NCBI GenBank assembly: GCA_945874145.1
Contig: CAMCFN010000007.1
Coordinates: 1-64,000, forward strand
Length of the DNA: 64,000 nucleotides
Direction: 5' to 3'
Origin: Akkermansia muciniphila
GTDB lineage: Bacteria > Verrucomicrobiota > Verrucomicrobiia > Limisphaerales > SXTU01
The notes under the pieces were generated by a model. It did no database searches, was not told the DNA's origin, and worked only from the letters and a program-made list of their open reading frames with translations. Positions within the stretch are counted from its first letter, which is position 1; every line of letters starts with the position of its first letter. A program made the translations under genes and the position numbers. This document shows positions 1 to 64,000 of the stretch, piece after piece.

Positions 1-101
1 GAAGAATCTACGAACTCCACCACGCCAACCTCCGCGCCGCCGACGGCACCGCCCCGCTGCACACCTCGGCGTATTACACGCTGAACCGGGTGGGGAAGTG
101 A
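1..101 (+). CDS. C-terminal end of an unrecognised protein (5' part outside window)
   Basis: An open frame runs in from the left edge (first full codon at base 3) and stops with TGA at 99-101, giving the last 32 residues of a protein ending in YYTLNRVGK. The segment contains a histidine pair and an HTSAYYTLN stretch near the end. I do not recognise the family from this tail. It reads in the same direction as the next plus-strand gene but is separated from it by a minus-strand gene, so nothing can be inferred about an operon. Confidence 0.5.
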   Translation, partial: RIYELHHANLRAADGTAPLHTSAYYTLNRVGK

Positions 102-156
102 GGCAGTCGGCTGGATCGAGTCATCAAGCGGGTGGCAAGTAATGATGACACGCTGC

Positions 157-657
157 CTATGTGGTTGACTTGGCAATCTTCCTCATCCGGCGAATGAGCC
201 TGCCAGCATGGCTCTCGACTGCTTTCCAATCCCATTGAGCCGGGGTTTCGAATTCGGGGATTGCATCTGCCCAACCTGCGGCTCGCTTTGAACTGTTGAC
301 CGCGATCCGGCACTCGACGAGTCCGTCGGGCTTTTGTTCCAGTTGGAGTTGAAAGACGCCCCACCCTTCGACGGAATATCGCCACGTATGACCACCGCAT
401 CGCTTTGGATTTAGCGATATTCTCCTCTCGATCACATGACCTTGGGTGTCAGGGAAATATGCTGCGTAAGACAGATTCTTGTGGCCATTTGCGAAGTTGA
501 AGTCGATGTCGGCAATAAGTTCGTTTGCCGTCCGAAACCTTCGAAGCGGTGAATCAAAATCAGAATATGCTTGGGAAACTGAGGGTTCCCCATTGTTAAA
601 AGCAAACTCGATCAACTCGGTGATGCCCGGACGAGTAAGAGTCACGATTCCCTGCAT
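157..657 (-). CDS. hypothetical protein, 166 aa, low GC
   Basis: The ATG at 657 opens a 166-residue frame ending in KIAKSTT. There is no signal peptide or membrane segment. The middle is rich in aromatic residues and predicted strands, and the C-terminal third is helical and basic (RLIRRMRKIAK). Base composition is clearly less GC-rich than most neighbours, which suggests a recently acquired accessory gene. It stands alone: the flanking genes are on the other strand and the upstream spacer is full of repeats. I cannot assign a family. The frame has no competing long ORF and looks protein-like, so I regard it as a probable real gene of unknown function. Confidence 0.55.
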   Translation of the reverse strand: MQGIVTLTRPGITELIEFAFNNGEPSVSQAYSDFDSPLRRFRTANELIADIDFNFANGHKNLSYAAYFPDTQGHVIERRISLNPKRCGGHTWRYSVEGWGVFQLQLEQKPDGLVECRIAVNSSKRAAGWADAIPEFETPAQWDWKAVESHAGRLIRRMRKIAKSTT

Positions 658-854
658 AATCTTCCTTCAACGAAGTATGCACAAAGGGACGCAGTGAACT
701 AATCCGACTGTGCTCAAATCTCTCATGCTGACGAGTCTGATACTCATGCCGACTGTGTCAACGTCGAGCAAGAGTTACTAGGAGTGAAGGGAGAGTAGTC
801 CGCATCACACTGAAGCCGGCGCACGCGGAAACACGGCGCGGCGGCGAGGCTGTC

Positions 855-875
855 CCCTCTCCCAGCGGGAGAGGG
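855..875. repeat. perfect 9-bp inverted repeat
   Basis: Arms 855-863 and 867-875 are exact reverse complements (CCCTCTCCC / GGGAGAGGG) with a 3-base loop. A purine-rich AAGGGTGAGGGAG tract follows. It resembles interspersed hairpin repeats seen between genes in GC-rich genomes. There is no T-run, so it does not look like an intrinsic terminator. Confidence 0.6.
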
Positions 876-934
876 CAAGGGTGAGGGAGAACGGCCGCGA
901 AGGATTGTCAGCCACCGGATCCACCAGCGCACAA

Positions 935-1018
935 GGTAGGGCGGGGTGTCCTCACCCCGCCGCCAGCCACCCGCACGCGACCGTCGTTCGCGGCGCGCTT
1001 AGGACAGCGCGCCTTACC
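935..1018. repeat. REP/REPIN-like doublet of two facing hairpins
   Basis: Hairpin 1 (940-961) has a perfect 9-bp stem and loop TCCT. Hairpin 2 (992-1013) has a perfect 8-bp stem and loop TAGGAC. The outer flanks are GGTAG on the left and TTACC on the right, near reverse complements. The reverse complement of hairpin 1 resembles hairpin 2 in loop and outer stem while the inner stem bases differ but still pair, as expected for inverted copies of one structured repeat. It ends 11 bases before the first possible start of the next gene. Confidence 0.6.
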
Positions 1019-1029
1019 GACGCAGGTTC

Positions 1030-2610
1030 ATGGCGGCCGCCATGATCCTAACGCCGCGCTTTGGGATGATGAACTCGTGCCGACGGCTGGCAGTCGTCGG
1101 CACCCTTGCCACGCCGTGCGCCGGCTCCGTAAGCTCGCCCTACGTGCAATCCCAGAACCGCAAGTTCTACCTGCTGGTTGGCGCGTTCCTCCTGTGCGCG
1201 GTGCTCACGGGTGTTTTTTCGGCAGGCCGGAGCACTTCCTCGGTTGACCGGTGGAAGGCCGAGATGCGTGCCAAGGGCGAGAAGTTCACCATCGCAGAGC
1301 TGATTCCCAGGCGCACCGGTCCCGTCACCAATCGCACGGATGAAGTGGTGCGGCTTGGGCGGCTGCTGGCGGCACCCCACAGTTCGGTGAGTTCCCTCGA
1401 GCACTTTCGCTATCTCAGCAACGGGGTGGCGGAAGCGACTTGGGCCCAGACGAATCTGGGGGCTTCCATCGGCGTTGGCGGGACGCGGAAAGGGGTCGTG
1501 CCCAGTGCCGTGGTGGCTTACGAGTGGGATGCTCTCGCGGCCGACATGAGGATGGCCGAAGCGACGCTGGCTGAGGTTCACGCGCTGCTGGCGGTGCCTG
1601 ACCGCAGCCTAGGCTGGAATTACAATCCCAAGACGCCGATGCCCAGATGCTTTGTGGAAATGCGGACGCTGGCGCAATGGCTCGCGGCAGCGAACACGCA
1701 CCATTTGCACATGCGCGAGCCGGACCAGGCGTTCACCAATCTGACCGCCCTGTTCCACCTCACCGCCTGGCACGATGAGGATTACACGCTCATCAGCCAG
1801 ATGATTCGGGTCGCCATTGGCGGGCTGGCACTGCACTCCAGTTGGGCGGCCTTGCAAGCGCCGGGCCTCACGGAGCCACAGCTCGCCATCCTGCAAGCGC
1901 AGTTGCAGAGCAACTCGGTGTTGCCGGGCTTCGGCCGCACGTTCGAGGTGGAACGGGCCAGCGTGGATCAGGCTTTCGTCAACATCCGGAGCGGGCGGGA
2001 GACGTTCAGCACCGTCTGGGGGTCGGGCGTTCCCACCGGCTGGAGCCGGGCGGCCGACCAGGTGAGCGCAGTCGCTTGGCGGACCTTGCTCAGCGAGGCG
2101 GATGAACTGTTCTATCTCCGCAACCTTCAAGGTCAGGTGGACGCACAGCGAAAGCTGCTGCGCCTGCGCAACTGGTCGGCCGTGCAGGCCGACCTCGACG
2201 CGAACCGCGCGGAGCTGGCCGTCTTCGACACTTGGCGGGGCACCTTGCTCCTGCTCTCCCGCATGGCCATCCCGAATCTGCGCAAGGCCATGCAGAACGT
2301 CATCCGCTATGAGACGCGCCGCGAACTGACCATCGCCGCCATCGCGCTGGAGCGCCACCGTCGCAAGCACGGCTCTCACCCGCTCGCACTGAGTCAACTC
2401 GTGCCAGAATTCTTCACCGCCGTGCCCGTGGATTGGATGGACGGCAAACCGCTCCGCTACCGGGCCGCCCCGGACGGCACCTACACGCTCTGGTCGGTGG
2501 GAGAGGATTTCAAAGACGACGACGGTGATGCGGCGGACACCACCACGTCGCGTTCGCGCGACATTTGGGATGGTCGGGATGTCGTCTGGCCGCGATTGCC
2601 GGGCCGGTGA
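1030..2610 (+). CDS. membrane-anchored hypothetical protein, about 490-526 aa
   Basis: One hydrophobic segment (FYLLVGAFLLCAVLTGVF) is followed by about 460 mostly helical residues, which places the bulk outside the cytoplasm. The C-terminal 80 residues hold a GKPLRYRAAPDGTY...LWSVGEDFKDDDGD block, a pattern I associate with hypothetical proteins of Verrucomicrobia and Planctomycetes, including some with pilin-like N-termini. No catalytic motif is visible. The start is uncertain: the ATG at 1030 gives 526 aa, but a GTG at 1144 places the hydrophobic segment at residues 7-24 like a normal anchor and skips an unconvincing 38-residue leader. The upstream repeat doublet ends at 1018. It is probably monocistronic and its function is unknown. 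Confidence 0.7.
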   Translation: MAAAMILTPRFGMMNSCRRLAVVGTLATPCAGSVSSPYVQSQNRKFYLLVGAFLLCAVLTGVFSAGRSTSSVDRWKAEMRAKGEKFTIAELIPRRTGPVTNRTDEVVRLGRLLAAPHSSVSSLEHFRYLSNGVAEATWAQTNLGASIGVGGTRKGVVPSAVVAYEWDALAADMRMAEATLAEVHALLAVPDRSLGWNYNPKTPMPRCFVEMRTLAQWLAAANTHHLHMREPDQAFTNLTALFHLTAWHDEDYTLISQMIRVAIGGLALHSSWAALQAPGLTEPQLAILQAQLQSNSVLPGFGRTFEVERASVDQAFVNIRSGRETFSTVWGSGVPTGWSRAADQVSAVAWRTLLSEADELFYLRNLQGQVDAQRKLLRLRNWSAVQADLDANRAELAVFDTWRGTLLLLSRMAIPNLRKAMQNVIRYETRRELTIAAIALERHRRKHGSHPLALSQLVPEFFTAVPVDWMDGKPLRYRAAPDGTYTLWSVGEDFKDDDGDAADTTTSRSRDIWDGRDVVWPRLPGR

Positions 2611-2682
2611 GGCGGCACCGGTGCGGCGCTGGCCCAGTCCGCGCACTCGACTCGCCGGCTGTTGCTCCGCTACTCTCATGAC

Positions 2683-3753
2683 ATGCGTTCTGAATCACTG
2701 GCTTTCCTCACTGAACTCGTCAACACCCCCAGCCCGTCCGGTCACGAGGCGCGCGGGCAGAAGGTCTGGCTCAACTATGTGGCGCCCTTCGCCGACGAGA
2801 CGTTCTCCGACGCCTACGGCAACTGCGTGGCCGTGCTGAACAAGGGCGGTGGCCCGCGCCTCATGCTGGCCGCCCACGCGGATGAGATTTCCCTGGTGGT
2901 CAACTTCATCGACGACAACGGCTTCATCTGGGTGCGCAAGCTGGGCGGGGTGGACGCCATCGTGGCCAAGGCCCAGCGCGTCGTGGTCCACACGCGCAAC
3001 GGCGCGGTGAAGGGCGTCATCGGCAACGTCGCGCCGCACCTGATGAAGCTGGAGAAGGAACGCAAGGTGCCGGAGATCGCCGACCTCTTCGTGGATATCG
3101 GCGCGAAGGACAAGGCGGAGGCGCAGACGCTCGTGCGCATTGGCGACCCCATCACGATGACCAATGAGTTTGAGCACCTGCGCGGCGACCTCGCGGTGGC
3201 CCGGGCCTTCGACAACCGCATCGGCACCTTCGCCGTGGCGGAGGCGCTGCGCCTGCTGGCCGCTCAGCGTGGCCAGCTCAAGGCCGAGGTTTGTGTCGTG
3301 TCGAACATCATGGAGGAGGTCGGCCTGCTCGGGGCCCGGCAAATCGCCTACACGCTGAAGCCCGACGTCGCGCTGGTGGTGGATGTCACCCATGCCACAG
3401 ACTACCCGACCGTCAGCAAGCAGCTTCACGGCGACGTGAGGCTCGGGGCCGGGCCCACCGTGTCTCACGGCACCTGCAACCATCCGGTGGTGGTGGAGCG
3501 CATCGAGGAAGTGGCCGCCCGGTTGGAGATTCCGCTCCAGCACGAGGCCAATTCCGCCACCAGCGGCACGGACACGGACGTGATCTTCTGGACGCGCGGC
3601 GGCATTCCCTGCGGCCTCATCAGCCTGCCCAACCGCTACATGCACTCGCCCGTCGAGGTGGTGAACCTGCGGGACTTGGAACAAATCCCCGAGCTGATGG
3701 CCGGCTTTGCCCTGTCGCTTCAGCGCGGTGAGGAGTTCAAGGTGAAAATCTGA
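2683..3753 (+). CDS. M42 family metallopeptidase (aminopeptidase)
   Basis: This 356-residue protein shows the M42 (glutamyl aminopeptidase/FrvX-type) dinuclear zinc site in order: H65 in AAHADE, D177 in ARAFDNR, the E211-E212 pair in IMEEVGLLGAR, D234 in VVDVTHATD and H321 in RYMHSPVEVV. The domain inserted after residue 70 matches the family's second domain. The length is normal for the family. There is no signal peptide, so it should be a cytoplasmic peptidase trimming N-terminal residues from peptides, usually as a large oligomer. The ATG at 2683 is preferred over an upstream TTG at 2662 because homologues start close to the RSESLAFLTELV helix. The substrate cannot be predicted; M42 members range from acidic to aliphatic specificity. 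Confidence 0.9.
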   Translation: MRSESLAFLTELVNTPSPSGHEARGQKVWLNYVAPFADETFSDAYGNCVAVLNKGGGPRLMLAAHADEISLVVNFIDDNGFIWVRKLGGVDAIVAKAQRVVVHTRNGAVKGVIGNVAPHLMKLEKERKVPEIADLFVDIGAKDKAEAQTLVRIGDPITMTNEFEHLRGDLAVARAFDNRIGTFAVAEALRLLAAQRGQLKAEVCVVSNIMEEVGLLGARQIAYTLKPDVALVVDVTHATDYPTVSKQLHGDVRLGAGPTVSHGTCNHPVVVERIEEVAARLEIPLQHEANSATSGTDTDVIFWTRGGIPCGLISLPNRYMHSPVEVVNLRDLEQIPELMAGFALSLQRGEEFKVKI

Positions 3754-4005
3754 TTCGCCTCGGTTCAGCCGCTCTGATTCACGCGGATCGAGTCGGCGTA
3801 ATTCTCCTCCCGCTAGGCCGGCCCTCGCCCCTCGCTCCGCGAAGGGCGAAGACGGCCGGAAGACAGGGCAACATCCACCGCAAGCCTCGTCCCTGCTGAG
3901 AGATGAAATCTCGTTGGTTCAGCGATGCGTTCGATGTCTGCGAAAGGGCACATCGGTTGGCGTGTGATTATCGCCTTCACAAGCACGTCCTGATTGTCTC
4001 GCGGC

Positions 4006-5310
4006 TCACCCAAGCTTCGTCACGCCCGGCACGGCGATGGGGGAGGGCGGTGGCTTGGAGTCCCATGTGTAGCCGTCAGGGGTAAGATCTTCCTTGGAGT
4101 TGAGCGCCTGCTCCCAGGTGATCTGCTGGCCGGTGTAAGTCGCCATGCGCCCCATGATCGCCATCAAGGTGCTGCGCGCCATGTAGTCGCCGTTGTTGAT
4201 CGGCTTGCCGGCGCGGATGGCGCTGAACAGCTCGTCGTGCTCGGTCTGGTAGTGGTTGTTCTGCTTTTCACGATAGGCCCAGGGCTCCGCGCCCTTGATA
4301 GCCAGCGTCCGCGAGGAGATTTCCGCTGTTCCTTTGGCTCCCACGACATGCGCGGAAACATCGCCCCGCAGCCCGCTTTGCTGCCGGCAGTAGGCATGGA
4401 GCTTCACCCCGCTGGCGTATTCGTAGATGACGGAGTGATGGTCGTAGATGTTGCCATATTCCGCCCCGGTGCGTTGCTGGCGTCCGCCCAGTCCGAAGGC
4501 GCTGACGGGATACTGGCCTTGCATGGCCCAGGCACAGACATCCAGAAAGTGGACGTGCTGCTCCACGTTAAAGTCGCCGGAGAGCCAGGTGAAGTAATAC
4601 CAGTTGCGCATCTGATACTCCATGTCGCTCTGGCCGGGCTGGCGGGGTTTGACCCAGATCGTGCCCCGGAAATCATTTGCCTGAAGGCTGAGCACTTCGC
4701 CGATGGCCCCGGCGTGGACGCGTTTCATCAGTTCCTGGAAACCGTAGTTGTAGCGGAGGCAAAGTCCGGACACGACCGACAGCCCCTTGCGCTTGGCCTC
4801 TTCACAGGTCGCCAGCACCGAGCGCACGCCCAGGGCATCCACGGCCACTGGCTTTTCCGCGAAGACATGCTTGCCGGCGGCAATGGCGGCCTTGACGTGC
4901 ATCGGACGGAAGTGCGGCGGTGTGGCCAGCAGGACCACGTCGCTTTGAGCGATGACCTTCTGATAGGCATCGAAGCCGACGTATCGGTGCTCACGGGGCA
5001 CTTCGACTTTCGCCGCCACGTCCGGCTGCTGCTTGAGCGTCTCCAGACAGCCATCCAGCCGGTCGGCAAACGCATCTCCCACGGCCACCAGCCGCGCGTC
5101 GGAATCGGCCAGCAACGCCTGCTGCGCCGCCCCGGTGCCGCGGCCACCGCATCCTATGAGGCCGACGCGCAGCACCCCGCTGCGGCCGGCTGTCTGCCCT
5201 TGGACAGTGGCGCCAGCAAGCGAGCCGGCCACAGCGGCGGCTGAGGTGGATTGGAGAAACGTCCTCCGGGACAAGGCGGAATCAAGAGCGCTGGGTGAAG
5301 GCTGGGCCAT
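4006..5310 (-). CDS. Tat-exported Gfo/Idh/MocA family oxidoreductase
   Basis: The 434-residue product begins with a Tat-type leader (SRRTFLQ followed by an Ala-rich stretch), then the NAD(P)-binding fold with VGLIGCGGRG near residue 60 and the family signature EKPVAVD in the first domain, followed by the C-terminal alpha/beta domain. Gfo/Idh/MocA enzymes oxidise or reduce sugars and cyclitols. Tat-exported versions are abundant in Verrucomicrobia and Planctomycetes and probably act in the periplasm on carbohydrate derivatives with a pre-loaded cofactor. The ATG at 5310 is chosen because it puts the twin arginine near residue 15; the frame is open further upstream. It is divergent from the DUF1549 gene across 171 bases and convergent with the M42 gene. 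The substrate is unknown. Confidence 0.9.
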   Translation of the reverse strand: MAQPSPSALDSALSRRTFLQSTSAAAVAGSLAGATVQGQTAGRSGVLRVGLIGCGGRGTGAAQQALLADSDARLVAVGDAFADRLDGCLETLKQQPDVAAKVEVPREHRYVGFDAYQKVIAQSDVVLLATPPHFRPMHVKAAIAAGKHVFAEKPVAVDALGVRSVLATCEEAKRKGLSVVSGLCLRYNYGFQELMKRVHAGAIGEVLSLQANDFRGTIWVKPRQPGQSDMEYQMRNWYYFTWLSGDFNVEQHVHFLDVCAWAMQGQYPVSAFGLGGRQQRTGAEYGNIYDHHSVIYEYASGVKLHAYCRQQSGLRGDVSAHVVGAKGTAEISSRTLAIKGAEPWAYREKQNNHYQTEHDELFSAIRAGKPINNGDYMARSTLMAIMGRMATYTGQQITWEQALNSKEDLTPDGYTWDSKPPPSPIAVPGVTKLG

Positions 5311-5481
5311 GGGATACGGATGACGTTGGTTGGCTAAATCGGGCTGCCCCGAGTCTGCCAACTCAACCGTCCCACGCAACGGCGATTTGCCTGCCGACGG
5401 GGCAGGGCAGGGTGCGGGCTGGCGGCGAATTTCCTTTCGTTGTCACAGTCCAAACGCTGTCATTCGCCGTCACTGCACGAC

Positions 5482-7962
5482 ATGAAGCCTTTCTACGCCC
5501 TCGGACTACTGGTGGCATTCACACTGCCGCTCCATTCGGCCACCGTGGATTACGCCGTGGAGGTCCGGCCCATCCTTGCCCAGCATTGCTACCAGTGCCA
5601 CGGTGCGACGCAGCCCAAGCACGGCCTGCGCCTCGACACGGCCGCATTCGCTTTGAAAGGTGGGAAGAACGGACCGGCCATTCTACCCGGCAAGTCTTCC
5701 GACAGCCTCCTCGTCCAGGTCATTTCCGGCACGCACAAGGACATCACGCGGATGCCTTACAAGAAGCCGCCGTTGTCGGCCGCGCAAATCGCGCTGGTGC
5801 GCCGGTGGATCGACGAGGGCGCGAAGGCTCCGGCGGGCGAGGTGCCGGGGAGCAAGGTGCACTGGTCCTTCGTCGCGCCGACGCGGCCGGCAGTGCCCGC
5901 AATCGGCAATCGGCAACCGGCAATCGCCAATCCGATAGACGCCTTCATCCGCGCCCGGCTTGCGAAGGAGCAGCTCACACCCTCGCCTGAGGCGGACCGC
6001 GTCACGCTAGTTCGCCGGCTCACGCTGGACTTGCTCGGCCTGCCGCCGAAGCCCGCCGACGTGGATGCGTTCGTGAATGACACGTCGCCGGACGCTTACG
6101 GGAAGCTCGTCGAGCGGTTGCTGGCGTCGCCGCACTACGGCGAGCGGTGGGGCCGCTGGTGGCTGGACGTGGCGCGTTACGCGGACTCGAACGGCTACAG
6201 CATTGATGCGCCGCGCAGCATCTGGCGTTACCGCGACTGGGTCATCGCCGCGCTGAACCGGGATTCACCGTTCGACCAGTTCACCATCGAGCAGCTCGCG
6301 GGCGACATGCTGCCCAACGCGACGATGGAGCAGAAGGTTGCCACTGGTTTCCATCGCAACACGCAAATCAACCAAGAGGGCGGCATTGACAAGGAGCAGT
6401 TTCGCATCGAGTCCGTCGTGGACCGCGTGGCGACGACCGGTTACGCGTGGCTGGGCCTGACCATCGCGTGCGCGAACTGCCACGACCACAAGTTCGACCC
6501 CATTTCGCAGAAGGAATACTTCGGCCTCTTCGCGATGCTGAATAACCAGGACGAACCGGACCTACCGTTGGTCTCGGCGGATGAGTCGAAGCGCGTGGCG
6601 GCCATCGAGGCCAAGGTGTCGGGCTACATCGGTGACTTGTTTAAGAAGGACGCGGGCATCGTGGACCGGGAGTTGAAGTGGGAAACCAGCATGACGCCTG
6701 AGCAACGCCAGGCAATGCCGCAGCTCTGGCGGGAGATTTTCGACACGCAACCTGCGCAGCGCACGGAGGCGCAGAAACTTGTGATGGTCACGTCGTTCGT
6801 GGAGCACGCGGCGGAGAACAAGTCGCATCAGGCCGCCATCAAGAAGTTCCGCGCGGAGAAGCCCAAGGTGGACACCACGATGGTGATGCGCGAGGCCGCC
6901 AAGCCGCGTCGCACTTACCTCCAAATCAAGGGCGACTTCACCCGTGACGGCGGCGATGTGAAGGCGCATTTCCCCAGCGCGCTGAATCCTTTCAAGGCCC
7001 CTGCTGACCGCGAGCCAAACCGCCTCGACCTCGCGAACTGGCTCGTGGACGCGGCGAACCCGCTCACGGCGCGCGTCCTCGTGAACCGCGTCTGGCAGCA
7101 GTATTTCGGCAAGGGGCTCGTGGACACGGAGAATGACTTCGGCACGCAAGGCGCACTGCCGAGTCACCCGGAGTTGCTCGATTGGCTCGCCGTCGAGTTC
7201 CGCCAGCCGACGCCTTCCTCCCATTCTCCATCACCCATTCCCTATTCCCTCAAGTCGCTGCACCGCCTAATCGTGACGAGCGCGACTTACCGTCAATCCT
7301 CCGCCGTGCGCCCCGAACTTCAGCGCGTGGACGCGAACAACAAGTTCCTCGCCCGGCAGAATCGCCTGCGCCTCGACGCCGAAATCGTCCGCGACGTGGG
7401 CCTCACCGCGAGTGGTTTGATCACGCCCACACTCGGCGGCCCGAGTGTGTATCCGCCGATACCCGAGAACGCGATGGCGCTCGGCCAGCGCAAGCAGCCG
7501 TGGCCCACGAGCACCGGTCCCGACCGCTACCGTCGCGGCCTCTACACGTTCTACTACCGCGCGACACCACCACCCTCGATGAACGTCTTCGACTCGCCTG
7601 ACGGCTACAGCACCTGCACACGCCGGATGCGCAGCAACACGCCGCTGCAAGCCCTCGCGCTGCTGAACGATACCGCGTTCGTCGAGTTCGCCGAAGGTCT
7701 CGCCACGCGCGTGCTGAAGGAGGTTCCTGCCAACGACAGGGCGCGACTCGAACACGCTTTCCGTCTCTGCCTCGCGCGTAAGCCCTCCGCAGCCGAGGCG
7801 AACCGACTTGTCGAGTTGCTCAAGGAGGAGTTCGTCAACGTGACGGACGCAGAGGCGAAGGGCGTGAAAGTTCCGGCAGGAGTGGAGCCGAAGCAATTCG
7901 CCGTGTGGACGACCGTGGCGCGGGTGTTGTTGAACTTGGACGAGACGATTACGAGGGAATGA
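5482..7962 (+). CDS. DUF1549/DUF1553 protein with N-terminal cytochrome c-like (PSCyt1) domain
   Basis: The 826-residue product has a signal peptide (MKPFYALGLLVAFTLPLHSA), a CYQCH heme-attachment motif near residue 38 in a Planctomycete-type cytochrome domain, a linker, DUF1549 (from DAFIRARLAKE) and C-terminal DUF1553 ([28 protein letters not shown]). Such proteins are exported, abundant in Planctomycetes and Verrucomicrobia, and usually paired with DUF1501 proteins in polysaccharide-use regions; their biochemistry is not established. The next gene starts 1 base after the stop, so the two form an operon. Two heptamer arrays lie inside the coding sequence, in the linker before DUF1549 (5899-5933) and inside DUF1553 (7220-7247). 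The ATG at 5482 is chosen because the signal peptide starts there. Confidence 0.93.
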   Translation: MKPFYALGLLVAFTLPLHSATVDYAVEVRPILAQHCYQCHGATQPKHGLRLDTAAFALKGGKNGPAILPGKSSDSLLVQVISGTHKDITRMPYKKPPLSAAQIALVRRWIDEGAKAPAGEVPGSKVHWSFVAPTRPAVPAIGNRQPAIANPIDAFIRARLAKEQLTPSPEADRVTLVRRLTLDLLGLPPKPADVDAFVNDTSPDAYGKLVERLLASPHYGERWGRWWLDVARYADSNGYSIDAPRSIWRYRDWVIAALNRDSPFDQFTIEQLAGDMLPNATMEQKVATGFHRNTQINQEGGIDKEQFRIESVVDRVATTGYAWLGLTIACANCHDHKFDPISQKEYFGLFAMLNNQDEPDLPLVSADESKRVAAIEAKVSGYIGDLFKKDAGIVDRELKWETSMTPEQRQAMPQLWREIFDTQPAQRTEAQKLVMVTSFVEHAAENKSHQAAIKKFRAEKPKVDTTMVMREAAKPRRTYLQIKGDFTRDGGDVKAHFPSALNPFKAPADREPNRLDLANWLVDAANPLTARVLVNRVWQQYFGKGLVDTENDFGTQGALPSHPELLDWLAVEFRQPTPSSHSPSPIPYSLKSLHRLIVTSATYRQSSAVRPELQRVDANNKFLARQNRLRLDAEIVRDVGLTASGLITPTLGGPSVYPPIPENAMALGQRKQPWPTSTGPDRYRRGLYTFYYRATPPPSMNVFDSPDGYSTCTRRMRSNTPLQALALLNDTAFVEFAEGLATRVLKEVPANDRARLEHAFRLCLARKPSAAEANRLVELLKEEFVNVTDAEAKGVKVPAGVEPKQFAVWTTVARVLLNLDETITRE
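5899..5933 (+). repeat. heptamer tandem array (GCAATCG)5 inside coding sequence
   Basis: Five consecutive 7-bp units run from 5899 to 5933: GCAATCG, GCAATCG, GCAACCG, GCAATCG and CCAATCC. The array encodes the low-complexity linker IGNRQPAIANP between the cytochrome domain and DUF1549. A unit length of 7 is out of phase with codons, so only certain copy-number changes keep the frame. Confidence 0.85.
7220..7247 (+). repeat. heptamer tandem array (CCCATTC-like) inside coding sequence
   Basis: Four 7-bp units lie at 7220-7247: CCCATTC, TCCATCA, CCCATTC and CCTATTC. They encode SHSPSPIPYS, which is inserted between the DWLAVEF and [12 protein letters not shown] blocks. The paralogue at 49774-52338 has an ordinary helix ([13 protein letters not shown]) at this point, so this looks like an expansion within a loop. 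Confidence 0.75.
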
Positions 7963-7963
7963 C

Positions 7964-9412
7964 ATGAACCAGTTGCCTGTGAACGACCTATTACTCACAA
8001 CCACCCGCCGCCAGTTCTTCAACCGCTGCGGCATGGGCCTCGGCTCCGTCGCACTGGCGTCGCTGATGGCGGACAAAGCGCAGGCCAACACGCCGGCACT
8101 CGTGAACCCCTTCGCGCCGAAGGGCGGGCACGCCGCGCCCAAAGCGAAGCGGGTCATCTACCTGTTCATGGCCGGCGGGCCGAGTCAGCTGGAGCTGTTC
8201 GACTACAAGCCCAAGCTCGTCGCACTGAACGGCCAGCCGATTCCGCAGAGCTACATTGAGGGCAAGCGCTTCGCGTTCATGGGCAGCAGCCACGGGGTAA
8301 AGTGCCTTGGCACGCGCAAGCACTTCGAACGGCGCGGCCAGGCGGGCACGTGGATTAGCGACATGCTGCCCTACACCAGCGGCATCGCGGACGACATCGC
8401 GGTGGTCACGACCTGCGCGACGAACCTCTTTAACCACGCCCCGGCCAAGCTCTTCATGAACACGGGCTCGGGGCAGTTCGGTCGCCCGAGCCTGGGTGCG
8501 TGGGCGACCTACGGCATCGGCAGCGAGGCAAAGGACCTGCCGGGCTTCGTCGTGTTGCAGAGCGGGCCGCGCGGGCCACGTGGCGGTGCGGTGAACTGGG
8601 GCAGTGGCTTTCTCCCGACGACATTCCAAGGCGTGCCGCTGCGCGGGCAGGGCGAACCGATTCTCAACCTCACCAGCCCCGCCGGCATCACCGCTGACCG
8701 TCAGCGCCGAACGCTTGATGCGGTGCGTGACCTCAACCTCCAGCGCCTCGTTGCGACCGGCGACGATGAGATCAACACGCGCATCTCCGCCTACGAAATG
8801 GCGTATCGGATGCAGTCCAGCGCCCCGGAGTTGATAGATATTTCCGGCGAGAGCAAGGCGACGCTTGACCTTTACGGCGTGGACCCAGCCAAGCCGTCCT
8901 TCGCCCGCAACTGCCTACTGGCGCGGCGGCTCATCGAGCGCGGCACGCGCTTTGTGCAGCTCTACCACACGAATTGGGACAGCCACGGCGGCCCCGGCGA
9001 GACGCTCGAAGACGACTTCCCTAAGGTGGTGAACGACGTGGACCAAGGCTGCGCGGCGCTGGTGAAGGACTTGAAAGCGCGCGGCCTGCTGGAAGACACG
9101 CTCGTCATCTGGGGTGGCGAGTTTGGTCGCACGCCGATGGGCGAGAACCGCGACAAGACCGGGCGCAACCACCACATTGATGCGTTCTCGATGTGGTTCG
9201 CCGGCGGTGGCATCAAGGGCGGCCAGACTATCGGTGAGACGGACGAACTCGGCTTCGGCCCCGCGCACGACCGCTGCCACGTCCACGACCTGCACGCGAC
9301 CATCCTGCACCTGTTGGGACTCGACCACCTCAAGCTCACCTTCCGTTTCCAAGGCCGTGATTACCGGCTCACAGACGTGCATGGGGAACTGATTCAGAAG
9401 CTGCTGGCGTAG
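7964..9412 (+). CDS. DUF1501 domain protein, Tat-type leader
   Basis: The 482-residue product starts with a leader containing a twin arginine (TRRQFFNRCGMG) and a short hydrophobic stretch, then the DUF1501 body: LFMAGGPSQLELFDYKP, APAKLFMNTG, and a C-terminal GGEFGRTPMGEN...GRNHHIDAFS block with several His and Asp residues typical of this alkaline phosphatase/sulfatase-like superfamily. It starts 1 base after the DUF1549 stop. The DUF1549-DUF1501 pair is a hallmark of Planctomycetes and Verrucomicrobia; both are exported and presumed to work together, but the reaction is not established. A perfect 7-bp hairpin at 9427-9445 follows the stop. The length is normal for the family. Confidence 0.93.
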   Translation: MNQLPVNDLLLTTTRRQFFNRCGMGLGSVALASLMADKAQANTPALVNPFAPKGGHAAPKAKRVIYLFMAGGPSQLELFDYKPKLVALNGQPIPQSYIEGKRFAFMGSSHGVKCLGTRKHFERRGQAGTWISDMLPYTSGIADDIAVVTTCATNLFNHAPAKLFMNTGSGQFGRPSLGAWATYGIGSEAKDLPGFVVLQSGPRGPRGGAVNWGSGFLPTTFQGVPLRGQGEPILNLTSPAGITADRQRRTLDAVRDLNLQRLVATGDDEINTRISAYEMAYRMQSSAPELIDISGESKATLDLYGVDPAKPSFARNCLLARRLIERGTRFVQLYHTNWDSHGGPGETLEDDFPKVVNDVDQGCAALVKDLKARGLLEDTLVIWGGEFGRTPMGENRDKTGRNHHIDAFSMWFAGGGIKGGQTIGETDELGFGPAHDRCHVHDLHATILHLLGLDHLKLTFRFQGRDYRLTDVHGELIQKLLA

Positions 9413-9426
9413 TGAAGCGTGGGTAT

Positions 9427-9445
9427 CCGACCCGCATTGGGTCGG
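9427..9445. terminator. possible hairpin terminator after DUF1501
   Basis: CCGACCC (9427-9433) and GGGTCGG (9439-9445) form a perfect 7-bp stem with loop GCATT, 14 bases after the stop codon. The downstream sequence is T/G-rich but lacks a true T-run, so termination strength is doubtful. Confidence 0.4.
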
Positions 9446-9538
9446 TGTTGGTTGGTGACTGGCTCGCGCAGATTGGACTCCTGCACTGCGGCGAATTTCC
9501 CTTGAGCCGTCATCGCGCTCAGGTTTGCATCGCAGCGC

Positions 9539-10723
9539 ATGCAAGAACACCAGTCGCGGAAGTTCCTCTGGCTTGCCCTCAAGGTGAGCGGCGGTGTCAC
9601 TCTACTGTTGCTGGTCCTGTTCGGCGGCCTCATCGCCTACGTCGCCAAGGAGAAGCGCAAGTGGGATAAGCTCACGGATACTCATGATTTGAAGCGGCGC
9701 GCCGTGGAGATGGGGCAAGGTTATTTGGCCAAGCGATCAAACGCTGCCCTGGTCATTGGCATCAGCCAGAAGGGACAGCGGGCAGTTTTGGGTTTGGGTC
9801 GGCTAAGTGCGACCAATGCCGCATCGCCGGATGCGCAGACGCTGTTTGAAATCGGCTCCGTCACGAAGCTGTTCACGGCCATCGCGCTCGCGCGGATGGA
9901 GAACGATGGCAAGGTGAAGGCCACCAACACTGTGCGGGAGCTGTTGCCAGAAAAGGTGCCTGTCGCGCCGGCCTTGGAGTCGGTCACGCTGCTGCACTTG
10001 GCCACGCACACGTCCGGGTTGCCGCGGCTGCCGGGTAATCTTGACACCTCCGATGCAAGCCTCGCCAATCCTTACGCGAAGTATCGCGTCGAAGAGCTTT
10101 ACCAATTCCTGGCCGCCGCGAAGCCGAACAATCCACCGGGCAAGCTGACTGACTATTCCAATGTTGGCTTCGCGCTGCTGGGGCACTTGTTGTCGATCAA
10201 GGCCGGACAGGCTTACGAAACTTTGGTGCGCACCCACCTTTTCCAGCCGCTGGGCATGACCAATACGGTCTTGCAGCCGAACGAAGCGCAGCGGCACAGG
10301 CTCACTCCTGGCCACGGCCCCAAGGGCGAGCCTGTGCCGCCCTGGGATTTTGATGTCTTCGCGCCGGCGGGAGGATTTCGCTCCTGCGCAAACGATCTGC
10401 TGATATTTATCGAGGCGAATCTCAACGACGCGGGGACATCGACTGGACAGGCTCTGATTCAGGCGCGTAAGGCACGACGAGTTGGCGAAGCTGGCGAGCT
10501 CCCGCTTGGCTGGCAGAGCGAAGTGCTTCTGCACGGCGGGCTCGAGGTCTTCTGGCATAACGGGGGCACGGGCGGCTACGTGAGTTTCATCGGCTTGAAT
10601 CGCAAGCAGCAGATTGGGGTGGTTGTGCTGGCGAACTATGGAGATGCGATGGCGGGCCGCTTCGACGTGGACAAGGTGGGCATGGACTTGTTGAAACTGG
10701 GCAGCAAGGTCTCGTTGGAGTAG
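9539..10723 (+). CDS. serine hydrolase, class C beta-lactamase/penicillin-binding family
   Basis: The 394-residue protein has one N-terminal membrane anchor (residues 10-35) and an extracytoplasmic beta-lactamase-fold domain. All three active-site motifs are present: S107-V-T-K110 (nucleophile and general base), Y206-S-N208, and H340-N-G in the place of the KTG triad. The HxG form is typical of the EstB/LpqH-like hydrolase branch rather than of true antibiotic-degrading AmpC enzymes. It probably hydrolyses peptides or esters in the periplasm; the substrate is unknown. It lies 126 bases after the DUF1501 gene and 47 bases before the kinase gene, all on the same strand. Confidence 0.88.
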   Translation: MQEHQSRKFLWLALKVSGGVTLLLLVLFGGLIAYVAKEKRKWDKLTDTHDLKRRAVEMGQGYLAKRSNAALVIGISQKGQRAVLGLGRLSATNAASPDAQTLFEIGSVTKLFTAIALARMENDGKVKATNTVRELLPEKVPVAPALESVTLLHLATHTSGLPRLPGNLDTSDASLANPYAKYRVEELYQFLAAAKPNNPPGKLTDYSNVGFALLGHLLSIKAGQAYETLVRTHLFQPLGMTNTVLQPNEAQRHRLTPGHGPKGEPVPPWDFDVFAPAGGFRSCANDLLIFIEANLNDAGTSTGQALIQARKARRVGEAGELPLGWQSEVLLHGGLEVFWHNGGTGGYVSFIGLNRKQQIGVVVLANYGDAMAGRFDVDKVGMDLLKLGSKVSLE

Positions 10724-10770
10724 GTCCCGAGGCTCCACGAGCCTGCATCATCAGGGGAAAGACGTAGGCA

Positions 10771-11841
10771 ATGCAGCCCGAAATTACTGGTGAAAGCTTG
10801 ACGGATGGCGCGGTTTTCTGTGGAGTTTTGTCCGTGCTCGGCCTCTTTAGCATTCAATGTCCGGTTCGCTACAAAATCGTCAACAAGATCTTTGAAGGCG
10901 GCATGGGCGTGGTCTATGAGGCGGAGCAGCATGGTGCGAGCGGGTTCATCAAGCGGGTGGCCATCAAGGTGATTCGCCAGAGCTACGCGAACCAGAAGCT
11001 TTTCATCGAGAACTTCATCGGCGAAGCCAAGCTCGTCGCCGACCTCATCCACACCAACATCGTCCAGACCTACCATCTGGGTGAAATGGACGGCATGTTC
11101 TTCATCTCGATGGAGCTTATCCGGGGGGCGAACGTTGAGCAGTTCATCCAGCGATGCACGGATCAGAATCGGCAGTTGCCCAAGGAACTGGCGGTTTTCC
11201 TCGCCAGCCGGATCGCTCGCGGGCTCTCCTACGCCCATGCCAAGTCCGACAAGGATGGCAAGCCGCTGGGCATCGTGCATCGTGACGTCAACCTCAAGAA
11301 CGTGATGATTGCGTTCGAGGGCGACGTAAAAATCACCGACTTTGGCATCGCGAAGGCGCGCGGCCTGTTACAGGATCAAGAAGGCGAAGTCGTGGCCGGC
11401 AAGGTCGACTACATGAGTCCTGAGCAGTCGAATTTTCAAATCACCGACAAGCGCTCCGACATATTTTCTGTTGGCATCGTGCTGGCGCAGTTGCTCCTTG
11501 GGCATAACATCTTCAAAGGGGCCAGCATGACCGAATCTCGCGACCGGGTGCAGGGCATGCCCATCCCCGACTTCCGCACGCTGGACCCGCGGATTGACGA
11601 GCCCTTGAACAAGGTCCTGCACAAGTGCCTGGAACGGGACTTGAGCCGCCGCTATCCCAATGCCGACGAATTGCTGCACGACTTGGAGCACTACATATAC
11701 CACGCTGGCTATGGGCCTACGAACGAGACCATGGGCCGCTTCATCCGGCAGCTCTTCGGGCAGGTGGACTACAAGCAGATTCAAAACACCAAGGGCAAAA
11801 CGGAACGCATCGACCGCACTCCCCGGATCGCGAAAATCTAG
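10771..11841 (+). CDS. Hanks-type serine/threonine protein kinase
   Basis: The 356-residue protein is nearly all kinase domain: glycine loop FEGGMGVVYEAE (41-52), ATP-binding lysine K66 in VAIK, E85 in the C-helix, catalytic loop HRDVNLKN (170-177) with D172, DFG at 190-192, and the activation segment ending in YMSPEQ. The usual lysine two residues after the catalytic Asp is Asn174, with Lys176 following, a variant known in other bacterial kinases. There is no transmembrane helix or sensor domain, so it is a soluble kinase. The first 32 residues are unusual and the start could be later. Six bases separate it from aguB, so it heads a compact five-gene run, but there is no evidence that it regulates those neighbours. 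Confidence 0.9.
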   Translation: MQPEITGESLTDGAVFCGVLSVLGLFSIQCPVRYKIVNKIFEGGMGVVYEAEQHGASGFIKRVAIKVIRQSYANQKLFIENFIGEAKLVADLIHTNIVQTYHLGEMDGMFFISMELIRGANVEQFIQRCTDQNRQLPKELAVFLASRIARGLSYAHAKSDKDGKPLGIVHRDVNLKNVMIAFEGDVKITDFGIAKARGLLQDQEGEVVAGKVDYMSPEQSNFQITDKRSDIFSVGIVLAQLLLGHNIFKGASMTESRDRVQGMPIPDFRTLDPRIDEPLNKVLHKCLERDLSRRYPNADELLHDLEHYIYHAGYGPTNETMGRFIRQLFGQVDYKQIQNTKGKTERIDRTPRIAKI

Positions 11842-11847
11842 CCGGCC

Positions 11848-12744
11848 ATGAAGCGTTCGCGTTCCGATTCGACCGTCACGCTCGGTCTGGTCCAGACCGG
11901 TTGCTCCGCCAATCCCGCCGAGAATCTCCGCAAGACTCTTGCGCAGGTGGAGCGTTGTGCGAAGGCCGGCGCGCAAATCATCAGCACGCAGGAACTCTTC
12001 CGCTCGCAGTATTTCTGCCAGAACGAAGACCACGCAAACTTCAAGCTCGCCGAGTCCATCCCTGGCCCCAGCACGGATGCCTTCTGCAAGTTGGCGCGCA
12101 AGCACAAGATCGTCATCGTCGCTTCGCTCTTCGAGAAGCGCGCCTCCGGCCTCTATCACAACACGGCTGCCATCATTGATGCGGACGGTTCGCTGCTCGG
12201 CATCTACCGGAAGATGCACATCCCGGACGACCCGCTCTTCTACGAGAAATTTTACTTCACCCCCGGCGACCTCGGCTTCAAGGCTTGGCGCACGCGCTAC
12301 GCCAAGATCGGCGTGCTGATTTGCTGGGACCAGTGGTATCCTGAAGCCGCCCGTCTCACCGCGATGCAGGGCGCAGAAATCCTCTTTTACCCGACCGCCA
12401 TCGGCTGGCACCCCAGCGAGAAGGCGGAATATGGGGTGAACCAGCACGGCGCGTGGGAAACCATCCAGCGCAGCCACGCCGTCGCGAACGGCTGCTACGT
12501 CGCCGCGATCAACCGCATCGGCTTGGAGCAACCTATCGGGGGTGACGGGTTGGAGTTTTGGGGCCAAAGCTTTGTGGCTGGCACCAGTGGGCAAATCCTA
12601 GCCAAGGCCAGCGTGGATCAAGAGGAAAACCTCCTCGTTCCAATTGACCTCGCAAAGGTGGACGTGACGCGCACGCATTGGCCCTTCCTTCGTGATCGGC
12701 GCATTGACGCCTATGGAGACCTCACCAAGCGGTTCTCAGACTAG
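11848..12744 (+). CDS. aguB: N-carbamoylputrescine amidase (nitrilase superfamily)
   Basis: The 298-residue carbon-nitrogen hydrolase has the catalytic triad E49 (STQELFRSQYFCQ), K122 (YRKMHIPDDP) and C159 (GVLICWDQWYPEAAR). The FRSQYFCQ and IPDDPLFYEKFYF blocks and the ICWDQWYPE nucleophile elbow are characteristic of plant and bacterial N-carbamoylputrescine amidases, which release putrescine, CO2 and ammonia in the last step of putrescine synthesis from arginine via agmatine. The partner agmatine deiminase (aguA) is not in the window. The length matches the family. It starts 6 bases after the kinase gene and overlaps the next gene by 32 bases, implying co-transcription. It should be cytoplasmic. 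Confidence 0.92.
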   Translation: MKRSRSDSTVTLGLVQTGCSANPAENLRKTLAQVERCAKAGAQIISTQELFRSQYFCQNEDHANFKLAESIPGPSTDAFCKLARKHKIVIVASLFEKRASGLYHNTAAIIDADGSLLGIYRKMHIPDDPLFYEKFYFTPGDLGFKAWRTRYAKIGVLICWDQWYPEAARLTAMQGAEILFYPTAIGWHPSEKAEYGVNQHGAWETIQRSHAVANGCYVAAINRIGLEQPIGGDGLEFWGQSFVAGTSGQILAKASVDQEENLLVPIDLAKVDVTRTHWPFLRDRRIDAYGDLTKRFSD

Positions 12745-13183
12745 CGGCCCGCCTCGCACGAGCTTCATCGCTCTGGCGGGTTCTGATTCCGAAATCGGCA
12801 ATTGTTTTGCGGTGTTGTCGCAACTGCGTCCCCACCTGGGACAAGTCGATTTTCTTGCCCGCGTGCGCCGTCAACAGCAAGGGGGCTACCAACTTGCCTT
12901 CCTCAGTGAAGCCGGGAATGTGCGCGCCGTCGGAGGCTTTCGCATGTTCGAGACCTTGGCATGGGGGCGAATGCTCTACGTGGACGATTTGGTCACGGAT
13001 GCCGCGCATCGTTCTTGTGGGCACGGCGAGGCGCTTTTCGACTGGCTGGTAGCTTATGCCCGTGCGGCGGACTGTGGGGAGTTTCATCTCGATAGCGGCG
13101 TGCAGCGGTTTGGCGCGCACCGCTTCTATCTGGCGCGAAGAATGGACCTCACCTGCCACCATTTCGCGCTCCAGCTTCAATGA
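12713..13183 (+). CDS. GNAT family N-acetyltransferase
   Basis: The 156-residue protein has the GNAT order: an N-terminal strand-helix region, then GGFRMFETLAWGRMLYVDDLVTD (strands 4-5), an acetyl-CoA-loop region HRSCGHGEALFDWL and a C-terminal segment with RFGAHRFYLARRM. The pyrophosphate loop is degenerate relative to Q/RxxGxG/A (SCGHGE). The ATG at 12713 overlaps the end of aguB by 32 bases, and the stop overlaps the next start as ATGA, so it is translationally coupled on both sides. The acceptor is unknown; location next to aguB makes a polyamine substrate conceivable, but that is only context. Confidence 0.8.
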   Translation: METSPSGSQTSGPPRTSFIALAGSDSEIGNCFAVLSQLRPHLGQVDFLARVRRQQQGGYQLAFLSEAGNVRAVGGFRMFETLAWGRMLYVDDLVTDAAHRSCGHGEALFDWLVAYARAADCGEFHLDSGVQRFGAHRFYLARRMDLTCHHFALQLQ

Positions 13184-14034
13184 ACCAGCCGCTCGTTTGG
13201 ATTACCGGCGCAGGCGGTCTGCTAGGCAGCTACCTGGTCAAGACCGCCCCGCAGTTTGCTCCCGATTGGCAGGTGATGGCCTTGCGGCGTGAAGCCTTGG
13301 AGCTCACTGACTTTGCCGCCCTGCGTGCGCGATTTCTCGCCGACCGCCCCGTTGCGGTCATCCACTGTGCCGCCATCGCGCACCCGCCGGCTTGCCAACG
13401 CGATCCGGAGACGGCGCGCAGGGTGAACGTTGAGGTGACGCGCCAGCTCGCCGAGTTGGCAGTCAATCTCCCGCTCTTCTTTTACTCCACGGATCTGGTT
13501 TTCGATGGAAAGCGTGGCAGCTACGTGGAGACTGATTCCCCCCATCCAGTGACCGTTTATGCTGAAACGAAGGTGGCCGCCGAGCGAATCGTGCTGGCTA
13601 ATCCGCGCCACACCGTCCTGCGGCTCTCCTTGAATTTCGGACGCTCGCCCGCCGGCAACCGATCTTTCAACGAGATGCTTCGGCACGATTTGGCAGCGGG
13701 AAAAAACTTCGCATTGTTCACCGATGAATTCCGTTGCCCCACCGCCGCGCTGGTTACGGCGCGGGCTACTTGGGAACTGCTCCATCAGCGGGCTGCCGGA
13801 CTGTTTCACCTATGCGGAACTGACAGATTGTCCCGCTGGGAAATCGCTAATCTCCTCCTGCCCCACTGGCCACCGCTGGCTGGCAAAATCCAGCCGGATA
13901 CCGTGAAGAATTATCAAGGCCCGCCTCGGCCGACGAACAGCTCAATGAATTGCGACAAGGTGCAACGCCTTCTGTCCTTCAGGTTGCCGGGCATGACGGA
14001 GTTCCTGGCCCGGCATCCCGAAGAAGCTGCATGA
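13180..14034 (+). CDS. RmlD-like NAD(P)-dependent sugar reductase/epimerase (extended SDR)
   Basis: The 284-residue protein starts with a Rossmann glycine motif TGAGGLLGSY (residues 9-18), has STDLVFDG near 103-110 and the catalytic Y127-x3-K131 pair (YAETK), the arrangement of dTDP-4-dehydrorhamnose reductase and related extended SDRs. It probably reduces or epimerises a nucleotide sugar or related compound. No other dTDP-rhamnose genes lie nearby, so the specific RmlD function is not supported. Both junctions are ATGA overlaps, with the GNAT gene upstream and gluQ downstream, so it sits in the middle of a coupled operon. Confidence 0.85.
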   Translation: MNQPLVWITGAGGLLGSYLVKTAPQFAPDWQVMALRREALELTDFAALRARFLADRPVAVIHCAAIAHPPACQRDPETARRVNVEVTRQLAELAVNLPLFFYSTDLVFDGKRGSYVETDSPHPVTVYAETKVAAERIVLANPRHTVLRLSLNFGRSPAGNRSFNEMLRHDLAAGKNFALFTDEFRCPTAALVTARATWELLHQRAAGLFHLCGTDRLSRWEIANLLLPHWPPLAGKIQPDTVKNYQGPPRPTNSSMNCDKVQRLLSFRLPGMTEFLARHPEEAA

Positions 14035-14912
14035 GTGAGTCCCGGCCATACCGGGGTCGGCTTGCCCCTTCACCGACCGGCCACCTGCACCTCGGTCACG
14101 CACGCACGTTTTGGACCGCGCAAGCACGTGCAAAAGCCCAGGGTGGGGTGCTCCTCCTGCGAAATGAGGATCTTGACCGGCAGCGCTGCAAGCCGGAATT
14201 CGTAACCGCGATGCTGGCGGACTTACGTTGGTTTGGCCTCGATTGGCAAGAGGGGGCGGATGTGGGTGGCCCGTTCGCGCCTTACACGCAGAGTGAGCGG
14301 ATGGCGCACTATCGGGCCGCTTTCAATCAGTTGAGAACCGCTGGTTTTATCTATCCCTGTCGCTGTTCGAGGCAAGATGTGCTCCGGGCGTTGCAGGCCC
14401 CTCATCAAGGAGAGGAGGAGCCTGTCTATCCGGGCACCTGCCGCCCGCCACCGGGAAGTTCGGTGTCCGATTTTCCGGCTGCCGGTGCGGTAAGCTGGCG
14501 GTTCCGCGTGCCCGACGGACGCCGAATGGAATTTGTGGACGGCGGCTTTGGGCCGCAATCATTCGAGGCGGGCACTGATTTCGGTGACTTTGTGGTGTGG
14601 CGTCAGGACGATCTGCCGGCCTACCACTTGGCGGTGACCGTGGACGACGCGGCCATGGGCATCACCGAAGTGGTGCGTGGTGCGGATCTCCTGCGCAGCA
14701 CCGCTCGCCAGTTGCTGCTGTTCGGAGCGCTCGGGCAGCCAGCACCGCGGTATCACCATTGCCCGTTGATGACGGATGAGCGCGGTGTGCGGCTCGCCAA
14801 GCGCCACGAAGCGCTGAGTCTTCGTTCGCTACGCCAGCAGGGAGTGCCCCCTGATGCGCTACGGAAGGGGTGGGCAATCGAGCTTTCGCAGTGCCATCAA
14901 GCGCTTCGCTGA
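14031..14912 (+). CDS. gluQ: glutamyl-Q tRNA(Asp) synthetase
   Basis: The 293-residue protein matches the catalytic domain of glutamyl-tRNA synthetase without an anticodon-binding domain, which defines GluQ (YadB). It has RLAPSPTGHLHLGHARTF with the HIGH-type signature HLGH at 20-23, zinc ligands C110, C112, Y133 and C137, and a degenerate KMSKS site in RLAKRHEALS. The enzyme attaches glutamate to queuosine at position 34 of tRNA(Asp). Queuosine should therefore be made or salvaged elsewhere in the genome; no queuosine genes are seen here. The ATG at 14031 overlaps the preceding stop (ATGA). It is the last gene of the five-gene run and faces the giant minus-strand gene. Confidence 0.92.
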   Translation: MSESRPYRGRLAPSPTGHLHLGHARTFWTAQARAKAQGGVLLLRNEDLDRQRCKPEFVTAMLADLRWFGLDWQEGADVGGPFAPYTQSERMAHYRAAFNQLRTAGFIYPCRCSRQDVLRALQAPHQGEEEPVYPGTCRPPPGSSVSDFPAAGAVSWRFRVPDGRRMEFVDGGFGPQSFEAGTDFGDFVVWRQDDLPAYHLAVTVDDAAMGITEVVRGADLLRSTARQLLLFGALGQPAPRYHHCPLMTDERGVRLAKRHEALSLRSLRQQGVPPDALRKGWAIELSQCHQALR

Positions 14913-15036
14913 ATTCGGTAGGAGCCCGCAACGCTCTGCGTGCAATTTTCGGATGAAAATCAGCCGCTGAATCGTAGCGTGGCCCGGCATCGGGCTGCGA
15001 CAACTGCGGCAGCAAACGGGCCGCCGGCCGCCACCC

Positions 15037-18000
15037 TCACCGCTCGATGACGCGGTAGTAGCGGCGGATTTGATTGGTGCTCGCTGGGTCGTCGAACTGG
15101 AGCACGCCGTTCACCACCGTGAAGCCGTTGGTGAGCGTGGTCCAGACCGTCGCGGCCCCGACGAGGCTGGTCGTGGCCTGCACTTCGATCCGGGCTAGGT
15201 CCTCCGGGCTGGCTTGTTCGCCGTTGTCGTCCGTGAAGCGCAGGCGGAACGGCTGGCCAGGAATGAACACCGGCGGCTCCACCCGCTGCGGCACCCGCAC
15301 CCGCACCAAGGCGAGGCTGCTGTTGGCAAATCCGGCAAGGTTGGACACGGCGGCCTGATAAGGGCCGTTGTGCAGACGCGTGACGTTCGTGAGCAGGAGC
15401 GTGGCGTTCGTCTCGCCCGGCAGGTTGGTGCCGTTGAGGCGCCACTGGTAGAGCAGGGGAGCCGCTCCCGTCGCGGCCACGCTCAACGTCGCGGGCAGCA
15501 CCGCCGCATAGTTCGTCCGCGCGAGCAGCACATTCGTCGGCTGCGTGATGATGGTAGGCGCGAGCAGCACGCTGAGCGCGACCGGCGCGCTGGTGATGGC
15601 CCCGGCGGTGTTCGTGGCCACGATCACGTAGTTGCCGGCCTGCCCGGCTTGGGCGCTGAAAACCAGCAAGTTCGTGGTGCTTACGCCGGAGTAGCCCGCC
15701 GAGTTCGTGAGCCGCACGCCATCGCGGAACCACGCCATGGCTGGCGCGGGTGAGCCGACGGCGTGGGCGACAAAATTCGTGAACCCACCCTGAAGCACGG
15801 TGGCCGGCTGCGGCTCGCTGAGAAAGGTCGGCGGGACCAGCACGGTAAGCGTGGCAGGCTGGCCCTGGCTGGTGGCGAGGCCGGCGGAGTTGAACACCTG
15901 CACGAAGTAACTGCCCGCATCGGCCGCCGTGACGTTGGTGACCGTGAGGGTGGGCGCATCATTGCCGGGGAGGGCGACTCCGCTGCGGACCCATTGATAG
16001 CTGAAGGGTGCCGTGCCGCTGACCCCCACGCTGAAGGTGGCGTTGGAGCCGGCAACCACCGTGAGGCTCATGGGCGCGTTCGTGATGACCGGCGGGAAAA
16101 TCTGCGTCACGGAGAGCACCGCCGGCGCGCTGGTGACTGCGCCGAACACGTTGGTAACCACGACTGTGTAATTCCCGTTGTCGTTCGTCGTGGTGCCTCC
16201 GAGCGCGAGGAAGTCGAAATTCTGCCCGGCCAGGTTCGTGCCGTTTTTCCGCCATTGGTAGGTCAACGGCTGCGCGCCCACCGCCCCGACGTTGAACAGC
16301 ACCGCGATGCCCTGCTGCACCGTCTGGCTCTGCGGTGGCACGGTGACAAACGGCACGCCACTCGTGTCCACGGTGAGCGTGGCGCTGGCGCTGACTGCGA
16401 TGCCCAGCGCATCTCCCACCAGCACGCTGTAGCTGCCCGCGCTGGCGGGGATCACGTTGGCGATGGTGAACGTCGCATTGGTAGCATTCGGCAGGTTGGT
16501 CCCATTAAAACGCCACTGGTAGCTGAGCGGCAGCGTGCCGGTGAGCCCGATGCTGAAGGTCGCGGCCTGGTTGACGCTGATGGACTGCGAAGTGGGCTGC
16601 GTGGTGATGATCGGCGGTTGCGTTGCCAGCGTGGCGAGGAACAAGTCGCTCGAACCGGCGTTGGTCAAGGTGAACGGCGCAAGCGCGGCCTGGCCGCTCA
16701 GCGTGCCAGCGACGTGCAGGTTGAAATTCGTGTCCAGCACCAGCCCGTTCACGAAGTCATCGCCGGTGCTGCCGAAAGTTTTGACCCACAGGAAATTGCC
16801 GTTCGCGCCGAACTTGGTCACCAGCGCATCCCGCCCGCCGGCACTCGTCGGGCTGGGAGTGCCGAGGATGCAGGTGCCGGTGAAATTGTTGGCGAGATAA
16901 ACATTGCCGAGCGCGTCGGTGGCCAGCGAGCCATTGTCCTTCGTTGAGCCATCGGTGGAGCCAGCCTCGCGCGCCCAGACCACGGTGCCGGCGGGGTTGA
17001 GCTTGAGCAGCAGCCCTGTGCCGCTTGATCCGTTTGAAGGCGTCAGCAACCCTGGTCCGAGATTAACCGGCGCGTCAAAATCACCCGAGGCGAAGACATT
17101 GCCGAACGGGTCGGCCGCCAGCCGCATCACCCGCTCCGCCCCCGCCCCATGCAGGCCGCGCGTCCACACGGGCGCGCCTGTGGCGGTGGTGAACTTGGCG
17201 ACGAACGCGTCCGCATCGCCGCCGCCGTAGGGCAGGGTGACGCCGCCGATGATCGCGTTGGTGCCGGACGTGCCGCCGGGCAGACCGTAGTAGCCACCCA
17301 GATAAACGCCGCCGGAATTGTCGAGCGCCACGGCCATGCCGATGACGTTCTGGCTGCTGCCGGGTGTGTTGTCCGAGGCTTGAATCCACTGCACGTTGCC
17401 GGAGCGGTCGTATTTCACGAGGTAGCCCCAGACGCCCGGACGGCCAAGCGTGAACGCGCCGAAGTTGTTCGTGTCGTCGCCTTTGCCCGCCACATAGACC
17501 GCGCCGGCCGCATCCACCGCCACGGCGAAGTTGCGCACTTTCAAAAGGCCCGCGCCCGGGCCGGAGAAGTCCGCCTTGTGAAAGCCCGTGAGCACCCCGT
17601 CCGTGCTGAGTCGCAGCGTGAATGCGGCCACATTCACGTCAAGGTTGACCGCGCCGTTGGTGCCGAAGACCGCGTTATTGTCGAACCAGCCCACGACCAC
17701 CACGTCGCCGTTCGGGTCCAGCGCGACGCCGGTGGCGCGGTCCTCGCCGGGTCCGCCGCAGTGGGCCGCCCAGAGCACGGTGCCAGCGGGGCTGACTTTC
17801 GCTACAAAGAGGTCGTCGCCGCCCGCGCTGGTCAGGTTCGTCGTGCCTAGGTTCAGCGTGCCGGTGAAGAAGCCGGCGAGATACGAATTGCCCGCCGCAT
17901 CCCGCGCCAAGCCCTGCACGGAGTCCGCGCCGGTGCCGCCCAGTCGCTCGGCGAACGTGAAGGGCAGGGGATTTGCGCTCGAAATCACCGCGACCACCGC

Positions 18001-21000
18001 CGGGCTGCTGGCGAGGGTGCCGAAGGCGTGGGTCACGAGCACATCGTAAGTGCCGGCGGCATTGGCGGCGGCGTTGGCGATCGTGTAGCTCGCGTTCGTC
18101 GCGCCCGTGAGATTGGTGCCGTTCATGCGCCACTGGTAAGCCAGCGCACCCGTGCCAGTCGCCGAGATGGTGAAGGTGACGTTCTGCCCCGCCAGCACAT
18201 TGCCGCCGATGGGTTGCTGGATTATAAGGGGCAACGTGGAACCTAGCGCTGCGATGAAGATGTCCTGCTGACCGGCGTTGGTGAGACTTAGGTGGTCCAG
18301 GGACAAAGCACCAGAGAACTGCCCGGTAATTCGCACGATTCCGGCGGCATCCGTCCCGACTTCAATAGAGCCTAAAGAATTGGCGTTGCCGGCTCTGTGG
18401 ACCCACTGCTGGTTGCCGTTCGCGTCGTATTTGACGACAAACAAATCCGTCGTCCCCGAGTTGTTGAGCGAGGTGGCGTTGAACGCCGCCTGTGCGGAAT
18501 ATGTGCCGACCGCATAAATGGCCCCCTGCGCATCCGTGGCCATCGCGTCCAGGCTGTCGGCATTGGGGCTGCCCGATTTTCTGGCCCAGCGCGGATTGCC
18601 AGCGCTGTCGAGTTTAGCGACGTAGCACTCATCTCCACCGGAGGTCGCCAGCGTGTTCGTTCCGATGGTCACGGTTCCGCGAAAACTTCCTCCGATGTTA
18701 ATCGTGCCGTCCGGCGCGATGTTTAGCCCGAGCAGGTCGTCGTCGCCTGTGCCGCCGAACTGCTGGACCCATTGCGGCACGCCGCTTGAATTCAGTTTGA
18801 GCACGAAGCCGTCGTTCTGGCCGACGCTCGTCAGCGACGGTGTAACGAACTGGATGGTGCCCTGGAAGGAGCCGCCGACATACACGTTGGTCGCACTGTC
18901 CAGCGTGATGCGTCTCGCCGTGGGCGTGCCGGTGCCGCCGATCCGGACAGCCCAGATCAATGCTCCGGTTGAACCGTATTTCGCCACGAAGCTGTTGAGC
19001 GTTCCGCCGCTGGTAAGTTGAACCCCGCCGAAATCTGCCGTGCCGGAGAAGTCACCGGTGATGTAGGCGTTCCCCCCCGCGTCCGCAGTCACTGCATAGG
19101 CCGCGTCCGTCCCCGCGCCACCCGCTTTGAGCGCCCAAATCAGCGTGCCGATGCCATCGTATTTAGCGAGGTAGATGTCGGACTGCCCCACCGAGGTGAG
19201 GTTCGTGGTGCCGAAGTTCGCCGTGTTGACGAACCGCCCAGAGGTATAGACATCGCCGTTGGGGATCGCCACGACCCCGTAGCCGGCGTCGTCTCCCGTG
19301 CTTCCAATCTGGCGCACCCAGAGCGGATTTCCATTTGGGCCATATTTGGCAACGTAGTTATCTTGCAGGCCGGCGGAAACGAGCGTGGCACCGGCAATGA
19401 CGGCGGTGCCGCTGAACCGCCCGGCGATATAGCTGTTGCCCGGTTGGTCAACGAACAGCGTGTCGAGTTGGTCGAGTCCTGAACCACCGCTCGACTGCGC
19501 CTTGGCAAACTCCGGCGGCAGGTCCAGCGGGGTGATGCGGAGGTTGCGGAACTGCACGGCGGTGCCGTTGTCTTGCAGCGTGACGGGACCTAGGGTGGGG
19601 CCTTCCGCCGCGCCGCCGGTGGTGCGGTTGGTGAGCGCCACGTTGTTCTGCACGGTCACGCCGTTGAGCACCACGGTGGCGCGGGCATCGGTGATCTTCG
19701 TGTTTCCGTTCCACTGGGCCTGGCGGAAGACGATGTCGTAGGACTGCCACTGGCCGGCGGCGAGACAGGCATTGGTGCTGGGCGGGATCTGCCCCCAGAT
19801 CGCCCCGCAGTCGTTGGAACCAAGGCTGGTCACGCCAAACGAGTTGAAGATCTGCACCTCGTAGCGGCCTTGGAGGAAGATGCCGCAATTGCCGTTCACG
19901 ATGGGCGGCAGCAAGAACTCCGCGTGCAGGATGAAGTCGCCGAAGGTCTGCGTGCTCTGGATATTCCCCGTGCCGGGCACCACCTGGATGGAGTTGGATG
20001 AAGTGAGGAACCACTGCGACGGGCCGCCGCCGGAACGGACGAAGTTGGCGACATCATTCGTCGTGCCGAAGAGCGTTTTGACCTCGCCTTGGCCAAGGAC
20101 GTTGAGCGTGGCGGGCGCGCTTAAGACGTTTCCGCCATCGAACTGCGTCACGCGCACATCGTGGGGGCCTTCCTGCGCGGAGTAGGCGGCGGGAATCGTG
20201 AGCGTGGCATTGGTCTGGCCGGGGACGTTCGTGCCGTTCAAGCGCCATTGGTAGGTGAAGGGCGCGTAGCCCACCGCTGCGGTGCTGAAGGCTGCCGGCG
20301 CACCCTGATCCACCGTGCGCGAGGTCGGCTGTGTGAGCAGGGTGGGGGTGGCGGGTCGGGCCTTGCCCGTGCTGCCAGAGGTGAAGACAGATTGAATCTC
20401 CGTCGGGGCAAGCGCACGGCTGAAGACAGCCACTTCATCCAGCAGGCCCGCCCAAGCGAAGCGCTGATCCACATCCACGATGGTGGCACCAGACCCTTCG
20501 TGGCCGATGAGAAGGGGAACGTTGGCGTTGGCGACGTTGCGGATCGCTCCGGTGGCTAAAATGGAGCCTTGCGCCAAACCGTTCAGGTAGGCAACGAGGC
20601 GTGTTCCGTCGTAAGTGTAAGCGATGTGAGACCAAGTGTTGAGCGGCAAGACTGGACCGGCATTAAATAGCACGTCGCCGCTGGTGAGACGCAGATCCGC
20701 CTGAATCACACCGCTGTTCAAGCGCAGGGCGAAGCCGTCCCCGTCCGTATGTCCGATGACGGTGCGTCCATAAATGGTTCCGGTGCTGTGGTTGGTGGGA
20801 AAGACCCACGCCTCGACCGTCAGGTTGGTGTAGGCCGCTTTCAAAGCGTTGGTGGAGGTCACAACAGCGGAGGTCGTGCCATCAAAGGAGAAGGCGCTGC
20901 CCACCTGCCCGTTGGGGACGATGGTGGCCGCGTTGGTGAAGGTGCCGTGGTTGGTCCACGCGTAGTCCACGGCAAAGCCTTCTGCCGCCCACCAGCCGAC

Positions 21001-23928
21001 CAGTCCCGTTGGCACCGGCACGGGGCCGAGGTTCGCGGGGATCTTGGTGAAATAAATATCGCTGCCGCCGGCATTGGTGAAGGCGAGCTTGTCGAAGGCA
21101 GCGTTGTTGGACGTGGAGCCGGTGAGGAAGACGTCGCCGTTGAGCGCAACGGCGAGGTTGCCGCTGGTGTCCGTGCCCGAGCTGCCGGCGCGCTTGAGCC
21201 AGAGGGGGGTTGCCGTTGCGTCGGTCTTGAGCGCGAACACGTCCCGGGAGCCGGCGGCGTTGGTGATCGTGAAGCCGCCGAAGTTCAACACGCCACCGAA
21301 GTCGCCGTGCAGATAGACGTTGCCGAGCGCGTCCACCCCGACCCCTCGGCCACGGTCGTCGCCGGGGCTGCCCACTTGCCAGAGCCGTAGGAGGCTGCCT
21401 GCGGCGGAGTATTTGGCAATGAAGGCATCCGTGCCGCCCAGGCTCGTGAGATTGGTCGCACCAAACGCGCTCGCCGTGCTGAATTCGCCAGCCACAAATA
21501 TGTTGCTCGCGCTGTCCACGGTAATCTCGTTGGCCTGGTCATTGCCGGACCCGCCCACCGACTGCACCCAGAGAACATTGCCGTTGGGGTCATACTTTGC
21601 CACGAAGCCGTCGTTGCCGCCGGCGCTGGTCAGGACATTCGTGCCGAAGCTGGCGGTGCCCTGAAACGCGCCGGAGAGCACGGGGTTGCCGCTGGCATCC
21701 ACGGCCACGCGCGCCTGAGAGTCATTCCCCGTTCCGCCCGCGCGCTGCGCCCAGAGGACGGTGCCGGCGGGGCTGAGTTTGACCAGGTAGAGATCGCTGC
21801 CGCCGGCGCTGGTGAGGCTGTTCGTGCCGAAGGCCACGGTGAGCTGGAAATCCCCCGCGAGGTAGATGTTGCCCGCCGCATCCGTGGCGACGCGGCTGCC
21901 GTGGTCATCTTGTGCCGCCCCGAACTGGCGGGACCAGAGCAGCGTGCCATTGTTGTTGTATTTGACGACGAAGGCATCGAACCCGCCCACGCTGGTCGCG
22001 TTCGTGGAGCCGAAGTTCACGGTGCCAAAATACTCGCCGCTGACGATCACGTTGCCCGCTGGGTCGAGGGCGACCGCCCGGCCACCCGGGCTCCGCGCCC
22101 ACACACAGATCCCGCGCGCGTCGTATTTGGCAACGAAGGCATCAATGACGCCGATGGGCGCCAGGTTCGTGTTGCCAAACGAAATGGGCGCGGAGAAGAA
22201 GCCCGCCAGATAGGTGTTGCCGGCCGCGTCCACCTTCACGCTCTCGCTCACGTCGTCGCTGGTGCCAGCCACGGTGTTGACCCACTGGAAGGGCGGCGTG
22301 GCTGAGTTCGTGAGCACGGCGAGCGTGGCGATGCTGCTGGTGAGGCTGCCGAAGTTGTTGGTCACCACGAGGAAGTAATTTCCCGCAGCGCTCAATTGGA
22401 CATTCGGCAGCGTGAGCGTGGGGCTGGTCGCGCCGCCGAGGAGGTTCGAGTTGAAGAACCACTGGTAGCTCAACGGGAGCGCGCCCGTGGCGGAGGCGGT
22501 GAAGGCGACGGTGTTGCTGACGATCCCGGACTGGTTTTGCGGCTGAAGCGTAAGCGCGGGCGGGGCGGTGGAGTTGGTGATCGTGAGCAGGGCGGGCGAG
22601 CTGGTGATGCTGCCAAAGGCGTTGGTGATGACCACGAAGTAGCTGCCGGAGTTCGTCGGCTGGGCGGCGGGGAAGGCGAGCGTCGGGCCGTTGGCGAGCG
22701 GCACGGGGCCGTTGGTGAAGAACCATTGGTAAGCCAGTGGCAGGCTGCCATTGGCCGTGACGACGAAGGCGACGGTGCTGCCCGTGGGTTGGCTGATCGG
22801 CTGCGGCTGCGCGACGATGCCGGGGGGATTGCCAACCGGCGGGGCGCTGATGCGTCGGATGCGATGGTTGCTCTGATCGGTGACATACACGTTGCCGCTG
22901 CTGTCCACCTGCACGCCGCTGGGGAAACCAAATTCGGCGGCGGCGGCCGGCCCTCCGTCGCCGGAGAAGCCCGTCGTGCCCGTGCCGGCATAGGTGCTGA
23001 TGACGCCATTGGTGTCCACCATGCGGATGCGCCGATGATTGGCATCCGCGATGAAAAGGCGGCCCAAGCTGTCCACCGCGAGGCCGCGCGGCCCGGCCAG
23101 CGAGGCGTTGGTGGCCTGGATGCCGTCGCCGTTGTAGGTGCCGGAACCTGTGCCGGCGACGGTGGTGATGTCACCGGCGAGATCGATCTTGCGCACGCGA
23201 TTGTTGGAGAGGTCGGAGAAATACAGGTTGCCCTGCGCGTCGAACGCCATGCCGGCAGGGCCACTGATCTGGGCCAGGTTCGCCGGGCCACCGTCACCGC
23301 TGAAGCCAGCGGTGGCGGTGCCCGCAATGGTCGAGATGTCCCCGGTGGCAGCGTCCACCTTGCGGATGCGGTCGTTGCCAAAATCAGAGATGATGATGTT
23401 GCCCGCCGCATCCACGAGCACGGAGTAGGGCGCGGAAAGCTGGGCCATCGCCGCCGCTGCACCATCACCGCCGAAGGCTCCCGTGCCATCGCCCGCGAGG
23501 GTGGTGATGTCGCCGCTCGTGAAGTCCACTTTGCGCACCCGATTGTTGCCGGTGTCCGCGATGAAGAGGTTGCCAGCGGAGTCGCGGAAGATCCCAGTCG
23601 GCTTCGTGAGGCGCGCACTGGTGGCCGGGCCCGCATCGCCACTGAAACCATTGACGCCCGTGCCCGCCACCGTGGCGATGTTGCCGGTGGCGGCATCCAC
23701 CCGGCGGATGCGGGTGTTGTTGAAGTCGGCGATGAAGAGGTTGCCTTGCCCGTCAACGAACACCTCGTAGGGCGTGTTCAACTGGGCGGCGGTTGCCACG
23801 ACGCCGTCGCTGTTGAAGCCGGCAGTGCCGGTGCCGGCGATGGTGGTGATGGTCTGTGCCGAGGCCAGTGGCACGCCCAGCCAGAGGAGGCAGAAGAGGC
23901 CACATATTTGGGAGAGGAAAAGTTTCAT
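15037..23928 (-). CDS. giant secreted multidomain protein (NHL, Ig-like, SBBP, LamG, DUF1080-like), about 2963 aa
   Basis: This is the largest gene in the window. After a signal peptide (residues 1-25) come six NHL repeats (about 26-370) with the pattern AGTGTxGFSGDGGPA...GNLFIADxxNNRIRxVD, enough for a six-bladed propeller. Two Ig-like domains follow (to about 540), then SBBP beta-propeller repeats (to about 985), a LamG/concanavalin domain (985-1200), an Ig-like domain, a DUF1080/3-keto-disaccharide-hydrolase-like lectin fold (1290-1480), more SBBP repeats, an Ig-like domain, a third SBBP block (2040-2480), five Ig-like domains and a C-terminal domain ending YYRVIER. Ig units share a YQWR.NGT core. 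The role is probably binding carbohydrate or surfaces outside the cell. The start at 23928 is set by the signal peptide; 23934 is also possible. Domain borders are approximate. Confidence 0.9.
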   Translation of the reverse strand: MKLFLSQICGLFCLLWLGVPLASAQTITTIAGTGTAGFNSDGVVATAAQLNTPYEVFVDGQGNLFIADFNNTRIRRVDAATGNIATVAGTGVNGFSGDAGPATSARLTKPTGIFRDSAGNLFIADTGNNRVRKVDFTSGDITTLAGDGTGAFGGDGAAAAMAQLSAPYSVLVDAAGNIIISDFGNDRIRKVDAATGDISTIAGTATAGFSGDGGPANLAQISGPAGMAFDAQGNLYFSDLSNNRVRKIDLAGDITTVAGTGSGTYNGDGIQATNASLAGPRGLAVDSLGRLFIADANHRRIRMVDTNGVISTYAGTGTTGFSGDGGPAAAAEFGFPSGVQVDSSGNVYVTDQSNHRIRRISAPPVGNPPGIVAQPQPISQPTGSTVAFVVTANGSLPLAYQWFFTNGPVPLANGPTLAFPAAQPTNSGSYFVVITNAFGSITSSPALLTITNSTAPPALTLQPQNQSGIVSNTVAFTASATGALPLSYQWFFNSNLLGGATSPTLTLPNVQLSAAGNYFLVVTNNFGSLTSSIATLAVLTNSATPPFQWVNTVAGTSDDVSESVKVDAAGNTYLAGFFSAPISFGNTNLAPIGVIDAFVAKYDARGICVWARSPGGRAVALDPAGNVIVSGEYFGTVNFGSTNATSVGGFDAFVVKYNNNGTLLWSRQFGAAQDDHGSRVATDAAGNIYLAGDFQLTVAFGTNSLTSAGGSDLYLVKLSPAGTVLWAQRAGGTGNDSQARVAVDASGNPVLSGAFQGTASFGTNVLTSAGGNDGFVAKYDPNGNVLWVQSVGGSGNDQANEITVDSASNIFVAGEFSTASAFGATNLTSLGGTDAFIAKYSAAGSLLRLWQVGSPGDDRGRGVGVDALGNVYLHGDFGGVLNFGGFTITNAAGSRDVFALKTDATATPLWLKRAGSSGTDTSGNLAVALNGDVFLTGSTSNNAAFDKLAFTNAGGSDIYFTKIPANLGPVPVPTGLVGWWAAEGFAVDYAWTNHGTFTNAATIVPNGQVGSAFSFDGTTSAVVTSTNALKAAYTNLTVEAWVFPTNHSTGTIYGRTVIGHTDGDGFALRLNSGVIQADLRLTSGDVLFNAGPVLPLNTWSHIAYTYDGTRLVAYLNGLAQGSILATGAIRNVANANVPLLIGHEGSGATIVDVDQRFAWAGLLDEVAVFSRALAPTEIQSVFTSGSTGKARPATPTLLTQPTSRTVDQGAPAAFSTAAVGYAPFTYQWRLNGTNVPGQTNATLTIPAAYSAQEGPHDVRVTQFDGGNVLSAPATLNVLGQGEVKTLFGTTNDVANFVRSGGGPSQWFLTSSNSIQVVPGTGNIQSTQTFGDFILHAEFLLPPIVNGNCGIFLQGRYEVQIFNSFGVTSLGSNDCGAIWGQIPPSTNACLAAGQWQSYDIVFRQAQWNGNTKITDARATVVLNGVTVQNNVALTNRTTGGAAEGPTLGPVTLQDNGTAVQFRNLRITPLDLPPEFAKAQSSGGSGLDQLDTLFVDQPGNSYIAGRFSGTAVIAGATLVSAGLQDNYVAKYGPNGNPLWVRQIGSTGDDAGYGVVAIPNGDVYTSGRFVNTANFGTTNLTSVGQSDIYLAKYDGIGTLIWALKAGGAGTDAAYAVTADAGGNAYITGDFSGTADFGGVQLTSGGTLNSFVAKYGSTGALIWAVRIGGTGTPTARRITLDSATNVYVGGSFQGTIQFVTPSLTSVGQNDGFVLKLNSSGVPQWVQQFGGTGDDDLLGLNIAPDGTINIGGSFRGTVTIGTNTLATSGGDECYVAKLDSAGNPRWARKSGSPNADSLDAMATDAQGAIYAVGTYSAQAAFNATSLNNSGTTDLFVVKYDANGNQQWVHRAGNANSLGSIEVGTDAAGIVRITGQFSGALSLDHLSLTNAGQQDIFIAALGSTLPLIIQQPIGGNVLAGQNVTFTISATGTGALAYQWRMNGTNLTGATNASYTIANAAANAAGTYDVLVTHAFGTLASSPAVVAVISSANPLPFTFAERLGGTGADSVQGLARDAAGNSYLAGFFTGTLNLGTTNLTSAGGDDLFVAKVSPAGTVLWAAHCGGPGEDRATGVALDPNGDVVVVGWFDNNAVFGTNGAVNLDVNVAAFTLRLSTDGVLTGFHKADFSGPGAGLLKVRNFAVAVDAAGAVYVAGKGDDTNNFGAFTLGRPGVWGYLVKYDRSGNVQWIQASDNTPGSSQNVIGMAVALDNSGGVYLGGYYGLPGGTSGTNAIIGGVTLPYGGGDADAFVAKFTTATGAPVWTRGLHGAGAERVMRLAADPFGNVFASGDFDAPVNLGPGLLTPSNGSSGTGLLLKLNPAGTVVWAREAGSTDGSTKDNGSLATDALGNVYLANNFTGTCILGTPSPTSAGGRDALVTKFGANGNFLWVKTFGSTGDDFVNGLVLDTNFNLHVAGTLSGQAALAPFTLTNAGSSDLFLATLATQPPIITTQPTSQSISVNQAATFSIGLTGTLPLSYQWRFNGTNLPNATNATFTIANVIPASAGSYSVLVGDALGIAVSASATLTVDTSGVPFVTVPPQSQTVQQGIAVLFNVGAVGAQPLTYQWRKNGTNLAGQNFDFLALGGTTTNDNGNYTVVVTNVFGAVTSAPAVLSVTQIFPPVITNAPMSLTVVAGSNATFSVGVSGTAPFSYQWVRSGVALPGNDAPTLTVTNVTAADAGSYFVQVFNSAGLATSQGQPATLTVLVPPTFLSEPQPATVLQGGFTNFVAHAVGSPAPAMAWFRDGVRLTNSAGYSGVSTTNLLVFSAQAGQAGNYVIVATNTAGAITSAPVALSVLLAPTIITQPTNVLLARTNYAAVLPATLSVAATGAAPLLYQWRLNGTNLPGETNATLLLTNVTRLHNGPYQAAVSNLAGFANSSLALVRVRVPQRVEPPVFIPGQPFRLRFTDDNGEQASPEDLARIEVQATTSLVGAATVWTTLTNGFTVVNGVLQFDDPASTNQIRRYYRVIER

Positions 23929-24287
23929 GTGCATGGCTTCAATCCACGCGGAGCAGCCGGCCTGACCAAGCGACCGGTTGCGGCTCCTCCGCTGGCTGAT
24001 TCGCCGCACATGGCAGCACAGCTGGCGTGCCCGGTCAAAGCGATTCCCGGACGAGTATCGCCTTCGGGCGCGCTTGACCCGGAGCGCCGCCTTCAGGCCG
24101 CTTCAGCGTTCGACTGGACGAGGGTAAATTGAAGAGCCGGTGGCCGCTCGGATCGTGAAGCGGCGTAATTCTAATTCGCGTTCAAGATGAGACTAACCGT
24201 TTCACAAAATGCCTATGGCTGAAGCGTTTCATAGTTTCGCTCTGCTCATCTTGAATGCGAACTAGAATAAACGCCGCGCGCCACGCT
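23929..24287. other. intergenic region between the two giant genes
   Basis: The 359 bases lie between two genes transcribed leftward. They should contain the promoter of the 2963-residue protein and the end of the transcript of the 1590-residue protein. The only clear structure is the long inverted repeat at 24160-24277. From 23929 to 24159 I see GC-rich sequence without a convincing gene or promoter. Confidence 0.6.
24160..24277. repeat. 32-bp imperfect inverted repeat with 53-nt spacer (MITE-like or structured RNA)
   Basis: The left arm 24160-24191 and right arm 24245-24277 are reverse complements with about four differences. The inner 24 bp (ATTCTAATTCGCG... to ...GATGAG) mismatch at only two positions, both A/G transitions, and the outer GCGGCGT is exact. 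The 53-nt spacer is AT-richer than its surroundings and contains two similar GTTTCA motifs. No reading frame in it looks like a protein. It could be a miniature transposable element, a strong terminator for the upstream giant gene, or a regulatory hairpin. Confidence 0.75.
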
Positions 24288-27200
24288 TTAGCGCACAAGG
24301 CGGAAGAAGCCTTGGCGGCCGGAGAGGGGAATGGTGACGACGTATTCGGCACCGACCACGGTGATGGTGTGGGGAGCCCCCAGCCAGCCAGCGGAGATCG
24401 GGTTCGTGGGCGCATTTTGCAGCCCCCAGCCGTAGGCGGCCACGGGCCAGGTGAGGATGAGGTTGCCGTTGCTTATGCGGAAGGTCACCTGTGGCGGGGC
24501 CTCCTGCGGCGCGTTGAAGCGGGTGAGGAACACATCGCCGTCGCCGTTGCTGGCCGTTTCACCGGTGCCGAGCGTGGCCCCGCCGCTGAACTGGCCGGTG
24601 ACGAAGCTGTTGCCGGTGGGGTCCACGGCGATGGCGTTGCCGTAGTCGCCGCTGAGGTCGCTGCCGCCGCTTTGCTGCGCGAAGGACAACTGGCCGGTGC
24701 TCGTGTAGCGCGCCGCGAAAATGTCGAGGGTGGCCCCGGAGCTGGCGAGGGTATTGGTGCCGAAGGCCGCCGAGCCGGAGAAATAGCCGGTGACATGCAC
24801 GGTGCCGTTGGGCCCGAGGGCCAGCCCGCGCACGGAGTCCGGTCCACTGCCGCCGGAGCGGTTGGCCCACGCCAGCGCGCCAGAGGAGTCAAACTGCGCC
24901 ACGAAGCCATCGCTCTGGCCGGTGCTGGTCAGGCCCACGTCGGCGGGAATCAGCGCGCCGACGGCTCCCAAAGTCAGAGTGCCCGAGAAGTGCCCGCCCA
25001 CGCTGGCGTTGCCGGCGGCATCCACCGCCACCGCGTTGACGCGGTCGCTGCCGCTGCCGCCGATTTGCACCACGCGCTGGGCGAGCCCGTTGGAATCGAA
25101 GACCGCGAGGAATCCATCGGAGAGTCCGCGATTGGTGAGGGTTGCGGTTCCAAAGGTGGCTTGTGGCCCTTCGAAGTTGCCGGCCAGATGAATGCGGCCG
25201 GTGCCATCCACGCCCACGCCAGTGGCGGCATCCAACACGCCGCCGGACCCCGCCAGCCCCGCCGCGCGGGCCCAGAGGGCGGTGCCGGCATTGTCAAACT
25301 TGGCGAGGAAGATGCGGCCGGTTCCGATCACCGCATTGCCACCGAAGGTGGTCTGGCCGGAGCGACCGGCCACCAGCACATTGCCGGCAGAGTCCAAGGC
25401 GATGGCGTGACCGGCGTCCGAAATTCCGCGCGCCCCCGTGCTGCGGGCCCAAACGAAATTGCCGTCGGCATCCAGCTTCGTAACGAAGATGTCGGTGAAG
25501 GAAATGGCATCCAAATTGACCAGTGAATTGGTGCCGAAGCCAGCCGTGCCTTCAAACGCGCCGGTCACGTAGCTGTTGCCCTGCGCATCGACGGCGATGG
25601 CGTTGGCGGTGTCGAAGCCCGGTCCACCAGCCCGCCGGACCCAGAGGAGGCTGCCGGCGTTGTTGTATTTGGCGATGAAGAGGTCGTTGAGGCCGGCGCT
25701 GAGGAGCGCATTGGTGCCGAAGATGGCGGTGCCGTTGAAGAAACCGACCACGTAGAGATTCCCATTGGCATCGGTGGCGCAGGCGTTGCCCACATCCGTG
25801 CCCGGGCCACCGGCCTGATTCACCCAGCCGGGGACCACGGCCACCGGGTGAACGGCGAGGAAAGCGGGGGCACTGGTGACGCTGCCGAAGGCGTTCGTGA
25901 TCACCAGCGAGTAAAGCCCGCGGTCGCCCACCTGGGCGGCGTCGAGGGTGAGGTTGTTGCTGTTGGCCCCCGGGATACTGGCTCCGTTAAGCCGCCATTG
26001 GTAGGCCAGCACCGGGCTGCCGATGACGCCAGCGGTAAAGGTTGCCGGCTGCCCGGCCAGGGCCGTGCGGGGCACGGGCTGCGTGGTGATGATCGGTGGG
26101 GAGGTGATGCTCAACAGCGCGTTGGAGCTGATCACTCCCCCGGCGTCATTGGAGATGGTGATCGAGTAGTTGCCACTCTGGATGAACTGCACGTTGAAAA
26201 AGTTCAAGCTGATGTTCGTGGCGCCCGGCAGCGGCACACCATTCAACCGCCATTGGTAAGTGAAGGGCGTTGAGCCGCTGTGGAGGACGGAGAAATTGAC
26301 GGCATCGCCGACGTTCACGGCCCGGCCCTGCGGCTGCACGGTGATGACCGGGGGCGTGAGCACGTTCAGGACGCCGGCTACGCTCACGGTGGTGCCGAAG
26401 GCGTTGATGACGGCCACGGAGTAACTGCCCGCGTTCCCGATCTGCACATTGGACAGCAGGAAAGTGGCATTGGTCGCTCCGATGAGGTTCACATTGTTGA
26501 ACCGCCACTGATAGCTGAAGGGGCCCGGCCCCGTGGCCACCACGGAAAAGGTCACGTTGGTGCCGGGCAGCACGCGGAAGCTGGGCGGTGGGCTGGTGAT
26601 CACGGGCAGGACCGTGCTCACGGCGAGGGAGGCGGCGGGGCTGGTGGCGGAGCCGATCAGATTGTTCACGACGCAATCGTAAAGCCCGACGTTGGAGGGT
26701 TGGACATTGAACAAGGCGAGGCTGGCGCTGTTGGCCCCGAGGATGTTCGTGCCGTTGAACCGCCATTGGTAGGTCAAGGGGGCGTTGCCGGTGGCGGTCA
26801 CGCTGAAGAGGGCGGTGGCTCCCTGGTTGGTGGAGACGTTCTGCGGAAAGCCGGTGAGGGACGGCGCTCCCACCACCACCGGCACGTTGTTGGAGAGTGT
26901 GTTGACGATAGTCACCAACCCGCTGGCCCCATCAATCCGGGCAACATACCAATAATCCGCCGTGCTGCTGGTGGTGGGCACTTGGACCGTGGCCACGAGG
27001 CCGGCGGACGTGTAGATTTGGGCGGTGGCGCTGCTGACGTCGAAGCCCGGGGAGAAGCTGAACTTGTGGATGTAGTAGTGATAGGTGCCGGGTGACAGGG
27101 TCGAGATGGTAATTGTCTCGGGGCCAAAGCCGGTCACGTCATCCACGTCCAGTTCCGCGAAGGGAGCCGTGTTGGTGGTGCCGCGGTTGGCGAAATAGAC

Positions 27201-29060
27201 GTGGTGGGTTTGGCCGCCGATCACCGGAGTTTCCAGATGGGAGTCCAAATCCGAGGGGCTGGCCCCCCAGTTCAGCACCAACCGCACGGTGTTGGCCCCG
27301 CTGATGGTCGGGGAGAGAGAAAAGCCGATGGTGTTCACCGGCACCGGTGCGATGGTGAAGCTGTTCGTGTAGGTGAAGAAGCCCGTGGCTGTGGCTTGAA
27401 CGGTGATCGAACCAGATGGGACATTGGTGAAAGTGAAGGTGCCTTGAGCCGAGGAGACCACCGGCGCACCGCCGTTCACGCGGATCGTAGCTCCAGCCAG
27501 CGGTTGGCCATTGACGGCGTTGCGCACGGTGCCAGTGACCGTGGTGGCGGCGATTTCCTGCCCGGGATTGGTGAACAGGTAGGCGATTTCCCCATCGCTC
27601 AGGGGCCGGTCATAGATCTGCACGTCATCCACTGCCCCGGTGAAGGCCCCGGTGGGAGCCCCGGCCGCAGTATGCCCGCCGATCAGGAAGGGCACGGAGT
27701 TGGAGGTGATGGGGGAACTGAGAATGCTCCCTTCGAACGGTGCCCCGTCAACATAGACGGTGGTGGTCCCAGACGCGCGATAGACGCCGACGACCTGATG
27801 CCAGTTACCGTCGTTCACCAGCGTGGTGGAGACCGGCACATCCACGACGGTGAAGCCGCCCGAGGGAATCGTCCGCGTGCCCGCGTAGAAAAACGCCTTG
27901 CCGGTGGCATTGGCAATGGTGGAGTGATTGTAGCTGAGGATGTAGCCATTGGCGGTGCCGGCGCTGTGCTTCGAGAGGAAGTTGGCGGAGAAATTCGTGT
28001 CCCCCGCGACGGTTCGGACCCACGCCACCACGCTGAAGTCCTGATTTACAAAGTTCAGGTTGTTGCCGAAGTCCACGAAGCCATTCGCCGCCCGGTCCAC
28101 GCTCAAGGCATTACCTGCCCGGCCGCCGCTGATGAAGCTGGTGCCACCGGTGGAAAGGGTGCCAGTGAAGGTGCCCGCGCTATCCGCCGCCGTGGTGGCT
28201 CCAGGGGCCTCGTCGAAACGCCAGTGGGCTCTGGGACTGACGCTGCTGGTGACAACGGGGGTGATGACCGTGTTGGTGCTGATCGCCTGGCCGGGGTTGG
28301 TGAAGAGGAAGTCGATTTCCCCGTCGCTCAAGGCGCGGTCATAAATTTGGATGTCATCTAGGTCGCCATCGAACAACCCGGTTGCTGACCCGCCGATCAA
28401 GACCCCGCCGATTAAGAACGGCGCGGTGCTGTCCACGAGCGTTTGCACAGGCTTGGTGTCCTCCGCCGGAGCCCCGTCAACATAGATGCGCTTGGTCACG
28501 CCGGCTTCGTGGACGGCGACGATTTGATGCCAGCTGCCATCGTTGACCACCGTCGTTGAAGTGGGAGTTTCTGCCGTGGTGGTCGGAGCAATGCCTGTCC
28601 CGCCGATGTAAAAATGCGCCCGGGTCGGCGTCAACGTCCCTCCGGTGGTATTGACCACGATGTAGTAACCATTGCGAAAGCTGCTGGTGTGCTTGGACAG
28701 CACGACCAGATTGTCCGTGGCATCCCCCGGTGCGGTCCTGACCCAGGAAACGAGGGTGAAGGTGCCGCTGGCAGTTAGATTGAGCACGTTGCCCATGTTC
28801 AGATGGCCGTTCGCGGCTTTTGACAGGCTCAGTGCATTACCCGCCCGCCCGCCCGTTACAAAGTCGGCACCCGTGGGAGAATTGGTGCCGGTGAAAGTGC
28901 CCGCGCTATCCGCCGCCGTGGTGGCTCCCGGTGCTTCATCGAACCGCCAATGCGCGATGGGCGTGATGCTGCCGGTCGCGGCGGTCGCTGGGTGGGCGCT
29001 TGCGGCCAGCAGGATAACCACCAAAGCGGCGAATGAGACTAAAGAGTAGTTCGAGCGCAT
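24288..29060 (-). CDS. giant secreted multidomain protein (2 LamG, YfaP-like, Ig-like, SBBP), 1590 aa
   Basis: After a signal peptide (residues 1-28, ending PATAA) there are two closely similar LamG/concanavalin-like domains (about 30-255 and 275-505), both opening AHWRFDEAPGATTAADSAG. Next are a carboxypeptidase-regulatory-like fold (GTVRNAVNGQPLAGATIRVNG, 510-580), a YfaP/DUF2135-like domain (LNWGASPSDLDSHL, 590-735), four Ig-like domains with YQWRxNG cores (740-1085), about eight SBBP repeats (1090-1540) and a C-terminal domain ending RQGFFRLVR. It is exported and probably binds carbohydrates or surfaces. It lies upstream of the other giant gene on the same strand and shares its Ig and SBBP modules, so the two are likely paralogous in part. 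It is divergent from mscS. Confidence 0.9.
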   Translation of the reverse strand: MRSNYSLVSFAALVVILLAASAHPATAATGSITPIAHWRFDEAPGATTAADSAGTFTGTNSPTGADFVTGGRAGNALSLSKAANGHLNMGNVLNLTASGTFTLVSWVRTAPGDATDNLVVLSKHTSSFRNGYYIVVNTTGGTLTPTRAHFYIGGTGIAPTTTAETPTSTTVVNDGSWHQIVAVHEAGVTKRIYVDGAPAEDTKPVQTLVDSTAPFLIGGVLIGGSATGLFDGDLDDIQIYDRALSDGEIDFLFTNPGQAISTNTVITPVVTSSVSPRAHWRFDEAPGATTAADSAGTFTGTLSTGGTSFISGGRAGNALSVDRAANGFVDFGNNLNFVNQDFSVVAWVRTVAGDTNFSANFLSKHSAGTANGYILSYNHSTIANATGKAFFYAGTRTIPSGGFTVVDVPVSTTLVNDGNWHQVVGVYRASGTTTVYVDGAPFEGSILSSPITSNSVPFLIGGHTAAGAPTGAFTGAVDDVQIYDRPLSDGEIAYLFTNPGQEIAATTVTGTVRNAVNGQPLAGATIRVNGGAPVVSSAQGTFTFTNVPSGSITVQATATGFFTYTNSFTIAPVPVNTIGFSLSPTISGANTVRLVLNWGASPSDLDSHLETPVIGGQTHHVYFANRGTTNTAPFAELDVDDVTGFGPETITISTLSPGTYHYYIHKFSFSPGFDVSSATAQIYTSAGLVATVQVPTTSSTADYWYVARIDGASGLVTIVNTLSNNVPVVVGAPSLTGFPQNVSTNQGATALFSVTATGNAPLTYQWRFNGTNILGANSASLALFNVQPSNVGLYDCVVNNLIGSATSPAASLAVSTVLPVITSPPPSFRVLPGTNVTFSVVATGPGPFSYQWRFNNVNLIGATNATFLLSNVQIGNAGSYSVAVINAFGTTVSVAGVLNVLTPPVITVQPQGRAVNVGDAVNFSVLHSGSTPFTYQWRLNGVPLPGATNISLNFFNVQFIQSGNYSITISNDAGGVISSNALLSITSPPIITTQPVPRTALAGQPATFTAGVIGSPVLAYQWRLNGASIPGANSNNLTLDAAQVGDRGLYSLVITNAFGSVTSAPAFLAVHPVAVVPGWVNQAGGPGTDVGNACATDANGNLYVVGFFNGTAIFGTNALLSAGLNDLFIAKYNNAGSLLWVRRAGGPGFDTANAIAVDAQGNSYVTGAFEGTAGFGTNSLVNLDAISFTDIFVTKLDADGNFVWARSTGARGISDAGHAIALDSAGNVLVAGRSGQTTFGGNAVIGTGRIFLAKFDNAGTALWARAAGLAGSGGVLDAATGVGVDGTGRIHLAGNFEGPQATFGTATLTNRGLSDGFLAVFDSNGLAQRVVQIGGSGSDRVNAVAVDAAGNASVGGHFSGTLTLGAVGALIPADVGLTSTGQSDGFVAQFDSSGALAWANRSGGSGPDSVRGLALGPNGTVHVTGYFSGSAAFGTNTLASSGATLDIFAARYTSTGQLSFAQQSGGSDLSGDYGNAIAVDPTGNSFVTGQFSGGATLGTGETASNGDGDVFLTRFNAPQEAPPQVTFRISNGNLILTWPVAAYGWGLQNAPTNPISAGWLGAPHTITVVGAEYVVTIPLSGRQGFFRLVR
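28171..28928. repeat. direct repeat from duplication of LamG-coding segments
   Basis: A 32-base stretch at 28171-28202 is repeated exactly at 28897-28928, an offset of 726 bases or 242 codons, with more scattered identity around it. Each copy encodes the ATTAADSAGT part of a LamG domain. The in-frame spacing indicates duplication of a whole domain unit within the gene. Confidence 0.7.
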
Positions 29061-29242
29061 TTCGGGCTTGGTATTGAGTGCGTGAACAGTGCTTATTCAA
29101 AATCATTTTGCAAGGCTCGAAACATCCAATTCAAAGTCGGAGCCGCAGATTGTCCGGAATGCTTCGGCGGGGGGCACAGCACCCACGCTCGCCCCCCAAA
29201 AGCCTTGTCGCCAGCCCGCCCGCTGGCTAAGTGTGGGCCGTG

Positions 29243-30496
29243 ATGTGCAAGTGGAAATTTCTGGGTTTATCTGCGGTGCTGTGGGGTTTGTGGCTGGCCG
29301 GGCTGCCTCACCTGCTCAGCGCACAGACCAACACCAACGTGACGGTCGTCACCAATGCTGCGGTGAAGGCGGCCCGCCCGAGCCCGCTGCTCCCCAAGCT
29401 GGTGGTGGAACGGCCGGAGCTGCTCACCTTCGGCCTGGACAGCTTTGAGCCGTTGCGCACGCCGTTCCTCGGCAACCCGCTGTGGCAATACCTCGCCTCG
29501 CTGGTTTACATCGTGCTGGCCTTCTACGTGGCCAAGTTCCTCGACTGGCTCACGCGCGTGTGGTTGCGGCAGTTCACCAGGCGCACCCAGACCTCGCTGG
29601 ATGACCAACTGCTGGAATTGCTCAACGGGCCGGTCAAGGTCGTTGCCTTCGTCGTGTTCCTCCACATCGGGCTGACCATCTTCCACTGGCCGGAGCGGGT
29701 CGAACTGTGGCTGCACAAGGGCTTCATCGTGGTCCTGGCCAGCGCCCTCACCTACACGGCGCTGAAGGTCACGGATGTGTTCGTGGACATCTGGCGCAAC
29801 CGCACCACCGGCGCGGAGAAAGCGCTCAACGAGCAGCTCTTCATCGTCATCCGCAAGGGCATCAAGGCCTTCCTGCTAATCATTGCCGTGCTGGTCACGA
29901 TGCAAAACCTCGGCGTGAACGTGACCGCCGCCATCGCCTCACTGTCCATTGGCGGTCTGGCCATCGGCCTCGCCGCGCAGGACACGCTGGCCAACCTGTT
30001 TGGGGCCGTGGCCATCTTCGCCGACAAACCGTTCCGCGTCGGCGACCGCATCCGGCTCGATGCGGTGGACGGCACGGTGGAAACCATCGGCCTGCGCAGC
30101 ACGCGCGTGCGCAATCTGGACGGCCACCTCGTCACCATCCCCAACAAGACCATGGGCAACGCGACGATCACCAACGTCACGGCCCGGCCCAACATCAAGA
30201 CCGAGATGAACCTCGGCATCACCTACGATACCGCGACGGAAAAGGTGGAGCGCGCCAGCGCCATTCTGGAGGAGGTATATCGTGGCCACCCAATGACCGC
30301 CGATGTCTGGATCAGCTTCAACAAGTTCAACGATTCCGCGCTAAACCTCTACGTGGTGCATTGGTGGAACGGCGTTGATTTCAAGGCCTACCTAGCTGGG
30401 ATGCAGCAGCTCAATCTGGAAATCAAACGCCGGTTCGAGGCGGAGCGCATCGAGTTTGCCTACCCGACCCAGACCGTCCACGTGCGAACGAAGTAG
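29243..30496 (+). CDS. mechanosensitive channel of the MscS family
   Basis: The 417-residue protein has a signal-like N-terminus (LGLSAVLWGLWLAGLPHLLSAQ), a periplasmic spacer, several transmembrane segments (near 75-95, 130-150, 165-180 and 205-225) and the MscS core. The pore helix region reads AAIASLSIGGLAIGLAAQDTLANLFGAVAIFADKPFRVGDRI, followed by the beta domain (GTVETIGLRSTRVRN, VTIPNKTMGN) and the C-terminal alpha/beta domain. It releases solutes under hypo-osmotic stress, or acts in a specialised channel of this large family. The start could be ATG 29243 or GTG 29231. Its TAG stop falls in the GTAG flank of a repeat doublet that follows immediately. It is divergent from the giant gene. 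Confidence 0.9.
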   Translation: MCKWKFLGLSAVLWGLWLAGLPHLLSAQTNTNVTVVTNAAVKAARPSPLLPKLVVERPELLTFGLDSFEPLRTPFLGNPLWQYLASLVYIVLAFYVAKFLDWLTRVWLRQFTRRTQTSLDDQLLELLNGPVKVVAFVVFLHIGLTIFHWPERVELWLHKGFIVVLASALTYTALKVTDVFVDIWRNRTTGAEKALNEQLFIVIRKGIKAFLLIIAVLVTMQNLGVNVTAAIASLSIGGLAIGLAAQDTLANLFGAVAIFADKPFRVGDRIRLDAVDGTVETIGLRSTRVRNLDGHLVTIPNKTMGNATITNVTARPNIKTEMNLGITYDTATEKVERASAILEEVYRGHPMTADVWISFNKFNDSALNLYVVHWWNGVDFKAYLAGMQQLNLEIKRRFEAERIEFAYPTQTVHVRTK

Positions 30497-30565
30497 CTCG
30501 ACATTCCAATGTCGAGTTCGGGAGCCCCTGACAACGCGGTCGGGTCTCGGCAATGGGATGCCGAG
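30497..30565. repeat. REP/REPIN-like doublet of two related hairpins after mscS
   Basis: Hairpin 1 (30497-30516) is a perfect 9-bp stem with a 2-base loop (CTCGACATT CC AATGTCGAG). Hairpin 2 (30546-30565) has a perfect 7-bp stem (CTCGGCA / TGCCGAG). The two share most positions, with paired changes in the stem (A-T to G-C), and the loop of one approximates the complement of the other. The block begins directly at the last base of the mscS stop and lies between convergent genes, so it may also act as a bidirectional terminator, although no T-run is present. Confidence 0.6.
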
Positions 30566-30587
30566 CGACTAGCCCAACGGCGCTCCG

Positions 30588-32615
30588 TCAGCGCTTCTTC
30601 GGCAGATTCACCTGCGTCTTTTGCTCGGCGAGTTGCAGCAACTGGCCGGGCGTCACGAAGCGCGCCCAGTTCAGGAAGTCGGGCGCTTCCTTGTCGCTGC
30701 GCGGGGCTTGTGCGAGCGAGAGCGAAGCGAGCTTTGGCTCGAACAGCGCGGCGAAGGTGGCTACTTCCGTCATCTCCGGACTGGCATGGAAGTGCAGCGG
30801 CACCGTGCCCAGTCCGGGCAGGCTTCGCGCGGCTTGAGAAGCACGGTGAACATCCCACACCTGTGCGCTGGCCACCGTTTCGCCCAGCAGCATGAAACGC
30901 CGGCGCATCTGGGTCTGATACTTCTTGTCGCCGCCCATGGCCGTCGGTCCCACCCCGCGCGGGGCAAAGGTGAGGTAAGCTGCCTGATGGTCGCGGATGT
31001 AGCCCATCCACTTGTTGAACTGCTGCTGCAACTGCGGGGCGACCGGAACCTTCGGGTCAATTCCGGCCTGGGCCAGTTCCTCGCTGAACGCGCTGGCAAA
31101 GCCCGCTTTGGCGAGCAGCAGCTGCTGTTTCCAGTTCGCGTCATCCACCGTTTCGAGATGCAGTGCCTTCGCGGGAGCGGTGATCGGCTGCGCGAGGTAG
31201 AACCGCAACCGGATGCCTGTTTCGCTGTCGAATTCATGCACGCTCAAGCGCACCCCGTCGGTCTCGGTGGCCGCGACTTGGCGCACGTTCGCCGGGCCGG
31301 TCGCGGTGGGCCAGCCACCGAAGGTCTTGGTCTGCAGCTCGGTTAGCGCCTTCTTCGGGTCGAAGCTCGCGGAGTCAATCGCGAGTTGCGTGAAGTTCTC
31401 ATAGCATTTGCTGGTGATCTCGTCGGCAGGGAGCTTCTCGAAGACCTTGAGTTGCTGGCCGGTGAAGAGCTTCTCCGCGTAGTTCGGCACGGGGGCCTCG
31501 CTCTGTTTTAACCACTTGTTGAACCAGCGCATCACGGGCACTTGCAGCTCCTGCGTGTCCTTGTGCGGGCCTTCGGTGATGATGAGGCCGAGTTGCTCCG
31601 GTTTGTTGTGCAGGTCGTAGATGCCGCGCACGCGCTCGTGGATGCGGACCACGCCGTCGAGGGGGAAGATGTTGTCTTTGTCGGTGTTGACGATGAGCAA
31701 GGGGCGCGGGGCAACGAGCGCGGCGACTTGCGCGTAGTCCCAGCGGTAGGTGTTCACCATGAACATGCAGTCGCAGTGTCCCTCCACGCAGCCGTCCACG
31801 ACATGGTTTTGCAGATCCGTAATGCCAGCGGTGGGGCAGGCGGCCTTGATGCGATCATCCAGCGCAGCGATCCACCACGAGTAAGCGCCGCCGCCGCTGC
31901 GCCCTGTCACGCCGATACGCGTGCCGTCCACGTCCTTGCGCGACTGAAGATAGTCGAGCGCCCGGATGCAGTTCCACGCCTCGGCCCCGGCGCTGGAGTA
32001 GCCGCGCGAGTTCCACCACCACATGTCTTTGGTGTGCGTGCCGTGGTGGATGCCCTCGATTTCGCCGAGCTGCACGGAGTCCACGATCATGCAGACGTAG
32101 CCATTGCGGGCGAACCACGCGCCCCAGTGCTGGTAGCCGACCTTGTTGCCGTAGCTCACGCCGTTGGTCTTCACGACCGCGTGGCCGCAAACGTAGAGGA
32201 TGGCGGGCGCGGGCGCGGAAAGCTGCTTCGGCACATAGACATTCGCCGTGACGTAAAGGCCTGGGCGGGATTGAAAATGCAGCTTGTCCACCGTGAAGTC
32301 CGGGTGGTCGAGCGTGCCGGTGACGGTCGGCTTCAAGTCCGTCTTCGGCGGGAGCGGGTCCAAGCCGAGCATCTCGAAGAGCTGCTGTCGCGCGATCACC
32401 CTCTGTTGGTTCCACTCGTCCAGCGTGCGCACTTCCGTGAGTGAGCGCTCGCTGAGCGTGCGAGTTCCCGCGCGGAGATGCTCGGCGAACATCCGATCCC
32501 CCGGCGTGGCGTTGGTGGGAAGCTGGCCGTAGCGATTGCGATAGGCGGCTGCAGAGGCGTCGAGTTGAAGCAGCAGGCTGACAGTGAGGAGAAGGAAGGC
32601 GGCGTTGGTTTTCAT
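30588..32615 (-). CDS. secreted alpha/beta hydrolase, acetyl xylan esterase-like
   Basis: The 675-residue product has a signal peptide ([22 protein letters not shown]) and an alpha/beta-hydrolase core with [12 protein letters not shown] near the oxyanion strand and the nucleophile elbow [14 protein letters not shown] (Ser in GRSGGG). Downstream, [19 protein letters not shown] supplies the acid region and EGPHKD the catalytic His region. The arrangement resembles the acetyl xylan esterase/dienelactone-hydrolase-like enzymes common in Verrucomicrobia, probably de-esterifying plant polysaccharide in the periplasm or outside the cell. About 250 C-terminal residues beyond the hydrolase core are unassigned. 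The ATG at 32615 fits the signal peptide; the open frame extends upstream. It faces mscS across a repeat doublet. Confidence 0.82.
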
Positions 32616-32708
32616 GGGACGCGGGCACCCTTGCCGGAACGCGCGGCCGCCGCAAGTCTGGAACTGGTCCGGCCGAACGGGCGGGCGTTCACCGCTCCGC
32701 GCCACTCT

Positions 32709-33038
32709 TCAAATGCCCAAGTTCGACAACGTCGTGCAGAGCCGGTTCACGATGTCCACCAGGCGCGGGTGCGATTTCTCAAACCCCTCCACCGAAGCGG
32801 ACAGGCCATCGAGAGAATGCTCAAGCAGTGCCGGGTTGGGCTCTCCGCGCGTGGCCTCGTGGGCCGAAACCTGAGTGAATCCGGCGATGCTCTGCGCCGC
32901 CTCGGTGTTCGTCTTGGAGAGTTCGGAGACCTCGGCCTTCAACGTGCCCAGCAGTTCGACCAATTCGGCCTTGGACTCGTCCTTCACGGCGGACTGGGCG
33001 AGCCGGTTTTCAATTTTCGAAATAGTGTCGTGAATCAT
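32709..33038 (-). CDS. DUF4404-like small helical protein
   Basis: The 109-residue protein is almost entirely helical with heptad-like spacing: an N-terminal helix pair ([13 protein letters not shown]... [20 protein letters not shown]), then [16 protein letters not shown] and a C-terminal [26 protein letters not shown]. This layout matches DUF4404 (small proteins with a conserved SF..SHP.L...VN.....L.N.GI end). Function is unknown and there is no signal peptide. It lies 93 bases upstream of the esterase on the same strand and is divergent from icd, so it might be co-transcribed with the esterase, but nothing else links them. Confidence 0.75.
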
Positions 33039-33257
33039 GGCCGTTGCTTTGTTGCGCCAGACGGTAACCTCCGCTGCGGGAAAACAAAGCCCGATTTGGT
33101 CCGGTTCTCATCCGGCCTTGCGGAATTATCACTTGGGAGCTCCATGGCCGGGCACCAAACCGCTTGCCGCGCTTTTCCCCGTCCGTTACAAACACCTCCT
33201 CTTTGCGCGGTCTTCCGCGTGACACAAACGCGAAACGACGAACTCGAAACAAAATTT

Positions 33258-34619
33258 ATGGCCTACACCACCTGCACCGTCCCCGCTGGCGGCAAAATCT
33301 CCATCGTCAACGGCAAGCTCTCCGTCCCCGCCAACCCCATCATCCCCTTCATCCGCGGCGACGGCACCGGCCCGGACATCTGGGCCTCCTCCGTCCGCGT
33401 GATGGACGCCGCCGTGGAGAAAGCCTACGGCGGCCAGCGCAAGATCGCGTGGATGGAGGTCTTCGCCGGTGAGGAGAGCTTCAAGAAGTTCAACAACTGG
33501 CTCCCTGACGACACCGTCGAAGCCTTCCGCGAATTCCTTGTCGGCATCAAAGGGCCGCTCACCACGCCCGTCGGCGGCGGCATGCGTTCGCTCAACGTCG
33601 CGCTGCGCCAGATGCTCGACCTCTACGTCTGCCTGCGCCCGGTGCAATGGTTCACCGGCGTCCCCAGCCCCGTGAAGCATCCCGAGAAGGTGGACATGGT
33701 CATCTTCCGCGAGAACACCGAGGACATTTACGCCGGCATTGAGTTCGTCGGCGGTTCGCCCGAGGCGCAGAAGGTGCTCGATTTCCTCGCGAAGGAGTTT
33801 CCGAAGGACTTCGCCAAGATTCGCTTCGGCACCAAGGACGCCATCGCCGGCTACATGAAGCTCGCCGCGCCCGACCACGACGCCTCGCACATCCCCGTCC
33901 AAGTCGGCCTCGGCATCAAGGCCGTCTCTAACGTCGGCACCATCCGCCTCATGAAGTCCGCCGTGGAATACGCCCTAGCAAACAAACGCAAGAGCGTCAC
34001 CATCGTCCACAAAGGCAACATCATGAAATACACGGAAGGTGCCTTCCGTGACTGGGCCTACAGCGCTGCTGAACGCATCTTCGGCGACAAGGTTTACACT
34101 TGGGCCAAGTGGGAAAAGACCAAGAAGGAAAAGGGCGAGCCCGCCGCGAACGAAGAGCAGAAAGCCGCCCTCGCCGCCGGAGCCATCCTCATCAAAGACG
34201 CCATCGCCGACATCGCGCTCCAGCAGGTGCTCACCCGCCCCACGGACTTCGACGTCATCGCCACGCTCAACCTCAACGGTGACTACCTCAGCGACGCCCT
34301 CGCCGCGCAGGTCGGCGGCATCGGCATCGCGCCCGGCGGCAACATCAACTACGTCACCGGCCACGCCATCTTCGAGGCCACCCATGGCACCGCGCCCAAG
34401 TATGCCGGCAAAGACCAGGTCAACCCCGGCTCCGTCGTCCTCTCCGGCGAGATGATGCTGCGGCACCTCGGCTGGGTGGAAGCCGCCGACCTCATCCTCA
34501 AGGGCCTCAACGGCGCGATTGCCAGCAAGCGCGTCACCTACGACTTCGCCCGCCTCATGGACGGCGCGACGGAGATCAAGTGCTCCGCGTTCGGTGACAA
34601 CATGATCGCGCACATGTAA
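33258..34619 (+). CDS. icd: NADP-dependent isocitrate dehydrogenase
   Basis: The 453-residue protein matches class I isocitrate dehydrogenase. It has [14 protein letters not shown] near the N-terminus, the substrate loop [31 protein letters not shown], the [16 protein letters not shown] segment, and [17 protein letters not shown], where the Lys-Tyr pair after HGTAP marks NADP rather than NAD specificity. It oxidatively decarboxylates isocitrate to 2-oxoglutarate in the TCA cycle. An insertion around [14 protein letters not shown] replaces a short loop in the E. coli enzyme. The ATG at 33258 begins just before the conserved N-terminus; the open frame further upstream is not conserved-looking. 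A strong intrinsic terminator follows at 34646-34676, so the gene is probably monocistronic. Confidence 0.95.
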
Positions 34620-34645
34620 GCGCGTCCGCCCAATTCATTTCCACG

Positions 34646-34676
34646 CAAGGCCGGCCATATGCCGGCCTTGTTTTTT
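34646..34676 (+). terminator. intrinsic terminator after icd
   Basis: CAAGGCCGGC (34646-34655) and GCCGGCCTTG (34661-34670) form a perfect 10-bp GC-rich stem with loop CATAT, followed by a run of T to 34676. It lies 27 bases after the icd stop. This is the clearest rho-independent terminator in the window. Confidence 0.93.
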
Positions 34677-34906
34677 GGCCTGCCGGTGAAGTTCATCTCC
34701 CATGTGCGTCTGAGACGGAGCGCCGGTCTGCAACCCGGCGGGTTCGTGTCAGCGTGCGGGGCCAGCGGCGGGAAAGCAGGGCAGGGGAGTTGATCGAGCG
34801 CGGACTCAGTTGTGCCACTCGGAAAGCCAGCGCGAACCCACGAAGACTGAAACGTCCGCATTCGGCGGCGTTTGCAAATCCCCTCACCCCGCGTAGTCTT
34901 CCCGCC

Positions 34907-36607
34907 ATGGCCGAGCCGAAGAAGAAACCGCTTTCCCGCGAGTCCGACGCCCCCGACGAGCCTTCGCTGGCCTCCACCCCGCTCGCCGACCTCCTCCCGC
35001 GCGAGCAGCTCGAACAGCTCTCCACCCTCCAGCTCGTGGACCTCATCACGAGCAAGCTCCCGCCGCGTCACGCCTCCATCTTCGACATGGTCTATCTCCG
35101 CGAGCGCATCGCCGCCGTGGAGGAGATGAACGACCAGGCGCGCAGCGCGCTCGAGAAGATGGACGCCGTCATCGAGAAGCTCCGCTCGCCCGCCTTCCGC
35201 GTCGGCACCTTCCTCGCACCCGTGGACCGCGACAAAGCCCACGTCTGCCTCGGCGGCACGGACTACGTCTGCCGCGTGGACCCGGCCATCCCGGTCGCCA
35301 GCCTGCAAGCCGGCCAGCGCGTCCTCTGCAACGAAGCCTTCGCCGTCGTGCAAGGCCTCGGTTTCGAGCACAACGGCCCCATCGTCCGCGTGGATGAACT
35401 GCTCTCCGACGGCCGCCTCCGCATCGGCCAGGAGGCTGGCGTCACGAACTTCGTCATCCAACGCTCCGCCTTGCTCGCGAAGGAGAAGATGAAGTCCGGC
35501 ATGGAGGTGCGGCTCGATGTGAACCAGCGCGTCGCCCTCGAAATCATCGGCGTCGGCAAACGCGTCGAGCGCTCACTGGAAACCGTCAGCGAACTCCCGT
35601 GGTCGGCCATCGGCGGCCAGGACGAGGCCGTGCGCGCCATCCGTGACGCCATTGAACTGCCCTTCCTCCATCGCGACCTGTTCAAGAAGTTCGAGCACTC
35701 GGTGCCGAAGGGTTTTCTCCTCCACGGCCCGCCCGGCTGCGGCAAAACGCTGCTCGGCAAGGCCACCGCCTACAACCTCCGCCAGCAAATCAAGACCCAG
35801 ACCGGCGTGGACCACCCGGAGTTTTTCCTGCACGTCAAAGGCCCGGAGATTCTCAACATGTGGGTCGGCGAGAGCGAGCGGCAGGTGCGTGACCTCTTCG
35901 CCCAGTGCCGCGAGCGGGCGCGGGACGGCGCGCTGGCGTTCCTGTTCATTGATGAGGCCGAGAGCATCCTCGGCACGCGCCGCGGCGGGCGCTTCAACAG
36001 CATTCTCAGCACACTGGTCCCGATGTTCTGCACCGAGATGGACGGCATCGAGCCGCTGACGAACGTCGTCGTCATCCTCGCCTCGAACCGCGCGGACCTG
36101 ATTGACCCGGCCATCCTGCGGCCCGGGCGCATTGACCGCAAAATCCGCGTCCGCCGTCCCGACAAGGCCGGCGCACAGGCCATCTACGAAATCTACCTGC
36201 GCGACTCCCTCCCGCTCGCCGAGCCGAAGGCCGACCTCGCCCACGCCGTCACCGACGCGCACTTCGCCCGCACGCCGGACAACGAGTTCGCCGAAGTGAA
36301 CTTCCGCAGCGGCCGCCGCGAACTGCTCTGTCGCGGCGACCTCGCCAGCGGCGCAATCATCGCCGCCGTGGTCGAGCGCGCGAAGAGCCTGGCCATCCGC
36401 CGCGCCATCGAGACCAAGGCCAGCGACACGCAGCTCACCCGCGCCGACCTCCTCACCGCCCTCCGCCTCGAACACGACGAGAACGACCTCTTCCCCGCCA
36501 ACGACCTCACCGAAGACTGGCTCAAGCTCACCGACTTCGACCCGGAGAACGTGGTGAAGCTGGGGCCGGTGCGGGCGCGGAAGGGGGAGCGGAGCGGGGT
36601 TGTTTAG
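34907..36607 (+). CDS. AAA+ proteasomal ATPase (Mpa/ARC type)
   Basis: The 566-residue protein has the domain order of the bacterial proteasome-associated ATPase (Mpa in Mycobacterium, ARC elsewhere): an N-terminal coiled coil (about 58-95), tandem OB-like domains (about 96-225), then one AAA+ module with Walker A GPPGCGKT (274-281), pore-loop region LNMWVGESE, Walker B FLFIDEAES (345-353), sensor/Arg-finger region ASNRADLIDPAILRPGRIDRKI and the lid. It should form a hexamer that unfolds tagged proteins. The C-terminus reads ARKGERSGVV, without the GQYL-type tail used by Mpa to dock on the 20S core. The ATG at 34907 is chosen because protein-like sequence starts there. The next gene starts 3 bases after its stop; dop is three genes downstream. 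Confidence 0.85.
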   Translation: MAEPKKKPLSRESDAPDEPSLASTPLADLLPREQLEQLSTLQLVDLITSKLPPRHASIFDMVYLRERIAAVEEMNDQARSALEKMDAVIEKLRSPAFRVGTFLAPVDRDKAHVCLGGTDYVCRVDPAIPVASLQAGQRVLCNEAFAVVQGLGFEHNGPIVRVDELLSDGRLRIGQEAGVTNFVIQRSALLAKEKMKSGMEVRLDVNQRVALEIIGVGKRVERSLETVSELPWSAIGGQDEAVRAIRDAIELPFLHRDLFKKFEHSVPKGFLLHGPPGCGKTLLGKATAYNLRQQIKTQTGVDHPEFFLHVKGPEILNMWVGESERQVRDLFAQCRERARDGALAFLFIDEAESILGTRRGGRFNSILSTLVPMFCTEMDGIEPLTNVVVILASNRADLIDPAILRPGRIDRKIRVRRPDKAGAQAIYEIYLRDSLPLAEPKADLAHAVTDAHFARTPDNEFAEVNFRSGRRELLCRGDLASGAIIAAVVERAKSLAIRRAIETKASDTQLTRADLLTALRLEHDENDLFPANDLTEDWLKLTDFDPENVVKLGPVRARKGERSGVV

Positions 36608-36610
36608 GCA

Positions 36611-37225
36611 ATGGAGACTAATCCTGCATTGAACCAAGACGAGTCGGGGGAAGGGTTTCTGTTCCGCTTCTTGTGTTCTTGTTATGCATGGGTTTTGACC
36701 CCTTGGAGACTTCTACGCTGGCGAACCGGATTTTGGTATTTCGCGCGCCAATCGAGTGCGGCGGGGCTTGAGCAGAAACTTCGCGCCTACATCGAAGCAA
36801 GGGTGTTCATGTGCAAGTCGCAGCTCGGCGAACCCGCATTCCTTTCGTGGTTGAGACAGTCGCGTAGTGGAGTCCGCGCGTTCTGGTTGGCTGACTACAT
36901 GGAGGCAAGAATCCACAATGGCGGGATTGGCCGCCTGCTTCATGAGGCTTACGAGCTAGGGCTGCTGGACGAAGTCGCCCAAGCGTTGGAATTCCTCGAA
37001 GCCAAGAAACTCCAAGTCTTGTTCGCCGAAGCGCGCATGGTCCTTGAGCAACAATTCCGAAATACTTCTGCGCTTCCACCGTGGCATGAGTTCGCAAAGA
37101 CGATGGGACACGGTGTGTTGGACGAGCGGCATGATGGTCTCGCGACGCGTTGCTTCGATGCCTTGCAGGAGCTATCTACGCTGCGAGTCGCCAAGGTCAG
37201 ACAAGCTCCGAACCTCTTTGTTTGA
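36611..37225 (+). CDS. DMP19/DUF4375-like protein, low GC
   Basis: The 204-residue protein has a central segment ADYMEARIHNGGIGRLLHEAYELGLLDEVAQALEFL that resembles the 'NGGF..Y' core of DMP19/DUF4375 proteins, which occur in accessory regions and toxin-related contexts. The N-terminal 40 residues are aromatic and hydrophobic (CSCYAWVLTPWRLLRW) but too charged for a clear membrane anchor. It starts 3 bases after the ATPase stop, yet its base composition is visibly lower in GC than the ATPase and dop, which suggests insertion into an older operon. Function is unknown. The family call rests on one motif and is tentative. Confidence 0.55.
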   Translation: METNPALNQDESGEGFLFRFLCSCYAWVLTPWRLLRWRTGFWYFARQSSAAGLEQKLRAYIEARVFMCKSQLGEPAFLSWLRQSRSGVRAFWLADYMEARIHNGGIGRLLHEAYELGLLDEVAQALEFLEAKKLQVLFAEARMVLEQQFRNTSALPPWHEFAKTMGHGVLDERHDGLATRCFDALQELSTLRVAKVRQAPNLFV

Positions 37226-37279
37226 ACACAAGCCAGCCATCCAATTGACAAGGCCCAACCGCCGCCGCACTTTCACCCC

Positions 37280-37567
37280 ATGCCGACCGTCAGCATCAAC
37301 CTCCCGCCGGACCTGAACTCGCTGGTGGAGCGCAAAGTGACCTCCGGCCAGTTCCACTCGGCGGAGGCGGTGTTGTGCGAGGGACTGCGGCTGCTCCAAG
37401 AGCGCGAGGAACTCGGCAAGCCGGACTTCGAGGTTTCAACGCTGGAGGAACTGGAGGCGAAGCTGCTCGTCGGGCTGGAGCAATTGGAGCGGGGCGAGGG
37501 CATTCCCGGTGACAAGGTGTTCACTGAGTTGAAGGAGCACAGCCGTCGCCGACGCGCTCATGCTTGA
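37280..37567 (+). CDS. ParD-like ribbon-helix-helix antitoxin
   Basis: The 95-residue protein begins VSINLPPDLNSLVERKVTSG and continues QFHSAEAVLCEGLRLLQERE, the strand-helix-helix DNA-binding pattern of ParD/CopG antitoxins, followed by an acidic helical C-terminus that would wrap the toxin. It overlaps the ParE-like gene by 8 bases, the usual antitoxin-first order with translational coupling. It should bind its own promoter and repress the pair. It sits between the DMP19-like gene and dop. Confidence 0.85.
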   Translation: MPTVSINLPPDLNSLVERKVTSGQFHSAEAVLCEGLRLLQEREELGKPDFEVSTLEELEAKLLVGLEQLERGEGIPGDKVFTELKEHSRRRRAHA

Positions 37568-37883
37568 GCTGTTCATCGCCCCGGCCGCGCGTGCGGACCT
37601 GCTTGGCATCTGGGATTCCATCGCGGAGGACAACCCCAACGCCGCTGACCGCTTCCTGTTAGCGAATGAGCAGACTATGACGCAGCTCACACGCCATCCC
37701 GGCTTGGGACGGGAGCGTCGCTTCGCGCGGTTCCGTGGTATTACGCTGCGCTCCTGGAGCGTGAAGGGTTTCCGACACTACCTCGTTTTCTATTTCGCGA
37801 CCCACGACCGCCTCGACGTGGTGCGCGTCGTCCACGGCGCACGGGACTTGGATGCCCTGTTCCGAGAGGAACCGCCCGTGTGA
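37560..37883 (+). CDS. ParE/RelE superfamily toxin
   Basis: The 107-residue protein shows the ParE pattern: an N-terminal strand (LELFIAPAARADLLGIWDSIAEDNPNAADRF), HPGLGRERRFARFRG, then WSVKGFRHYLVFYFATHDRLDVVRVVHGARDLDALF. The conserved Arg before the final strand and the VVHGARD end are typical. ParE toxins inhibit DNA gyrase; RelE relatives cut mRNA. Family features favour ParE, but the target cannot be read from the sequence. It overlaps the antitoxin gene by 8 bases and ends 36 bases before dop, the gap being almost entirely an 11-bp tandem repeat. Confidence 0.85.
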   Translation: MLELFIAPAARADLLGIWDSIAEDNPNAADRFLLANEQTMTQLTRHPGLGRERRFARFRGITLRSWSVKGFRHYLVFYFATHDRLDVVRVVHGARDLDALFREEPPV

Positions 37884-37889
37884 GCGCTT

Positions 37890-37922
37890 TTCCATCTGTG
37901 TTCCATCCGTGTTCCATCTGTG
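37890..37922 (+). repeat. 11-bp tandem triplication covering the dop start codon
   Basis: Three copies of TTCCATCTGTG (the middle one TTCCATCCGTG) occupy 37890-37900, 37901-37911 and 37912-37922. The final GTG of the third copy is the only plausible start codon of dop, so the repeat replaces the normal Shine-Dalgarno region. The reverse strand reads as ACAGATGGAACAC-type repeats, which I recognise as a low-complexity intergenic motif in many environmental bacterial genomes. Confidence 0.85.
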
Positions 37923-39443
37923 GCTAAAGAACCTCCCATCCTCTTCGGCATCGAGACCGAATACGGCATCGCGCGGGACGGCGCGGAGGACTTGGACGTG
38001 GTGGCGGAATCCATCGCCCTTGTCCGCAGCGCGATGGAGCCGGGCGTGCGAATGCGCTGGGATTACGAATCCGAGAACCCGCACCACGACGACCGGGGGT
38101 TCGACGTGCCCGAGCTGCGGCAGGACTTCGACGAGGCGTATTACTTCGAGCAGGACACGCACCGCGAGCTAACCTTCGCCGAAATCAAAAGCGACCTCGC
38201 GCTCGGCAACGGTGCGCGCTTCTACAACGACCACGCCCACCCCGAATACTGCACGCCCGAGTGCTCCACGCTCGCCGAGCTGGTCGCCCACGATCGCGCT
38301 GGCGAACGCGTGGTGATGGCCTGCGCGCAGCGGCTGTCCAAGGCGCGTGGCGCAACGGTGCGGCTCTACAAGAACAACACGGACTTTCGCGGCCACAGCT
38401 ACGGCTGCCACGAGAATTACCTCCTGCCCCGCGCGCTGCCGTGGGAACGGCTGGCGGCGGGCGCGCAGGCGTTCCTCGTCACGCGGCAAATCTTCGCCGG
38501 CGCGGGCAAGTTCGCCATCGAGGCCGAGGACAAGTTCGTCTCGCCGCACTTCCAAATCGCCCAGCGCAGCGACTTCTTCAGCGAGCTGCAAAGCGTGGAC
38601 ACGATGCAGAAGCGCCCGCTCATCAACACCCGCGACGAGCCGCACGCCGACCCGCGCCAGTGGCGGCGCTTCCACGTCATCATCGGCGACGCGAACCTCT
38701 CGCCCTTCGCCACGCGGCTCAAAGTGGGCACCACCGCCCTCGTGCTCGAAGCCATCCTCCGCGACCCCAAGCGCATCTTCCCCCAACTCGCCGACCCGCT
38801 CGCCGCGCTGCCCGCCATCTCGCGCGACTCGCGTTACCGCTGGGAAGTGAAGCTCGCGAACCGCCAGCACTCCACCGCCCTCGCCGTGCAGCGCGACTAT
38901 CTCGCGTCGGTGAAGGAGCTTTGCGACCTGAGCCAGCCGGAGCGCGCTGACTTGGTGGCCGATTGGGAAGCTGTGCTCAACGACCTGGAAGCCGACCCCA
39001 TGCGCTGCCGCGACCGGCTAGACTGGGTCGCCAAGCTCGCGCTCATCCGCGAGTTCCAAGCGGCGCAGAGCCTCGCAGACGATGACCCGTGGCTGCAAAG
39101 CCTCGACCTCGAATACCACCGGCTCGACTTCGAAGAAGGTCTCTACTTTGGCTTGGAGCAGTCCGGCGCGATGCGCGGGGTGCCGTTGGAAGCCGAGGTT
39201 CAGCGCGCGATGTTCGAGCCGCCCGAGACCACGCGCGCGCTCATCCGGGGGAAGCTCATCCAGAAGTTCAGCGCCGCCGTGCTCTCGGCGCAGTGGGACC
39301 ACGTCACGCTCGCGTGTGGCGACGGCGAGTTGAAGGTGTCGCTGCTGGAGATGTTCACGCCGGAGCGCATCGCGTCTGTCGCGCGGGCCATCACCACTTC
39401 GGACTCGCCAGCAGAACTACGCGGGCAGTTGTTTGCCAGGTGA
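37920..39443 (+). CDS. dop: depupylase/deamidase of Pup (Dop/PafA family)
   Basis: The 507-residue protein is clearly of the carboxylate-amine ligase-like Pup-processing family. It has FGIETEYGIARDG at the N-terminus, RWDYESENPHHDDRGFD with a following loop of the kind special to Dop, NGARFYNDHAHPEYCTPE containing the family Asp (D104) and metal-binding residues, LYKNNTDFRGHSYGCHENYL, QRSDFF, NTRDEPHAD, HVIIGDAN and DPMRCRDRLDWVAKL. Residue by residue it is closer to Dop than to the ligase PafA. Dop deamidates the C-terminal Gln of Pup and removes Pup from substrates. Translation must start at GTG 37920, inside a tandem repeat. Mpa/ARC lies upstream, interrupted by three accessory genes. No Pup gene is recognised nearby. 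Confidence 0.9.
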   Translation: MAKEPPILFGIETEYGIARDGAEDLDVVAESIALVRSAMEPGVRMRWDYESENPHHDDRGFDVPELRQDFDEAYYFEQDTHRELTFAEIKSDLALGNGARFYNDHAHPEYCTPECSTLAELVAHDRAGERVVMACAQRLSKARGATVRLYKNNTDFRGHSYGCHENYLLPRALPWERLAAGAQAFLVTRQIFAGAGKFAIEAEDKFVSPHFQIAQRSDFFSELQSVDTMQKRPLINTRDEPHADPRQWRRFHVIIGDANLSPFATRLKVGTTALVLEAILRDPKRIFPQLADPLAALPAISRDSRYRWEVKLANRQHSTALAVQRDYLASVKELCDLSQPERADLVADWEAVLNDLEADPMRCRDRLDWVAKLALIREFQAAQSLADDDPWLQSLDLEYHRLDFEEGLYFGLEQSGAMRGVPLEAEVQRAMFEPPETTRALIRGKLIQKFSAAVLSAQWDHVTLACGDGELKVSLLEMFTPERIASVARAITTSDSPAELRGQLFAR

Positions 39444-39566
39444 ATCAAGCAGCCGTTCAAGCCCGAGGTGTTCGCCAAAGAGGAGGAAAACATGCAGCGC
39501 AAGAAGCTGGCGCGCCTCCACCACCTAGCCACCGCCCTGAACTACCACCTCGTTCCCAACCAATGA
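39444..39566 (+). other. short in-frame ORF directly after the dop stop
   Basis: The frame of dop continues for 40 codons after its TGA, ending at another TGA (39564-39566). It has a protein-like, charged composition with FKPEVFAKEEEN and LARLHHLATALNYHL and one internal ATG at 39492. Dop-family proteins of normal length end near the first TGA, so this is not needed for Dop. It may be the remnant of another gene or chance. It lacks the C-terminal Gly-Gly-Gln/Glu of Pup. Confidence 0.3.
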
Positions 39567-39604
39567 CTCAGGTGGCTAGTTTCTCATGAGGCGGCGTGGG
39601 CATA

Positions 39605-39961
39605 CTAATCCGACCCCCAGATGGCAGATGTCCGCCACCGACTCTGGCACTTCGGACAGGTGAACACGCCATCTGAACTCTGCTGCTTCGCGTCCCAGCC
39701 CTGTGTCATGGTCGCGGAACAAGACGGACAACGCGCCGATTGTGCGCGGCCGATGGTGCTGAGCATCCCCAAAAACGCGGCGAAAGTTACAAATCCCCCG
39801 ATGACCTGAACCGCGACTGACTGCCAATGGATACCAAGGCCGCCCAAGACGATGCCAACGACCATGCCGAGCCAGCACCGCACGAAATACCACATCGTGC
39901 GCCGGTAGTGACCGGGGAGGATCGGTATGTCTGAGTCGCGCCTGGTAGGTTGTGTAGTCAT
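39605..39961 (-). CDS. membrane protein with C-terminal zinc ribbon, 118 aa
   Basis: The 118-residue protein has two hydrophobic segments (about 21-42 and 44-65: WYFVRCWLGMVVGIVLGGLG and VQVIGGFVTFAAFLGML) and then a C-terminal zinc-ribbon with two CPxC knuckles (CPSC near residue 76 and CPKC near 100). The pattern suggests a small inner-membrane protein with a cytoplasmic metal-binding tail. I do not recognise a named family. The ATG at 39961 is chosen over an upstream in-frame ATG because the PTRRDSDIPILPGHYRR segment reads as a normal N-terminus. It is convergent with dop and 57 bases downstream of the cytochrome gene on the same strand. Confidence 0.6.
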   Translation of the reverse strand: MTTQPTRRDSDIPILPGHYRRTMWYFVRCWLGMVVGIVLGGLGIHWQSVAVQVIGGFVTFAAFLGMLSTIGRAQSARCPSCSATMTQGWDAKQQSSDGVFTCPKCQSRWRTSAIWGSD

Positions 39962-40018
39962 GCGCGCGTGATGCCGCCTGAAGCTGATGGCCAAAGGGAA
40001 TCGGTGCCCAGCGGTGTC

Positions 40019-41398
40019 TTACTTGTCCTGCTTCTTCTTCCGCGCTTCGCCGGCCTTGCGCAGGTAGTCGGCCACGCTGGGGACGGTCTTGCCTTGGGTG
40101 AGGCTCTCGCTGTCCACGGTGAAGTTCAGGTAGGCTAGGCACATCTCGTCGGTGGTCTGCTCGCCCCAGCGGACGGGCTTGGGCGGGGAGTTGGGGTTGC
40201 GCGGGTTCTTGTCCGAGTTGTCGTAGCGGGCTTCGAGCGTGACCTTCGAGCCGCGCGGGAGCTTCACCGGTTCCTTGAACGCGTAGCCCATCTGCCAGTT
40301 GAAGTCCCAGTCCGGCACATGGACGAGCGGGAGTTCCTTCCCGTCCGGCAGCGTGGCGAAGACTTTCATCTCGCGGCCCAGCAGGTGCATGTGCGGCATG
40401 ACGCTGCGCAGCGTGACATCGGAGGGCACGGGCATGGAGGAGGTGACGCGGTAGTTGTCGTCGCCGGCGGGGATGCTGATGCGGCTGGCGAGCGGGAAGA
40501 GGCGGGCGCGCTTGTCCACGGGGCCTTTGGCGAAGTAGAGGCCAATCTTCGTGCGGTCGGTCTCGGCCTTGCCGTTCGGGTTGTAGTGGACCTGGATGAC
40601 GACGTCAGAGTTCTTCGGCACGTTTACGCCGATGCCATCGGGCGAGCGGCGCGCGACGTTGCCGGGCGCCCAGCCGCCGATTTGTCCGGCGGAGGAAAAG
40701 CCCACGCCGCCGCCGGTGCGGTAGCCGGGGCCGGGGTCTTTGGCGTCGAGTTCGCGGGCCTTGCCGGAGACATCGAGGTGGACGAGGACGTGGTGGACGA
40801 CGCGGCGGTTGCCGGGGCGAATCTCGACGGCGGCGAGCCACTTGTCCTCCGTGAAGCCGGTGGGGATGACGAAGTTGCGGTAGATGTCGCGGCCTTCGGC
40901 GGGGACGGTGTAAGGCTCGGGCATCTCGATGACGAGGTCGGGCTCGCCGTTGCGCCAGCCGTCGGGGAACTTCGGCATCGCGGGCAGGTCGGCGGCATTG
41001 CCTTCCTTCGCGCCTTCGGCGGCCCACTGCTTGATGAGGTCAATCTGGTCGTCGGTGAGGCGGCACTCGTCCACGTAGGCGGGACCGGGCGCGGCCTTCC
41101 ACGGCGGCATGACGCGTTTCTCGACGACGCTGGCGATGGTCTTCGCGCGCTTGGCGGCGTCGGCGTAGCTGGTGAGGTTGAACGGCGCGACTTCGCCGGT
41201 GCGATGGCACGAGGCGCAGTTGGCGAAGAGAATCGGGGCGATGTCCTTGGTGAAGGTCAGCGTATTCGCAGGGCGCGGGGTGTAGGCGAGGGGTTTTGGG
41301 TTTGGGGTGGCGGGCTTGGAGTCAGACCGGGCGCGGGGCGCGAGGAAGGCGACGAGCGTGGCGGCACAGGTGAGTCCGAGCAGGAGGCGGGAGTTCAT
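40019..41398 (-). CDS. cytochrome c fused to copper type II (PHM-like) monooxygenase module
   Basis: The 459-residue product has a signal peptide, a CASCH heme-binding motif (C61, C64, H65) in a cytochrome-like domain (about 48-135) and two beta domains resembling peptidylglycine/dopamine-beta monooxygenases. The copper ligands of that family have counterparts: H202-H203 in VVHHVLVH and H271 in VIQVHYNP for CuH, and H336 and H338 in MPHMHLL with M419 in TTDEMC for CuM. A periplasmic copper- and heme-dependent oxidation is therefore plausible; the substrate is unknown. It is the last gene of an operon starting with an ECF sigma factor, and its start overlaps the redoxin stop (ATGA). The C-terminus is Lys-rich (EARKKKQDK). 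Confidence 0.87.
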   Translation of the reverse strand: MNSRLLLGLTCAATLVAFLAPRARSDSKPATPNPKPLAYTPRPANTLTFTKDIAPILFANCASCHRTGEVAPFNLTSYADAAKRAKTIASVVEKRVMPPWKAAPGPAYVDECRLTDDQIDLIKQWAAEGAKEGNAADLPAMPKFPDGWRNGEPDLVIEMPEPYTVPAEGRDIYRNFVIPTGFTEDKWLAAVEIRPGNRRVVHHVLVHLDVSGKARELDAKDPGPGYRTGGGVGFSSAGQIGGWAPGNVARRSPDGIGVNVPKNSDVVIQVHYNPNGKAETDRTKIGLYFAKGPVDKRARLFPLASRISIPAGDDNYRVTSSMPVPSDVTLRSVMPHMHLLGREMKVFATLPDGKELPLVHVPDWDFNWQMGYAFKEPVKLPRGSKVTLEARYDNSDKNPRNPNSPPKPVRWGEQTTDEMCLAYLNFTVDSESLTQGKTVPSVADYLRKAGEARKKKQDK

Positions 41399-41976
41399 GG
41401 TGTCTTCTTGGTTTCCGAAATGGTTTGGATGTGACAGCCGATGACTTCGGTCACGGGCTGCGAAACGGGCTTGCCAGCGAGCACGGCGTCGAGGGCGTTG
41501 CGCAAGTCGTGTTGCGTGACGGTCTGGCGGCGCTGGCCGTAGTCGGCGTAGAGATTGTTGATGCGGCCGCGGTAAACGGTCTTGCCGTCGGGGCCGAGGA
41601 GGAAGGCTTGCGGCGTCTTGGTCGCACCAAGCGCCTTCACCAATGTGTGCTGTGAGTCGAGCAGCACCGGGCAACGCAGGCTGTAGTCCGTGGCGTGCTT
41701 GCGGGCGTCGTCGGCGGTCAGGTCGCGGTCCACGTGGGCGAGGTAGAAACCAACGCCCTTCGCCGTGTAGTCCATGACGAGGCGGTTGATTTCGGGGGCG
41801 TAGGCGTTGGCGACGGGGCAGTCCGGCAGCGTGAAGATGATGACGGTGGCTTTGCGGGCGGCGATGGATTGGAGCGGCTCGTGGAATTGGCCGGTCGTGT
41901 CGGCAAGCCTGGGCGACTCAGCGGCGAAGGCCGGTAAAGCGAGAGTGACAAGCAAGGTGAGGAGGAGACGGTTCAT
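41395..41976 (-). CDS. secreted redoxin/thioredoxin-like protein
   Basis: The 193-residue product has a signal peptide (MNRLLLTLLVTLALPAFA) and a thioredoxin-like fold with IIFTLPDCPVANAYAPE, where the usual CxxC is reduced to one Cys (DCPVAN), then HVDRDLT, CPVLLDSQ and the cis-Pro region ATKTPQAFLLGPDG. This fits the redoxin/AhpC-TSA family proteins paired with PHM-like cytochromes in Verrucomicrobia and Planctomycetes. A further Cys lies near the C-terminus (GCHIQT). The single-Cys site argues against classical disulfide reductase activity; peroxidase or electron-transfer roles are possible. Both junctions are 4-base ATGA overlaps, tying it tightly to the Spy-like gene upstream and the cytochrome gene downstream. 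Confidence 0.85.
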   Translation of the reverse strand: MNRLLLTLLVTLALPAFAAESPRLADTTGQFHEPLQSIAARKATVIIFTLPDCPVANAYAPEINRLVMDYTAKGVGFYLAHVDRDLTADDARKHATDYSLRCPVLLDSQHTLVKALGATKTPQAFLLGPDGKTVYRGRINNLYADYGQRRQTVTQHDLRNALDAVLAGKPVSQPVTEVIGCHIQTISETKKTP

Positions 41977-42458
41977 TTGCTCTTCTCCGTATCCTTTGCT
42001 TCACCTTTGAGAGCGGGCGTGCTGAACACTCCAGGCCTAGGCCCCTTCATCGGCGGCAATCCTTTCGGCCCCGGCGGTCCTTGCTGGCGGTAGCGCTCTC
42101 GCATCTCCTTGTTCAAGCGCGCGAACTCCTCGCGTTGGTCGGGGGTCAGCTCGGCGGCGATTTCCTCGTGCGAAGCCCGAATGACCTGAAACGTGCGCCC
42201 GGACATCTCGGTGCGCAGCTCCCACATCTCGCGCCCGGTGCGCTGGAGGATAGGGCGGATTTTGTCCGCCTGCTCGGGCGTGAGTTTCAGCCGCCGTTGA
42301 TACTCTTGCAGCAGGCTCTGCGACATCCGCTCCGGGTTGGTGCGGCCCTCAATGACGCGCTTGACGACCTTGAGCGTGACGAGCGTGCCCGTCGCCGCGC
42401 CAAGCAGGAACAACGCGACCAGCGCGAGAACCACTTTCCAATGTCGGAGCCAGCTCAT
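41973..42458 (-). CDS. membrane-anchored Spy/CpxP-like periplasmic protein
   Basis: The 161-residue protein has one N-terminal membrane anchor (VVLALVALFLLGAATGTLVTL) followed by a helical periplasmic part with two LTPxQ motifs (LKLTPEQADKIRPIL and AELTPDQREEFARL), the hallmark of Spy/CpxP/ZraP-type envelope-stress and metal-sensing proteins. The C-terminal 35 residues are Pro/Gly/Lys-rich and likely disordered. In this operon it sits between a small membrane protein next to an ECF sigma gene and the redoxin, suggesting a role in sensing periplasmic stress or metals. It is joined by ATGA overlaps on both sides. Confidence 0.8.
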   Translation of the reverse strand: MSWLRHWKVVLALVALFLLGAATGTLVTLKVVKRVIEGRTNPERMSQSLLQEYQRRLKLTPEQADKIRPILQRTGREMWELRTEMSGRTFQVIRASHEEIAAELTPDQREEFARLNKEMRERYRQQGPPGPKGLPPMKGPRPGVFSTPALKGEAKDTEKSK

Positions 42459-42754
42459 TGCTCGAAGATGGGGTCAAAGGTCGCGTCGGCCACGGTGTAT
42501 TGCTGCGTCCAGCCGGGCGTGGCCACGTCGTAGCTCACGAACACCACCGCGACCATCAGCGCGCCCGCGACGACTAGGCTGCGCAGTGAAAACACTTCCA
42601 GCACGTCCCATGCGGATGGCACGGGCGATTCGCTCGACGACCAGCGCGCGGCGATGCATGTGGCAAAGCCAAACGGCACGGCTTCCTCGGCGGGCTTCGG
42701 TGCCTGGCGCGCGAGCTGCGCGAGCTTCTGCCAATTGTCTTTCGGTTCACTCAT
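42455..42754 (-). CDS. small membrane protein following an ECF sigma gene (possible anti-sigma-like)
   Basis: The 99-residue protein begins MSEPKDNWQKLAQLARQAP, has a cytoplasmic N-terminal half, one membrane helix (LRSLVVAGALMVAVVFVSYDV) and a short periplasmic tail ending DPIFEQ. It overlaps the sigma factor gene by 8 bases. A short cytoplasmic part plus one helix encoded directly after an ECF sigma factor fits a minimal anti-sigma factor, but no zinc-binding HxxxCxxC motif is present, so this is context-based. The ATG at 42754 is preferred to one nine codons upstream that lies within the sigma gene. Confidence 0.6.
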   Translation of the reverse strand: MSEPKDNWQKLAQLARQAPKPAEEAVPFGFATCIAARWSSSESPVPSAWDVLEVFSLRSLVVAGALMVAVVFVSYDVATPGWTQQYTVADATFDPIFEQ

Positions 42755-43340
42755 GGCGTTTCTGTTTCTCAAGTTGTTCAAGCTGCTTGCGCAGTTTCCG
42801 GCGCGCGCGGAAGGCGCGGACTTTCACCAACGTCTGGCTCCAGCCAGTATGCGCTGCGATTTCTGCGACTGAGTGCTCTTCCAAGTCCAGCAGGCGGATG
42901 ACCAGCTGGTCCTCGGGGCTGAGTGTTTGCATCAGTTTGCCAACGAGTTCGCCGGCATCCGCCGCGTGCGATGGGTGCGGCTCTTGTTCGGAGTGCAGGA
43001 CTGCGTCGAGCACTTCGGCCTCGCGCTCGGACAGGTCCGCCCAGCGCCACTCGGGCCGGCGCTTCTGCGCGCGGAGGCGGTCGAGGCAGGTGCTCACGGC
43101 GACGCGCGAGACCCAGTGCTCGAACGGCACTTCGCCCCGATACTGCGCGGCGTTGGCGAAGACCTTCATAAAGATTTCCTGTGCGAGATCTTCCTCGTCG
43201 AGCCGCCGGGGCAGATGCGCCCGGACGATTTTGATGACGAGCGGATAAAGATGCTCAACGAGCGCGCGGGCGGCGTCCTCATCACGCTCGCGCACGCGCG
43301 CCAGGCAAACTGCGACATCCAAGCCTGGCTGCTCACCCAT
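42747..43340 (-). CDS. ECF-type RNA polymerase sigma-70 factor
   Basis: The 197-residue protein has the two sigma domains of ECF factors: region 2 with DEDAARALVEHLYPLVIKIVRAHLPR and DEEDLAQEIFMKVF, and region 4 with LSPEDQLVIRLLDLEEHSVAEIAAHTGWSQTLVKVRAFRARRKLRKQL (helix-turn-helix). It heads a run of five overlapping genes: small membrane protein, Spy-like protein, redoxin and cytochrome/monooxygenase. This suggests it controls their expression, probably with autoregulation as is usual for ECF factors. The ATG at 43340 is chosen because the sequence before it (RRHQSCAGFVSDRL) is not sigma-like. The promoter should lie in the 149-base gap upstream, which also carries a terminator for the PQQ-like gene. 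Confidence 0.9.
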   Translation of the reverse strand: MGEQPGLDVAVCLARVRERDEDAARALVEHLYPLVIKIVRAHLPRRLDEEDLAQEIFMKVFANAAQYRGEVPFEHWVSRVAVSTCLDRLRAQKRRPEWRWADLSEREAEVLDAVLHSEQEPHPSHAADAGELVGKLMQTLSPEDQLVIRLLDLEEHSVAEIAAHTGWSQTLVKVRAFRARRKLRKQLEQLEKQKRHE

Positions 43341-43442
43341 AAGTCGGTCGGACACAAAACCAGCACAGGACTGGTGACGCCTTGCACTGTAGCCGGTTAC
43401 ACGAACGGGAGAAATGAGAAAGCTGGGCGCGCCCCAAAGCAA

Positions 43443-43470
43443 AGCGGGCTGACGTTGCCGTCAGCCCGCT
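43443..43470 (-). terminator. hairpin terminator after the PQQ-like gene (minus strand)
   Basis: AGCGGGCTGACG (43443-43454) and CGTCAGCCCGCT (43459-43470) form a perfect 12-bp stem with a 4-base loop. Read on the minus strand it follows the PQQ-like gene stop (43490) by 19 bases and is trailed by TTTGCTTT, a weak T-run. It separates that gene from the ECF sigma operon. Confidence 0.8.
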
Positions 43471-43489
43471 CACTTGAAATTGCCGCCGC

Positions 43490-44788
43490 TTACTTCTGGG
43501 CGCTCTTGGCGGACACGTCGAGGCAGGCCGCCTCCTTCGTGCTGCGCACATACACCCGGCCATTGCTCACGACGGGGGTGGACCAGCACTTGCCTCCGAC
43601 GGCCTTGGCGCGGCCGAGCTCCTTGTAGCCGGCAGTGGTGGCTTCAGCCACGACGATGTCCCCGGCGTCGGACAGCGCGAGGATTTGGTCGCCGACCAGG
43701 ATGACGTTGCCGGGGCCGAAGCCGGGTTGGCTCCACTTGACCTTGCCGGTGGCGAGTTCGACGCACTTGAGCGGGCCGGAACCGTATTCCTTGAACTGGA
43801 ACATCCCGTAGAGGTGGCCGTCCTTGTAAACCGGGGTGCTCCAGTGGTTCGCCACTTCCTTGTCGCCGGGGGTCTGCCAGAGCTGGTCGGCCTTGAAAGC
43901 CGCGCCCGCCTTGCTGATCTTGAACGCGCCGCCGCCGACGCCGTAGCCCGCCGAGCAATAGACCATGTCACCGCCCACCACCGGGGTGATGGCGGTGGAA
44001 ACGTTGAAGCGATACGGGGCCTTCCAGAGCAATTTGCCATCCTTGGCATCCACGGAAACCAGGCCGCTTTGCGTGAAGAAGATGACCTGCTTCGCACCGA
44101 GAATGGTTGCGACCACCGGAGTCGAGTGCGTCATTTTCTCGTCCTGCGATTTCCAAGCCAGAGCGCCGGTGTCCTTGTTGAAGGCGAGGAGCGACTGGCC
44201 CGCGCCGCCGCCGGCAACGTAAACGAGACTGCCGTCCACGACCGGGGAGGCGGCGTTTTTCCAGGTGATGTTCCGGCCGGCGAATTCCTTGATCAGGTCG
44301 TGGGTCCAGACCTGCTTGCCGGTGTTGGCGTCGAGGCAGAACAGCGCGAGGTCGGAGGAAAGCACGTAAACCTTGCCGCCCACCACGGTGGGCGTGGAGC
44401 GCGGGCCATCGCCGCCGTCGTTGCCCTTCGCGCCCGCGTTGCCGCCGTTGTGACCGTAGGCGTTGCCGCCGACGGGGAAGGCCCAGGCTTCCTTGCCGGT
44501 GTTGGCGTCGAGCGCCAGCGCCACTTCACGGGGCGCACCATCGGCGTCCCGTGTTATTTGGGTGAAGGCTTTCCCGCCGGCCACGGTGAAGGAACTGAAG
44601 CCAGTGGGGGTGGCAGCTTTCCACACCACCTTCGGACCGCCGACCGGCCACTTGGAGGCAATCTTTTCGCTGGTGGAACCGTCGAGGTTTGGCCCGCGGT
44701 ATTGGGGCCAGTCCGCCGCGTGCGCGACGGCTGCCACAGAGAGCGTGGCAAGGAGGGCAGAGGAGCAAACAAAGGTCTTTTTTGTCAT
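43490..44788 (-). CDS. exported PQQ-like beta-propeller protein
   Basis: The 432-residue product has a signal peptide (ending AHAADW) and a PQQ-binding-like propeller with repeated AxDxxTGKxxW blades: LDANTGKEAWAFPVG, LDANTGKQVWTHDL, AFNKDTGALAWKSQ, DAKDGKLLWKAPYR and ELATGKVKWSQPGF. It starts with DWPQYRGPNLDG, the opening common in Verrucomicrobia and Planctomycetes members. Residues that bind PQQ in true dehydrogenases are not identifiable, so it may be a structural or binding propeller like BamB rather than an enzyme. The ATG at 44788 matches the signal peptide; the open frame extends to 44860. The alpha/beta hydrolase gene lies 72 bases upstream on the same strand. Confidence 0.85.
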   Translation of the reverse strand: MTKKTFVCSSALLATLSVAAVAHAADWPQYRGPNLDGSTSEKIASKWPVGGPKVVWKAATPTGFSSFTVAGGKAFTQITRDADGAPREVALALDANTGKEAWAFPVGGNAYGHNGGNAGAKGNDGGDGPRSTPTVVGGKVYVLSSDLALFCLDANTGKQVWTHDLIKEFAGRNITWKNAASPVVDGSLVYVAGGGAGQSLLAFNKDTGALAWKSQDEKMTHSTPVVATILGAKQVIFFTQSGLVSVDAKDGKLLWKAPYRFNVSTAITPVVGGDMVYCSAGYGVGGGAFKISKAGAAFKADQLWQTPGDKEVANHWSTPVYKDGHLYGMFQFKEYGSGPLKCVELATGKVKWSQPGFGPGNVILVGDQILALSDAGDIVVAEATTAGYKELGRAKAVGGKCWSTPVVSNGRVYVRSTKEAACLDVSAKSAQK

Positions 44789-44860
44789 GGCGGGACGGAC
44801 GTTACGTATGCGGATGAAATTCGCAACGACGAACTGGATTGTCCCTCTGCGTCCTTCCAA

Positions 44861-45673
44861 TCACTTCAGCGTCCTGCGCAGCCAGGCGACGAGCTGGTCC
44901 TTGTAATCAGGCAGCAGCTTGTCCCAGCCGCCCATGCCGTGCGCGCCGTCGGGAATGGTGATGAAGTCGCAGGTGTTGCCGAGCGCCTTCATTTGCGCCT
45001 GAAACTTCACCGACTGTTCGTAGGGCACCTGCGCGTCCTTGGTGCCGTGCAGGAGCAGAAACGGAGGCAGGCCTGCGCGCAAATAGGTGGTGGCCGAGGC
45101 GGCTTCGAGGGGTTTCCACGCCGCGTCGTTCAGCTCCGTGAGGCCAAGCAATGCCGTCATGGACGGGCCGAGTGCGTTGCGGCTCTTCACTTGGAAGGCC
45201 AGATCGTGCGGCGCGTAAATGGGCACCACCGCCGCCACGCTGATTTCCCCTGCTCCCCGCACGCCGACATAGGAGACGAGATGACCGCCGGCCGATTCGC
45301 CGACTAGGGCGACGCGCTTGGGGTCGGCCTTGTATTGTTTCGCGTTGGCCTTCACCCAGCGGATGGCGCGCTCCACATCCTCCGCACAGGCGGGCCAGCG
45401 ATGCGCGGGAGCGAGGCGGTAGTTGATGGTAAACCATGTGAAGCCCGCCGTGGTCAGCGGCTCGAATAGCGGTTTGATGTAACTGGTTTTGTCGCCCCGC
45501 ATGAACCCGCCGCCATGCACGAGGATGATCGTCGGGAACGGCCCTGCGCCTTCGGGCACATTGGCGTCCAGCGTGAGGCTGACGTCGCCAACCTTGGCGA
45601 ACTCGATGTCGGTTTTCAGTTCGGCCTGGGCGGTTGCGGCAGCTACCAGGAGCAGGGTGATCAAGGTTCGCAT
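44861..45673 (-). CDS. exported alpha/beta hydrolase (BD-FAE/HSL-like esterase)
   Basis: The 270-residue product has a signal peptide (MRTLITLLLVAAATAQA) and an esterase core with the oxyanion motif HGGGFMRGD, INYRLAPAHRWPA, nucleophile elbow LVGESAGGHL, and HGTKDAQVPYEQS with DGAHGMGGW supplying the Asp and His of the triad. This is the carboxylesterase fold of hormone-sensitive-lipase and feruloyl-esterase-like enzymes, likely cleaving esters on polysaccharides or small molecules in the periplasm. The ATG at 45673 is fixed by the signal peptide. It lies 72 bases before the PQQ-like gene and 40 bases after the OmpA-type gene on the same strand. Confidence 0.88.
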   Translation of the reverse strand: MRTLITLLLVAAATAQAELKTDIEFAKVGDVSLTLDANVPEGAGPFPTIILVHGGGFMRGDKTSYIKPLFEPLTTAGFTWFTINYRLAPAHRWPACAEDVERAIRWVKANAKQYKADPKRVALVGESAGGHLVSYVGVRGAGEISVAAVVPIYAPHDLAFQVKSRNALGPSMTALLGLTELNDAAWKPLEAASATTYLRAGLPPFLLLHGTKDAQVPYEQSVKFQAQMKALGNTCDFITIPDGAHGMGGWDKLLPDYKDQLVAWLRRTLK

Positions 45674-45713
45674 GTGAGGTGCAAAAGTGAGGTGCGCAGC
45701 TCCCAGGGGGCAA

Positions 45714-46508
45714 TCACGGGGCAGGGGAGGCGGCACCGGGTTTGGACGGGGGCTCGGATTGCTGGGCGGGAGCTGGTGGGGTTGGGGCTTGAGTGGCCGC
45801 AAGTTCCTCCGGAAGGACAACGACGGCGATGCGCCGGTTTTTGGCGCGGCCTTCGGTCGTGCCGTTGTCGGCCACCGGGTGGAACTCGCCATAGCCGAGT
45901 GCCCCGAGCTGGCGCGGGTTCACGCCCGCCTGCTCGTGCAGGAACCGCACGGCGGCCGTGGCGCGGGCGGCGGACAATTCCCAGTTGCTGGCAAAGCGTC
46001 CCCGGGCACCGGCGCGAATGGGCACATTGTCAGTGTGGCCCACGACATGGATGGTGCGGTTAGTGTGCGTGGCGAGTACGGCGGCAAGGCGCTTTAGGAT
46101 CTCCTGGCCTTCCGGCTTCACGGCGGCCTCTCCGGAATCGAACAGAACGTGATCGAGGATGTTCACGGTCAGCTTGCCCTGCAACTGGGAGATGGTGATG
46201 TCCTTGGAATTGAGCGCCGCCCGCATTTCCTGTTCGAGCGTGCTCTTGGTTTTGGTGACCGTTTCGCGCTCTTTTTCCGCTTCGGCGAGCTGCTCCTTCA
46301 ACTCTTTCACGTTGTCCTTGAGGGTCTCCACGTCCGCCTTGAGGCCGAGCGCCTGGGCGGCGGTTTGCTCGGCTGCCTTCTGGCTTGCTTCGAGGGCGGC
46401 CTGCGCGGCGGCGAGTTCGTTACCGCGCTTCCACACTGACCATCCGAGCGCGCCCACAATGAGCAGCACGGAGAGGATAGAGGGTATGATCCAAGTGCTC
46501 TTCGGCAT
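45714..46508 (-). CDS. OmpA/MotB-type peptidoglycan-binding protein
   Basis: The 264-residue protein has an N-terminal membrane anchor (IIPSILSVLLIVGALGWSV), a long coiled coil (about 30-100, AAAQAALEASQKAAEQ... LKEQLAEAEKERETV) and an OmpA-like C-terminal domain with VLFDSGEAAVKPEG, HVVGHTDNVPI, SNWELSAARATAAVRFL and ALGYGEFHPVADN...GRAKNRRI, the peptidoglycan-binding pattern. A Pro/Ala-rich tail follows. It should tether the inner membrane to the cell wall in the manner of MotB-like or gliding-related proteins. No MotA-like partner is next to it, so a motor role is not supported. The coding sequence is in the same direction as the downstream esterase. Confidence 0.88.
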   Translation of the reverse strand: MPKSTWIIPSILSVLLIVGALGWSVWKRGNELAAAQAALEASQKAAEQTAAQALGLKADVETLKDNVKELKEQLAEAEKERETVTKTKSTLEQEMRAALNSKDITISQLQGKLTVNILDHVLFDSGEAAVKPEGQEILKRLAAVLATHTNRTIHVVGHTDNVPIRAGARGRFASNWELSAARATAAVRFLHEQAGVNPRQLGALGYGEFHPVADNGTTEGRAKNRRIAVVVLPEELAATQAPTPPAPAQQSEPPSKPGAASPAP

Positions 46509-46567
46509 GGCGGCAAGCTAGCGACGGCGGCCCGCCCGGCAAGCGGGAAATCCCGCGCCGTCGGCTC

Positions 46568-46591
46568 GCTGGCGGACTTGCTGGCGGACTT
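46568..46591. repeat. 12-bp tandem duplication
   Basis: GCTGGCGGACTT occurs twice in tandem (46568-46579 and 46580-46591) in the divergent spacer between the OmpA-type gene and the Pro-rich protein gene. A short GCGGGAAATCCCGC palindrome lies just to its left. No function is evident. Confidence 0.6.
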
Positions 46592-46640
46592 GTTGCCATC
46601 TGGCGCGCAACCACGTAGGCTGGCCGGTGTTGAAGCACCA

Positions 46641-47474
46641 ATGAACGGTTCCAAAAACATACCGTGTGCGAACCTCACAGCCCTCTGGCTGGGCGGCTTG
46701 CTCTGCTTGGTGGTCACTACCCTCGCGCTAGGCGAGACGGCGGCTGACTACCGCGTCATCCTTGAGCGCAACCCTTTCGGTCTCAAACCGCCACCGCCAC
46801 CGCCGGCTCTGCCGGTCGCGACTACCGAACCGGTCAAGCCCACCAACTGGAAGCTCAGCGGTATCACGGCGCTGTTCAAGCCGCCGCGCGCCATGTTTGT
46901 GAATCAGATGCCCGGCAAACCTACGCCCGAATATCTGAGCGTGCGGCAGGGTGAGCGGCAGGGAGCCATTGAGGTGCTGGATAACGGAATTGATCTGACC
47001 AACGGAACCGTCCGCGTGAAGATCAACGGCGAGGAGCGCACCATGTCCTTCAAGGAGGACGGACTAAAAGGGCCGGCAGGACCGCCGGTAGGCGGCGGCA
47101 GTCCGATGCCAGCCATGCCCTTGGGCATGCCGCCTCCGGGAGCCCCCCCAGGCTCGCCCAGCATTCCCATGCCTCCCTCTGCGTATCCAGCCCCGCGCAC
47201 ATCTGCCCAACCGGTTGGCATGTCGCCCACCTCGGTGGTTCCGCAGGTGGGCATCCCCAATCTCCAGCGGCCGATGCGGGTGACTCCGGGGGTCGCTGGG
47301 CAGAATGCGACTTCCCCACCGCCCGCGCCGAATGTGGACCCAGCCGAGCAAGTTTTGCGGATGGAAATCAATCGCAAGCTTACCGAGGTTCAGGTCCAAA
47401 GAGGTGAGTTGCCGCCATTGCCGGGGACGGAATTGACACCCTTGACCCAGCCTCCGCCTGTTCCTGGCCGCTGA
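46641..47474 (+). CDS. secreted Pro-rich hypothetical protein, possibly secretion-system related
   Basis: The 277-residue product has a signal-like N-terminus (LWLGGLLCLVVTTLALGETA), then YRVILERNPFGLKPPPPPPA, a compact beta-rich segment (LSGITALFKPPRAMFVNQ... LDNGIDLTNGTVRVKINGEERTM) and a long Pro/Gly-rich region. The ERNPFGL motif followed by a small beta domain resembles GspC/PilP-type proteins that carry signals between inner and outer membrane secretion parts. No other type II secretion or pilus gene is adjacent, so this is only a resemblance. The ATG at 46641 is chosen for the signal peptide. It converges with mnmA, 15 bases away. Confidence 0.6.
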   Translation: MNGSKNIPCANLTALWLGGLLCLVVTTLALGETAADYRVILERNPFGLKPPPPPPALPVATTEPVKPTNWKLSGITALFKPPRAMFVNQMPGKPTPEYLSVRQGERQGAIEVLDNGIDLTNGTVRVKINGEERTMSFKEDGLKGPAGPPVGGGSPMPAMPLGMPPPGAPPGSPSIPMPPSAYPAPRTSAQPVGMSPTSVVPQVGIPNLQRPMRVTPGVAGQNATSPPPAPNVDPAEQVLRMEINRKLTEVQVQRGELPPLPGTELTPLTQPPPVPGR

Positions 47475-47489
47475 GCGGTTGGGGCGGGG

Positions 47490-48575
47490 CTACCGAGCAA
47501 TCCACCCACCGCCCACTACGAGGTCTTCCTGATAGAACACGCAGGCCTGTCCCGGCGTGATGGCGCGCTGCGCTTCGTGCAACTTCACCAGTGCCCCGCC
47601 GTCCGCCGTCGGCGTCACTGTCGCGGGCGTGCCGGGGTGGTTGTAACGAATCTTCGCGGTGACCTCGATCGACTCCGGTGGCTTCTCAAACGGAATCCAG
47701 TTGCACCGGTCCACGCGGAATTCGGCGCGATCAAGCATCGTCTCATCGCCCACAATTACACGGTTGTTCGCCGCGTCCAGCTCGACAACATAGAGTGGCT
47801 TGGGCGCGGAGACGCCCAGCCCCTTGCGCTGACCAATGGTGTAGAACTCGATGCCGTCGTGCTGCCCGAGCTTGCGCCCGTGCACATCCACGATGTCGCC
47901 GCGATGCCGCGTCGCGAGCTTCGCCGATTCGAGAAACTTTCCGTAGTCGTTGTCCGGCACGAAGCAGATTTCCATGCTCTCCTCCTTCTCAGCGGTCTTG
48001 AGTTTGCACTCGCGCGCGAGGTCACGAGTGTCGGACTTGGTCATGGCACCGAGCGGGAAAATGGTCCGCTCAAGCTGCCACTGCTTCAGCGAGAAGAGGA
48101 AGTAGCTCTGGTCCTTGCGCGGGTCGCGGCCGCGCTTGAGCAACGTGCGCCCGGTCGTCGCGCACTTCTCCGTGCGTGCGAAATGCCCAGTGGCGATGAG
48201 CTGCGCGCCAAGCTGGTCCGCGCGATGCAGCAGCGTGCCGAACTTGAGCCGTTCGTTGCACATCACGCACGGGTTCGGCGTGCGGCCCGCTTTGTATTCC
48301 TCCGCGAAGTAGGCGATGACCTGCTTCTGAAACTCCGCCGACTCGTCCACGAGGTAATAGGGGATGCCGAGTTGGTGCGCCACCGCCCGCGCGTCCTTTA
48401 CCGCCTCGGGGCCGCAACACTTGTCCTCCGCGCGGTTGACGCAATCCTGCGGCCAGAGCTTGAGCGTGACACCCACGAGGTCGAAGCCTTGCTCCTGCAA
48501 CAACGCTGCCGCCGCCGAGGAATCCACCCCGCCGCTCATGCCAATCATCACCCGCGTTTTCTTGTTCTTCGACAC
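47490..48575 (-). CDS. mnmA: tRNA-specific 2-thiouridylase
   Basis: The 361-residue protein has the PP-loop motif GMSGGVDSSAAA at the N-terminus, LKLWPQDC, the catalytic-Cys segment TPNPCVMCNERLKFG with the first Cys as nucleophile, the FALTR-like region RTEKCATTGRTLLKRG...DQSYFLFSL, and ACVFYQED near the end with the second catalytic Cys. MnmA transfers sulfur to C2 of uridine 34 in tRNAs for Lys, Glu and Gln, using ATP. The GTG at 48575 is the preferred start because it precedes the PP-loop strand directly. The frame upstream runs through a heptamer array and a hairpin, and is not conserved-looking. It converges with the Pro-rich gene. Confidence 0.95.
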   Translation of the reverse strand: MSKNKKTRVMIGMSGGVDSSAAAALLQEQGFDLVGVTLKLWPQDCVNRAEDKCCGPEAVKDARAVAHQLGIPYYLVDESAEFQKQVIAYFAEEYKAGRTPNPCVMCNERLKFGTLLHRADQLGAQLIATGHFARTEKCATTGRTLLKRGRDPRKDQSYFLFSLKQWQLERTIFPLGAMTKSDTRDLARECKLKTAEKEESMEICFVPDNDYGKFLESAKLATRHRGDIVDVHGRKLGQHDGIEFYTIGQRKGLGVSAPKPLYVVELDAANNRVIVGDETMLDRAEFRVDRCNWIPFEKPPESIEVTAKIRYNHPGTPATVTPTADGGALVKLHEAQRAITPGQACVFYQEDLVVGGGWIAR

Positions 48576-48610
48576 GGGGCGGAAGGTAGGCAGCGAGGGC
48601 AGGCGAGTAA

Positions 48611-48638
48611 AGCGGGAGCGGGACAGCGGGAGCGGGAC
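48611..48638. repeat. heptamer tandem array (AGCGGGA/GCGGGAC)
   Basis: Four 7-bp units lie at 48611-48638: AGCGGGA, GCGGGAC, AGCGGGA and GCGGGAC, that is, two copies of a 14-mer. The array sits between mnmA and the REP-like doublet that begins at 48644. It is the only intergenic heptamer array seen in the window. Confidence 0.7.
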
Positions 48639-48643
48639 CGTAA

Positions 48644-48713
48644 GGGGGACACTCTTGTCCCCCACTCAACGCGGAGTGAACTAGTCAAAGCGGACAGGAG
48701 TGTCCGCTCTACC
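48644..48713. repeat. REP/REPIN-like doublet of two facing hairpins
   Basis: Hairpin 1 (48644-48663) has a perfect 8-bp stem GGGGGACA/TGTCCCCC with loop CTCT. Hairpin 2 (48689-48708) has a perfect 8-bp stem AGCGGACA/TGTCCGCT with loop GGAG and is followed by CTACC. The reverse complement of hairpin 1 matches hairpin 2 in the central GGACA..AG..TGTCC, with paired changes at the stem base. It fills the space between mnmA and the pentapeptide-repeat gene. Confidence 0.65.
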
Positions 48714-48717
48714 TTGC

Positions 48718-49728
48718 CTAATTGTTCCCCTTGAACCTGAAGGTCCACTCGCCGAACTCGGTCTTGAAGAAGACGAAGGACTGCGCCTTGGGCTCAGACT
48801 TGGTCGTGCCGTCGTTGTATTCCACGACCTGCTCGCAAGTCACCATGACCGGAAAGACCGTCGTGTCCGAGTTCGCGGGGACGCCATCGGTGCGGAACTC
48901 GCCCTTGCGTGCGGGGGCGAACTGCATGGGCTGGTAGTTGAACGTGTTCTTCACCCGGTCGCGCGCCCAGAACTTCTCCAGCAGCTTTTTGACATCCGCG
49001 TCCGACGGTGCGCCGGCAGGCCGGTTGGCTTCCGGCGTCTTGGCGGCGGGCGCGGGTGTCGGGGCGGCCTCGCCCTTCTTCTTCTTGGCCGACTTCTCGG
49101 CGGGTGGTGTTGGTGCGGGCTCCTTCACCGGCTCGGCAGTGGACTCGACGAGTTTCGCGCCGGAACCCTCCACGTCGAAGCCTTTGGGCCAGCGGGTGCG
49201 CGCGTCGAATTTCGCCCCGGCGAACTTGGCGGTTGTCCCGCCGTAATCCACCGCGCCGAGCAGGTAGGCACCACGCAAGTCCGCGTCGCGGAAGTCCGCG
49301 CGCGTGAAGTCGCGGATGCCCGACACACCGCGCAGGTTCGCGCCACGGAAATTGCAGTTTTGCAGGCTCGCGCCTTTCAGGTCCAAGCCTTCGAGGTTCG
49401 CCAGAGAGAGATTGGCTCCTTGCAAGCCAGCAGACTCAAGGTTCGCCATTCGCAAGTCCGCGCCGGTCAAATCCGCGCCGCCCATTCTGGCGCGGCTCAA
49501 GTTTGCGTCTTTCAAGTTCGCCTTCTTCATCACCGCGTCGGTCATGTCGGCGGCGGTCAGGTTGGCTCCGGCGAGGTTCGCTCCGTCCAGGTTCTCGCGG
49601 CGCAGGTCACGATTCTGAAGTTCCTTGCCGCTGAAATCCTTGCCCTTGCCCACGTCTTGGGCGACGGCGGAAACGAGGAGCAGCGACAGGGCGAGCAGTG
49701 GCTTGGCAATCCAGAGGGCATTTTTCAT
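48718..49728 (-). CDS. exported pentapeptide-repeat protein
   Basis: The 336-residue product has a signal peptide (ALWIAKPLLALSLLLVSAVAQ) and then about 25 pentapeptide units with the A(N/D)LxG pattern (residues about 35-165: ENLDGANLAGANLTAADM and ADLTGADLRMANLESAG), forming a right-handed quadrilateral beta helix. A Pro/Lys/Ala-rich linker (about 195-250) leads to a C-terminal domain of about 90 residues (NTFNYQPMQFAP... FFKTEFGEWTFRFKG). Secreted pentapeptide proteins have no single known function. The ATG at 49728 is preferred to the GTG at 49731. It begins 46 bases after the second DUF1549 gene on the same strand, the position where a DUF1501 partner is usually found. Confidence 0.85.
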   Translation of the reverse strand: MKNALWIAKPLLALSLLLVSAVAQDVGKGKDFSGKELQNRDLRRENLDGANLAGANLTAADMTDAVMKKANLKDANLSRARMGGADLTGADLRMANLESAGLQGANLSLANLEGLDLKGASLQNCNFRGANLRGVSGIRDFTRADFRDADLRGAYLLGAVDYGGTTAKFAGAKFDARTRWPKGFDVEGSGAKLVESTAEPVKEPAPTPPAEKSAKKKKGEAAPTPAPAAKTPEANRPAGAPSDADVKKLLEKFWARDRVKNTFNYQPMQFAPARKGEFRTDGVPANSDTTVFPVMVTCEQVVEYNDGTTKSEPKAQSFVFFKTEFGEWTFRFKGNN

Positions 49729-49773
49729 CACGAGATGAGACTGACGAGTTTGAGGGTTGGCGGGGAAGCCCGG

Positions 49774-52338
49774 TTATTCCTTAGTGACGACTTCATCCAA
49801 GTTTAGCAGCAGGCTACAGAGCCCAGTCCATGCGGCGTGCGCGGTGGCACCAAGCTTATCGCTGCGCTTGGATTCACCGACGGCGAGGAGTTTCGCGGCG
49901 GCTTCAATGTCGCTGGCGTATTGCATTCGCAGGCGGGAGAGGCTGGCGGTGAGCACTTGTTTCTCCATGAGGCTCGGTTTGCGTGCTGTTGCGAGCCGGA
50001 AGGCTAGGTCAAGCCGAGCGTCGTCCGTCGTGTCGCCAGTGAGCAAGACGCGCTCCGCCATCGCGCGGGCGGCTTCGACGTAGGTGATGTCGTTGAGCGT
50101 GGCGAGGGCGTGAAGTGGCGTGTTCGTGCGCGGGGATTTCACGGCGCAGTTCTGGCGGGTGGCCACGTCGAAGAAAACCGTCGGGCCAACGATGCGCCGC
50201 CAGAAGACATAAACGCTGCGGCGGTAGAGCGCGTCGCCGTGGTCTTGCACATACTTCTTGTTGCCGAAGGTGGCGTCTTCCCAGATGCCGGTGGGCTGAT
50301 AGGTCTTCACGGCCGGGCCGCCGAGCTTCTCGGCGAGCAGGCCGCTGGCGGCGAGCGCTTGGTCGCGTAGCATCCATGAGGGCATCCGATAGCGCGGGCC
50401 ACGAGCGAGGAGGCGGTTCTCGGGGTCGAGCTGATAGAGCGTGTCCGAGCCGGTCCGCTTCCGCGCGTCGGCTGCGAGCAGCGAGTCTTTCGAGGACTGC
50501 CGGTAAGTCGCACTGGTCACGATTGTGCGGATGAGTTGCTTCACGTTCCAGCCGGTGCGGACGAACTCGGTCGCGAGCCAGTCGAGCAGTTCGGGATGCG
50601 ACGGCTTCTCACCCTGCACGCCGAAGTCCTCGGAAGTCTTCACGAGGCCGGTGCCGAAGAACTGCTGCCAGAAGCGGTTCACCGTGACGCGGGCGGTGAG
50701 CGGGTTTTCCGGCGCGACGAGCCAGCGGGCAAGGTCGAGCCTGTTGGTGGGGGATTGGGTCTGGCGTCTGGCGTCTGGCGTCTGGAGCGCAGCGGGGAAC
50801 GCCGCCGTGGTCTTCTCGCCGAGCTTGTTGTAGGTGCCGCGCACGAGCATGAAGGTGTCGCGGGGCTTGGCCATGTCCTCCATCACCATCACGCGCGGGA
50901 TGGCTTTGTTGAAGTCGTCGCGGGTCTCCAGCGCCTTCACCAAGTCCGCCAGCGCCTTGCCGTAATCGTGCGGCTCCTTCGTGCCGTGGAACTTCGCGAG
51001 GCTACGGAGCTGCGTGAGGTTGCGCGCCGCGCCCTTCTGTTTCAGCGCCGCGAAGGCTTCGGCTGGGAACGTCTTGGCGTCCGGGGTGTCGGAAGAAGGC
51101 TTGCCCTCGGGGCGCGGGAACACCGTGAGTTCAAGCGTGTCCACCGCCTCGCCGAGGCGCTTCACGTCGTCGGCGAGCTGCTTCAACTTCGCCGTCTGCT
51201 CCGGTGTCGTGAAGTCCATGACCGGCGCGGTCTGCGGGCTGCCGCCGCCGCCGGTGATGGGCGTCTGGTTGAAGAACGCGACGAGGCCGTAGTAGTCGCG
51301 CATCGTGTAGGCATCGAACTTGTGGTCGTGGCAGCGCGTGCAATTCATCGTCGCGGCGAGCCAGACGGTGCCGACGGTCTCGGCCTGCTCGAAGAGATAC
51401 TCGATGCGGTTCTCCTCCGCGATGCGCCCGCCCTCGCCGTTAATCATGTGGTTGCGCACGAAACCGGTCGCGAGCTTCTGCTCGCGCGTGGCGTCCGGGA
51501 GCAAGTCGCCGGCGAGCTGCCAGACTGTGAACTGGTCATACGGGAGGTTGTCGTTGAACGCCTTCACCGCCCAGTCGCGCCACGGCCACATCGTGCGCTC
51601 CTGGTCGCCTTGGTAGCCGTTGGAGTCCGCGTAACGCGCGGCGTCGAGCCACTCCCAGACCATGCGTTCGCCGTAGCGCGGGCTGGCGAGCAGGCGGTCC
51701 ACGACGGCCTCGTAAGCCTTGGGCGACGTGTCGGCGAGGAAAGCATCCACCTCGGCGGGCGTGGGCGGCAGGCCGGTGAGGTCGAGCGTGACGCGGCGGA
51801 TGAGCGTCTCGCGCGGGGCTTCGGGCGAGGGGCGGAGGCCGTCCTTCGCGAGGCGCGCGGCGATGAAGGAATCGAGGGAATTGCGAATTGCGAATTGCGA
51901 ACTGCGAATCGTCGGGACGGGCGGTCTGGTTGGCGGCGTGAACGCCCAGTGCGTCGCGTGGTTCGCGCCGGAGTCAATCCACCGGCGCACGGTTTCAATC
52001 TGTGCAGGCGTGAGTGCCTTCTTGCTCTTCGGCGGCGGCATCAAGTCGTCCGACTTCTTCGTGACAAGGCGTTTGAAAAGTTCGCTCGCCGTGGCCTTGC
52101 CGGGGATGACGACGGGCTTTTGCGAGCGGAGCAGGCCGTCCTTTGTGTCGAGGCGCAGCTTGGCCTCGCGGGTTTTCTCGTCCGGGCCGTGGCAGTGGAA
52201 GCAGTTCTCCGAGAGGATGGGCAACACCTCGCGGTTGAAGTCCACAGCCTTGGTCGCGGGCGCAGCGAGGGCGGGGGACGCTGCCATGAAGGCGGCGAGC
52301 ACTAGCAGGCACCGACGGAAGTGGGCGAGTGGGGTCAT
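49774..52338 (-). CDS. DUF1549/DUF1553 protein with N-terminal cytochrome c-like (PSCyt1) domain, second copy
   Basis: The 854-residue product has a signal peptide ([15 protein letters not shown]), heme motif CFHCH, the DUF1549 region from [11 protein letters not shown] with [15 protein letters not shown], and C-terminal DUF1553 ([43 protein letters not shown]). It is a paralogue of the protein at 5482-7962, with the same domain order and size. No DUF1501 gene is adjacent; a pentapeptide-repeat gene follows instead. Two heptamer arrays lie in its coding sequence: one in the linker before DUF1549 (51878-51912), at the same protein position as in the paralogue, and one at the start of DUF1553 (50754-50786). 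The function of this export-linked family is not established. Confidence 0.92.
50754..50786 (-). repeat. heptamer tandem array (CTGGCGT) inside coding sequence
   Basis: Three perfect CTGGCGT units at 50761-50781 are flanked by a related ATTGGGT (50754-50760) and a partial CTGGA. On the minus strand they encode the [11 protein letters not shown] linker immediately before [10 protein letters not shown] of DUF1553. The paralogue has a shorter unrelated linker (APADREP) there. Confidence 0.85.
51878..51912 (-). repeat. heptamer tandem array (GAATTGC)5 inside coding sequence
   Basis: Five 7-bp units run from 51878 to 51912: three GAATTGC, then GAACTGC and GAATCGT. On the minus strand they encode [11 protein letters not shown] between the cytochrome domain and DUF1549. 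The array has the same unit length, copy number and protein position as the array at 5899-5933, but a different unit sequence. Confidence 0.85.
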
Positions 52339-52500
52339 CTTGATTCAGGATTTGGCCGCGAGTGTAGCGGGGTAGCCTGCGCTTGAAACGCCGAAATTAT
52401 CAACGGGGCGGGTGCCGATGTCGAGGGGTGCTCCACTGATGGCAGCCCCTGCTTTTGCGTGTGCATTTTCGTTTGCGGTGTGTTTTCCTCCGCGCCCGAT

Positions 52501-53679
52501 ATGCGTCTGCCGCCCCAGTTTCAGCATGAGTTCGTCGCAGAATTTAAGCGTGAACCGCTCATTGTGTTGCGCGCTATTTGCGATCTCACCGGCGAGGAAG
52601 GGCTGGCCTGGATCGCCTGTGACGGTTTCGTGTTGGCTTGTTTCTCGAAGCCTGCGGGTGGTGAGTTCACGCGGCACACGTTCCGGATTGCGGAAGCAAC
52701 CGTGTTGGAGCTGGGCGTGGAGGAGCAGGTTGTAGCCGGGAGGAAAGCTGAACAGGCGGAGGCGAACATGCTGCTGCTGCACGCCCGGTTTCCGGAAATG
52801 GAGTTCGTTGTGCGTTTGCCCGCCAGCGAGGAAGCCTCGCTCCAGAAGTTGGTCGAACTGCTGCCGTCGATCGATTCGGTGAACACCGTGCGCCCCCCGG
52901 CCTCGCTCACCCCTCACCTCTGCTGCGCCGCGGCTGTTTACGCGTTTGCGCAGGCCGATGGCGAGCTGCCCAAGGAGGAGCTGGACTGGGTTGTGGCGCG
53001 TTTCGGCAACCAGCAGTCCTTCCGTCGCGGGGGCGCCTGGTTGCTCAAGCATGGTTTCGCCAAACTGCTCGTTGAAGCGGCCACACTGCTGACTCTGGGC
53101 CAGCGGGAATCCTTGGTGGTGAACCTGTTGGACTTGGGTTTTTGCGACAGCCGCTTGACCAGCCAAGAACGCACCATGCTGGAGGAATGGCAGCAGCTGG
53201 CCGGGATGTCCGTCGAGTGCTATCAGCGGTGCTTTGACACCCTCGTGGCGGCCGCTTCGCTGGGTAGCTTGGTGCGCGAGACGGCCGCCGGGCCTGAAAC
53301 GACCGGGCTGAATCTATTGTGCGCTGGACTGCTGGGGGTGGTGCAGCACCGGCCGGAGACGGCAGAGCGTCGCATCAAGGCCCTGGAGCGGCGGGTGCAT
53401 TCCACCGATGCCATCAATAGCGGACAAACCTACCTCGAACAGATCGGCCCGGAAGGGCTGGTAACTGCGATGCTGGAGCTGCTGGACCCCGCGCAGCGAC
53501 GTTGTGTGTTGGCAAACGTGATGGATGAGGCCTTCCAAGGTGGGGCGTTCACCGTCGAAGTGGCGAACTACGTGCGGCTGGTGAGTGACGGGCTGGGCGT
53601 CAGCGCCGTTGATTTCGAGACCGATCTGGCCCTGTTTCGCCAGTTGGGAGCCCCGGAATTATTCCGGGAAACAACTTAG
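52501..53679 (+). CDS. TerB-like domain protein of unknown function
   Basis: The 392-residue protein has an N-terminal alpha/beta part (residues 1-115) and a helical remainder containing two TerB-like stretches: one near CCAAAVYAFAQADGELPKEELDWVVARF and one near RCVLANVMDEAFQGGAFTVEVANYVRLVSDGLGVS, each with the acidic A.aDG/E pattern and paired helices of the tellurite-resistance TerB fold. There is no signal peptide. TerB domains occur in stress and phage-response settings, but no ter gene is nearby. The ATG at 52501 is chosen because the frame before it (CIFVCGVFSSAPD) is not protein-like. It is divergent from the DUF1549 gene and 98 bases upstream of scpA. Confidence 0.55.
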   Translation: MRLPPQFQHEFVAEFKREPLIVLRAICDLTGEEGLAWIACDGFVLACFSKPAGGEFTRHTFRIAEATVLELGVEEQVVAGRKAEQAEANMLLLHARFPEMEFVVRLPASEEASLQKLVELLPSIDSVNTVRPPASLTPHLCCAAAVYAFAQADGELPKEELDWVVARFGNQQSFRRGGAWLLKHGFAKLLVEAATLLTLGQRESLVVNLLDLGFCDSRLTSQERTMLEEWQQLAGMSVECYQRCFDTLVAAASLGSLVRETAAGPETTGLNLLCAGLLGVVQHRPETAERRIKALERRVHSTDAINSGQTYLEQIGPEGLVTAMLELLDPAQRRCVLANVMDEAFQGGAFTVEVANYVRLVSDGLGVSAVDFETDLALFRQLGAPELFRETT

Positions 53680-53777
53680 CCGCATCCATCGGGCAACCCC
53701 GGCGGTGAAAGCGTTGCCAAAGCGCGCGCGGCTCCCTTAGAGTCAGCCGTCCCGTGCATGAGAACACGGGCAGCGAA

Positions 53778-54575
53778 ATGTCCGAATTCAAAGTCCAATT
53801 TGAGATCTTCGAGGGGCCGCTCGATTTGCTCCTTTACCTCGTCAAGAAGGAGGAGGTGGACATTTATGAGGTCAATCTCACCAAACTCGCGACGGAGTTT
53901 ATCGCTTACGTGGACCTTTTGCGCGAGCTGGACTTGGACATCGCCGGCGATTTCCTCGTGATGGCCTCCACTCTCATGTATATCAAGAGTCGTGAGCTGT
54001 TGCCGAAGGAGCAGCAGGCGGTCGTGGAGGGTGAGGAGGAGGGCGAGGATCCGCGCTGGGAACTCATCCGCCAGCTCGTCGAATACAAGAAGTTCAAGGA
54101 TGCTGCCAGCGGCCTACAGGTGATGGAGGCCACGCAGGAAAACGTCTATCGCCGCACGGCTCCTAAAATGGAGTTCGACCCTCCGGCGGCACGCCCCCAA
54201 GTCTCCATTTTCGACTTGGTCAATGCGGTCAACGTCATCCTCAAGCGCTTCACCCAGGCGGATACGCGTGACATCTTTGAGGACAAGTGGACCGTCAGCG
54301 AAAAGATCGAGACCATCGTCAACCTGATCCAAGCGCGTTCGAACGTGAAGTTTTCCGAGCTGTTTGCTGCGGCCACCAGCCGCACCGAGGTCGTCGTGAC
54401 GTTCTTGGCCATGCTGGAGCTGATTCGGCTCAAGCAGATCGTCATCGCCCAGCCAGAGACCTTCGCGGAGATCGAGATTTCCAAGGCTCCCCCCCAGCCG
54501 GCCACACCGCCAGCCGAACCGGCCGCAGAAACGCCAACTGAACCCGCTCCGGAGCTGAATCTCCGAATGAACTAG
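53778..54575 (+). CDS. scpA: segregation and condensation protein A (kleisin)
   Basis: The 265-residue protein begins FKVQFEIFEGPLDLLLYLVKKEEVDIYEV, the ScpA signature, with LDLDIAGDFLVMASTLMYIKSRELLP following, and a C-terminal winged-helix segment (FSELFAAATSRTEVVVTFLAMLELIRLKQI) that contacts the SMC head. A Pro/Ala/Glu-rich tail of about 40 residues is extra to the compact family length. ScpA bridges the two SMC heads in the condensin complex that compacts and segregates the chromosome. scpB starts 1 base after its stop. The ATG at 53778 is preferred over a GTG 24 bases upstream. Confidence 0.95.
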   Translation: MSEFKVQFEIFEGPLDLLLYLVKKEEVDIYEVNLTKLATEFIAYVDLLRELDLDIAGDFLVMASTLMYIKSRELLPKEQQAVVEGEEEGEDPRWELIRQLVEYKKFKDAASGLQVMEATQENVYRRTAPKMEFDPPAARPQVSIFDLVNAVNVILKRFTQADTRDIFEDKWTVSEKIETIVNLIQARSNVKFSELFAAATSRTEVVVTFLAMLELIRLKQIVIAQPETFAEIEISKAPPQPATPPAEPAAETPTEPAPELNLRMN

Positions 54576-54576
54576 C

Positions 54577-55317
54577 ATGGAACTTAAAGCCATCATTGAG
54601 GCGATTCTCTTCAACTCCCAGAAGCCGCTGAGCCCGAAAGAGCTTCGCGACGTGTTTTCACAGACGGCCGAAAACTCCGAGGAGCCATTCATCAAGGGAT
54701 TGAAAAAGATCAAGGACGAGGAGCTCATCGCCGCACTGGAGGTGCTAGTCCAAGAGCATGAGGCCTCCGGGCGGACTTTTCGCATCGTCTGCGTGGCCGG
54801 GGCGTGGCAATTCGTCAGCCAACCAGAATTCGCGCCGTGGATTAAGACCTTGGTCGGTGAGAAAAGCCGCCCGGGGCGACTCTCCCAGCCCGCGCTCGAA
54901 ACGCTGGCCATCATCGCCTACCGCCAACCCATTACGCGCGCGGAGATTGAACAGATTCGCGGCGTCGCCGTGGATGGCGTGATGCAGACTTTGCTGGAAC
55001 GCGGCATCGTGGAGCAGAGCGGTCGGGCTGAAGTGGTGGGCCGCCCCGCGCTCTATGGCACCACGCCGCAGTTCTTGGAGTATTTTGGCCTGCGCAGTCT
55101 GGAGGGCCTTCCCGCCGCCGATGAGTTGCGCAAGATTCCCGTCAAGAAACCGGAGGCGCTTCTTACCGCCGATGCCGGTTTGGCCACCGTGCCGCCGGAA
55201 CAGTTGGCGCTTCAGGAGCCGGCCGGTCGGGAAAGGGTGCCCACGGAAACTGAGCCGCCCGAACCCCGGGCAACCACGCCTCTCGAACCGCCTGCTGAGT
55301 CTTCCCCCCGCGCTTGA
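54577..55317 (+). CDS. scpB: segregation and condensation protein B
   Basis: The 246-residue protein begins KAIIEAILFNSQKPLSPKELRDVF and contains the second winged-helix domain LSQPALETLAIIAYRQPITRAEIEQIRGVAVDGVMQTLLERGIVEQSGR, then YGTTPQFLEYFGLRSLEGLP, all standard ScpB features. ScpB binds ScpA as a dimer and regulates SMC. It has an extended disordered C-terminus (about 60 residues, Pro/Glu-rich) compared with typical ScpB. It follows scpA by 1 base and precedes pheA with almost no gap, so the three genes probably share a transcript. Confidence 0.95.
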   Translation: MELKAIIEAILFNSQKPLSPKELRDVFSQTAENSEEPFIKGLKKIKDEELIAALEVLVQEHEASGRTFRIVCVAGAWQFVSQPEFAPWIKTLVGEKSRPGRLSQPALETLAIIAYRQPITRAEIEQIRGVAVDGVMQTLLERGIVEQSGRAEVVGRPALYGTTPQFLEYFGLRSLEGLPAADELRKIPVKKPEALLTADAGLATVPPEQLALQEPAGRERVPTETEPPEPRATTPLEPPAESSPRA

Positions 55318-55328
55318 GCACCTCGCCC

Positions 55329-56390
55329 ATGACCATTCCTGAACACCGCAAGGCCATCGATGCGCTCGACGCCAAACTCGTTGAGTTGCTGAACGAGCGC
55401 ACCAAGCATGTGCTTGGCATTGGTGAGGCCAAGCGCAAGGCCGGCGAGGAAATCTACGTCCCGTCCCGGGAACGCCAGGTCTTCCAGCGCGTCTGCAAGC
55501 ACAACTCCGGTCCCATCACCGACGCCTCCCTCCGTGCCATCTACCGCGAAATCATGTCCAGTGCGCTCGCGTTGGAGAAGTCCATGACCATCGCCTACCT
55601 CGGGCCTGAGGCGACCTTCACCCATCAGGCGGCCATCCAGCGTTTCGGCTCCAGCCTGCTGTATGCGGCGCAGAAGACGATTGCGGATGTCTTCAATGAG
55701 GTCGCTAAAGGCCGCGCCGACTACGGCGTCGTGCCCGTCGAGAATTCTACCGAAGGCGTCGTTACACACACGCTCGACATGTTCGTGGACAGCGACTTGA
55801 AGATTGTTTCGCAGATCGTTCTCCCCATCTCGCACTGCCTCGTCAGCAAGTCGCGCCGCGACCGCATCAAGAAGCTCTACGTCCATCCGCAGTCGCTCGC
55901 GCAGTGCCGTGCTTGGGTTCACAAAAATCTTGCTGGTGCGGAAATCGTGGAGACCTCCTCCAATGCCCGCAGTGCCGAGTTGACAGCGCAGGAAAAGCAT
56001 TCCGCCGCCATCGCCGGCCTGCTCGCCGCCGAGAAATACGGCGTGCCCGTGCTGGAGCACGACATTCAGGACAATGCCGCCAACGCCACGCGCTTCCTCG
56101 TGCTGGGCCGCAAGTGCAGCCCGCCCACCGGCCACGACCGCACCAGCCTCATGTTCAGCATCGCGGACGAAGTCGGCGCACTGCACCGCGCGCTCGCACC
56201 CTTCCGCAAGTTCCGCCTGAACATGACCAAGATTGAAAGCCGCCCCAGCAAACGCCGCGCGTGGGAGTACTTCTTCTTCGTGGACTGCGACGGCCACTCC
56301 AGCGAAGGCAAAGTGGCCCGCGCCATCACGCAGCTCGCCGCCCAATGCAGCTTCGTGAAAGTGCTCGGCTCCTACCCGAACGCGGAGTGA
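55329..56390 (+). CDS. pheA: bifunctional chorismate mutase/prephenate dehydratase
   Basis: The 353-residue protein has an AroQ-type chorismate mutase domain (residues about 1-90: IPEHRKAIDALDAKLVELLNERTKHVLGIGEAKR, with the helical active-site Arg and Lys), the prephenate dehydratase domain (MTIAYLGPEATFTHQAA and VPVENSTEGVVTHTLD) and an ACT regulatory domain near the end (SLMFSIADEVGALHRALAPF... ESRPSKRRAWEYFFFVD). It converts chorismate to phenylpyruvate for phenylalanine synthesis, with probable feedback by phenylalanine through the ACT domain. ATG 55329 is used; a TTG at 55314 overlapping the scpB stop would add five residues and translational coupling. Confidence 0.95.
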   Translation: MTIPEHRKAIDALDAKLVELLNERTKHVLGIGEAKRKAGEEIYVPSRERQVFQRVCKHNSGPITDASLRAIYREIMSSALALEKSMTIAYLGPEATFTHQAAIQRFGSSLLYAAQKTIADVFNEVAKGRADYGVVPVENSTEGVVTHTLDMFVDSDLKIVSQIVLPISHCLVSKSRRDRIKKLYVHPQSLAQCRAWVHKNLAGAEIVETSSNARSAELTAQEKHSAAIAGLLAAEKYGVPVLEHDIQDNAANATRFLVLGRKCSPPTGHDRTSLMFSIADEVGALHRALAPFRKFRLNMTKIESRPSKRRAWEYFFFVDCDGHSSEGKVARAITQLAAQCSFVKVLGSYPNAE

Positions 56391-56537
56391 GGTGAGGGTG
56401 GTTTTTCACCGCGCGAAATGAGGTGATGCCGCGCCCGCGAGCGGTTGGAGGTGTTGAAACTGTGCTGGTCACGGGCAAAATTCGCGTGAATCCATCCTAA
56501 GGTCCGCAATTCAAACCGCCCAATCAGAAAGCCAATT

Positions 56538-57428
56538 ATGCACACCACTCGCCGCTCGTTTCTCACTCGCGCTTCCGCCCTTGGCACCCTCGCGGTCGCT
56601 GCCTCTGCCGCCACACCGGCTCCTGCCCTCAAGACCGGCATGAAGTTTTCGCGCCCGGCGAAGATGAAGCTCGGCACGGTCACCTACAACCTCGCCAAGG
56701 ATTGGGATGTTGCCACCATCATCAAGCATTGCACCGAGGCCAAGTTCGAGGGCGTCGAACTTCGCACCACCCACGCGCACAAGGTCGAGGTCAGCCTCAG
56801 CAAGGCCGAACGCGCCGAGGTGCGGAAGCGGTTCAAGGATTCGCCCGTCGAGCTGATGAGCCTGGGCAGTGCCTTCGATTATCACACGACAGATCAGGCC
56901 AAGTTGAGGAAAGATATTGAGGCCACCAAGGAATACCTCGTTTTGGCAAAGGACGTCGGGGCCACCGGCGTGAAAGTCCGGCCGAATGGGCTGCCCAAGG
57001 AAGTTCCGGTCGAGAAGACGCTCGAACAAATCGGCCGCTCGCTGCGTGAGCTGGGCCAGTTTGCGGAGGCCCACGGTCAGCAGATCCGCGTCGAAGTGCA
57101 TGGCCGCGGGACTGAGCTGCTGCCCCACATCAAGACCATGATGGAGGTGGCGAACCACAAGCTGGTGGGCGTCTGCTGGAACTGCAATCCCACCGACCTC
57201 GATGGCGAAGGGTTCGATCACAACTTCGATCTGGTGAAGGACAAGATCTTCACCGTCCACATGCGCGATTTGTCGTTGGAGGACTACCCCTTCCGCCGCT
57301 TGCTCACGCGGCTCAACGAGATTGGCTACCAAGGTTATTGCCTGGCGGAAATTCCCGACAGCAAGGAGCCGGTGCGGCTGATGCAATACTATCGCAGCCT
57401 CTGGTTGGCATATCAGAACTTGCTCTAG
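56538..57428 (+). CDS. Tat-exported sugar phosphate isomerase/epimerase-like TIM-barrel protein
   Basis: The 296-residue protein has a Tat leader at its start (TTRRSFLTRASALGTLAVAASAA) and then an AP-endonuclease/xylose-isomerase-like TIM barrel: LGTVTYNLAKDWDVATIIKHC, FEGVELRTTHAHKVEV, ATGVKVRPNG, IRVEVHGRGTELLP, VGVCWNCNPTDLDG, KDKIFTVHMRDL and YQGYCLAEIPDS. Strand ends with E, N and H residues could hold a divalent metal. Such exported barrels are common in Verrucomicrobia and Planctomycetes next to Gfo/Idh/MocA enzymes in sugar or inositol degradation; no such partner is adjacent here. The substrate is unknown. It starts 147 bases after pheA. Confidence 0.85.
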   Translation: MHTTRRSFLTRASALGTLAVAASAATPAPALKTGMKFSRPAKMKLGTVTYNLAKDWDVATIIKHCTEAKFEGVELRTTHAHKVEVSLSKAERAEVRKRFKDSPVELMSLGSAFDYHTTDQAKLRKDIEATKEYLVLAKDVGATGVKVRPNGLPKEVPVEKTLEQIGRSLRELGQFAEAHGQQIRVEVHGRGTELLPHIKTMMEVANHKLVGVCWNCNPTDLDGEGFDHNFDLVKDKIFTVHMRDLSLEDYPFRRLLTRLNEIGYQGYCLAEIPDSKEPVRLMQYYRSLWLAYQNLL

Positions 57429-57511
57429 TCAGTCCTGACCGTGGCGGTCGTGGGTGAAAACTGGGATTGCCAGTTGGGCTCTGGCTTTTATCCTGCGCGC
57501 ATCCCATCCCG

Positions 57512-60016
57512 ATGAGCCGTCAGGGAGACCAACCAGTTCCGAATCTTGGCTCGCCCATATCACCGGGCGAACTGCGGGTATTTGCACTGCGCTATCCCTT
57601 GGTGCCCGTGACGTTGGCGTATGTCGTGGGCATCCTGCTGGGCTGGCAGTGGTCAGGGTCGCTCCCAGCGTTGTTCATTGGAGCCGGCTTGATCTTGGTC
57701 ACCGGAATCTTGATGCAGCCGTGGCGCGCGGGGCTGCTGTGGCCGTTGCTCGTGATGCTGGGGTGGCTGAACATGACGCATCGGCAGGCGGTGTTGTCGC
57801 CATGGGATCTGCGCGTCGTAGCCAAGCGTGGTTCGGAGCTGGTCAAGCTTCGCGGCCGGCTGGTGGAGGCGCCCACGCAACGCATCTTTGTGCGGGACGA
57901 CCGCGAGTCGTGGCGTTCACATGCCCTCGTCGAAGTGGAGGCAATTTGTCAGCACGGGGAATGGCAAAGCGCCAGCGGACGGGCGGCGGTCACAACATTG
58001 GGGGTGGTGGGTGGCGAGTTTTTCACGGACACCGCAGTGGAGCTGGCTGGCGTGCTGCGCGAGCCACAAGGTGCGTTGGCCCGGGGGCTGTTTGACTACC
58101 GGCAGTTTCTGCGCTGGCAAGGCATCTACTTCCAGCTTCAGTGCGAAAGCGCGAAGGATTGGCGACTCGTTGCGGACATCCGGCCCCCGACACACCCGCC
58201 TTTGGCCGACCGCTTCCGCGAGTGGGCGCAGCGCACACTTGGGCGCGGGTTGCTGGCGGAGGACGAGGAGTTGCGCCTGCTCTGGGCAATGACACTGGGG
58301 TGGCGCACGGCCTTGACCGACGAAGTCGCCGAGCCGTTCATGCGATCAGGAACCATGCATGTTTTTGCCATCAGCGGTCTGCATATTGCGCTCATCGCCG
58401 GCATCCTCGTGGCGGTGCTGCGGGCCGCGCAGTTGCCGCGCCGTGCTTGCGGGGTGGTGGTCATTCCGCTGATCTGGTTCTACACCATGGCGACGGGCTG
58501 GCAGCCATCGGCCATCCGCTCGACCATCATGATGACGGTCATCGTCTTCGGCTGGTCGTTGCGACGGCCCGGCAACCTGCTCAATTCGCTGGCGGTATCA
58601 GGCCTCATCATTTTGGTGGCGGAGCCAAGGCAATTGTTCCAAGCCAGTTTTCAGCTCTCGTTCTTCGTGGTGTTGAGCATCGCGCTGCTCCTGCCACCGT
58701 TTGAAAATCTCCGGCAACGCCTGCTCCAAACCGATCCCTTTCTGCCGGAGGAATTGCGCCCGCGCTGGCAGCGCTGGATGGACGGTCCGGTGCGCTTTGT
58801 CACCACAAGTCTGGCCACCTCAGTGGCGGCATGGGTGGGCTCGCTGCCTTTGATCGCGCACTACTTCCACCTCTTCACTCCGGCCAGCTTGCTTGCCAAT
58901 CTCGTGGTCGTGCCGCTCAGCAGCCTCGCCTTGATGTGCAACCTCGGGGCGTTGGCTTGTGGCAACTGGCTGCCGTGGTTCACCGAGGCGTTCAACCACT
59001 CGGGCTGGTTTTTCATGCGGGGCATGATTGGCTTCAGCCACTGGACGACAACGCTACCGGGCGCGTTCTGGTATCTCCGCGCCCCGACTGGCTTGGAACT
59101 GTTTGCTTACTACACGCTCGTGCTCCTCATCGCAGCCGGCTGGCTTTGGTCGCCGGGCAAGCGTTTGGGTGCTTGGGGTCTGGTGCTGCTGCTTGCCGTG
59201 GCTTGGCTGAACGGGCTTTGGCGGGCGCGTGGCGAAGTGGAACTGTCCGTGCTCGGCCATGGGGGCGGGGCTGTCTTCTGTGACGTAACTGGCGGCGAGC
59301 GCGACTTGCTCGTGGACTGCGGCAGTGAAGCCGCCGGAAATTTCTTGGTGAAACCGTTTTTGCGTGCGCAGGGCATCAACCGCTTGGGCAATCTCGCGCT
59401 CACGCACGGTGATCAGCGCCATGTGGGCGGATTTAATGTGATAAACCGGGAGTTTGATCCCAGCCAGGTTTGGACCAGCCCGGTTGCGTCACGCTCGCCA
59501 AGCTATCGGACTGCGCTGACGAAACTGCGGGCCGAATCAGATCGCGGAAAGGCGGTCGCAACAGGCGCATTCGTGGCCGGTTGGCAGGTGCTGCATCCTG
59601 CCGACACGGACAAGTTTGCCCGCGCAGATGACAGCGCCTTGGTATTGCGCGGGGACTTTCATGGCGTCCGGGTGCTGTTGCTTTCCGAGCTGGGGCTGGC
59701 GGGACAGCGAGCTTTGTTGGAGCGGCAGCCTGAGCTGCGCGCGGATCTCGTCGTAGCTGGGATGCCGGATCAGGGTGAGCCTTTGATTGACGAGTTGCTC
59801 GCCGCAGTCAGGCCACGGCTGATCGTGCTGACCGACGCTGACTATCCGGTGCAGAAGCGGGTCCGGCCAGCCTTGCGTGCGCGTTTGGGGCGCACAGAGG
59901 TGCCGGTGTTTCGACTCGCGGAGGCTGGCTCCTTGACGGTGATTTTTAGCCCACGAGGTCTGGTTGTAAAAGCTGCGGACAGCAGTGAGTTGATGCACTG
60001 GCCACGAAGCAAGTGA
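57512..60016 (+). CDS. comEC: ComEC/Rec2-type DNA uptake channel
   Basis: The 834-residue membrane protein has several N-terminal helices, an OB-like DUF4131 region (about 80-200), the central Competence domain with MRSGTMHVFAISGLHIALIAGI and GWQPSAIRSTIMMTVIVFGWSLRRPGN, and a C-terminal metallo-beta-lactamase-like domain. ComEC carries single-stranded DNA across the inner membrane during transformation, and the C-terminal domain is thought to degrade the other strand. Here the key motif reads LTHGDQRHVGG instead of THxDxDHxGG, so one metal-binding Asp is replaced by Arg. No other competence gene is adjacent. The ATG at 57512 is chosen over an upstream ATG at 57467. Confidence 0.92.
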   Translation: MSRQGDQPVPNLGSPISPGELRVFALRYPLVPVTLAYVVGILLGWQWSGSLPALFIGAGLILVTGILMQPWRAGLLWPLLVMLGWLNMTHRQAVLSPWDLRVVAKRGSELVKLRGRLVEAPTQRIFVRDDRESWRSHALVEVEAICQHGEWQSASGRAAVTTLGVVGGEFFTDTAVELAGVLREPQGALARGLFDYRQFLRWQGIYFQLQCESAKDWRLVADIRPPTHPPLADRFREWAQRTLGRGLLAEDEELRLLWAMTLGWRTALTDEVAEPFMRSGTMHVFAISGLHIALIAGILVAVLRAAQLPRRACGVVVIPLIWFYTMATGWQPSAIRSTIMMTVIVFGWSLRRPGNLLNSLAVSGLIILVAEPRQLFQASFQLSFFVVLSIALLLPPFENLRQRLLQTDPFLPEELRPRWQRWMDGPVRFVTTSLATSVAAWVGSLPLIAHYFHLFTPASLLANLVVVPLSSLALMCNLGALACGNWLPWFTEAFNHSGWFFMRGMIGFSHWTTTLPGAFWYLRAPTGLELFAYYTLVLLIAAGWLWSPGKRLGAWGLVLLLAVAWLNGLWRARGEVELSVLGHGGGAVFCDVTGGERDLLVDCGSEAAGNFLVKPFLRAQGINRLGNLALTHGDQRHVGGFNVINREFDPSQVWTSPVASRSPSYRTALTKLRAESDRGKAVATGAFVAGWQVLHPADTDKFARADDSALVLRGDFHGVRVLLLSELGLAGQRALLERQPELRADLVVAGMPDQGEPLIDELLAAVRPRLIVLTDADYPVQKRVRPALRARLGRTEVPVFRLAEAGSLTVIFSPRGLVVKAADSSELMHWPRSK

Positions 60017-60115
60017 TGCCGGGAGCTTGGCCGCAACATCAGTGATGAAGCTCGGGTGCGAAAGGGTCCGCCGTCGCAGGTTGACGCGCTGGCTCCTTTG
60101 GTCTTTGATCGCCCC

Positions 60116-60994
60116 ATGCAAATGTCCAGCCTCAAGGTTTTCTGTGACCTCGCCGAGACCGAGAGCTTCACCAAGGCCGCCCAGATCAACGGGGTGACCC
60201 AGTCCGCCGTCAGTCAGCAGATCAGCGCCTTGGAGCGGCAGTTCAAGGCCATGCTCATCGAGCGCAGCAAGAAGAAGTTCCGGCTCACGCGTGAGGGCGA
60301 AATCCTTTACGACTACAGCAAGCGCATCACCCAGGTTTACGAGGAGTTGCAGAACAAGTTTCAGGAGGTCCGCGACATCGTCTCTGGCACCATCCGGGTG
60401 GCCACGATCTACAGCATCGGCCTCCACGATCTGCCGCCCTACATGAAGAAGTTTCTGAAGGGCTTTCCCACAGTGAAGATCCATGTGGAATATCGCCGGG
60501 CCAACCAAGTGTATGACGACGTGCTCGGCAACGTCGTGGATCTCGGCCTCGTGGCATATCCCAACAAGGACCCGCGGCTCGAAGTCGTGCCGCTGCGCAA
60601 GGACCGCATGGTGCTCGTGTGCCATCCACAGCATCCGTTTGCCAAGCTCAAGACCGTCCCACTGGGCTCCCTCAACCGACAAAAGTTCATCGGTTTCGAG
60701 CCCGACATCCCCACGCGCAAGGCGATCGACCGCATCTTCAAGGAGCACAATGTCGTGGTGCAAACCGTCATGGAGTTCGACAACGTCGAGACGGTGAAGC
60801 GCGCCGTGGAGATTGACGCGGGCATCTCGATCCTGCCGCAGACCACCATTGCGCAGGAAGTGGCGAAGCAGACGCTGGTGCAACTGGCCTTCGAGGGGCA
60901 GGAATTTCACCGCCCGCTGGCCGCGCTGTTCAAGAAGAACAAGGTGCTCTCGCCGGCGATGAAGCAGTTTCTCGCCATCGTGAAGGAAGTTTGA
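60116..60994 (+). CDS. LysR-type transcriptional regulator
   Basis: The 292-residue protein has an N-terminal winged helix-turn-helix (MSSLKVFCDLAETESFTKAAQINGVTQSAVSQQISALERQF), a linker helix and a type 2 periplasmic-binding-like effector domain (GTIRVATIYSIGLHDLPPYMKKFLKGFP... VDLGLVAYPNKDPRLEVVPLRKDRMVLVCHPQHP). The effector domain resembles CysB/CysL-like regulators but no cysteine genes are adjacent, so the effector is unknown. ATG 60116 or 60122 fit equally. It lies 99 bases after comEC and converges with rsgA, 6 bases away. LysR proteins usually control a nearby divergent gene, yet no gene is divergent here, so the target is elsewhere. Confidence 0.92.
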   Translation: MQMSSLKVFCDLAETESFTKAAQINGVTQSAVSQQISALERQFKAMLIERSKKKFRLTREGEILYDYSKRITQVYEELQNKFQEVRDIVSGTIRVATIYSIGLHDLPPYMKKFLKGFPTVKIHVEYRRANQVYDDVLGNVVDLGLVAYPNKDPRLEVVPLRKDRMVLVCHPQHPFAKLKTVPLGSLNRQKFIGFEPDIPTRKAIDRIFKEHNVVVQTVMEFDNVETVKRAVEIDAGISILPQTTIAQEVAKQTLVQLAFEGQEFHRPLAALFKKNKVLSPAMKQFLAIVKEV

Positions 60995-61000
60995 CCGCCT

Positions 61001-62113
61001 TCAATCATCCTCGAGGCGGTCGCGCTTGAACTGGTTGTAAGCGCGCAGGGCCACCCGGTCGCTGGCTTTGCGGGCCAGCTTGCTCTGCCGCGTGGCCGCC
61101 TCCAGCTTGGTCAAGTCCCCGTGCAGCTTTAGGAAGCTCTTGTAACGGTCTCCAGACAATTCCCCAGCCTGGACGGCGGCCCGCACCGCGCACTGTTTCT
61201 CAACGGTGTGACCGCAACCCGTGAAGTGGCAGCGCAGGGCGATTGCTTCAACCTCCGGGAAGGTGTCCTGCAAGCCCGTGTCCGCGAGCCAGAGGTGAAA
61301 CTCCCGCGTCCCCGGCGTGTCCATCACCACTCCGCCGCGCGGCAGCACCAGCAACTCGCGCCGGGTCGTCGTGTGTCGGCCCTTCGCATCCGTCTCCCGC
61401 ACGGGCAGCGTCGCCTGCATCTCCTCGCCAAAAAGGCGGTTGATGAGGGTGGATTTGCCCACGCCCGAGGAGCCGATGAAGACCACGGTGATGCCCTCGT
61501 GGATATACTGTCCCACGCGCTTTACTCCGCTGCCGGTGAGTCCGCAGACCGCCAGCACTGGGGTCTTGCCCACGGCGGCCTGCACTTCCGCCAGGCGCTG
61601 TGCGGTGTGCGGGCAAAGATCAGTCTTGTTCAGGAGAATCACCGGCTGTGCGCCGCCTTCGTGCACCATGACGAGAAACCGCTCCAGCCGCCGCAGGTTG
61701 AAGTTGTCGTCGAGCCCCTGCACCACGAAAACCACATCCACGTTGGCCGCCAGCACCTGTTCCTCCATGTTGCGCCCAGCCACCTTGCGGGAAATCTGTG
61801 TTCTGCGCGGCAGCACAGCGTGGATGGTCGCCTTCTCCTCACCGTCGTGCACCGCCACCGCCACCCAGTCACCGGTCTTGGGCAGTTGGGTCGGAGTGGA
61901 CTCGTGGAGCAGTTTGCCGGTGATCTGCGCGATCAGCTCCGCGTCCGTCGTAAAGATGTTGTAGTAATGCCGGTCCTCCGTCGCCACCCGTGCGGGCACG
62001 AATCCGGCGGCGCGATGTGGGGCGAAGTCCTTTTCGAGCTGGGCGTTCCAGCCAAGCTGCGTCAGCGGCGAGTCGAGGTAGCAGACTGGAAGCTTCGCGG
62101 CCACGGCGATCAA
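61001..62113 (-). CDS. rsgA: ribosome small subunit-dependent GTPase A
   Basis: The 370-residue protein has an N-terminal OB fold (TGDWVAVAVHDGEEKATIHAVLPRRTQISRK), the circularly permuted GTPase with G4 (LLNKTDL) before G1 (GSSGVGKSTLIN) and G3 (DTPGTRE), and the C-terminal zinc site CHFTGCGHTVEKQC. RsgA helps mature the 30S subunit and releases late assembly factors, coupled to GTP hydrolysis. Its start is a TTG at 62113 that overlaps the yajQ stop (TTGA), pointing to translational coupling; a GTG at 62104 is the alternative. It forms an operon with yajQ. Confidence 0.95.
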   Translation of the reverse strand: MIAVAAKLPVCYLDSPLTQLGWNAQLEKDFAPHRAAGFVPARVATEDRHYYNIFTTDAELIAQITGKLLHESTPTQLPKTGDWVAVAVHDGEEKATIHAVLPRRTQISRKVAGRNMEEQVLAANVDVVFVVQGLDDNFNLRRLERFLVMVHEGGAQPVILLNKTDLCPHTAQRLAEVQAAVGKTPVLAVCGLTGSGVKRVGQYIHEGITVVFIGSSGVGKSTLINRLFGEEMQATLPVRETDAKGRHTTTRRELLVLPRGGVVMDTPGTREFHLWLADTGLQDTFPEVEAIALRCHFTGCGHTVEKQCAVRAAVQAGELSGDRYKSFLKLHGDLTKLEAATRQSKLARKASDRVALRAYNQFKRDRLEDD

Positions 62114-62595
62114 TCCCGGAAGTTTCCGAAGCTCAAAGCCACCGGAAAATCCTTCGCCTGCACGGCGGCAATGACGGCCTGAAGATCGTCGCGGCTCTTG
62201 CTGGTGACGCGCACCTCGTCACCATTGATGGACGAAGTCACCTTGAACTTGCCATCGCGGATGAACGCGGTGATTTGTTTCGCCACCGTGGCCTCGATCC
62301 CTTCCTTTATCTTCACCGTCTGCCGTGCGTGCCCGAGCGGAGAAAGCTCCGCCTTGCCCTCGTCCACGCTCTTCATGCTGATGCCGCGCTTGGCGAGCTT
62401 ACCGAGCACGATCTCAACGAGCGTCTTCATCTTGTAGGCGTCGGGCGCGGTGAGCTTGATCTCGTGCTTCTCCTGGATTATCTCGGCCTTGGAACCCTTG
62501 AAGTCGAAGCGTGTGGCCAGCTCCTTCTTGGCCTGGCTCACGGCGTTTTCCACTTCCATCGAGTTGACTTTGGATACGATGTCGAATGACGGCAT
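62110..62595 (-). CDS. yajQ: YajQ family nucleotide-binding protein
   Basis: The 161-residue protein begins MPSFDIVSKVNSMEVENAVSQAKKE and ends VALSFGNFRD, with the two ferredoxin-like domains of YajQ (ATRFDFKGSKAEI, LTAPDAYKMKTLVEIVLGKLAKRGIS, INGDEVRVTSKSRDDLQAVIAAVQAKDFP). Homologues bind cyclic di-GMP or nucleic acids and affect stress and virulence regulation; the exact role here is not known. It overlaps rsgA. The ATG at 62595 is standard; the open frame upstream is unrelated sequence. The length is that of the family. Confidence 0.95.
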   Translation of the reverse strand: MPSFDIVSKVNSMEVENAVSQAKKELATRFDFKGSKAEIIQEKHEIKLTAPDAYKMKTLVEIVLGKLAKRGISMKSVDEGKAELSPLGHARQTVKIKEGIEATVAKQITAFIRDGKFKVTSSINGDEVRVTSKSRDDLQAVIAAVQAKDFPVALSFGNFRD

Positions 62596-62648
62596 GGGGG
62601 CAGTGTAGCGGAAACCCGGCGCGCGAAAAGGCGGAAGAAGCCCCGTCC

Positions 62649-62677
62649 TGTAGCGGCGGTCTCTGCGCGCGGCTACA
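62649..62677. repeat. degenerate REP-like hairpin overlapping the sulfatase stop
   Basis: TGTAGC (62649-62654) and GCTACA (62672-62677) are exact reverse complements flanking a GC-rich core that pairs only partly (GGCG / GCGC). The CTA on the right gives the TAG stop of the minus-strand sulfatase gene at 62673. The GTAG/CTAC flanks match those of the better-preserved doublets elsewhere in the window. Confidence 0.45.
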
Positions 62678-64000
62678 ACTTTCCGCCCAGCAATTGCGCC
62701 TTCGTCGGGCGGGGGCGCTGGCGGTTCGGCAGTGGTTCTCCCGTCTCGCGGTCGAACTCGTCCTTGGCGCGGACGCCGCTGGCCAGGTCGGTCGTCTCCA
62801 CCTGCCACGTCGCCAGCGCCGCGCGAAGCTGTGCCAGAGTGGCGGTGTGCTGCGGGTCACTCGCGACATTGCGGAGCTCGTGCGGGTCGGCACTCACATC
62901 GTAAAGCTCCTCGGCGGGCTTAGGCTTTTGGAACGGCATGAGCTGCGCCGGCGTGAGCTTGCCGGCATCCCGGAGGCGGCGCATCTCCACAAAGGTCAGG
63001 CTCCGCACCGCGTCGGCGGGCGGCGTGTTCGGCAGGGCTGCGTCGAAGTTGCGGATGTATTTGAAGCGCTCACTCCGCACGGAGCGCTTGTGGGCGTCGT
63101 AGTCGTGCCAGTTGTGCTCGGCGAAGATGTGCTCGCGGACGCGGGCGGCCGGATTGGGCAGCAAGGGCGCGAAGCTCTTGCCTTGGAAGCTCGGTGGGGC
63201 AGGGAGACCCGCAAGCTCCAGAAACGTCGGCCCGAAATCCACCGTGCTCACGAGGCTGCCGCACACGCTGCCGGGCTTCACCTTCGCCGGCCAGCGCACG
63301 AACAGCGGCGTGCGGATGCCGCTGTCATACAGCGTTGTCTTGCAGCGGGGGAAGGCGCGGCCGTTGTCGCTTATAAAGAGGATGATCGTGTTCTCCGCCG
63401 CGCCCTGCTTCTCCAACTCGGCCAGCACCTGCCCGATGAAGCCGTCCAGCCGCGTGATTTCGTCGTAGTAAAGCGCGAGGTCGCGGCGCGTGTCCGGCGC
63501 GTCGGGCAGATACGGTGGGACGACCACGTCGGCGGGCTTGTGCGGGTTGGGAATACTGTTCGGCTGGTAGTCGCGATGCGGGTCCAGCGCGGCGAGCCAG
63601 AGGAAGAATGGCTTGTCCCTCGGGCGCGCTTGCAACGTGGACACCCACTGGCCGCAGCCGCTCTCGTCCTTCTCCGCGACCATCTTCTTGGCCTTGCCGT
63701 CCGCACCCACCTGCAACTGGAAGCCGCCCGCACCCGCCTCATGCACGACATCGAAGCGGTCCTTCACCTCGTTGCCGAGATGCCACTTGCCAGCGGCGGC
63801 AGTCCAGTAGCCAGCGGCCTTAAGTTTTTCGGCGAACGTCACCTGCGCCTTGGGCAGCGGCCAGTGGAGCTGCTCGGCGTCCGTGCTGTGCGGATAACGG
63901 CCCGTGAGGAGACTCGACCGGCTGGGGCTGCACGAGCTGGCCGTGACGAACGCGCGGTCGAAGCGCATCCCCTCGCGCGCGAGCCGGTCGAGGTTTGGCG
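62673..64000 (-). CDS. sulfatase (5' end outside window)
   Basis: The open frame enters from the right edge with PNLDRLAREGMRF and continues with ASSCSPSRSSLLTGRYPH, the CxPxR formylglycine-generating motif of class I sulfatases. It has the conserved AGKWHLGNEV block, ISDNG metal-site residues, DSGIRTPLFVRWP and a C-terminal EELYDVSADPHELRNVAS typical of Verrucomicrobia and Planctomycetes sulfatases. About 442 residues are visible; only the signal peptide and first strand should be missing. It probably desulfates an extracellular polysaccharide. The stop lies in a REP-like hairpin. It is 77 bases upstream of yajQ on the same strand. Confidence 0.93.
   Translation of the reverse strand, partial: PNLDRLAREGMRFDRAFVTASSCSPSRSSLLTGRYPHSTDAEQLHWPLPKAQVTFAEKLKAAGYWTAAAGKWHLGNEVKDRFDVVHEAGAGGFQLQVGADGKAKKMVAEKDESGCGQWVSTLQARPRDKPFFLWLAALDPHRDYQPNSIPNPHKPADVVVPPYLPDAPDTRRDLALYYDEITRLDGFIGQVLAELEKQGAAENTIILFISDNGRAFPRCKTTLYDSGIRTPLFVRWPAKVKPGSVCGSLVSTVDFGPTFLELAGLPAPPSFQGKSFAPLLPNPAARVREHIFAEHNWHDYDAHKRSVRSERFKYIRNFDAALPNTPPADAVRSLTFVEMRRLRDAGKLTPAQLMPFQKPKPAEELYDVSADPHELRNVASDPQHTATLAQLRAALATWQVETTDLASGVRAKDEFDRETGEPLPNRQRPRPTKAQLLGGKL

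Follow-up and report, generated by a model that had tools for sequence, protein, structure and literature searches.

A UBact-proteasome system probably dispersed among three loci of a verrucomicrobial genome

How can a proteasomal ATPase gene and a dop gene stand together where neither a protein modifier nor a protease is in sight? The question is raised by the window, a stretch of 64,000 nucleotides from a verrucomicrobial genome assembly (82% complete, 157 contigs). A first-pass annotation of this DNA proposed that the system was split across the genome, used an unrecognised modifier, or was decaying. As judged from the sequences, a complete and probably functional UBact-proteasome system is very probably present in three fragments, of which the window holds one. 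The features of the locus are listed here.

34907..36607, + strand: proteasomal ATPase of the UBact type, related to Mpa/ARC (566 aa); an AAA module and two OB domains
36611..37225, + strand: DMP19-like protein, inserted, 204 aa; PF14300 30.3 bits (cut-off 25)
37280..37567, + strand: ParD-type antitoxin, inserted, 95 aa; PF03693 22.2 bits (cut-off 21)
37560..37883, + strand: ParE toxin, inserted, 107 aa; PF05016 58.7 bits
37880..37925, no strand: short tandem repeat, immediately upstream of Dop
37920..39443, + strand: Dop (507 aa), predicted to deamidate UBact and to release it from conjugates; includes the Dop-loop region

The match scores of the ATPase and of Dop are far from chance. The ATPase begins at an ATG giving MAEPKKK, a start that recurs in relatives, and Pfam recognizes both proteasomal-ATPase OB domains (PF17758 and PF16450) and the AAA domain PF00004. 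Its top PDB match is 5kwa, a Proteasome-associated ATPase (E = 8.9e-88), from which it differs in the pore loop (NMWVG, compared to NKFVG in 5kwa), and its score of 410.2 bits with the NCBIfam pup_AAA model TIGR03689 falls under the curated cut-off of 504.75 for that equivalog, which represents the actinobacterial Mpa/ARC. An N-terminal coil is expected, given the relatedness to Mpa. The second protein of the pair scores 491.9 bits with Pfam Pup_ligase and was assigned to Dop rather than PafA by bit scores: 441.5 with the Dop model TIGR03688 (below its cut-off of 492.3) against 328.7 with the PafA model TIGR03686, and 335-341 with PDB chains of Dop against about 210 with those of PafA. It carries the motif GIETEYG (GxExE) and aligns with the Dop structures 4b0r and 5lrt through the Dop-loop region, as that region is delimited in an excerpt of PMC7947786. 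The first-pass identification of an Mpa/ARC-type ATPase and a Dop with three genes between them is thus upheld, and none of the refuting results named there was observed, family placement being judged by bit scores.

That annotation also stated that Pup, PafA, prcA and prcB were missing, which is correct for the 64 kb window and incorrect for the genome, where all four counterparts are present on two other contigs: UBact and PrcB on C37, and a PafA-like ligase with a divergent PrcA on C5. The suggestion of a system split across the genome was the right one. Contig breaks were ruled out as the cause of the split, as the genes are interior to their contigs: the nearer contig end is ~38 kb from Dop on the window's contig, C7, and the distances are ~18 kb for UBact, ~17 kb for PrcB, and ~15 kb for PrcA. 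Another genome, G010, also counts against that cause, since its PrcA and PafA lie ~45 kb apart on one contig.

The modifier on C37 is 57 aa long, ends in RTGQ, and scores 84.4 bits with NF033388 (cut-off 35) and 82.5 bits with PF20513 (cut-off 27.8); it is a standard UBact, and the proposal of an unrecognised modifier was wrong for this genome. The tail of Pup is GGQ or GGE in actinobacteria, compared to RTGQ or RTGE in UBact systems, and a GGQ/GGE search, the route to the modifier that had been recommended, misses it because of this RTGQ ending. A scan of the window and of the loci compared first for short ORFs ending in GGQ, GGE, GGN, or GGD yielded just one, of 32 aa and ending in GGD.

PrcB, found as a PF00227 match on C37, has 2h6j_H as its PDB match (E = 3.9e-28). 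By counting along the sequence, we placed a propeptide of 40 aa ahead of Thr1 (T41 of the precursor), with Asp17 and Lys33 following; we take these residue numbers to be those of the catalytic triad. Anbu and HslV share the N-terminal-Thr hydrolase fold with PrcB, but this protein favors the actinobacterial beta model (154 bits, compared to ≤26 bits with HslV models), and an alpha gene is also present. The single PF00227 match raised the candidate of a beta-only proteasome, which was dropped because relatives' operons hold a divergent alpha gene between PrcB and PafA and tblastn located that gene on C5.

This PrcA (246 aa) was found both by tblastn and by profile. No Pfam match was found for it, and in most genomes PrcA is too divergent for PF00227, unlike its actinobacterial counterpart; with TIGR03691 it scores 52.1 bits, under the cut-off of 139.05. 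A PrcA profile matches PDB PrcA sequences with E values from 4e-11 to 1e-9, and all eight PDB sequences with E < 1e-8 are labelled alpha, or alpha and beta, of the actinobacterial 20S. For an orthologue with 93% identity, the AlphaFold model (pLDDT 90) has Mycobacterium 20S chains as its best PDB matches, along with the Rhodococcus alpha chain 1q5q_A (E = 9.5e-13). Residue K49 is invariant in sets of 13 and of 30 sequences and aligns with a Lys of 1q5q_A that is probably the activator-pocket Lys.

The ligase on C5 (481 aa, PF03136 349.5 bits) is hardly told apart by the PafA and Dop models, which give 250.6 and 249.3 bits, neither reaching its cut-off, and its PDB scores for PafA and Dop are nearly equal (198.1 and 195.8). 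It aligns with PafA 4b0t from residue 3. We named it PafA since it lacks the extra Dop-loop segment, its position is after PrcA, and a clear Dop is present elsewhere.

The gene order of relatives, whose comparison had also been advised, was then read from loci of named genomes. In 33 of 80 the order is ATPase-Dop-UBact-PrcB-PrcA-PafA, and no gap in these exceeds 569 bp. PrcB adjoins PrcA in all 69 informative loci outside the window's genus and in none of the seven inside it. Outside the genus, a gene is lacking or has moved despite 3 kb of room in 20 of 72 named loci, which rules out a broken cluster as exclusive to the genus; the break peculiar to it is that between PrcB and PrcA. In contrast to the conserved Pup/UBact gene neighbourhood, the modifier of this genome is not adjacent to a PafA-family gene, the PF03136 genes being on C7 and C5 and UBact on C37. 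A close copy of the odd cluster of G049 was not found among 387 sampled genomes of the phylum (seven matches, 30-33% identity). UBact was found in 38 of 97 genomes, and all 38 also match PF00227, PF03136, and PrcA, the PrcA match in G064 being a 22-residue piece only. The ATPase OB domain is present in 36 of the 38; the two misses, G002 and G096, both have an incomplete Dop.

The junction in the window is filled by genes of another kind. The DMP19-like gene starts 3 bp past the ATPase end and, by tblastn over the compared loci, was matched in the window alone. The ParD candidate, which scores 43.3 bits with TIGR02606 (cut-off 46.2), is followed by ParE with an 8-bp overlap, the layout of a ParDE toxin-antitoxin pair. 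At its own junctions G001 has an antitoxin-like ORF (recognized by inspection) and ParE after the ATPase, and G002 has DUF433/DUF5615 between PrcA and PafA. The tandem repeat before Dop was examined as a possible recombination site, and its pattern was found nowhere else in the window. A related stretch also precedes Dop in G001, G005, and G007.

All six genes of the window's genome are open frames, and dN/dS was 0.00-0.31 over all comparisons made: 0.09-0.18 for the ATPase, 0.09-0.13 for Dop, 0.11-0.17 for PafA, 0.07-0.09 for PrcB, 0.00-0.21 for UBact, and 0.18-0.31 for PrcA. Observed here are the presence and identity of the genes, their conserved residues, their co-occurrence and order, and purifying selection. 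A rival view is that the system is decaying, with scattering as a stage towards loss and products that no longer cooperate. Loss does occur nearby. In G005, of the same genus, UBact departs from the usual sequence beyond residue 45, its last 12 residues being replaced whichever of the three frames is read, so that the tail is lost, and this is the only UBact match in that genome. G006, also of the genus and estimated to be 95% complete, yielded no UBact and no PF00227/PrcB match; PafA and PrcA remain there as cut pieces, beside Dop and the ATPase. G057, of another family, has a wreck: its contig C29 carries only remnants of ATPase, Dop, and PrcB, and those of PrcA and PafA lie on two further contigs. 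In G094, of the same family as G057, the genes are open frames. No part of the system was found in G008 and G009 (71 and 80% complete). In the window's genome itself, by contrast, the frames are open, the catalytic residues of PrcB are kept, dN/dS is low in all six genes, and UBact is identical to the G001 protein (dN 0, dS 0.32). Signs of loss are seen in G005, G006, and G057; for the present genome, the decay proposed in the first pass finds no support, and we regard it as very unlikely.

It is more improbable still that the pair consists of recent paralogues, or of a copy acquired in part, while a complete normal cluster lies at another place in the genome. No support for this was found, and no second intact cluster was found in the assembled part of the genome, which is 82% complete. 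The ATPase OB domain, UBact above its cut-off, PF00227, and PrcA each have a single match (a second UBact match, at 11.8 bits, is at noise level); the two PF03136 matches are one Dop and one PafA-like protein; and the versions found in genus members share 90-96% identity with the window proteins, the Dop of G006 being lower at 84%. A functional role for the toxin-antitoxin genes, with the UBact-proteasome turning antitoxins over or addiction modules holding the fragments in the population, is favored by the occurrence of such genes at junctions in several genus members (window, G001, and G002) and by the rarity of ParE-family matches, at 7 in 4.58 Mb including the one in the window; pupylated toxins and antitoxins of mycobacteria are also listed in the review PMC8165232. 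However, modules vary by species and the compact operons of other families (the 33 loci above) have no room for them, so these genes are not a conserved part of the system. Insertion at a tolerant site accounts for the pattern, and G001 carries, behind its module, a second copy of the final 113-117 bp of its ATPase gene, as an insertion could leave. A functional role is therefore unlikely.

Under the reading that we prefer, of one complete system in three fragments, the reactions and the order of the breaks can be proposed by analogy with the characterised actinobacterial system. Dop would deamidate the C-terminal Gln of UBact to Glu, and PafA, using ATP, would attach this Glu through its side chain to lysines in the targets. 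The ATPase, acting as a ring, would capture the UBact tag, unfold the target, and pass it to a 20S core built from PrcA and PrcB, where the N-terminal Thr of PrcB would cut it; Dop would also strip UBact from targets. The six genes would have formed one operon in an ancestor, broken in the window's genus between PrcB and PrcA and later, in the window's genome and G002, between Dop and UBact; toxin-antitoxin and other genes would have entered the junctions.

All enzyme classes of the actinobacterial Pup-proteasome (Mpa/ARC, Dop, Pup, PafA, PrcB, and PrcA) are shared, as are the Dop-loop region, the Thr/Asp/Lys of PrcB, and the K49 Lys of PrcA. The likeness to UBact-proteasome clusters, which occur in Verrucomicrobia and in further Gram-negative phyla, extends to the same six families, including two PF03136 paralogues, 20S alpha and beta, and a modifier ending in G[EQ], but sister families have one ordered cluster where the window's genome has three unlinked pieces. 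UBact was reportedly described by Lehmann et al. 2017. Extracts of PMC5666114 place verrucomicrobia in a Gram-negative proteasome branch, extracts of PMC2588565 report Pup-PafA-proteasome in verrucomicrobia, and UBact is mentioned once in the matched part of PMC11354881. No account of a scattered arrangement or of the ATPase tail of UBact systems was among the literature matches listed, subscription papers being mostly outside their coverage. This is a known kind of system, with modest novelties in the three-way scattering, the junction insertions, and an ATPase tail that lacks the penultimate Tyr.

The window ATPase ends in GERSGVV. A C-terminal GQYL with its penultimate Tyr, present in actinobacterial Mpa, occurs in none of 21 tails from the window and one locus set, and in none of 39 from named loci. 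In the Verrucomicrobiota loci read and in one Nitrospinota locus, the last two residues of the tail are small or branched (VV, IV, II, TI, SI), as in QASSI of locus L194; the tail of L180 is unrelated to the others, perhaps through a frameshift. According to an excerpt of PMC8755798, GQYL docks Mpa to the 20S core, and since the window ATPase lacks it, the docking mode would have to differ from that of Mpa, although the Lys at the probable alpha-subunit pocket is kept. We suggest tentatively, at somewhat less than even confidence, that UBact-type ATPases dock to and open the 20S core without the penultimate-Tyr key (HbYX/GQYL) of actinobacterial Mpa and eukaryotic ATPases.

The puzzle of an ATPase and a Dop with neither modifier nor protease is thereby removed, and its origin is instructive: the standard Pfam model overlooks the alpha subunit, the GGQ/GGE rule overlooks UBact, and the genes lie in three places. 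The relatives form a natural series from intact operon through scattered genes to wreck, which lets one ask whether a proteasome with a broken operon stays under selection. The ATPase tail gives a testable prediction on the gating of Gram-negative proteasomes and, if the suggestion is true, would represent a distinct coupling mode for a whole branch of bacterial proteasomes.

The ATPase and Dop genes of the window and the genes between them lie on one strand:

34907-36607: proteasomal ATPase (Mpa/ARC relative), with an AAA module and both proteasomal OB domains
between ATPase and Dop, same strand as both: DMP19-like gene, then a ParD/ParE pair
37920-39443: Dop, by NCBIfam and solved-chain scores and the Dop-loop region

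From ATPase through DMP19, ParD, and ParE to Dop, the spacing consists of gaps of 3, 54, and 36 bp and one 8-bp overlap. The first-pass annotation had reported this ATPase and this Dop, separated by three genes, and their places and identities hold. Among solved structures, the ATPase is closest to 5kwa (proteasome-associated ATPase); against the actinobacterial pup_AAA model it reaches 410.2 bits, a high score, yet below the curated cut-off of 504.75. The 37920-39443 protein scored 441.5 bits on the NCBIfam Dop model and 328.7 on the PafA model, both below the respective cut-offs, and 335 to 341 bits against solved Dop chains, compared to ~210 bits for PafA; its alignment to the Dop chains covers the Dop-loop region, described in one account as a Dop feature absent from PafA (PMC7947786). 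Judged by its sequence, the protein is a Dop and not a PafA.

A modifier, PafA, and prcA/prcB had been reported missing; none is in the window, but all are present in the genome (4.58 Mb, 157 contigs, 82% complete). The system is thus split, as had been suggested, with ATPase and Dop in the window, which makes up positions 1 to 64000 of contig C7, the Pup-like modifier UBact and PrcB on contig C37, and PrcA and a PafA-like ligase, taken as PafA, on contig C5. The second PF03136 gene is carried by C5; on C37 the UBact and proteasome beta genes are 261 bp apart, and a 94-aa ORF with hydrophobic stretches spans the gap. The UBact protein has 57 aa and ends in RTGQ. The suggestion of an unrecognized modifier falls away, since both Pfam and NCBIfam have UBact as a family of its own.

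The alpha subunit, PrcA, had no Pfam match. Twenty clusters from outside the genus have an ORF of ~240 to 290 aa between PrcB and PafA, and a profile built from 14 of these 20 matched eight PDB sequences at E < 1e-8, labelled actinobacterial 20S alpha or alpha-and-beta. The C5 orthologue came to light only through these relatives, by tblastn with their 20 ORFs; a single 213-aa ORF separates it from PafA, which lies downstream. For an orthologue 93% identical to it, the AlphaFold model has a pLDDT of 90 and matches Mycobacterium 20S chains (alpha and beta not separated) and the Rhodococcus alpha chain 1q5q_A. The system belongs to a known verrucomicrobial and Gram-negative kind of proteasome; verrucomicrobial Pup-PafA-proteasome clusters have been on record since 2008 (PMC2588565), and a Gram-negative branch since 2017 (PMC5666114).

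The remaining suggestion, decay, is not supported for the window's genome, where dN/dS is 0.00 to 0.31 over the six genes and PrcB keeps Thr1, Asp17, and Lys33. In comparisons with genus members, calculated with our own Nei-Gojobori script and excluding proteins of <70% length, dN/dS was 0.09 to 0.18 for ATPase (5 comparisons), 0.09 to 0.13 for Dop (8), 0.11 to 0.17 for PafA (8), 0.00 to 0.21 for UBact (7, the top value being that of genome G005, with its altered tail), 0.07 to 0.09 for PrcB (7), and 0.18 to 0.31 for PrcA (3, leaving out G001, G004, G005, G006, and G010). Loss does occur in genomes near the window's. In G005, UBact (L119:4988-5134) is normal only up to residue 45: its last 12 residues, the RTGQ tail among them, are replaced, and a search of all three frames found no normal tail; searches of G006 found neither UBact nor PrcB; and G057 has fragments at three places (L219, L220, and L221), with ATPase, Dop, and PrcB pieces together and PrcA pieces and PafA pieces elsewhere.

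Among 97 genomes, positives numbered 38 for UBact, 40 for PF00227, 44 for PF03136, 41 for the ATPase OB domain, and 43 for the PrcA profile. All 38 UBact-positive genomes also have PF00227, PF03136, and PrcA (22 residues only in G064), and 36 have the ATPase; the other two, G002 and G096, also have an incomplete Dop. Positives without UBact are G026 and G085 for PF00227; G006, G026, G040, G057, G062, and G071 for PF03136; G006, G026, G040, G057, and G063 for PrcA; and G006, G026, G040, G053, and G071 for the OB domain. The parts thus mostly occur together, in roughly 4 of 10 sampled genomes. Two genomes without a UBact match have a single long PF03136 protein, of 832 aa with weak TPR matches in G071 (L223:3093-5591) and a 906-aa frame in G062 (L224).

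Gene order was sampled by scanning the PrcA alignment against the genome_contigs collection and taking the best 80 of 193 stretches encoding a relative. Their titles are mostly Verrucomicrobiota, with Nitrospinota (1), Omnitrophota (1), Proteobacteria (2), Klebsiella pneumoniae (1), and “bacterium” (1); some of the non-Verrucomicrobiota titles we take for mislabelled bins. Genes in the metagenome bins of L143, L141, and L145, titled Klebsiella pneumoniae or Proteobacteria, are 90 to 94% identical to the verrucomicrobial PrcA of the window's genome, and these titles are probably wrong. Among these best 80 of 193 loci, 33 carry all six genes on one strand as ATPase-Dop-UBact-PrcB-PrcA-PafA, no gap exceeding 569 bp, one has the ATPase at the opposite end, 42 have a subset in the same order, and 4 have PrcA alone. 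Eight belong to the window's genus (L139 to L145 and L179; PrcA identity, 90 to 95%); L200, which the 85% identity cut placed inside on the strength of a 116-residue fragment, was counted outside because it has the operon. PrcB directly precedes PrcA in 69 of 69 informative loci (at least 700 bp before PrcA) outside the genus and in 0 of 7 inside. Breaks at other points occur outside the genus as well: in 20 of the 72 outside loci a gene (on the ATPase, Dop, UBact, or PafA side) is missing or moved despite at least 3 kb of room. Five such outside loci (L208, L209, L215, L217, and L218) have UBact-PrcB-PrcA without PafA despite this room, and so partial break-up is seen in other lineages too.

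Among the genus members, G001, G003, G004, G005, G007, and G010 have kept Dop, UBact, and PrcB together, but the window's genome and G002 have not; these two have in common an extra ORF between UBact and PrcB. At most ~3 kb separates PrcA from PafA in the window's genome, G002, G003, and G007; the two genes are apart in G001, G005, and G010. Downstream of PrcA, G010 retains an 87-bp piece of the beginning of PafA (90% identity), while its complete PafA gene is ~45 kb away; the PafA tally for L143 rests on this piece. Other genes sit at the junctions:

Insertions at junctions in the window and genus members
Window, between ATPase and Dop: DMP19 and ParDE
G001, after ATPase: antitoxin-like ORF and ParE, then a second copy of the last 113 to 117 bp of the ATPase gene
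G001, before Dop: MazEF-like and HicAB-like ORFs (read by eye)
G002, between PrcA and PafA: DUF433 and DUF5615
G003, between PrcA and PafA: Sel1 and DUF6615 proteins
G004, between Dop and UBact: aspartyl-protease-like ORF
G005, between ATPase and Dop: DnaJ-domain ORF and another ORF, opposite strand

Second copies of the ATPase 3' end lie at L109:3018-3134 (G001, behind the toxin-antitoxin pair) and L123:1-117 (G007, contig start). We infer that G007 carries the same duplication as G001, because one of its contigs begins exactly at the 117-bp piece, next to Dop, and its ATPase frame, on another contig, has 529 aa, i.e., 566 minus the 37 codons of that piece. The window's genome has seven ParE-family genes, and by after-the-fact arithmetic, not a test, the chance of one in the 1.3-kb ATPase-Dop gap is ~0.2%. 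By eye, the C-terminal stretch of ParD (37280-37567), GKPDFEVSTLEELEAKLLVGLEQL, recurs slightly changed at the ends of antitoxin-like ORFs near the same junction (L107:4896-5087 and L118:7993-8364), one of them joined to a DUF433-like start.

By analogy with the actinobacterial system, Dop would deamidate UBact, PafA would ligate it to targets, the ATPase would capture and unfold the tagged protein, and PrcB would cut it. UBact ends in RTGQ in 49 and RTGE in 17 of 66 cases among the best 80 of 193 loci. In the relatives' genomes, a set overlapping the former in genomes, the 27 tails comprise 22 RTGQ, 4 RTGE, and the altered one of G005. The docking element of actinobacterial Mpa is described as GQYL (PMC8755798; PMC12288473), whereas neither GQYL nor a penultimate Tyr was found in 21 ATPase tails from the window and relatives' loci or in 39 from the best 80 of 193 collection loci. 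The L194 tail is QASSI, and that of L180 is unrelated, perhaps through a frameshift. PrcA K49 shows no variation in two sets, of 13 and 30 sequences, and from alignment of the PrcA profile to PDB alpha chains, the alpha Lys met by such tails seems to be kept as K49. Since the Lys seems kept while GQYL and the penultimate Tyr are absent, the ATPase probably docks into the same alpha pocket with another key or through other contacts.

One relative with a UBact operon, G049, has a second, different cluster on its contig C193 (L234:7392-8909 and L222:51-8223):

ThiF/E1-like protein (PF00899, 99.5 bits)
125-aa ORF with an E2-like HPNV...C stretch (our reading; no model match)
JAB peptidase (PF14464, 25.9 bits)
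distant Mpa-like ATPase
two PF03136 proteins
66-aa ORF between these two, ending in EGGQ (no Pfam match)

This contig gave no PF00227 match, and a search of 387 genomes sampled from the phylum turned up no close copy of the cluster. Its make-up resembles a Pup-like pathway combined with E1 and JAB components of the ubiquitin type.

The 2008 account of verrucomicrobial clusters places the modifier gene “invariably” beside a PafA gene (PMC2588565), whereas UBact and PafA are on separate contigs here. Against that statement, the scattering of the system is modestly new, and less so given that clusters in other families are partly broken up as well.
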